IMG/VR virus record: IMGVR_UViG_3300037587_000005 | Span: 1 to 23,480 of that record | Length of the DNA stretch: 23,480 bases | Source: a virus | Reading direction: 5' to 3' (one strand) | Part shown: positions 1-23,480 of the stretch, one piece after another | Position numbering within the stretch: position 1 is the first letter of the stretch | Layout: each line of letters begins with the position of its first letter | The notes under the pieces: model-generated | The model's database searches: none | What the model was told of the DNA's origin: nothing | What the model saw: only the letters and a program-made list of their open reading frames with translations | Position numbers and translations under genes: made by a program

Positions 1-107
1 CCTAAGTATACGTATACGTGTTCTTTGTCTATGTAACCTAAAGTAAAATCTATAGGGTACAATGTTTGTATACCGTTACTTGTGTAAGTGCGTATTGTTT
101 TAGCCAT
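1..107 (-). CDS. Tail fibre protein, N-terminal fragment (gp17-like)
   Basis: The gene starts with ATG at 107-105 and runs off the left edge, so only about 35 residues are visible. They begin MAKTIRTYTSNGIQTLYPID and continue FTLGYIDKEHVYVYL. This matches the opening of the T7 gp17 tail-fibre N-terminal domain, which anchors the fibre to the tail: a short beta-rich segment of the type 'T-Y-x-S/L-x-G-x-x-x-x-x-F'. The position, directly after the internal virion protein and lysozyme genes, is also where autographiviruses carry the fibre. The stop of the lysozyme gene and this start share one base (TAATG), and an AAGGAA ribosome site lies just upstream. The receptor-binding part is outside the window. 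Confidence 0.8.
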   Translation of the reverse strand, partial: MAKTIRTYTSNGIQTLYPIDFTLGYIDKEHVYVYL

Positions 108-631
108 TACTCTTGTTCCTTAGCATATGTAAGTAGTGCCGCATGTGCTTTATCAAAGCGTTTGTGTACACCTGAACCATTCTTCTTAGAGCGTCTGTAA
201 TCGTTGTTGTCTAACAATTCTTCTGCTGCTTGTTCTGGTTTACTCGCGTTTAAATGTTTTACCCATTTATGACTCGCCTTTAGACTACCTCTATATGCTA
301 AATCCGTTAGTACGTCTTTAACATAACTGGGGTAACTCGCGTAGTTATCAATGTGCTTCTTTGCTGCCGCTTCACGTTCTTTGAATGCTTCTTTAAATGT
401 GGCATCTTTCAAATCACCTGTGCGCCCTGCTCCTGTAGTACTGACTCCTTTAGTATCTATGTAGTCACCCTCTACAAATCCTTCGTGGCGTACCACATAC
501 TTCTGTCTATCTGTAAGGTTACCCTCGCGTGATTCAACTTGTTTTACTGCATCCTCACCAAAGGATTGTTTAGGGGTTACTTTTTTTACTAGGAGTACTA
601 GCATCAGAGCCAGTAGGTACTTCCACTTCAT
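107..631 (-). CDS. GH24 (T4-type) lysozyme with N-terminal hydrophobic anchor
   Basis: Predicted muramidase of 174 aa that would cut the peptidoglycan glycan strand. The T4 lysozyme triad is visible as E50, D59 and T65, with exactly the family spacing (E-8-D-5-T): the sequence reads RHEGF, then YIDT, then STTGAGRTG. The following helical region (about 80-165) fits the rest of the fold, and 174 aa is normal for GH24 endolysins. Residues 1-17 (MKWKYLLALMLVLLVKK) form a short hydrophobic stretch flanked by lysines, which could be a signal-anchor-release (SAR) segment or an export signal. The first 62 nt overlap the 3' end of the gp16-like gene in another frame, and the ribosome site is weak, so translation may be coupled. 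It could be the endolysin, or a virion-associated lysozyme used at entry. The sequence alone does not decide. Confidence 0.85.
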   Translation of the reverse strand: MKWKYLLALMLVLLVKKVTPKQSFGEDAVKQVESREGNLTDRQKYVVRHEGFVEGDYIDTKGVSTTGAGRTGDLKDATFKEAFKEREAAAKKHIDNYASYPSYVKDVLTDLAYRGSLKASHKWVKHLNASKPEQAAEELLDNNDYRRSKKNGSGVHKRFDKAHAALLTYAKEQE

Positions 632-3600
632 CTAATGTCTCACGTATACCAATAGATAGCGCTTCAAACAACGCTAAGTTATTTAAAGGTATTGTCTGTT
701 CTGCTGAGTCTATTAAACCTTGTATGTCACCACTCGCTGCTGATTTACCTGCGCTGTAGTAGTCTTTAAGTAATCCCATTACTGGCACGTTGTCTTTCAT
801 AAATCTAAATGTTTTATTAGAGACTTGTTCAGTACTGTTACCCTCTGTCGCATACTTGGCTGTGTCATAGAAACCTGTTACTAAGTCTATCGCATCAGGG
901 TACATACCTAGTGGGGTAATGTACTTATCAGTTTGCATCTTCTGTTTAATGGTATTTATATTCGTGTTCTTCTCGAACTCGTCTTCATCACCTGTTAATG
1001 CTAAACCTACCGCTGCTAATCCTACAAACTTACTGTATCGAATTAGTCCTGACAGTGCTGTGTTTAACGCAACACCCATTACCGCTTCTGTATCAGCGAA
1101 CGCTAAACTACGCGCTAATGACTTGTTGTTTGCTACTATCGGCATCTGACGGAACTGGAAGATTAATGCCATCATTGGCTTGTTCAACCAACTAGGCATT
1201 TCTCCTACTAGAGTCTGTTGTATCTGCTGTGCTTCATCACGCAACATAGCGTAGTGTAGTTGTGCTACTACATCCTTGTCCCATTTGTCAATGTTTAACT
1301 TCTGTAGTATGTCACCCTTAAACTCTGCATGTTTCTTGAACATAGCTGCAAGTTCGGAGTTCTTTCCTAATGAGTCTGTTAAACCTAGGTCAGCCATACG
1401 GGAGTTACCCATTTTACCAGTGCCATTTCGGAAGTGTTTGGCTACATCTAACATAAAGCTTGCTTGTACTACACGTGATTGCGCTCTGCGTGTCATGTTG
1501 TACATACTAAGTTTACCTAATCCTCGACCTGCTGTTGCTTTAGCCGAACCAAAGGTTGCTTTGTCTGCGATAGTTGCTGTCATTTTACGTAGTGGGCTTA
1601 ATTCAGACATCATGGTTTGGTCAAGCTGTATGCTATCTCTACGCATGTGTTCTAAGTCGTCAGTGATGTTAGATACACTAACTATCTCTGCCATTAAGTC
1701 TTTCTCGCTCTCAGTCTTTCTAGCCATGTTAATAATCTTCTTGGCTACTTCTGGTTGCTCGAATGCTCCACGTAGTACACGTATTGCTACTTGTCCTGTT
1801 TCAGCCATTTGTGCTGTTCCAAGACCACCCATTTTAGTGAGTGCTGATAAACGTTTCAAGGAGTTAAGTTCAGGTGCTAAACCTTTCGTCTTACTCAGTA
1901 TGTTGGACGTTGGTCTACCAAACAACTGGTCGATAGTGTCCTCAAACATCATAAGGTTCTTGATTTGTTGTTGCTTACTTACACCCTTGGTCTTCATTTC
2001 GTCAACCATGTTTGCTTTAAACAAGTCTATATCAGCTTGAGAGTTCAACATACCTTTAGTGGCTTTAGTTATACCTAACCATCCTGCGGTACGATTACTG
2101 TATCTCTCTGCTACGCCTATAACTTCTGTGTCCATTAGGTCTACTAATGTACCACCCTCTACGTCTATAGTAGTGTCGAAATCATAACGTGACTTTGCAC
2201 GTACATCTGTTTGCATTGACTGACTTATACCATCGAAGTTATCAAATTCACCACGCATGATGTCATTCACTAACTGTTCTGCTACTTCGTCTGCTTCTGC
2301 TTTATTCATAGGGTTTGTCTGTGACTTCTGTAGCCCTACTGAGAATCTACGTTTAGCTACATCAACACCTACTTTTGCTACCTTGTGTTTCTGCCAGATA
2401 TGAGGATAGTAGTGTTTAATCTTCTTATCCTTATGGAACCCTGCTACTTGTTCATCAGCTAGGCGATTGTGGTTATGCTCCATGTATTTATCCCACTGGT
2501 CTACAAAGTCTGTTACTGACTTATCCATATGGTCTACTGGCTTACCTTGTCGTCTTAACTCTTGAACTTGTATAACGTCATTATTAAATGCGTCTACCAT
2601 TGGTTCGTCTATACCTGCTTTCTCACGTGCTTTGAACTGTGTTAACGCTCCTTTACCCTTAGATGATACATAGTCTGTTATGTGTTTCTTGTAGGGAGCT
2701 GCAATTAATGTCATGGATTCAAGAAATTCACCATGCTTAATTAATGCGGCTGTAGGGGGTCTGCGAGCCATGCCACCGAATCCGCGCCCAACTTCGGTAA
2801 TGTTAAACCCAAAATATTTCATGCTCGTTAAATCGCTTTCTAGGAACACCTGACCGACATCTTTTGTCCACTTTTGCATAATTCTACCAGTATAGTCTAA
2901 TGCACCCGTAGGTTTCATTGCTATCTCTGCTAGTTGCTCACCACCACTCGCTACGAAGTCATGTAGTCCCACTGCTATCTTGTCAGTAGTATCTATAGTC
3001 TTCTTCTCAAGTGCTGCCTCTACTCGCCACACAGCTTCCTGTACGTCTTGTGGAGTGAACTTCGTCGTAGGTACATTACCATCACGTACTGCTGCCATGT
3101 TGATATCTTTGGCTGTTAGTACTGTTTGTAATGCTTGCTCCTTTAACTCCGCTTGTGTGGGTACTTTTGCGAATAATGCATCTAAACGCTCTTTACGCTT
3201 TTGTGGTTCGTTAGCTTTTTCAATCTCAGCATTCTTCTTGCGTACAACTGCTTCTTGGTGAACTGAATCAGCCACTCTAAGTAGGTCAGTCATATCTTGT
3301 ATGCTGCCACGTTCTGACCATGCTTGGATAGTCTTGTGTGGTTTTCTTAAGAAACTCTTACGAATACGTTCTAGACGTAGTTGTTGTACTGCACGTTCAT
3401 CCTTACCTTTAGGAACTGTTGCACCTGTGCGTCTGTTGATACGTTTTAGTTTATCAAGTAGCCCAGTTACATTCTTAACTGTAGGGTCGTCGAATGCTTT
3501 TACTTGGTCTTCTGTAGTAAAGCTACGAGGAAGTATTTCTCCATCACCTGCGTCTTTTATTAAAGTTACTGTAGGTTCACCCTCTTCATTTCGTAGTGTA

Positions 3601-6065
3601 CCTACTTCACGCTCTTTGAGATTACCTACTTCCTGTACTTCTTTTGATACAGGTACAGACTCTCTACGTAACTCTTTAACACGCTGTTTGGTAATACTCT
3701 TACCTTGAGGTGATTTGGGGTCGATACCTTGCTCTGCTAACTCCTGCTGCACTTTGCGTAGAATGTCTACTCCTGTTGCTTTAGGCGCTGCATGGGGTAC
3801 TACTTTAGGTTGTACTGGTATGTCACTCTTCATGCGTTCTAGTAGTAAACCGTTAAGTTGTTCTACTGTACTTTGCCATTCAGGTTGTCTACGAGCCATT
3901 TCATTAAGCTGTAGTACATCGAGTATCATTGAATTCTGTTCAGACAAGTTAGTTACTAACCCACCTAAATCTTCTGGATTCATTGTCTCACCTGCGAGTT
4001 CTTTACCTACACCACTCTTAAAGTTCTCTCTAGTAACTGGTGCTACCTTCTGTCCTTTAAAGTGTGATGAACCCATTAAGTCCATTACGTAGTTACGAAA
4101 GTCTGTCAAGTTACCACCAGTCAAAGCTTTCTCTAATGCTCTGTCTGATTTAATGGTGCGCTGTGTGTGACTAACTCGTTTAACGTCCTGTTGTAGTGAC
4201 CTTGGTACCTTACCATCAGGGAAAGTTGCAGCTATATGAAGTACTTCTGCATTCATCTTTTCTAGTAATTCTTCTGGTAGGTCTGTACGTTTAGACAGTT
4301 TGTTCTGACGTTTTACTAACCACCATATAGGACTGTTCTCAGGTAACTGTGTTAGTAGTCTAGGTGTGAGTTCTCTGAACCCACTTGACTTCACTGAGTC
4401 GATTACTGCCCATTCATTAAACTTAGGTCTAACTACGCTTTGTGATGGGGTTATCTCAGAGATTTTAGTCTCGTCTTCTTTAGCTTTGAATGTAACTTGT
4501 TCGCCTAACGACTGTCCCCAGTTATTAACTGTGGAAGTTGCATCGGTACCTGCTTGTACTACTATTGACGCTGTGTATTGCACACTAGTAGGGTCAAAGT
4601 GTTGAGGTACATTATGGTGTAATGCGTTGTTCTCTATGTCACGAGCAAGTTGTTTATACTGCTCTCGCATAACAATCCAGTCACCACGCTTACGGAGTAA
4701 TGGTTTTACACCACCTTCTACAAGTCCACCTATGCCTAGACCAAATGCACCACCAAATACCATTTCCATCATGTGATCTTTCGAGTTATACGTGTGGTCA
4801 CCTGATAGTCTAGGGTACGTTTGTATAGCGGTTTCCGCTACACCTGCCCCTGTCCATGCAGATAACTTGGCTACGTTTGTGAATACCTGTCCTTGTGCCC
4901 AAGTACGTGTACCTGCCATGTACGCTCCCTGAGAGAACGTCTTAGCTGCTTGTACACCTGCCATACCTGCTTTAGCTATAGGAGCCGCAGGGATAATCGT
5001 CAAGGGGTCTGCTATGATAGCTGCTGCACCATAACCAAACTGTGCGTACCATGCAAGATTATCAAACACTTTATTGTTCTTAATATCTTCTTGCAACTGG
5101 TCTTTGTATTTCATTGCAGAGTACTCGTTAAAGTTCTCCGCTTCTTCCAATACCAGTGCATGATACTGTGGTGCTAGTCCTTTAGTAAGTTCGTCCTTAC
5201 CTATATCGTAGTCACCACCGAAACGTCTTGCACGCCCTAGTTCACTAGTATCCTGTAGGTTAGCCATACTGTTCATTTGAGAGAACGAGGCATCCATCTT
5301 TTGCCAAAATGTTGGTAAAGCGTCAGGACGTTTAGTTTGTGTCAAATGCGAATTACGTACTGCACGATTGTACATAGCCTTGCGGTCAGACCGTCTAAAG
5401 AACCAGTCCATAACAGACTTACTATCACTAGTGTCTATCTGTGTTAAGTCCTTGTGAGACTCACTTCCCCAACCTGCATTCATGTGTCTAAATCTAGCCA
5501 CTTTACTTGGGTCAGTATATAAGTTCTTCATGGCAGTATCTAAGTCTGCTTGAGTAGCTGTGCCATTCTTGAAGTCGTTATATGTTTTAGTGAACGAACC
5601 TTGTTGTTCTTTGACTACGTTGTACTCGTCTTGTGTCAACGGTTCGCGCATGTCACTATATTGGTAAGGTGTATTCTTTGAGAAGTATTCTTTGTATTCA
5701 TTATGTAAGTTAGGGTCTTGGTGTTCACCATACTTCGTGTAGTATGACGTATAACCTTGGTCTAATTTAACGAACTGGTCGTCAATCTCTACACCATCAA
5801 TTACACGCGATACACCTGATACTGTTCGACCGAAGTGGTCTTTCCCATAATCGTGCTTGATTAGTTCACTACCTGTAGGCATAATATCTTTAGCAAACTC
5901 TGTTGCTTGTTCACCTTCTGGTGTGTTTCTACGCTCGTCGGGGTGTACTGATTCAGGTGTGTCTATGAATCCTTGTCTTACTGTCTCACTAGAATGAAGT
6001 TGATTACCTTTACCCTGTGAGGTGACAATTGTATCACCATCTATTACTTTGGTAACTGTAGTCAT
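570..6065 (-). CDS. Giant internal virion (ejection) protein, gp16-like, with N-terminal SNase-type nuclease domain
   Basis: This 1831-aa protein sits where T7 encodes gp16, the DNA-ejection conduit protein (about 1300 aa), and is much longer. Residues 1-110 form a staphylococcal-nuclease-like domain: VIDGDT (D9, D11), VRQGFIDTPE (R30, D35, T36, E38), a PEGEQA helix (from P49) and HFGRTV (R80). Residues 340-372 and 434-450 are hydrophobic and Gly/Ala-rich. The middle (roughly 850-1050) is charged and probably helical or coiled. The C-terminal third has gp16-type features, including an FQFRQMP segment near 1630 and a hydrophobic stretch near 1662-1691, as expected for a membrane-spanning ejection protein. 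I see no transglycosylase domain of the kind T7 gp16 carries. A ribosome site (AAGAGAGA) precedes the start. The gp16-like assignment is firm; nuclease activity is inferred from conserved residues. Confidence 0.87.
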   Translation of the reverse strand: MTTVTKVIDGDTIVTSQGKGNQLHSSETVRQGFIDTPESVHPDERRNTPEGEQATEFAKDIMPTGSELIKHDYGKDHFGRTVSGVSRVIDGVEIDDQFVKLDQGYTSYYTKYGEHQDPNLHNEYKEYFSKNTPYQYSDMREPLTQDEYNVVKEQQGSFTKTYNDFKNGTATQADLDTAMKNLYTDPSKVARFRHMNAGWGSESHKDLTQIDTSDSKSVMDWFFRRSDRKAMYNRAVRNSHLTQTKRPDALPTFWQKMDASFSQMNSMANLQDTSELGRARRFGGDYDIGKDELTKGLAPQYHALVLEEAENFNEYSAMKYKDQLQEDIKNNKVFDNLAWYAQFGYGAAAIIADPLTIIPAAPIAKAGMAGVQAAKTFSQGAYMAGTRTWAQGQVFTNVAKLSAWTGAGVAETAIQTYPRLSGDHTYNSKDHMMEMVFGGAFGLGIGGLVEGGVKPLLRKRGDWIVMREQYKQLARDIENNALHHNVPQHFDPTSVQYTASIVVQAGTDATSTVNNWGQSLGEQVTFKAKEDETKISEITPSQSVVRPKFNEWAVIDSVKSSGFRELTPRLLTQLPENSPIWWLVKRQNKLSKRTDLPEELLEKMNAEVLHIAATFPDGKVPRSLQQDVKRVSHTQRTIKSDRALEKALTGGNLTDFRNYVMDLMGSSHFKGQKVAPVTRENFKSGVGKELAGETMNPEDLGGLVTNLSEQNSMILDVLQLNEMARRQPEWQSTVEQLNGLLLERMKSDIPVQPKVVPHAAPKATGVDILRKVQQELAEQGIDPKSPQGKSITKQRVKELRRESVPVSKEVQEVGNLKEREVGTLRNEEGEPTVTLIKDAGDGEILPRSFTTEDQVKAFDDPTVKNVTGLLDKLKRINRRTGATVPKGKDERAVQQLRLERIRKSFLRKPHKTIQAWSERGSIQDMTDLLRVADSVHQEAVVRKKNAEIEKANEPQKRKERLDALFAKVPTQAELKEQALQTVLTAKDINMAAVRDGNVPTTKFTPQDVQEAVWRVEAALEKKTIDTTDKIAVGLHDFVASGGEQLAEIAMKPTGALDYTGRIMQKWTKDVGQVFLESDLTSMKYFGFNITEVGRGFGGMARRPPTAALIKHGEFLESMTLIAAPYKKHITDYVSSKGKGALTQFKAREKAGIDEPMVDAFNNDVIQVQELRRQGKPVDHMDKSVTDFVDQWDKYMEHNHNRLADEQVAGFHKDKKIKHYYPHIWQKHKVAKVGVDVAKRRFSVGLQKSQTNPMNKAEADEVAEQLVNDIMRGEFDNFDGISQSMQTDVRAKSRYDFDTTIDVEGGTLVDLMDTEVIGVAERYSNRTAGWLGITKATKGMLNSQADIDLFKANMVDEMKTKGVSKQQQIKNLMMFEDTIDQLFGRPTSNILSKTKGLAPELNSLKRLSALTKMGGLGTAQMAETGQVAIRVLRGAFEQPEVAKKIINMARKTESEKDLMAEIVSVSNITDDLEHMRRDSIQLDQTMMSELSPLRKMTATIADKATFGSAKATAGRGLGKLSMYNMTRRAQSRVVQASFMLDVAKHFRNGTGKMGNSRMADLGLTDSLGKNSELAAMFKKHAEFKGDILQKLNIDKWDKDVVAQLHYAMLRDEAQQIQQTLVGEMPSWLNKPMMALIFQFRQMPIVANNKSLARSLAFADTEAVMGVALNTALSGLIRYSKFVGLAAVGLALTGDEDEFEKNTNINTIKQKMQTDKYITPLGMYPDAIDLVTGFYDTAKYATEGNSTEQVSNKTFRFMKDNVPVMGLLKDYYSAGKSAASGDIQGLIDSAEQTIPLNNLALFEALSIGIRETLDEVEVPTGSDASTPSKKSNP

Positions 6066-6075
6066 ATTATCTCTC

Positions 6076-8340
6076 TTATAAGTTCTTTAAGTTGTCAAGG
6101 CTACTACGCAACCACTCAGTTTCTTTGAGTTCTGCTTCTCGCCTAGCCGTTTCGTGCATTTCTGCTACTCTTGCGTTCTGTTTCATAGCGCGAGTTATCT
6201 CTATCAATTCTTCTACAGGTAACGATACAGGAGTCTGAAACTTAGGGTGGTCAATGAGAATACCTTGTGTGTTGTCTAATACTGTGATTGTTAAATCTAC
6301 ACTAGACAAGTCTCCAATACTCTTTGCTGTGTCACCTTGGGAATCTTCTGTTTTACCAAGTCCTGCTGCTAGTACACCCTGCATTATATTAAAGTTAGGT
6401 GTTTGTATAGCTTCCATTACTTGAGGTAAACTGTAACCGTTAAGGTCTTTCTCGAACTGTTCTGCACCATAAATCATTTGACCACGATACATACTACCAC
6501 TCGATTGTAATGAATCGTACAGGTATTCTTTAGCGAAGTCGTGACTACCCTTACCTAATCGTAAGCCTCTATTATAAGAGTCTATGTATTGGTATAGTTC
6601 TGTACTGTTGGGTTCTCTAGCAATCTTGTTGTTAACTAACATAGTTACATGGTCTTGCTTAGATTCGTGCTTAACTAATCCCCAATCCTGTATAGTAGTA
6701 TCTCGCCCTTCATCCCATAGTTGTACTTCACGCTCAGTTTGCTCTAATGTTTTACCATTACGAGTTGCCGCTTGTACTACTACAAACCTATCATAGTCCT
6801 GTGCACCTAATTCTGTACGTAGTCTACCACGGTTAGCTGAACTCATTTGGTTGATAAGATTAAAGCTTCTTACACCTTGTTCATTCAGTTGCCCGTTTTC
6901 ATCACGTAATGCAGGACTAGTCATACCTGATACTAATGAGGTTGCTAATGCTTTCCCCATAGTTGAATCGAAGTCTGACTGTGCCCATTGCTGTATAAAT
7001 GCTGTACTTGCTTTAGGGTCAGACAATACTGCGCTCGTAGCTTCTTCTGCTGTGAGGTTGTCTTGACCAATAGCGTTACCTACAATATCTGTGAGGTTAC
7101 TATCTGCCGCCGCTTTGGACTCTTTAATAGTCGGGTTGATACCATTAATTGCCGCAGCGTTGCCATTGGTTGCTTGTATTTGTGCAAGCTTTAATTGGTC
7201 TGCTGTCGCGGCATCTGTGGCAGTTTCAGCGTAGTTGGTAATAGCTTTATCTACTATTGTTGCAACTGACTTTCTCATAGCACTAGTGTTCTTCTTATAC
7301 AAGTCTGTGCCTGATGTTCTATCTTCGTGTTCCACTAGAGTAGCTTCGATGTCTTTCATTGTCTGCTCAAACTCTTCTTCTGTTTTCACAGTTTGTAGTT
7401 GTGCGTCTAATTCATTGACTGACGTTACCATACGATAGTTTGATTCTTTATCGTAAGTTGCTATTGCTTTGTCTGTTGCTGCCAACTCTTTAGTAGACTT
7501 GCCTTTATACCACCCTGCACCCTTCATCATGTTGTAGATACCAATGTTCCCGTTCTTTAGGGAGTGGTTGATTTCTTCATCCATTACGGTGCGTTTGGCT
7601 GTATCAGACATACCCACAGGGAAGCCTTCTAAGTTAGCTAGTCTACCTGCTGTACCTGCTAGTTCCTCTGCCTCGTCTGGTGTTGACACTAGGTTTGCAT
7701 TAATGTTAACTACATCAAATACACCTCGTACCCATTCACTTGCGAGTCTACGGTTCTCCATTTGCTTGAAGCCATAGTGTGACTTAGCTTGTGCATGTAC
7801 TAACTTCTCTGATGATGCCGCCCATTGATTAGTAATCAACTGCTTGGTTTCAGGGTCGTCTGCGTGTTGTTCTAGTTGCACATCTAATGCGCCTTTCAAA
7901 CGGGTAGAATACTCTTCACCTGTGTCGGCTGCAAATTCATCTATAGTAGATGCTTGTTCTATGTACATCTGTTGGATGTTGTTTGTTACTGCACGTTGCT
8001 GTGCTGCACGGTACTCGATGTCTTCACCGAATACAAACTTCTCCCAACCTACACGTTTCTTACCTTCATCAATGGCGTTAACTGCTTTGTCGCTACCTTG
8101 TCGTATCGACGCGTCTAGTTTACGTTGTTCATTAATATTGTTTGCTTCTGCTGCTAATAATCCTTGGAGGCTATTACCTAGTGAAGCACCTAAGTTACTT
8201 ACTCCTGCACTTACGTCAGACTCCACTTTCACAGACTGTGACGTACCACTACCTTCAAACTTACGAACCGCAGGTGGGTTTACTGTACCTGCGTTCGCGT
8301 CTGATGTAGCGTTTCTTGCAGGTAATCCAAACTCTGCCAT
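6076..8340 (-). CDS. Internal virion protein, gp15-like
   Basis: A 754-aa protein, very close in length to T7 gp15 (about 747 aa) and in the same position, between the gp14-like and gp16-like genes. In T7, gp14, gp15 and gp16 form the internal core that is ejected into the cell and forms the DNA channel and motor in the periplasm. The N-terminus is flexible and Ser/Gly-rich. It is followed by long predicted helices, for example around the AEANNINEQRKLDASIRQG stretch, and the C-terminus is charged (RREAELKETEWLRSSLDNLK). No enzymatic motif or membrane segment is evident. The start is preceded by AGGATTT, and only 10 nt separate its stop from the gp16-like start. The call rests mainly on size, position and helical character. 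Confidence 0.78.
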   Translation of the reverse strand: MAEFGLPARNATSDANAGTVNPPAVRKFEGSGTSQSVKVESDVSAGVSNLGASLGNSLQGLLAAEANNINEQRKLDASIRQGSDKAVNAIDEGKKRVGWEKFVFGEDIEYRAAQQRAVTNNIQQMYIEQASTIDEFAADTGEEYSTRLKGALDVQLEQHADDPETKQLITNQWAASSEKLVHAQAKSHYGFKQMENRRLASEWVRGVFDVVNINANLVSTPDEAEELAGTAGRLANLEGFPVGMSDTAKRTVMDEEINHSLKNGNIGIYNMMKGAGWYKGKSTKELAATDKAIATYDKESNYRMVTSVNELDAQLQTVKTEEEFEQTMKDIEATLVEHEDRTSGTDLYKKNTSAMRKSVATIVDKAITNYAETATDAATADQLKLAQIQATNGNAAAINGINPTIKESKAAADSNLTDIVGNAIGQDNLTAEEATSAVLSDPKASTAFIQQWAQSDFDSTMGKALATSLVSGMTSPALRDENGQLNEQGVRSFNLINQMSSANRGRLRTELGAQDYDRFVVVQAATRNGKTLEQTEREVQLWDEGRDTTIQDWGLVKHESKQDHVTMLVNNKIAREPNSTELYQYIDSYNRGLRLGKGSHDFAKEYLYDSLQSSGSMYRGQMIYGAEQFEKDLNGYSLPQVMEAIQTPNFNIMQGVLAAGLGKTEDSQGDTAKSIGDLSSVDLTITVLDNTQGILIDHPKFQTPVSLPVEELIEITRAMKQNARVAEMHETARREAELKETEWLRSSLDNLKNL

Positions 8341-8341
8341 G

Positions 8342-8878
8342 TTAAATCCTCGCTGTACCTACATCTGTAGGCGCACTAGCTAGTGCTTCACCTATTTGTA
8401 AATCGTTTACATCAATCTTAGATGCAGCGTTAAGTAAGTTACCTACTATAGAGGGCTCTCTGTGCTGTATGTTTGATTGCATATTCATGGTCGCATTAAA
8501 TACTTCTGTACGTAGAGTTTCTTTAGACTGCTCTGCTTTCCGCTTGTTACCTGCTATAGCAAATGATTCATTCGCCTCGGTCTGGTAAAGAGCTGCTTCT
8601 ACTGAACCACCATTTACTCCTGACGCTGCCGCTTGCACACGGATTGCTGCTTCTGCTTCATCCTGTTGTTGTGCTACTTTCACGTTGGACAGTATTCTAT
8701 CTTGGTTTACTGCGTTGATGTTCCTACTTGCGTTAGTACGAACTCGACTGGCTGCTAGTTTACTAGAGTAAGATTGGAACTCACTGTTGTATCTAGCAAC
8801 TGTTTCTGCTGATTCTACACCTGCTAAACCGCTTGCGAATTGAATACCCGACTGTACTGCCATTGCGTACATTGCCAT
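8342..8878 (-). CDS. Internal virion protein, gp14-like
   Basis: A 178-aa protein encoded between tail tubular protein B and the gp15-like gene, the T7 gp14 position (T7 gp14 is about 196 aa). The N-terminus (MAMYAMAVQSGIQFASGLAG) is hydrophobic. It is followed by a long Ala/Gln/Asn/Ser-rich helical region and by the AAASGVNGGSV turn. A turn of this kind, flanked by helices, is common in gp14-type proteins of many podophages. In T7, gp14 enters the outer membrane during ejection and forms the outer part of the DNA channel. The start shares one base with the stop of the tail tubular B gene (TAATG at 8880-8876), with GGGAGAATA just upstream as ribosome site. No catalytic motif is visible. Confidence 0.75.
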   Translation of the reverse strand: MAMYAMAVQSGIQFASGLAGVESAETVARYNSEFQSYSSKLAASRVRTNASRNINAVNQDRILSNVKVAQQQDEAEAAIRVQAAASGVNGGSVEAALYQTEANESFAIAGNKRKAEQSKETLRTEVFNATMNMQSNIQHREPSIVGNLLNAASKIDVNDLQIGEALASAPTDVGTARI

Positions 8879-11256
8879 TATATTCTCCCACTTGTTTTAT
8901 GATACTGACCAGACCAACTTATACCTGCTATAGTCATACCTAAGAAACCGTCTGTACGTAATTGCGTCTCAGAGTGTTCTGCTTCTTGTGAGTAACTGAA
9001 CTTTAAGTCACCTGTCAGTGCGTTTCTCTCACCGACTGTTGTAAGTATATTACCCATAACTTTACCAGTGAATTTCTGGTCTGCTACTGGTGCGTACTTA
9101 GCGAGTGTTCTTAAAATTAGTTCGTGTGTGTCTACTACGTTAATAGTCCACCGCGATATTCTAATACGGTCAGTTGTTATTGGTATACCTTCTTCATCTC
9201 TTCTATATGGACGAGTTAGTGTGTACCATGACGACCATGGTTTACCTATGTACACTTCACATGCTTGACCATTAGATATACCTTCTTCAAAGATAAGTTG
9301 GTTGCCTTGTTGTGTGTACGGTACTTCCCATAATGGGTAGCTAGTATTCAAGCCACTAACTAACATGGTGTCTTCTGCTATTATGTAACCGTCTGGTATA
9401 GTTATTGCAAATCCATCTGACGCTACTGTAGTCATATAATCTAAGAATACTTCGTCAGTATCAGTAGTTACTCTGTCGTACAGACGTACTGTTTGTATTA
9501 CAATACTCTCGCTCTCTTTAGAGATTACCGTTAGTGTATCATCTTTGAATTCTAGACCAATGATGTGTACAGTTTCAGGAAACTCCCAGATACTCCACGA
9601 CTTTTGTACCTTCTTAGTGTTATGTATGGTGTACTCAAATATAAATACTTTATTAGAGTTATCTATATTGTCTGTTGTCATAGCCACAATATTGGAGTTA
9701 ACACTACCTACTAGGTGTGTATGTGTTCCTTTCATGTAGTTTACAACGTGACGAGTCATACTGTCACCTGTGTCCTGCTCAGTATTCTTACGTGTGTCAT
9801 ACTCTAGCAATCCTGCACTAGCTCCATGAGACATAGGTATTAATACACTATCACCCATTTCTATAGGTGACACGGTAGTTACACATTCAAATGAGGCTAC
9901 CTTTGGCATAGATACTGTTTGTGGTGTTATTGCTTGTTCACCTGTTATCTTGTACTGACCATTTTCTGCTGTGAAGAATAAGTCTTTATTGTGGTTGCTT
10001 ATAAACTGTATGTTGTTAGTATCAACTGCATTAGAACTTATATGTATAGGGTCGGTTACTAATAATGTAACGGCTGATGCTCTCCACCAGTTTAGTAAGT
10101 CGTCGGTCTCTGTCATAAAGACTTCACCATCGGCTATAAATACTAAACGATTTTGAAAGTGTCCTATGTCGTCTATCTTCTTACCTATAAATTTAGGTAC
10201 TTTAGCGGAATTGTCGTCACCTGTTCTACGCTCTTTCCAACTCTCTGCATCATATACAAACTGTGTATCATCCCATTGGATGCGGTGAGGCATGTTAGTA
10301 TTATCTAGTGCGTATGGTTCTGTCGGTGCACGTGTTTCTGCCCACACAACTTCTTCCATGTAATAATCGGGGTCTGCTTCATTCTCAACTGTTCTAGCTG
10401 CTTTTAAGTAGTAGATACCCTTTTCAGATAGTGGGTTAGGTTTGATTTGTACTATAGAACCATCTATTGCATATAGAGGTAAACCGTCTACATTTTCAAT
10501 AGTTCTGTTTATAGCTACTGTTGACCTATCACCTTGACCAGTCATTACATATATGTCTACGAAGTCAGAGTTGTCGTTTAGGTATATAGCCACAGACGAA
10601 CCTAGACTATACGCAGTCTTTGTTGTGTTAAACCACGCCTCCGCGTTTAGGGCTGCTGCTAGTTCTGATGCTACATTAGCAGTTGCTCTCGCTTTGTCTG
10701 CTGTGTCGTAATCAGGTGTTGCTCCTAAGTCTGGAACTTGGAAGTGTACCTGTGTGGCAGGTGAATCTGCTATACTACCCACACCAACTGATACTGTCTC
10801 ACCATAGTTTAGTGCGCTAGTAACATTAATGTATGATACTTTACGGTAGTCTGATTCAGTGTCCGTAGACATGTAGGGTGCTTTATCTTTATTCAACACA
10901 TACGTGGTATCTTTTACTGTTTTAAGTACAGTGTTACTACCTATGTAATCAGAGAAGCCTGTCCACGTATCTTCTAATTCATCGTTCTTGAAACAATAAA
11001 TTGTACCCAATGTCTTGTCCACTATAAAGCGGAATGTGTCATTGTCTGATTGATAAGAGTGTTGTATAAAGTCGTTGTCTAACGTTATACCGTTAAGTAG
11101 TTCTTTGTGCCAACGTAACGATGGTCGTCTTGTTAACTTGTTCACAGGGTCAGAGCGTAAGTTTACTTGCTCACCTGCTCGACCAATTGCTCTGTTTCTA
11201 GGAGCTAATGTACTAACCCCTTGTATCGGAGTTGGTAGGTTACTTTCTATTCTCAT
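8878..11256 (-). CDS. Tail tubular protein B (nozzle), gp12-like
   Basis: A 792-aa protein matching T7 gp12 in size (794 aa) and position. In T7-like virions six copies form the tail nozzle below the gp11 ring and contact the fibres. The N-terminus has the family pattern of a short 'P-I-Q-G-V-S' segment followed by R-x-G-Q, then N-L-R-S-D-P and R-R-P-S-L (residues about 8-48). The remainder is beta-rich, with many YxxxD/T segments, as expected for the beta-propeller-like nozzle. The C-terminus ends in a GMTIAGISWSGQYH region, also typical of the family. An AGGGA ribosome site precedes the start, and only 8 nt separate it from the gp11-like stop. Confidence 0.88.
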   Translation of the reverse strand: MRIESNLPTPIQGVSTLAPRNRAIGRAGEQVNLRSDPVNKLTRRPSLRWHKELLNGITLDNDFIQHSYQSDNDTFRFIVDKTLGTIYCFKNDELEDTWTGFSDYIGSNTVLKTVKDTTYVLNKDKAPYMSTDTESDYRKVSYINVTSALNYGETVSVGVGSIADSPATQVHFQVPDLGATPDYDTADKARATANVASELAAALNAEAWFNTTKTAYSLGSSVAIYLNDNSDFVDIYVMTGQGDRSTVAINRTIENVDGLPLYAIDGSIVQIKPNPLSEKGIYYLKAARTVENEADPDYYMEEVVWAETRAPTEPYALDNTNMPHRIQWDDTQFVYDAESWKERRTGDDNSAKVPKFIGKKIDDIGHFQNRLVFIADGEVFMTETDDLLNWWRASAVTLLVTDPIHISSNAVDTNNIQFISNHNKDLFFTAENGQYKITGEQAITPQTVSMPKVASFECVTTVSPIEMGDSVLIPMSHGASAGLLEYDTRKNTEQDTGDSMTRHVVNYMKGTHTHLVGSVNSNIVAMTTDNIDNSNKVFIFEYTIHNTKKVQKSWSIWEFPETVHIIGLEFKDDTLTVISKESESIVIQTVRLYDRVTTDTDEVFLDYMTTVASDGFAITIPDGYIIAEDTMLVSGLNTSYPLWEVPYTQQGNQLIFEEGISNGQACEVYIGKPWSSWYTLTRPYRRDEEGIPITTDRIRISRWTINVVDTHELILRTLAKYAPVADQKFTGKVMGNILTTVGERNALTGDLKFSYSQEAEHSETQLRTDGFLGMTIAGISWSGQYHKTSGRI

Positions 11257-11264
11257 ATCTGTCC

Positions 11265-11858
11265 CTAACCGTTTGGTCGTAGTCCTATGTTCGCTCTGTT
11301 GTACGGTTGTACACCACCACGTGCATAGCGTATGCGACTGTTATTAAATACATTCACTTGTGTTGATTCTAAATCTTCTGCATCTAGTTCCAACTTAGCC
11401 ATACCTGCTTTAACTTCAAAGCGTTGTGCTTTAGTAGAATCTTCTATCTCGTCGTCTATAAAGTCTACTGCTGCTGTGTATGCTATGTAATCCTGCATAG
11501 ACTCCGGTAATACTACCCATTCAAATCGACGTACTACTCGTATAGTTTCTACTGAGGTATTTATCAGATACGTTTGATTTATCTTGTCGTATACTTTACC
11601 GCCTCTGTTTACGTAGTCACTAATACATGGTACAAACTTGACAATTTCTTTTGGTATTGATACCTCACCGTCTACATTGGCTTGATACGTTACCGCATAG
11701 TCTGTGTTGTACCACCACCCTCTCTTTTGTACTCTATTAGATACACGACTTAAAGTCGCTCTCGCGTTAGATACATCAGGTTGGTCGGTGCTTATCGAAT
11801 TGACAGGGTTGGAACCTATTGCTCGTAGCATCATATTGACTGCTTCTAGTTCTGTCAT
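11265..11858 (-). CDS. Tail tubular protein A (head-tail adaptor), gp11-like
   Basis: A 197-aa protein with the size (T7 gp11 is 196 aa) and N-terminal signature of tail tubular protein A: TELEAVNMMLRAIGSNPVNS, then a helix ending KRGWWYNTDY at about 50. In T7 twelve copies form the adaptor ring between portal and nozzle. It sits directly upstream of the nozzle gene and just downstream of the capsid terminator, as in T7. A strong AAGGAA ribosome site lies 6-8 nt before the ATG. Read-through past the terminator, or a promoter not recognised here, must supply its transcript. Confidence 0.9.
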   Translation of the reverse strand: MTELEAVNMMLRAIGSNPVNSISTDQPDVSNARATLSRVSNRVQKRGWWYNTDYAVTYQANVDGEVSIPKEIVKFVPCISDYVNRGGKVYDKINQTYLINTSVETIRVVRRFEWVVLPESMQDYIAYTAAVDFIDDEIEDSTKAQRFEVKAGMAKLELDAEDLESTQVNVFNNSRIRYARGGVQPYNRANIGLRPNG

Positions 11859-11878
11859 TTTGTTATTCCTTGCAAGAG

Positions 11879-11908
11879 AAAAAACATATATCCAGCCACG
11901 GACATATG
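11879..11908 (-). terminator. Intrinsic terminator after the capsid gene (T-phi-like position)
   Basis: On the minus strand, CATATGTCC (11908-11900), a six-base loop (GTGGCT) and GGATATATG (11893-11885) form a 9-bp stem with one G-U pair. Six T residues follow immediately (11884-11879). This is a textbook rho-independent terminator, located between the capsid gene and the tail tubular A gene. T7 places its phage-polymerase terminator T-phi there too. It should favour high capsid expression with reduced read-through to the tail genes. Two more stem-loops lie directly upstream (see the neighbouring entry). Confidence 0.85.
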
Positions 11909-11952
11909 AAGAGTTTAAAGTAACTCTTATAAGAGAACCTCGTTAGAAGTCC
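11909..11952 (-). other. Tandem stem-loops in the capsid 3' untranslated region
   Basis: Between the capsid stop codon and the terminator the minus strand can form two further hairpins. The first is GGACTTC / GAGGTTC with loop TAAC (11952-11935, two G-U pairs). The second is AAGAGTT / AACTCTT with loop ACTTTA (11928-11909). The palindrome CTCTTATAAGAG (11923-11934) could compete with the second. These probably protect the 3' end of the capsid transcript or serve as RNase processing sites; that role is inferred. An AGGAGG just upstream is not followed by a start codon. Confidence 0.5.
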
Positions 11953-11973
11953 TCCTAAAGTATTACTTATTGT

Positions 11974-12955
11974 CTACGCTACGGAAGACTTAAAGATACC
12001 ACCTGCCATTTCGGCACGGTTTGGTGTTACTGCGAACGCTAAGTAGCTATCAATGAACCACTGCATTTCTTTCTTATCGAAGTAAACGTCAGAAGTTAAT
12101 GGGATAGTCTCACCTGCTAGTAATGCTTTTGGCATTAATAAACAAGCTACACATTTCTCGTCGTTAGCTGTTACGTCATACGCGTTACCATTACCTGCGT
12201 TAGATAAGAAGTGTGTAACTCCTACGTCTGTTGCTTTAGGGAAACGGTTAGTAACTTGAATACGAATACCATTCGACTTCAATACGTTACCTTCTGCGTA
12301 GTCACCATTACTGGTAGAGAAGTCACGACTAACTAACTTGTCGTTCTTCAATAGCGCGTAGTATTGAGCAGGGCGAACTAAGATAACTGCATCTTCTAAT
12401 TCTACGTCCTTCTCTTCTACTTTCTGACTCAAGTCCTGAATAGCAATTTCAAATGCTAACGGGTCTAACTCGTCATCTACTGCGCTTAGTACTAATACTG
12501 TACCACCTTGGAAACCTTCTGGTGCTGTGCGTACGATGTTGGCAGGAGTCTCACCTGCCCAACCACCTAACGTTACACCCTCTGGGTCTACGTTGGTAAT
12601 CTGACTTGCCTTGATACCTTGGATAAGGAATGACTCGTCAAAGAACTTACCGATAGTCTTACCATGTTCTAAGCCGACTTCCATGCGAGTGTTGATGTGA
12701 GATAAGAAAGCATCTAATACGAATTCGTTAGAACGCGCTAATACTACTGTATCTACTTTAACACTGATGTTGTCGAAAGTTGGTGAACTATCAGTCGGAC
12801 GTACACCACGAGTTACTTTCTGTAACGAACTATAACCGATACGGTCATTAGTAATCGTGTCTGTACCACGTACTGTTTTGAAGTTAAAGAACTGGCGCAT
12901 GAAAGACTTCTTCAAGAAACGATGTTCTACTTCACCACCATACTGTTCAATGTAA
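11974..12955 (-). CDS. Major capsid protein, exon 2 (gp10A-like; residues 29-355 after splicing)
   Basis: Main coding part of the capsid protein. After predicted splicing to exon 1 (13754-13839) the junction codon is CTT, and the protein reads NPLYIEQYGGEVEHRF across it, 355 aa in all (T7 gp10A is 345 aa). The 'Y-I-E-Q-Y-G-G-E-V' stretch aligns with the 'LFLKVFGGEVLTAF' start of the T7 HK97-type fold. It is followed by the FFNFKTVRGTDTITNDRIG strand (E-loop region), VRPTDSSPTFDNI, and the helix DAFLSHINTRMEVGLEHGK. An apparently intact frame starting at ATG 13011 includes 18 codons of intron. That ATG lies inside intron helix P9 and lacks a ribosome site, so I reject it as the start. The gene ends with TAG at 11976-11974. 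Confidence 0.9.
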
Positions 12956-13753
12956 CTTTGTATTCTAATCACTGCGTTAATGTGACCACGTTCTCTTATG
13001 AACTGCTGCATGTTCCCATACAGAATAGACTATATCTTATACCATGAATGGTATGATGGCGCTTCGAGTTCACTTGAACCCTACTCCTCCCTTGAGGATA
13101 GTCGTTGCACCTTACTTAGTAATCGGGTAATACTTACCATTGTCATTAATGACTCTATTAACTGTACCATTACCTACACTAACTTCTCTAGCTATCTTTC
13201 GTTGACTCCAGCCTAGTTTACTAAGTTCTTTTATCTTAGTTGCGAGTGCTGGTGTTACTACTGCTAATGAGTGTGTATATCCTGTTTGTCTAGTTAATCC
13301 TAATGCGTGTGCGTGTATAGAGTTCTCTCTATGTGTTACCCACTCTAGGTTGTTCACATGGTTGTTTTGTTTATTACCATCTTTATGATTTATACAACGT
13401 TTATCATGTTCGTTGTCCTCACCAAATAACTCCATCACTAGCCTATGCGGGTATATATTCTTATACCCTGCATCACCTGTGTGTGAGCGTAGTTGTATTC
13501 TTAAATACCCATGACCGTTGTCGAACGGTTTCTTCCATAGGTTACTTTTGAACGACCACACTCTACCTGTTACGGTTACACCATAACTAGGGAAGTTTTT
13601 ATGTATTCTTAATTCTGCTTGTTGCATTTTATATCCTGTTTAACAGTTGCAATTATTACTAAGTCTTGGCTCAGTATTACCCTTTAGGGCTTCCACTGAG
13701 TTCACCATCTTATAATTCTACCTATTACTAAGTAGAACGCCTTACATTATGAA
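12956..13753 (-). ncRNA. Group I self-splicing intron (IA-type) in the major capsid gene
   Basis: A 798-nt intron with a complete set of helices on the minus strand. P1: exon CGCT plus intron TT (13757-13752) with AAGGCG (13743-13738), giving the conserved U-G pair at the 5' splice site. P2: 13737-13732 / 13721-13716. P3: GATGGTG (13709-13703) / CGCCATC (13061-13055). P4: CTCAGT (13700-13695) / ACTGAG (13675-13670). P5 hairpin: 13690-13679. P6a: 13664-13655 / 13123-13114. P7: GACTAT (13103-13098) / ATAGTC (13033-13028). P7.1: 13097-13086. P7.2: 13080-13067. P8: 13054-13039. P9: 13023-13006. P9.1-like hairpin: 13003-12990. P10: exon-2 TTACATT (12955-12949) with AATGTAA (13748-13742). The last intron base is G. 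From memory, the P7-P9 part closely resembles the T4 td intron. P7.1 and P7.2 mark subgroup IA. The intron holds an HNH gene in its P6 loop and gives a stop codon soon after the 5' splice site when unspliced. Confidence 0.95.
13112..13627 (-). CDS. Intron-encoded HNH homing endonuclease
   Basis: A 171-aa protein lying wholly within the capsid intron, in the loop of P6. Residues 15-33 (YGVTVTGRVWSFKSNLWKK) form a NUMOD4-like segment. Residues 60-108 are an HNH domain: PHRLV (H61), INHKDGNKQNNHVNNLEWVT (H81, N84 and N90-N93 region) and R/ENS. Residues 139-160 (GWSQRKIAREVSVGNGTVNR) form a helix-turn-helix, as in NUMOD1-type DNA-binding tails. Such enzymes cut the intronless allele, so repair copies the intron in. 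An ACAGGA ribosome site lies 7 nt upstream of the start. The stop codon and last codons (PITK) overlap the 3' strand of P6a (13114-13123), so coding and ribozyme structure share bases. Expected target: the capsid gene around codons 28-29. Confidence 0.92.
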   Translation of the reverse strand: MQQAELRIHKNFPSYGVTVTGRVWSFKSNLWKKPFDNGHGYLRIQLRSHTGDAGYKNIYPHRLVMELFGEDNEHDKRCINHKDGNKQNNHVNNLEWVTHRENSIHAHALGLTRQTGYTHSLAVVTPALATKIKELSKLGWSQRKIAREVSVGNGTVNRVINDNGKYYPITK

Positions 13754-13839
13754 AGCGGGTTGACATTACCTGTGTCCTGACCACCTTGGTGACCTGAACG
13801 TGTGATGTCTGCTGATGTTGGTTGTCCTAAAATTGACAT
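13754..13839 (-). CDS. Major capsid protein, exon 1 (N-terminal 28 codons plus 2 nt)
   Basis: A short 5' exon reading MSILGQPTSADITRSGHQGG then QDTGNVNP, plus the first two bases (CT) of a Leu codon completed by exon 2. The flexible, Gln/Gly-rich start is typical of T7-like capsid N-arms, which lie inside the shell. The strongest ribosome site of the region, AGGAGA at 13853-13848, sits 8 nt before the ATG, as expected for the most highly made protein. Without splicing, translation would stop after 30 residues (CTT TCA TAA). The exon is too short to be picked up by ordinary gene finding, so it is easily missed. Confidence 0.92.
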
Positions 13840-13847
13840 TTATTGAT

Positions 13848-13853
13848 TCTCCT
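13848..13853 (-). promoter_or_regulatory. Ribosome binding site of the major capsid gene
   Basis: AGGAGA on the minus strand, 8 nt upstream of the exon-1 ATG at 13839. It is strong and well spaced, and it decides in favour of the exon-1 start over the ATG at 13011, which has nothing similar upstream. Confidence 0.8.
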
Positions 13854-13864
13854 GAATCGTTATG

Positions 13865-13911
13865 GTTCTCCATGTTGCATTCTTAGCTACACTATTCATG
13901 GTTAGGAGAAC
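13865..13911 (-). other. Stem-loop in the scaffold-capsid intergenic gap
   Basis: GTTCT (13911-13907) and CCATG (13901-13897) pair with CATGG (13874-13870) and AGAAC (13869-13865), giving a 10-bp stem with a 5-nt bulge and a 22-nt loop. No T-run follows, so it is not an intrinsic terminator. It may be an RNase processing site or mRNA-stabilising element in front of the capsid message. T7-like phages often have a phage promoter in this gap, but I cannot identify one here. Confidence 0.4.
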
Positions 13912-13918
13912 TCAATTT

Positions 13919-14767
13919 TTAATAACCGCGACTACGACTTCTGTCTCGTCTACGGTTCAATGCTACAATTTCTGGACTATTTTCGCTTTTCCCACTATCC
14001 AGTAACTTACGAAGTTCTGTGTTGTAGGAATGCTTGTCCAATGGTTTACCACCATACTCTTTCGATGTATCGTCACCCTGCATTAATTGTGCAGGTTGCG
14101 CGATAAAAGAGTCGCTGCCTTTAAAGGCTTTAATCAAATGTTCTACTGCTGCTTTGGCTTGGAAGCCACCTGCTGCAAGCATGGCATTGACACCATTTCT
14201 ATCTTCTGCTGACATGTTCTTCTTAGCCCATCCACTAAGCTCGTTCCAAGTGTCCTTACCCGATTGGGTAGTGGTATCTTTGAAAGCTTCTTGTACGGAA
14301 CTAAAAATCTGTTTGTCTGCTGCTTTTGCTGCACCTACATTGGATTCGTGTATAACACGTAGCTTATCTGCTATTAATCCTGCAATTGCTTCACCATGTT
14401 TGTCTACTAGAGCTTTCATGGTTTCTAATGGTATCGCACCGTTTTCTTGAGTCACACCTAACGCTACGTCAGATGGTTTCAAACCTGCATCAGTCAAAAA
14501 TGACTCGACCTGTTTTACTGCGTCTGCGTTGAACTTTGTGGGTTCTGGTGTGGGTTCCTCTTTTGGAGGTTCCTCACCTATTGGTGCTTCTTTAACGGGG
14601 TCACCATCTGGTGTAGGTTCTTCCTTTACAATAGGCTCCTGTGTAGGTGCTTCTTTTGTAATGGGGTTACCCTGTTCATCTAAGTTTGGGTTGTTCTTCC
14701 AATCTTGATTCGGTGATGGTGTCTCTGTCGGTGTACTATTGTCTGGTGCTTTTATTAGGTCTGTCAT
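13919..14767 (-). CDS. Capsid assembly scaffolding protein (gp9-like)
   Basis: A 282-aa acidic protein between portal and capsid genes, the position and approximate size of T7 gp9 (about 307 aa). Residues 1-80 are Pro/Glu/Thr-rich and disordered, with repeated KEEPTP / KEAPIGEEPP-type units. The middle (80-210) is helical. The C-terminus is strongly basic (NRRRDRSRSRGY), as in scaffolds whose C-terminus contacts the capsid shell. The protein would direct procapsid assembly and then leave. Its ATG shares one base with the portal stop (TAATG at 14769-14765), with AGGAC upstream. Confidence 0.87.
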   Translation of the reverse strand: MTDLIKAPDNSTPTETPSPNQDWKNNPNLDEQGNPITKEAPTQEPIVKEEPTPDGDPVKEAPIGEEPPKEEPTPEPTKFNADAVKQVESFLTDAGLKPSDVALGVTQENGAIPLETMKALVDKHGEAIAGLIADKLRVIHESNVGAAKAADKQIFSSVQEAFKDTTTQSGKDTWNELSGWAKKNMSAEDRNGVNAMLAAGGFQAKAAVEHLIKAFKGSDSFIAQPAQLMQGDDTSKEYGGKPLDKHSYNTELRKLLDSGKSENSPEIVALNRRRDRSRSRGY

Positions 14768-16305
14768 TATTGTTGTCCTGTGGCTCGGTCAACCGCCCCT
14801 GCTTCCATACCTGCCGCCGTAGCATTCTGCTGTGCTTCTTGCGTTTGGTCTTTCTTAACCTGTTCATCACTCTTTAAGATACTCTTATAGTCGATACCGT
14901 GTCCTGCACCAAGTACTGATATTACACCATCAAAGTTGAGGCGTAGTCGTACTTCTTCTGGTACATCTGCAAATGCGGCTAAGTCTGCTACAAATGCTCT
15001 AGTTCTGTCTAATTCTGAGTTCCTTGATAGAGACTCTAGTCCAGTAACTACTACTGGTTCTACGTCTTTAAATAAGGGGTCTAATTGTGCTAACAAGCGT
15101 TTAGCTAAAGGTGTTTGAAGTTCTTGTGCTAAACGTGAATATACACCACCTAATGAGCTTTCCAACTCTTGGGCTTGCATTCTAATTTCTTCTGCTGTTA
15201 CACGCTCTGCTTGTCGTGTTACACCTGTGTTCATTAGAAACGCTGCTGATATTCGTCGTTCTATTTTTGTAAACTGGTTATCTAAGAATGTACTCGCATC
15301 TGATACGTTTGCAGTGTGTACGAATATGTCTTCTTCTCTACCATGTACATAGTCCCCTGATGCAGCTTCGTTTAGTTTCCTAACGTCTGTCATACCTGCG
15401 GGGTCAACTAACACTTTCAAGTCAGTTACTATAGTGGTGTAGTCTAGTATAGCCTCAGCTATTGTAGACAATGAGTGGAAGTCACCTGCGTACAACTCAA
15501 CTAGGCTTGAGCCATAGTCTTTGTTACGTGATAAGTTCCAAGTTAAAGGAACCCATGGTAACGCATCTTCTGTGTATCGTCCGATTGATTTATGGCAACT
15601 ACATATATCTTCTAGCTCTTGCCATACTACATATTGGTCTTTGCCAACTTTTAGTATACCTGTGTAGATAGATATGTCTGCATCTGCTTCGTAACTTTCC
15701 TTTGCTGCTAATGCTGCAAGTTCGTCACTTAGGCTAGATACTGACTTTGTTTCTCGTATGATTAATTTTACTAAACCACCACGTAAGTCACGTAATATTG
15801 TGTAGTCTCGCACTGAGTAGTTTTGCATCTTTTCATCTGGTGGTATATATAGCAGGCTGTTACCTGTTACCACTAACTGAGTTATTATATCTGTTAGTAC
15901 CACTCGACCATTAAGCTTTTCCATTTCACGTAATGCTTTACGTTCCATTTCTGCTAACGACTCTTCTATTTGTGCTTTATTCATCCCTGTGGTAGCAGTA
16001 ACTCCCTGCATCTGCTTGTCTGTTAGTACTACTCGGAAGAACGGTCGTGATGGTTGAAATAGTGCCATCATTATTTTATTGGCTAAGAATGTAACTGCTT
16101 GCGCTCCTACCGATTGGTAGTCACCCTGCATTTCATCCTCTGATGTCAACGGGTCATTCGGGAATATATTTGGTATAGTCCACCCTGCATACTTCTCTGA
16201 GTTTGTCAGGACTGTCTCTCGTTTGGCATCACCATCTGCGAACTCACCCTTTAATAAGAAGTCTGTTCCATTTAGATATTTCTGTTTGTGCTGTTCAGGT
16301 GTCAT
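14767..16305 (-). CDS. Portal (head-tail connector) protein, gp8-like
   Basis: A 512-aa protein comparable to T7 gp8 (536 aa). Twelve copies form the portal ring through which DNA is packaged and ejected. Family features seen include an early tyrosine/asparagine-rich segment (YAGWTIPNIFPNDPLTSEDE, about 38-57), the QSVGAQAVTFLANKIMMALF helix (about 64-83), and the late ISAAFLMNTGVTRQAERVTA then EEIRMQAQELESSLGGVYSR region (about 345-386), which corresponds to the long central helix. The C-terminus is Gln/Ala-rich. A good ribosome site (AGGAGA) precedes the start. It is followed directly by the scaffold gene. Confidence 0.93.
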   Translation of the reverse strand: MTPEQHKQKYLNGTDFLLKGEFADGDAKRETVLTNSEKYAGWTIPNIFPNDPLTSEDEMQGDYQSVGAQAVTFLANKIMMALFQPSRPFFRVVLTDKQMQGVTATTGMNKAQIEESLAEMERKALREMEKLNGRVVLTDIITQLVVTGNSLLYIPPDEKMQNYSVRDYTILRDLRGGLVKLIIRETKSVSSLSDELAALAAKESYEADADISIYTGILKVGKDQYVVWQELEDICSCHKSIGRYTEDALPWVPLTWNLSRNKDYGSSLVELYAGDFHSLSTIAEAILDYTTIVTDLKVLVDPAGMTDVRKLNEAASGDYVHGREEDIFVHTANVSDASTFLDNQFTKIERRISAAFLMNTGVTRQAERVTAEEIRMQAQELESSLGGVYSRLAQELQTPLAKRLLAQLDPLFKDVEPVVVTGLESLSRNSELDRTRAFVADLAAFADVPEEVRLRLNFDGVISVLGAGHGIDYKSILKSDEQVKKDQTQEAQQNATAAGMEAGAVDRATGQQ

Positions 16306-16313
16306 AGTGTCTC

Positions 16314-16562
16314 CTAAATACGCACTGTGTTAGATGTGGTTTCTTCATCTAGTTCATCATCATCTACTTCTAGTGATATCTGTGCTAGTTGTCCAATACC
16401 TTCACCTTCTGTTTCTGCGAATACTTCTGCTTTTCTCGCTTGCTTCTCAGCGTCGAGTGCATCCTGCTTTGCGCGTTTGGCTGCTTTCTTATTCGCTCTT
16501 TGCTGTATAACAGTACTACCTATAGAGGTTACTGCTATCACTGCTGTGGCTACCCAACTCAT
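16314..16562 (-). CDS. Small membrane-anchored protein, gp7.3-like by position
   Basis: An 82-aa protein immediately upstream of the portal gene. Residues 2-18 are hydrophobic (WVATAVIAVTSIGSTVI). They are followed by a basic, Ala/Lys-rich helix (about 20-47) and an acidic tail ending TSNTVRI. T7 encodes gp7.3, a small virion/tail-assembly protein, at this place. Many relatives end in a similar short '-I/R-I' motif after an Ala/Lys-rich helix, which is why I suggest equivalence. The sequence is too short and low in complexity for certainty. The start overlaps the stop of the previous gene as ATGA (16562-16559), so the two are probably translated together. Confidence 0.55.
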   Translation of the reverse strand: MSWVATAVIAVTSIGSTVIQQRANKKAAKRAKQDALDAEKQARKAEVFAETEGEGIGQLAQISLEVDDDELDEETTSNTVRI

Positions 16563-17011
16563 GGTTTATTCTCCAAGCGTTTGTCTAATTCATCGTAGTC
16601 ATTAACAATAAACTCTTCTTCAATGTCTACTTCATTAGTCTTGTCTGTTGCTATAAACTCTGTCCACACTGTATCTTCAAGTGCGAAACCTGCTCGTTTA
16701 ACGCCAGCTTTGCTTATGAATATTGCAGGTGCTTCTATTATCTTTAGACCTTCATCAGTAGCAATCTTTATTGAGCCTTGACTTACTACATTAATCTGGT
16801 CTATCAAATGAATCTTACCAACGAGACATGTGCCTTTTTGAATACGTATGGTTCTAGCGTACACACCATTACAGAATAACTCCTCTATGGGTGTCTCAAC
16901 ACTATGAGTATCTTCCATACTCTTACAAGCTTGTTCCAATTGTTGCAGTCCAACTCGTCGCTGTGCTACTGTCATTGTCTTCCACTCATTATCATTGAAG
17001 GTCAATTCCAC
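16559..17011 (-). CDS. Cupin-like protein of unknown function
   Basis: A 150-aa protein. Residues 45-122 look like a single beta-barrel: alternating hydrophobic strands with IRIQKGTCLVGKIHL, INVVSQGSIKI, GLKIIEAPAIFISKAGVKRA and TVWTEFIAT. This follows the shape of the cupin pattern (G60, H68, G79), but the second His and the Glu that bind metal in active cupins are missing, so catalysis is unlikely. Residues 1-30 are helical, and the C-terminal tail (123-150) is acidic. It lies between the RNA polymerase and portal genes in a three-gene block of small proteins. The start overlaps the end of the 68-aa gene by 20 nt. The job is unknown; a structural or virion-accessory role is possible from position. 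Confidence 0.7.
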   Translation of the reverse strand: MELTFNDNEWKTMTVAQRRVGLQQLEQACKSMEDTHSVETPIEELFCNGVYARTIRIQKGTCLVGKIHLIDQINVVSQGSIKIATDEGLKIIEAPAIFISKAGVKRAGFALEDTVWTEFIATDKTNEVDIEEEFIVNDYDELDKRLENKP

Positions 17012-17198
17012 CTTTACTCCTTACTTGCATGTCAATCCAGTCTATTACAGATTGTTGCCCTGCTTTATACTGAATCGTTGCTAGAGTGTCTTTTGGTTTA
17101 ATTGGTTCTGCTTTGAATACTTGTCGTAGGTACATTATGTCTCGTCGCATCAACCCCGTAGGGTCTTTTTTAACGATGCTATTTTTTGTATCGTCCAT
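16992..17198 (-). CDS. Small hypothetical protein (68 aa)
   Basis: A short, mixed-charge protein (MDDTKNSIVKKDPTGLMRRD, then a helical stretch with DTLATIQYKAGQQSVIDWID). It has no membrane segment, cysteine pair or recognisable motif. It starts 24 nt after the RNA polymerase stop, with an AGGACATAACA ribosome site directly upstream, so it is well placed for translation. Its 3' end overlaps the cupin-like gene by 20 nt. I do not recognise a family; small genes of this kind commonly follow the RNA polymerase in phiKMV-type genomes. Confidence 0.65.
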   Translation of the reverse strand: MDDTKNSIVKKDPTGLMRRDIMYLRQVFKAEPIKPKDTLATIQYKAGQQSVIDWIDMQVRSKGGIDLQ

Positions 17199-17221
17199 TG
17201 TTATGTCCTGTTATGTGGCGG

Positions 17222-19633
17222 TTAACCGAAAAAGTACTGTGCCTCAGTAATCTCCGTTATGTCTAAATCGCCTCTCTCCAACGAGCAACCCACTAATCCT
17301 ACTTGCGTTGCCCAACTTTCTAGAGGGTCATATTTCATATAAATATACTTAAATGCTTTACGTATAATACTTGCTAAATGTTCTGAGTGTCCTGCGTGTA
17401 CACCAAAATCATCGTGTATCATAGCAAATGCAGGAGCATCTATATTATTTACGGTTAGCACCATATGTGAACTATCAATACTGTGTACAAAATTAGGACT
17501 TATCCCACTACGCTGTGTGGACACTTTAGGATGCGCCTCATTAGGTGAACCCACAGTCAGACGAATACCACCATTAAGTTGTGTTCTTACGGTTACTACG
17601 TCCCATTCTGCATAGTGTTGGTACACTGGAAACCCTAACGGAGTTACCCATTTAACAAACGTCTTAGGGGTGTTTCTCTTTAGCCATGACATTGCGGCTC
17701 GCGCTGCTATCACAACTTCCCCTATCGACTCCCATAATATAGGTGTCAAATAGTTTGCATATTGGAACCTGTATTCTTCGGGTAAATCAAACTTACTCCA
17801 ATTGTCTTCTAACCAATCTAGAATGTACATACGGGCTGAACGTTGAGTCGCACCATAGGGTAGTGTCATTACAGGACGCTTTGCACACTTTCTAGTTATA
17901 CCTACTGTGTACAACTTCTGTGCCATAGGGTTGTCTATTACGCGCAGTTTGTCTGCACACACATCGGCAACTTCCTGATAGATATCCATGGGTTTATCAC
18001 ATGGTAACAAGTTAGTCGCTCGTCCACCAACTTCGTCTCGAAGCATTGCGGAGAAGTGTTGAAGTCCATTGCAGCTACCATCTTGCCCCACGGGGATTTG
18101 TGACTCTGCTTTAGGATTTCTTCCATAGTCGCAGTTAGCCCACTCGAAACAGAATGCCAAGAACTGGTATGGTTTGTCTGCTGCTCCCCAATAGTCCCTG
18201 CTGGATATAGGGTCTATAACTGTTTCTCTAATTGCTCGCTCATGCTCTTGTATAAACGAGACTCTATCGCCATAGCTGACTTTGTCGTTTCCATAGGTAT
18301 TGGCTCCATGTACCGCTAACCATCTTACTCCCGAATCTCCCAACACTACTTTGTCTTTAAACTGTAGTAGTCCCTTCGCTGTGTCTGCACCTTGTGGTGA
18401 TAGTACTGCTGTTGCACAGTATATCCGCCCTCTAAAGTCACAGTTGTACGCGAAGTAGAATTCGTCCCATTCATATAACTCTTCTGCAAGTTTGCGCCCT
18501 TGCATGTATAAAAGGACTTTGCCTTTACGAGTCATTTCTTTACGGTATGCTTCCTTAGCGGAAACTTTCCAGTTGGTTACTTCTTCTTTTTGGGGTTCAG
18601 TTAGGTCGTCTTTGTCGATGTCCTTTAAATGTTCTGGGAATGGTGGTGGTTTTATCTCCACGTTACTAGGTAGTCCTACCTGTAATCCTTTTTCAAACAC
18701 TTCTTTTTGGATATCGAATACGTTCTGGTTAATACACCACTTAGTCTTTTGAATCTTATTAATAGCTGCTATATGCTGTTTAGGCGTATGCTTCTTAATA
18801 AACTTCTTAGCTTCCTTACCTCTTGTTTTTATTAGTGGTAATCTTGCTTTCATCGTGTGTGTATAGTAACCACCTACACCCTCACCATCCCAGTCTACTG
18901 GTTGTATCTTTAGTGGTAATAGGTATGGGTACATGAAGCCACGAGTCGTCTCAAACTCTGTTAGCCATTTCTCAAACTCCATAGTCACACTGAGTATCTT
19001 CTGGTGTCCCTTGGGTTTCTTTATAGCTTCTATATAGAATACCTCTGGGAACACTTCCATTACTACTGCTACTACGATTTGTCCAACTACAACTCTCAAT
19101 GCGGTGGTTAATTCATTCCACTTCATATCGAATTCTTTGAACTTTAACATTAGTACTTTCTGCATGTGAGTCACGTCTGTTAACTTTTGTGACTTGAATG
19201 ATTGTATTACTTTATTGTAATACGCTTCATTCTCATTTTGAAATATTGTACATTTAGCCTCTACTTCTAGTGTCTTACCAATTGAAGCACATAGACCTAC
19301 TAATGTCTTGTTGTCTTTCTTACTGCGTATAGCGTCTTTAAACATTGCAGTCACACCCATGTAAGCTACTTTAGTGTAGTCTCCCATTGCCAACATTTTA
19401 AGATACTTCTTATACTTGGCTCTAGTGTGTGCTGATTTACCACGCTTTTTGTTTTCTGTACGAAACTCTAATATGGTTGCAACTTCTATTAAGCGTTCTT
19501 GTAATAAATAGCTGACCGTATCTGTTTGTTCTACTTGACCTGTATCTTTAAGTCGTTGTTGATTTGCGCAATAGCGTTCTGAGCCGCGTACAGCGCATTC
19601 TTGTTCCCATTCAATCTGGTCTGCTATATTCAT
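17222..19633 (-). CDS. T7-type single-subunit DNA-directed RNA polymerase
   Basis: An 803-aa polymerase (T7 gp1 is 883 aa) that would transcribe phage genes from phage promoters. The catalytic motifs are intact: FRGRIY (400-405); motif A QDGSCNGLQH with catalytic D518; motif B KRPVMTLPYG with K585 and Y593; PNFVHSID with H717; motif C MIHDDFG with D741. The C-terminus FFG corresponds to the 'FAFA foot' of T7 RNAP. The specificity-loop region (about 670-705) differs from T7, so its promoter should differ too. It lies directly upstream of the virion genes, the phiKMV-type position. The start shares one base with the resolvase stop (TAATG), and no strong ribosome site precedes it, suggesting coupled and modest translation. 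Confidence 0.97.
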   Translation of the reverse strand: MNIADQIEWEQECAVRGSERYCANQQRLKDTGQVEQTDTVSYLLQERLIEVATILEFRTENKKRGKSAHTRAKYKKYLKMLAMGDYTKVAYMGVTAMFKDAIRSKKDNKTLVGLCASIGKTLEVEAKCTIFQNENEAYYNKVIQSFKSQKLTDVTHMQKVLMLKFKEFDMKWNELTTALRVVVGQIVVAVVMEVFPEVFYIEAIKKPKGHQKILSVTMEFEKWLTEFETTRGFMYPYLLPLKIQPVDWDGEGVGGYYTHTMKARLPLIKTRGKEAKKFIKKHTPKQHIAAINKIQKTKWCINQNVFDIQKEVFEKGLQVGLPSNVEIKPPPFPEHLKDIDKDDLTEPQKEEVTNWKVSAKEAYRKEMTRKGKVLLYMQGRKLAEELYEWDEFYFAYNCDFRGRIYCATAVLSPQGADTAKGLLQFKDKVVLGDSGVRWLAVHGANTYGNDKVSYGDRVSFIQEHERAIRETVIDPISSRDYWGAADKPYQFLAFCFEWANCDYGRNPKAESQIPVGQDGSCNGLQHFSAMLRDEVGGRATNLLPCDKPMDIYQEVADVCADKLRVIDNPMAQKLYTVGITRKCAKRPVMTLPYGATQRSARMYILDWLEDNWSKFDLPEEYRFQYANYLTPILWESIGEVVIAARAAMSWLKRNTPKTFVKWVTPLGFPVYQHYAEWDVVTVRTQLNGGIRLTVGSPNEAHPKVSTQRSGISPNFVHSIDSSHMVLTVNNIDAPAFAMIHDDFGVHAGHSEHLASIIRKAFKYIYMKYDPLESWATQVGLVGCSLERGDLDITEITEAQYFFG

Positions 19634-20016
19634 TACTTGCTCTTCTTAGTTGCTCGCTGCTTTCTTGCCTTAGTATTTCTGGCTAGTCGCTTTTCATCAG
19701 CTGTTTTATGTGATGGGTGTAGGTATTTATACTTAGGTGGGTTGCTCCCTTCTAGGTATTTACCTAACCCTACCACAAACTTCTCTGATGTAATCCCTGT
19801 GTGCCCACGTTGTGCTAGACTCTTTATCCGTCCTTCAATCCCATTACAACTATTGTGTAATGCGCCTCGTATAAAGCCCGTTTTGTGGTCGTGGTCTAGC
19901 ACAGCGTAGTCTCTACTTGTGAAATGATGTCCACAAATAGCACACTTATTCTGCTGTTTAGCGACTAACTTACTAAGTATAACTGGTACTTGTTGTACTG
20001 TTAGTCTGGTAGCCAT
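19633..20016 (-). CDS. Endonuclease VII-like Holliday-junction resolvase
   Basis: A 127-aa HNH-type nuclease of the T4 gp49 / endonuclease VII family. It resolves branched DNA before packaging and trims replication intermediates. Zinc ligands are CAIC (C25, C28) and HNSC (H54, C57), the second pair having His in place of the usual first Cys. The active-site strand is VLDHDHKTG (D41, H42, H44), followed by RGALHNSCNGIEGRI (N58). The C-terminus is Lys/Arg-rich. At 127 aa it is shorter than T4 gp49 (157 aa), as is usual in T7-like phages. It is linked to ligase upstream and RNA polymerase downstream by one-base TAATG overlaps. Confidence 0.93.
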   Translation of the reverse strand: MATRLTVQQVPVILSKLVAKQQNKCAICGHHFTSRDYAVLDHDHKTGFIRGALHNSCNGIEGRIKSLAQRGHTGITSEKFVVGLGKYLEGSNPPKYKYLHPSHKTADEKRLARNTKARKQRATKKSK

Positions 20017-20873
20017 TAGTCTATCTCATGTTGTAGTTTATCATGTCTGACTGCTTTGAACCGCGGCTCCCGATAATGCCCATCAGGTAATAATTTCATA
20101 GCTTTAATCTCAACGACCTCACCTATAATCATTTCCTTCTGTGTCCACCAATCATCACGTTGCTTGTCAGTCATACCTGAGATGAGGTGTGTAGTACCAT
20201 CTTTGGAACGGCAACGTAAAGCACCCAATGTGTTAGAGTATTTACCCTCACCCTTCTCCATACCAACTACTACTAACTCTGCGGTTACTTCTTCCTTAAT
20301 CTTCATCAAGGTGTAGTTGCGTTTGTCTGGACAGTACAGTTCATGAGCTGCTTTAAGTATGATACCTTCGTGACCATCAGCCCACATATCTTCACAAACT
20401 CTCTTGTGGTCGTCTATGTTAGTTGACTTGTAGTGTATCATTGCTAGTTTAACTTCTGGTAAGTTTACCTGTTTAGTAAACTGTCTAGCTTCTGCGTAGC
20501 GTATAAGGAATGGTGCGTTAATAAATATACCACCTGTAAAGTGTAATAAGTCATGTACTCTGATATACACGCCTTGTGCTATTGCTTTACGATTAAGTAT
20601 ACCATTGGTTGTGGCAAAGTCAGTCTCGTGACCTGATACCATAATTTCAAATACTACTCTACTACTAAACGTTGATGATTGGTTAGCTTGAATCTTCTTA
20701 GCCAACTCTACACAAGATGGTATCTCTCTACCTGCTCTTGAGTAAATCTTACCTTCTTCGTAGTAACCATACCAACCATCATATTTAATGAATGACCAGT
20801 ACTCTATGCCTAAGTGTTTAGGTTTCTTCTTCTCTTCTTCTTTATACAGATGAAGTGCTTTCTGTGGTTTCAT
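20016..20873 (-). CDS. ATP-dependent DNA ligase
   Basis: A 285-aa minimal ligase with adenylation and OB domains, shorter than T7 gp1.3 (359 aa). It seals nicks, for example between Okazaki fragments. Motif I is KYDGWY with the AMP-accepting lysine K30. Motif Ia is YSRAGRE (R46). Motif III lies around VFEIMVSG (E76). Motif IIIa is RVHDLL (about 105-110). Motif IV is EGIILK (E169, K174). Motif V is LMKIK (K191, K193). The OB fold follows from about residue 198 (AELVVVGMEKGEGK, then the ALRCRS and GEVVEIKAM strands) and ends near the C-terminus. The start overlaps the previous gene by ATGA (20873-20870). Confidence 0.95.
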   Translation of the reverse strand: MKPQKALHLYKEEEKKKPKHLGIEYWSFIKYDGWYGYYEEGKIYSRAGREIPSCVELAKKIQANQSSTFSSRVVFEIMVSGHETDFATTNGILNRKAIAQGVYIRVHDLLHFTGGIFINAPFLIRYAEARQFTKQVNLPEVKLAMIHYKSTNIDDHKRVCEDMWADGHEGIILKAAHELYCPDKRNYTLMKIKEEVTAELVVVGMEKGEGKYSNTLGALRCRSKDGTTHLISGMTDKQRDDWWTQKEMIIGEVVEIKAMKLLPDGHYREPRFKAVRHDKLQHEID

Positions 20874-21133
20874 ACATGCCTCTTTAGATGCACTAACATA
20901 TAGTCGAATGTCTCTGCAAGCTCGTTTATGTTACTGTCACGGAGTCTCTCAATATTAAAGTTATGCTCTACTCTCCTGTCACCTGCGTATAAACGCAGCA
21001 CTATATTGTCTTCTCGCAACCGTACAGACACTTCTATGTCGTCGTGTATCTCTGCTAGGTTACGAAGTGCATCGAATAAATCAAATTTTGCTTGTACTCT
21101 ATGCTGACTTAAGCGTATCTGTGCACTGTTCAT
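20870..21133 (-). CDS. Small hypothetical protein (87 aa)
   Basis: An unrecognised 87-aa protein. Helix (about 3-30), then a beta-hairpin region IEVSVRLREDNIVLRLYAGD (33-52), then a helix to the C-terminus (NELAETFDYMLVHLKRHV). No cysteines, membrane segments or catalytic motif. It is in the replication block between the MazG-like protein and ligase. It overlaps the 82-aa gene upstream by 35 nt and the ligase gene by 4 nt (ATGA), which supports it being a real coupled gene. Confidence 0.65.
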   Translation of the reverse strand: MNSAQIRLSQHRVQAKFDLFDALRNLAEIHDDIEVSVRLREDNIVLRLYAGDRRVEHNFNIERLRDSNINELAETFDYMLVHLKRHV

Positions 21134-21347
21134 CAGCAGTTCTCCCTAGACGCACACCCCAAAAGCCTAGCTCTTTGAGTACACGTTTGTGTTGTTTCTC
21201 TTCTACACCCATTGCTGATAGGTATTCTTTAAGCTTACGCTTGTTTGTTCTAGGACAATCTGAATTTGTCTCTATGTGGTCAAATGTGACTGAACCTTCT
21301 CCACCGTTCTCACCTTCTTTCTCATTTCGTGCTACTACGAACTTCAT
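21099..21347 (-). CDS. Small hypothetical protein (82 aa)
   Basis: An unrecognised 82-aa protein with a Glu/Gly-rich segment at 9-18 and a basic helical part (TNKRKLKEYLSAMGVEEKQH, about 34-53, then KRVLKELGF). Cysteines at 31 and 75 do not form a pair motif. The start overlaps the MazG-like stop by ATGA (21347-21344), and the 3' end overlaps the 87-aa gene by 35 nt. Such a long overlap leaves open that one of the two small genes starts later than given. No function can be proposed. Confidence 0.6.
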   Translation of the reverse strand: MKFVVARNEKEGENGGEGSVTFDHIETNSDCPRTNKRKLKEYLSAMGVEEKQHKRVLKELGFWGVRLGRTADEQCTDTLKSA

Positions 21348-21634
21348 ACTTTACTCGCTAGTTCTTTATTGTGATGTATGTATTTTAGGATTGTGGTGCT
21401 ACGTGCTTTTTTAAACTCTTCTACTGCACACGCGTTTATGTCACCTGCCCTAAATAGTAACTGTATCGCATGCACTACATGAGCTACTTCTTCTTCTAGT
21501 AACTCTGTATTGGTTTGAAGTGTTTTTGGGTGTCTACTGTCTATACCATGGCGTAGTATTTTTGCTACAATTTGTTGTACTTCACTACATTCCTCGACTA
21601 GTATTGCTAATCTTTCTAGTAATGCTTCATCCAT
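21344..21634 (-). CDS. MazG-like nucleotide pyrophosphohydrolase family protein
   Basis: A 96-aa all-helical protein resembling the phage branch of the MazG / all-alpha NTP-pyrophosphatase group, which removes pyrophosphate from (d)NTPs or alarmones. The first metal-binding motif is clear: LVEECSEVQQ (E14, E15, E18), followed by AKILRHGIDSRHP, a stretch common in phage members. The second motif, normally ExxD, reads EEEVAHVVHAIQLL (E49 to H52), so the usual Asp is His. At 96 aa it is a single-domain form. It starts with a one-base overlap on the exonuclease stop (TAATG at 21636-21632). It probably modulates nucleotide pools during replication, though the substitution makes activity uncertain. 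Confidence 0.75.
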   Translation of the reverse strand: MDEALLERLAILVEECSEVQQIVAKILRHGIDSRHPKTLQTNTELLEEEVAHVVHAIQLLFRAGDINACAVEEFKKARSTTILKYIHHNKELASKV

Positions 21635-22650
21635 TACACACCTGCCTTTATTTGTATGTATGCGAGTCTTTTAAACTCTTTCAATGCTGTTACTTGTGCG
21701 CCACTGAAACCACATGCTAATCCACTCTCTTGTAAGAAGTTTATAACGTCACTTGGTTTACCTGTTCTACGCATCCATAGTAAGAACGCTTGTTCTACTA
21801 ACATTTCCACAGCATTCGTATAGTGTCCTTGATAAGCCTCTAAACAGCGCTTTGCAGCTTCTCTATCGGTACGGACACCTTTTAGTATAGCGACAGCTTT
21901 TGCCTCGCCACATTGCAGCGCCTTGCGCTTAGGATTGTACGTTTTAGTGGGCAAATAGCGATTGGCTAATTTACCAGAAATTTTAGGTAGACCTGCAATA
22001 TTATCGGCAGTATCACCCATCAATAATTGATGCCAAAACCACCCTGTGCCGTAGCCTACGAGCTTAGGTTGAAGATTTCCGACATCTTGATATGAAACTG
22101 TGCCATATCCATTTGCACGTACCATTTTGCCTGTCTTTTGGTCACAATGGAGTCCCATTGCCATATTCAAGTCTTTGTCACCTGACATTATCACCGACAA
22201 GTTCTTAGCATTCTCTATACCACTATGTAACATCTTGTGTTGATGTTGTGTCATCGAGTCATCGGCTTCTTGTAGTAAGTTAACTACTGGTGTGACATTC
22301 TCAGTCTGGTAGCTAACAAGGAAGTTACGTAGTATTGCTACTCGTTCTTTAACCTCAACATTCTGCCCTGAGCGTTGTGCCTGATAAGGCTTAACTGTTG
22401 CAATTTGTTCTCGTCCACCTTTCATACCTAATGTGATATGATTGTTTACGAATTGCGCTCCTGCTAATTTACGTTTAATCTCTATGTGTTTCTTTAGTGC
22501 TCTGATGTTTGAATCCACTGACTCGTCTAACCAACAACCACATTCGTAGGCTCCAAAATCTGCGTCATACTGTAGAATTCTCCCACTTACGTAGGCGTTT
22601 TGTTGACTGTCAGATTGTGCTGCCGCCTTTGCCATCTCTGTAATATTCAT
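21634..22650 (-). CDS. 5'-3' exonuclease, T7 gp6 / FEN type
   Basis: A 338-aa flap-endonuclease/exonuclease of the T7 gp6 class, used to remove RNA primers and degrade host DNA. The acidic metal-binding residues fall in family order: RILQYDADFGAYE (D29, D31), LLQEADDSM (E128, D130, D131), SVIMSGDKDLNM (D158, D160), and the helix-3-turn-helix segment LMGDTADNIAGLPKISGK (D213, D216). A lysine/arginine-rich arch region is seen at about 76-101 (KGGREQIATVKPYQAQRSG). The start given (MNITEM) overlaps the HNH-AP2 gene by 41 nt. A second ATG five codons on (MAKAAAQ) is a possible alternative; all motifs remain either way. It would act with the DNA polymerase, expected to lie upstream of the window. 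Confidence 0.92.
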   Translation of the reverse strand: MNITEMAKAAAQSDSQQNAYVSGRILQYDADFGAYECGCWLDESVDSNIRALKKHIEIKRKLAGAQFVNNHITLGMKGGREQIATVKPYQAQRSGQNVEVKERVAILRNFLVSYQTENVTPVVNLLQEADDSMTQHQHKMLHSGIENAKNLSVIMSGDKDLNMAMGLHCDQKTGKMVRANGYGTVSYQDVGNLQPKLVGYGTGWFWHQLLMGDTADNIAGLPKISGKLANRYLPTKTYNPKRKALQCGEAKAVAILKGVRTDREAAKRCLEAYQGHYTNAVEMLVEQAFLLWMRRTGKPSDVINFLQESGLACGFSGAQVTALKEFKRLAYIQIKAGV

Positions 22651-23071
22651 GCTCTAATTCTGTCCTATCTTTCTTTGCTTGTTCTAAATCGAAAGTTGCT
22701 TTCTTTCGTCGTCTACCATTTATTGTATTAACGTATGCGTAGAATGAACCACTTCTGTTTACACCTACTCCCTTTACACCTGTTGTGGAGTGTTTACGCA
22801 AACTGGTGTTTCTGCAATTTTCAGTGTTTGTGACCTCACGTAAGTTGTTAGGGTGGTTGTTTGTTTTGTCTCTGTCTATATGGTCTACATACGCAGGTAA
22901 ATAGCCGTGAACTAACCCAAACACTATTCTGTGTATTCTGTAAGGTACACCATCTATAGATGTAGTCGGATAGCCTAAGCTATCCAACCCACCTAATAAT
23001 GGTCTGTCTTTATAGATTGAGAATACAATGTTATTTCGTAATTCGAATTTAGATTGTATTATCTTTATCAT
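22610..23071 (-). CDS. HNH homing endonuclease with AP2 DNA-binding domain
   Basis: A 153-aa selfish endonuclease. Residues 44-90 form an HNH domain: YRIHRIVF (H47), VDHIDRDKTNNHPNNLREVT (H64, N75 and N76 region) and NTEN. Residues 98-145 form an AP2/ERF-type DNA-binding domain (GVKGVGVNRSGSFYAYV, then ATFDLEQAKKDRTE). This HNH-AP2 architecture is typical of free-standing phage homing endonucleases. It starts on a TAATG overlap with the acidic-tailed gene and runs 41 nt into the exonuclease gene. No ribozyme core is seen around it, so it seems intron-less, inserted between two replication genes. It probably cuts related phage genomes lacking it at this locus. Confidence 0.9.
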   Translation of the reverse strand: MIKIIQSKFELRNNIVFSIYKDRPLLGGLDSLGYPTTSIDGVPYRIHRIVFGLVHGYLPAYVDHIDRDKTNNHPNNLREVTNTENCRNTSLRKHSTTGVKGVGVNRSGSFYAYVNTINGRRRKKATFDLEQAKKDRTELEHEYYRDGKGGSTI

Positions 23072-23480
23072 TAGTCGTCCAAATCCATACCGTCTAAATC
23101 GTCGTCATTAGAAGTACCTTTATCTTCTGGTACGTCTAAATCATCTTCACCATCTAATGTGATTGTAGTGTCTTCCATTACTAGTGATTGGGTACGTGAA
23201 CCTTCCCACTCTAGGTTAGCCATTACTTTCTCTTGGTCAAAGTTCAATGATTCTTCTGTCGCTGCGTCACCTTCACCTTTGGTGTAAGTTCCTTCACGGT
23301 AGATAGATGCCCACATTGCCTGTACCATTTCGTCAGACATTGTTTCGTTCTCCCATAAGAAGATACGTGGTTCATTCATTAGTTCGCGACACTGAATTTC
23401 AACTTCGTCACCATCGTCATTCTCACGAACTGGTTCACGGAATGTCCATGAGCCACCGTTGTCTAAGTTGGCGTATTTAG
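23071..23480 (-). CDS. C-terminal part of an acidic-tailed replication-region protein (partial)
   Basis: The frame is open to the right edge of the window, so the N-terminus is missing. Visible sequence starts KYANLDNGGSWTFREPV and continues to RELMNEPRIF. An internal ATG at 23379 can be mistaken for a start, but the frame continues upstream without a stop. The last 30 residues are strongly acidic (LDGEDDLDVPED, then DDDLDGMDLDD). An acidic C-terminal tail is the hallmark of ssDNA-binding proteins such as T7 gp2.5, which use it to contact polymerase and helicase. The position before the exonuclease is compatible with that role. However, the terminal aromatic residue of T7 gp2.5 is absent and I do not recognise the visible fold, so function is only suggested. 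Confidence 0.7.
   Translation of the reverse strand, partial: KYANLDNGGSWTFREPVRENDDGDEVEIQCRELMNEPRIFLWENETMSDEMVQAMWASIYREGTYTKGEGDAATEESLNFDQEKVMANLEWEGSRTQSLVMEDTTITLDGEDDLDVPEDKGTSNDDDLDGMDLDD

Follow-up and report, generated by a model that had tools for sequence, protein, structure and literature searches.

Internal virion proteins of the gp16 type are the first phage proteins to enter the host cell, and their enzymatic tip is regarded as a cutter of the cell wall. The locus described here raises the question of what a nuclease would be doing at that tip. The window, i.e. the whole stretch of DNA analyzed, is a 23,480-base IMG/VR virus record from a T7-like phage that is kin to marine Alteromonas phages. 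Its minus strand carries late genes in the T7-type order, namely portal, scaffold, capsid, tail tubes A and B, gp14, a protein in the position of gp15, a gp16-like protein and a lysozyme-family protein. The tail, gp14 and capsid genes have PHROG matches and follow an order identical to that of the Alteromonas phage H4/4; beyond the lysozyme gene, at the window edge, lies a partial ORF that, judged by eye, is tail-fiber-like, and the succession typical of gp16 genes (tail tube A, tail tube B, gp14, gp15, gp16, tail fiber) is found here. Separate genes in the window code for endonuclease VII and a 5'-3' exonuclease. On the minus strand, 13112-13627 and 22610-23071 are free-standing genes for HNH_3 endonucleases; one lies close to the capsid gene, the other immediately ahead of the exonuclease gene, and both are likely to be mobile homing-type elements.

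The gp16-like protein and its N-terminal domain

The features at the center of the analysis are the following.

6076..8340, minus strand: internal virion protein in the gp15 position, assigned by position only (synteny with H4/4 gp38, 'putative internal virion protein')
570..6065, minus strand: predicted gp16-like internal virion (ejection) protein of 1831 aa with an N-terminal staphylococcal nuclease (SNase) domain (ORF and translation; phrog_37474, E = 0; phrog_342)
654..5453, minus strand: T7-family gp16 homology past the lytic domain, residues 205-1804 (phrog_342 from profile position 161)
5712..6065, minus strand: SNase (OB-fold nuclease) domain, residues 1-118 (PF00565; PDB sequence search; AlphaFold model compared with S. 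aureus nuclease)

The predicted product of the ORF 6065-570 is a T7 gp16-like internal virion protein. Its residues 205-1804 match profile positions 161-1219 of phrog_342, 'internal virion protein with endolysin domain' (E = 2e-70), it matches annotated internal virion proteins in tblastn searches, and its gene lies directly downstream of that of the gp15-position protein, for which a family search gave no match above noise. The transglycosylase domain of T7 gp16 comprises residues 1-156 (PMC8954989), and since the homology sets in at position 161, just past it, the SNase domain occupies the slot of the T7 cell-wall enzyme, at the same end where an earlier note on this DNA had placed it. Residues 1-150 match SNase only, in place of the peptidoglycan hydrolase found at the N-terminus of the gp16 type. 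P22-like gp16 proteins likewise have no hydrolase domain (PMC8954989), so that its absence does not exclude membership in the gp16 family.

The earlier note had read the span 5736-6065 (minus strand), which corresponds to residues 1-110 of the ORF, as an SNase domain on the N-terminus of a gp16-like protein, and profile, sequence and structure comparisons all agree with this reading. N-terminal fragments of 150 and 130 aa score 25.9 and 26.3 bits, respectively, against PF00565, above the cut-off of 21. A Pfam scan of the full 1831-aa protein gives no match, because of which whole-protein annotation overlooks the domain; a PF00565 search of the window's own genome likewise returned no match although the domain is present, and was not counted as absence. 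PF00565 is matched by 10 of 11 members with the SNase-gp16 architecture (E up to 1), and PHROG 452, 'endonuclease', matches residues 1-115 with E = 5e-11 even within the full protein. In a PDB sequence search S. aureus nuclease ranks first, with E = 1.7e-4 for the window sequence alone (phmmer) and E = 1.7e-9 for an 11-sequence profile. An AlphaFold model of residues 1-240, built on a 15-sequence alignment (pLDDT 84), has the strand and helix order of SNase and superimposes on S. aureus nuclease with a Z-score of about 11 (11.2 with VIA-align) and an rmsd of 2.4-2.5 over 117 residues; Foldseek assigns the model to the SNase-type OB-fold with E = 1.2e-6. The N-terminus of this gp16 thus almost certainly has the SNase fold, and a chance motif match is ruled out by the profile, structure and conservation tests.

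Active-site conservation and distribution of the fusion

The catalytic residues (R35, E43 and R87 in SNase numbering) and the metal ligands (D21, D40 and T41) are all present in the window. Residues D9, D11, R30, D35, T36, E38 and R80 align with SNase D19, D21, R35, D40, T41, E43 and R87, respectively, which bears out in full the seven-residue signature that had been noticed by inspection.

6033..6041, minus strand: D9-G10-D11 (SNase D19/D21), both Asp invariant in 15 aligned sequences
5976..5978, minus strand: R30 (SNase R35), invariant (15/15)
5952..5963, minus strand: D35-T36-P37-E38 (SNase D40-T41-P42-E43), E38 invariant, T36 in 14/15
5826..5828, minus strand: R80 (SNase R87), invariant (15/15)

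In the alignment of 15 diverse proteins (36-83% identical within the set), five of the seven active-site columns, D19, D21, R35, E43 and R87, are invariant. The T41 column holds T in all but one sequence (V in L006), and the D40 column holds N in 12 of 15, D in two (the window and L015) and Q in L006. Conservation across these seven columns far exceeds that of columns drawn at random from the domain (p = 3e-5) or from its polar columns only (p = 4e-5). The domain is under purifying selection, with dN/dS of 0.08-0.12 in three pairs. Across 13 phages, distances between SNase domains track those between the C-terminal regions of gp16 (r = 0.71, Mantel p = 1e-4), and the domain is therefore an ancient component of this gp16 lineage that has been passed on vertically. 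Judged by these residues, the domain is quite likely to be catalytically active, although some relatives may have weaker activity or none because the calcium ligand D40 is mostly replaced by N and, in L006, by Q together with the T41 to V change. In L006 (5359-5778) the metal-site motif reads GFTQVGESVH in place of GxINTPESVH while R35, E43 and R87 are kept, possibly an inactive or altered-metal version. Bacterial SNase matches have D at position 40 in 74 of 77 cases; N40 is therefore a feature of the gp16 group, with the qualification that the scan patterns, which allowed D and N, limited the bacterial set. This substitution may alter the metal preference of most relatives, and the metal need not be the calcium proposed in the earlier note; a characterized SNase from a mycoplasma depends on Mg, and Ca inhibits it (PMC3585158).

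The SNase-gp16 architecture is present in at least 16 distinct phage proteins, i.e. the window and at least 15 relatives. The 16 comprise the window, 14 further IMG/VR proteins (H4/4 included) and the protein of phage R8W; three of them (L023, L024 and L026) leave their contig before the conserved C-terminal gp16 region. The count rests on IMG/VR scans with a gp16-body query and with an 11-sequence SNase alignment; a viral scan with a three-sequence alignment, whose patterns were too narrow, recovered H4/4 only. The gp16-like protein has its nearest annotated relatives in the Alteromonas Foturviruses H4/4 and R8W, to which it is 37-38% identical along most of its length, and these two phages are also the sole strong SNase matches (E about 1e-40) among the matches listed for the phage collection, the others being weak and, where annotated, endonucleases or hypothetical proteins. 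Among the proteins with a complete N-terminus recovered by the gp16-body query, all except that of JSF7 carry the SNase, so that it is a steadier feature of the group than any single peptidoglycan hydrolase; the gp16 proteins of the Vibrio tawaviruses JSF7 and K437 are without it. A scan of genome contigs with the gp16 body found no relatives, and none of 77 SNase loci on genome contigs, mostly clostridial, is a gp16 (the longest ORF holding a match has 541 aa). Four further candidates (L033-L036) proved to be standalone nucleases. An SNase-like stretch also occurs in two very large phage proteins, PHROG 8809 (2317 aa) and BFVD A0A6J5NQ80 (1342 aa).

The lysozyme module around the gp16 gene

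A cell-wall enzyme is encoded next to the gp16-like gene, and its position varies among the relatives.

107..631, minus strand: phage-lysozyme-family protein (PF00959, 23.8 bits with a cut-off of 22.3; phrog_37474 positions 5-152, E = 1e-18)
581-587, minus strand: run of seven A in the gp16/lysozyme overlap (sequence and reading frames)
8498-14367 of H4/4 (L001) and 8477-14430 of R8W (L002): endolysin and SNase-gp16 region

The window lysozyme is related to the one that other members carry ahead of SNase-gp16 or fused to it. Its gene overlaps the 3' end of the gp16 gene by 62 nt (570-631, minus strand), and one A fewer in the A7 run, or a +1 shift, would bring the linker-like gp16 tail EVPTGSDASTPSKK in frame with the lysozyme, an in-frame join that exists in L130 and L013. 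The overlap may reflect frameshifting, transcript slippage or a homopolymer assembly error, or the lysozyme may be a separate gene with the short hydrophobic N-terminus MKWKYLLALMLVLLVKK.

The lysozyme is a wandering module around SNase-gp16. It follows gp16 as a gene in the window, L008 and L011 and is joined to the C-terminal end of gp16 in L130 and in L013, where the phage-lysozyme domain is clear, while a single ORF in L014 has the order lysozyme-SNase-gp16. In H4/4 the same order results from an annotated -1 frameshift: in both H4/4 and R8W the endolysin gene before SNase-gp16 ends in A_AAA_AAG, with the -1 frame open into SNase-gp16, and the SNase-gp16 of R8W also has an ATG of its own. 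The slippery sequence of H4/4 has already been reported (PMC5658483). RNA structure 3' of the slippery sites of H4/4 and R8W is no better than in shuffled sequences, and a structured frameshift signal is accordingly not claimed. L006 and L007 have an M15-peptidase-like gene, below the Pfam cut-off, after gp16. In other phages, L140 (165-3248) and L139 (5731-8814), the protein encoded upstream of gp16 carries a related lysozyme as a C-terminal fusion; the cell-wall enzyme thus shifts from one ejection protein to another, which has also been noted for K1E/K1-5 (PMC8954989).

Possible roles of the nuclease and comparison with known systems

The earlier note had the nuclease delivered into the envelope or the cytoplasm, and its leading idea was an attack on the host chromosome in the cytoplasm at the start of infection. 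The active site does look intact, but free cytoplasmic calcium is very low, few copies of gp16 are present per virion, and endonuclease VII and a 5'-3' exonuclease are available from the phage's own genes, so that host-DNA breakdown needs no virion nuclease. In T7, C-terminal parts of gp16 reach the cytoplasm, whereas the N-terminal end is periplasmic, residues 1-156 forming wings of the gp15 tunnel (PMC8954989). That topology, together with the separately encoded nucleases, therefore favors a periplasmic nuclease over a host-chromosome attacker: the envelope part of the earlier proposal stands, the cytoplasmic part is weakened, and the attack on host DNA becomes unlikely. Clearing of extracellular DNA, also suggested at the time, is set aside since gp16 stays inside the capsid until ejection.

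Alternatively, the OB-fold could have been kept as a structural or a DNA- or gp15-binding module, its catalysis incidental or lost. OB-folds often bind nucleic acid, and the N at position 40 in most relatives and the loss of D40 and T41 in L006 would be compatible with such a use; the invariance of D19, D21, R35, E43 and R87 in 15 sequences argues against it, as does the excess conservation of the seven active-site columns over other polar columns, which a purely structural role does not predict, and we regard this alternative as quite improbable. An action on the phage's own DNA, e.g. trimming or releasing the trailing genome end in packaging or ejection, is very improbable: T7 gp16 touches the genome both within the capsid and in the course of ejection, but close gp16 relatives manage without an SNase (the Vibrio tawaviruses), and SNases are largely sequence-nonspecific, hence risky.

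The best explanation overall, to which we assign a probability of roughly 0.6, is that the SNase is a virion-carried tip of gp16 that cuts non-self DNA in the envelope. The first ~118 residues would be a catalytically competent SNase-family nuclease forming the N-terminal module of a gp16-type virion protein. At infection, gp16 would exit the capsid, cross the tail and refold, leaving this module at the periplasmic face of the ejectosome and outside a gp15 tunnel that would shield the entering phage genome. A divalent metal would then switch the module on in the periplasm, where it would most likely cut envelope DNA other than the phage's own, such as the incoming or stalled genome of a rival or DNA under uptake. 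On the model of T7, packaging in the virion and periplasmic placement are expected, and delivery to the envelope by the ejectosome appears rather probable. Action in the periplasm, outside the tunnel, would easily explain how the phage's own DNA is spared on entry. As to the target, our best guess is competing or stray DNA at the entry site; a role in DNA exclusion is put forward tentatively. A first-arrival barrier, in which a periplasmic nuclease at the ejection-channel tip destroys rival phage DNA or incoming plasmids as they enter while the gp15/gp16 tunnel and, both before delivery and after it, a low-metal state shield the phage's own genome, is a still more doubtful elaboration.

Several points count against the envelope nuclease. 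A nuclease that is active while packed next to the genome, in seawater rich in calcium, calls for a safeguard; a fold completed only after ejection and steric shielding in the core stack are possibilities. The periplasm normally holds little DNA, and the post-ejection topology is carried over from T7 to gp16 proteins that are longer than that of T7.

With SNase-gp16, a DNA-cutting enzyme would probably reach the cell envelope as soon as infection begins, and a conserved nuclease at this place would make the ejectosome tip a swappable slot for other enzymes. How an active nuclease is packaged beside the phage's own genome, and whether these phages act on periplasmic DNA, can be tested in the cultured phages H4/4 and R8W. 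Scans of gp16 N-termini as fragments could find SNase in other phages, whole-protein Pfam having missed it here.

The SNase-gp16 fusion is real and conserved, and it appears to be unreported in the literature searched, in which, with incomplete coverage, no SNase in internal virion proteins was found; the main text of the polyvalent-protein paper mentions neither thermonuclease nor staphylococcal nuclease, and the papers on H4/4 (PMC5658483) and R8W do not mention a nuclease domain in gp16. With T7 gp16, the window protein shares the virion protein family, the place of the gene next to gp15 and downstream of it, and homology that sets in at about profile position 161 and continues to the C-terminus, but it is ~500 aa longer, its N-terminal enzyme is an OB-fold nuclease whereas that of T7 is a lytic transglycosylase (a peptidoglycan hydrolase), and its lysozyme is a separate module. 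S. aureus (micrococcal) nuclease and the PF00565 thermonucleases have the same fold, active-site residues and spacing but are secreted single enzymes, whereas the window domain is the tip of a virion protein; at position 40, 74 of the 77 bacterial matches have D, in contrast to the N of most gp16 relatives. PHROG 37474 (2087 aa), catalogued without a function, is likewise a lysozyme-SNase-gp16 composite, and both the gp16 and the lysozyme of the window match it. The same SNase-gp16 architecture is found in the 'putative internal virion protein' gp40/gp44 of the Foturviruses vB_AspP-H4/4 and vB_AmeP_R8W, with the domain 56-57% identical, but there the endolysin gene precedes SNase-gp16 and can be joined to it by a -1 frameshift, whereas in the window the lysozyme gene comes after gp16. 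Both parts of the fusion belong to known families; their combination is new.

Follow-up and report, generated by a model that had tools for sequence, protein, structure and literature searches.

Introns in phage capsid genes have precedents. RT-PCR and N-terminal sequencing established that the capsid intron of the mycobacteriophage LittleE is spliced (PMC3706429), and crAss-like phages have major capsid genes interrupted by group I introns, one such gene lying in five fragments (PMC7886860). The DNA polymerase gene of T7-like phages can also be interrupted, by an intron with a group IA core and an endonuclease ORF in P6a (PMC3428280). The insertion described here has that same core and ORF placement, in the capsid gene of a T7-like phage.

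The 23,480-base window that we analysed is IMG/VR virus record IMGVR_UViG_3300037587_000005, an environmental fragment of an Autographiviridae-like phage. Its minus strand encodes T7-type RNA polymerase, connector, scaffold, capsid and tail genes; membership of the family was indicated by an RNA polymerase of phrog_414, a connector of phrog_449, a scaffold of phrog_1018 and a capsid of phrog_267. The nearest isolates, among the best 60 of 1217 matching phage records, were the Alteromonas phages vB_AspP-H4/4 and vB_AmeP_R8W of the genus Foturvirus, whose capsid proteins are ~72% identical to that of the window.

The major capsid gene is split into two exons on the minus strand. Exon 1 (13754-13839) supplies codons 1-28 and two bases of codon 29, and exon 2 (11974-12955) the remainder, with matches to phrog_267 (E 8.7e-74) and Pfam Gp10A-like (E 3.9e-9). 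Between them lies a 798-nt group I intron (12956-13753) that starts UUCAUAAUG and ends CAAAG, the last base being the omega-G. The ATG at 13839 is preceded by AGGAG, and exon 1 encodes the conserved N-arm from the conserved start. Read without splicing, the frame from this ATG yields the N-terminal arm and then meets a stop just inside the insertion. Removal of 12956-13753, with splice sites at 13754/13753 (5') and 12956/12955 (3'), gives a 355-aa capsid protein with the junction NPL|YIEQYGGEV in frame; GNVNPLYIEQYGGEVEHR is the peptide across the junction in the predicted spliced product. The splice position is uncertain by one T (CCGCT|T...G|T), with an identical mRNA either way, and the omega-G and the splice-site U.G pair lead us to favour the cut given here over the one-T alternative.

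Comparison with intronless relatives demonstrates the insertion and fixes its exact boundaries. The spliced frame, which starts MSILGQPTSADITRSGHQGGQDTGNVNPL, aligns with the N-terminus of intronless capsid proteins. The NPL-YIEQYGGEV junction is uninterrupted and in the same frame in H4/4 and R8W, as the 355-aa in-frame product proposed in the initial annotation predicts, and the alignment is free of gaps in JSF7 and PhPV1.2. Nor does any of the 31 IMG/VR relatives spanning the site show an interruption there. That annotation had suggested alignment to intronless relatives and had named related capsids containing the IRERGHINAVIR stretch as evidence that would count against an intron; the stretch was absent from the related capsids examined, the close ones reading NPL-YIEQYGG and the more distant ones NPL-HIEQYGG or NPL-FIEQYGG. 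A mechanical ORF call instead places the capsid start at ATG 13011 (11974-13011, minus strand; 345 aa), so that its first 19 residues are intron-derived; the 19 residues before YIEQYGG in this frame were found in no relative examined. The presence of RGHINAVIR in relatives was suspected from tblastn matches beginning at residue 7 of the query, and was rejected when alignment showed a chance extension into the N-arm.

The RNA features of the insertion could be read directly from the minus strand. P1 (13738-13757) pairs exon CGCU (13757-13754) with guide GGCG (13741-13738), and U13754 of the exon forms the splice-site U.G pair with G13741; the last intron base is G12956, as expected of a group I intron. 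The adjoining guide AAUGUAA (13742-13748) pairs over 7 bp with UUACAUU at the start of exon 2 (12955-12949), as had been claimed for P10. P1 and P10 place both exons on one continuous guide, 13748-13738. These are followed by the P2 hairpin UUCUAC/GUAGAA (13716-13737), the P3 5' strand GAUGGUG (13703-13709; partner CGCCAUC, 13061-13055), and P4 (CUCAGU/ACUGAG, 13670-13700), which encloses P5 (CCC/GGG, 13689-13680). The P6a 5' strand ACUUAGUAAU (13655-13664) has a perfect 10-bp partner, AUUACUAAGU (13123-13114), and the two strands flank an ORF. In the 3' domain of the core (13028-13103), P7 pairs GACUAU (13103-13098) with AUAGUC (13033-13028), and P8 is AUACCAU/AUGGUAU (13054-13039), next to the 3' strand of P3. 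Two hairpins, P7.1 (13098-13085) and P7.2 (13081-13066), lie between P7 and that strand, as in subgroup IA introns, and the P9 hairpin CUGUAUG GGAA CAUGCAG occupies 13006-13023. With P3-P8 and P4-P6 domains and P7 all present, the element is recognizable as a group I intron, and its core is of group IA type and complete from P1 to P10. Every helix and the U.G pair listed in the initial annotation, including P3, P7, P8 and P7.1/P7.2, were recovered at the coordinates it had given.

The intron contains two copies of the 10-mer ACTTAGTAAT on the minus strand, one in the P2 loop (13733-13724) and one as the P6a 5' strand (13664-13655). The P6a 3' strand therefore has a possible alternative partner in the P2 loop, although the double occurrence may be chance.

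The RNA structure goes beyond what chance would produce. With the ORF replaced by an added 4-nt linker, the ORF-deleted intron (281 nt) folded at -85.7 kcal/mol against a mean of -61.4 kcal/mol for shuffled sequences (z -5.23), none of 200 shuffles being as low, and the minimum-energy structure included P2, P3, P4, P5, P6a, P7.2, P8 and P9. The covariance-model search proposed in the initial annotation gave a divided answer: at gathering score, Rfam found no match in the whole window, while a permissive search recovered Intron_gpI (RF00028) in the 3' half on the minus strand (13006-13233; 31.1 bits, E 7.5e-6; gathering score 50), with a second partial match in the 5' half (13642-13699; 15 bits). 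Four ORF-less relatives, run as controls, reached 94-106 bits. The window intron most likely falls below the cut-off because its ORF splits the core inside P6a.

At least 120 related stretches (L048-L167) were fetched from IMG/VR by the core pattern GTGCARCGACTA...AAGATATAGTC. The covariation alignment comprised 24 sequences, namely 23 ORF-less introns, three of the Rfam controls among them, and the window's ORF-deleted intron, from which the structure was drawn. In this alignment 85.0% of cells were paired, against 69.1% when shuffled and 34-48% when slid, and the covariation score was 0.361 versus 0.109, which demonstrates a covarying conserved core. For P3, 97.6% of cells were paired and 5/7 base pairs had changed on both strands; P9 reached 94%, six of its seven pairs having changed on both strands; P4, P6 and P6a were likewise backed by covariation. 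Because the pattern used for fetching specifies P7, this helix lies outside the test. Pairing was weak for P7.1 (36%), P7.2 (56%) and P8 (69%), probably owing to column shifts in the alignment.

The P6a loop carries an intact ORF (13112-13627, minus strand) that was absent from the initial annotation. Its 171-aa product matched phrog_59 (E 2.2e-36), a family listed among the intron-encoded families in Bastillevirinae (PMC11878797). Matches to Pfam HNH_3 (E 3e-8) and to the HNH homing endonuclease structure 1u3e (E 1.1e-8), together with an HNH core of NHKDGNKxNN...NLEWV, place the protein with the I-HmuI-type enzymes. We take structure 1u3e to be I-HmuI itself. Searches with the HNH protein found no near relative. 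From its sequence, WSQRKIAREVSVGNGTVNRVIN reads as a putative C-terminal helix-turn-helix-like stretch, and AGGAUAUAAAAUG upstream of the ORF is a plausible ribosome-binding site. The ORF ends within P6a, its stop codon sharing the final base of the 3' strand, and translation could therefore compete with ribozyme folding. A second HNH endonuclease gene (HNH_3, phrog_99; 22610-23071, minus strand) is apparently free-standing and overlaps the start of a gene that, judged by eye, resembles a T7-type exonuclease.

We are highly confident that the insertion is a mobile group IA-type intron, marked by P7.1/P7.2, with an HNH homing endonuclease in P6a, its splicing and homing being judged from studied relatives. 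Three other accounts were weighed against this one. The intron might have been damaged after once splicing, leaving a shortened capsid translated from ATG 13011 in frame through the 3' splice site. In its favour, the 345-aa frame from this ATG is uninterrupted, yet the open stretch involves only 56 intron bases and could easily arise by chance. The 19 extra residues have no counterpart in any relative examined, exon 1 retains the conserved N-arm and the conserved start with AGGAG upstream, and the core helices are all intact, so that we consider this account very unlikely.

It is still harder to credit a free-standing HNH gene lying between two separately translated capsid fragments with no RNA splicing. 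HNH genes are often free-standing in phage genomes, as the gene at 22610-23071 illustrates; here, however, the upstream fragment would have ~30 residues and terminate soon after entering the insertion. The ORF is also enclosed in a full ribozyme that shows covariation, and the junction agrees with intact genes at single-base resolution. A misassembly that put the intron into the capsid gene appears equally far-fetched. The locus is known from a single environmental record, and the allele was found in no other record searched, but capsid exon matches extend on either side of the insertion, and P1 (4 bp) and P10 (7 bp) are complementary to these very exons, unlike a random join.

A mobile intron at this site would act as follows. 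During late transcription the intron RNA would fold and guanosine would attack after U13754; the exons would then be joined through P1/P10, and the spliced mRNA would encode the 355-aa capsid. When a relative lacking the intron infects the same cell, the endonuclease would cut or nick that relative's capsid gene near codon 29, and repair would then copy the intron into it. We infer both splicing and homing here from relatives that have been studied, the introns of T7-like DNA polymerase genes (PMC3428280) and of LittleE (PMC3706429). That virion production would depend on splicing, as raised in the initial annotation, can soundly be inferred.

The intron's arrival in the capsid gene was probably recent, because every relative examined at the site is intronless. 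Its 3' half shares 70-80% identity with introns that interrupt genes for DNA polymerase, RNA polymerase and primase/helicase in other phages. Several of these phages are Autographiviridae, and the likeness makes a jump from such a gene plausible.

To survey host genes, we examined the open frame just downstream of each IMG/VR intron, which gave at least 82 distinct frames. The resulting counts rest on one core pattern, among the matches listed, and are not frequencies. By Pfam, at least 17 of the 82 distinct downstream genes encode capsid proteins (SU10_MCP, 8; Mu gpT, 5; Gp10A-like, 2; P22 coat, 2), a sum that assumes no member was matched by two of the four families. Other downstream hosts were tape measure (at least 9), ribonucleotide reductase, DNA polymerase and terminase genes. 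Structural genes thus look like frequent hosts of related IMG/VR introns, with capsid hosts from several unrelated families. Two stretches, L121 (398-626) and L085, carry ORF-less introns mid-gene in capsid genes of T7-type (Gp10A-like), cyanopodovirus-like phages, and in both the exon before the intron clearly belongs to the same protein; in L050 and L094 the upstream open frame fits, judged by eye. Four further stretches (L084, L089, L130 and L153) contain two group I core matches ~280 bases apart on the same strand, which suggests a tandem pair of introns or a twin arrangement.

The initial annotation had implied that capsid introns are rare, a view that finds no support in these counts or in the cases of LittleE and the crAss-like phages. 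An intron in a capsid gene is not exceptional; what sets this one apart among the records searched is the codon-29 site. An exact-motif scan of IMG/VR for P7 followed by exon 2, the signature of a same-site intron, returned 0 matches, and a scan for exon 2 preceded by G returned 14, all unrelated to this capsid. Across the 31 IMG/VR relatives, these exact-motif scans and the best 60 of 1217 matching phage records, no other record had a codon-29 intron. We regard as evenly balanced the broader proposition that codon 29, phase 2, is an unrecorded site in T7-type capsids and also one case of a broad, little-described and recurrent invasion of phage capsid genes by one type of group IA core, which would make capsid synthesis in many uncultured phages dependent on splicing.

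The locus is a clear example, resolved to the base, of a mobile intron in the structural gene whose product a T7-like phage needs in greatest abundance, and intronless relatives are at hand for comparison. It also illustrates a problem of annotation: gene callers would probably mis-annotate the capsid as 345 aa with a false N-terminus, and the default Rfam cut-off misses the intron. The frequent occurrence of related IMG/VR introns in capsid genes is also relevant to the limits that splicing sets on the expression of late genes.

Among the closest systems, LittleE likewise has its major capsid gene interrupted by a ~0.8 kb intron; that intron contains an ORF for a homing endonuclease, follows a U and ends in G (PMC3706429). 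LittleE is an unrelated siphophage with an unrelated capsid, and its insertion is at nucleotide 496 of the gene (PMC11855218) rather than at codon 29. Its endonuclease ORF, termed both HNH and LAGLIDADG-like within the same paper, lies on the opposite strand, unlike that of the window (PMC3706429). The T7-like polymerase intron differs from ours in its host gene, DNA polymerase and not capsid, and in that the HNH motif of I-PfoP3I lies near the C-terminus (PMC3428280). The HNH core of the window enzyme can be aligned with the I-HmuI-type structure 1u3e, although identity is low. The crAss-like phages share group I capsid introns with the window and are otherwise unrelated to it. L121 and L085 have the same Gp10A-like capsid family and the same kind of intron core, with introns that, unlike that of the window, are ORF-less and mid-gene.
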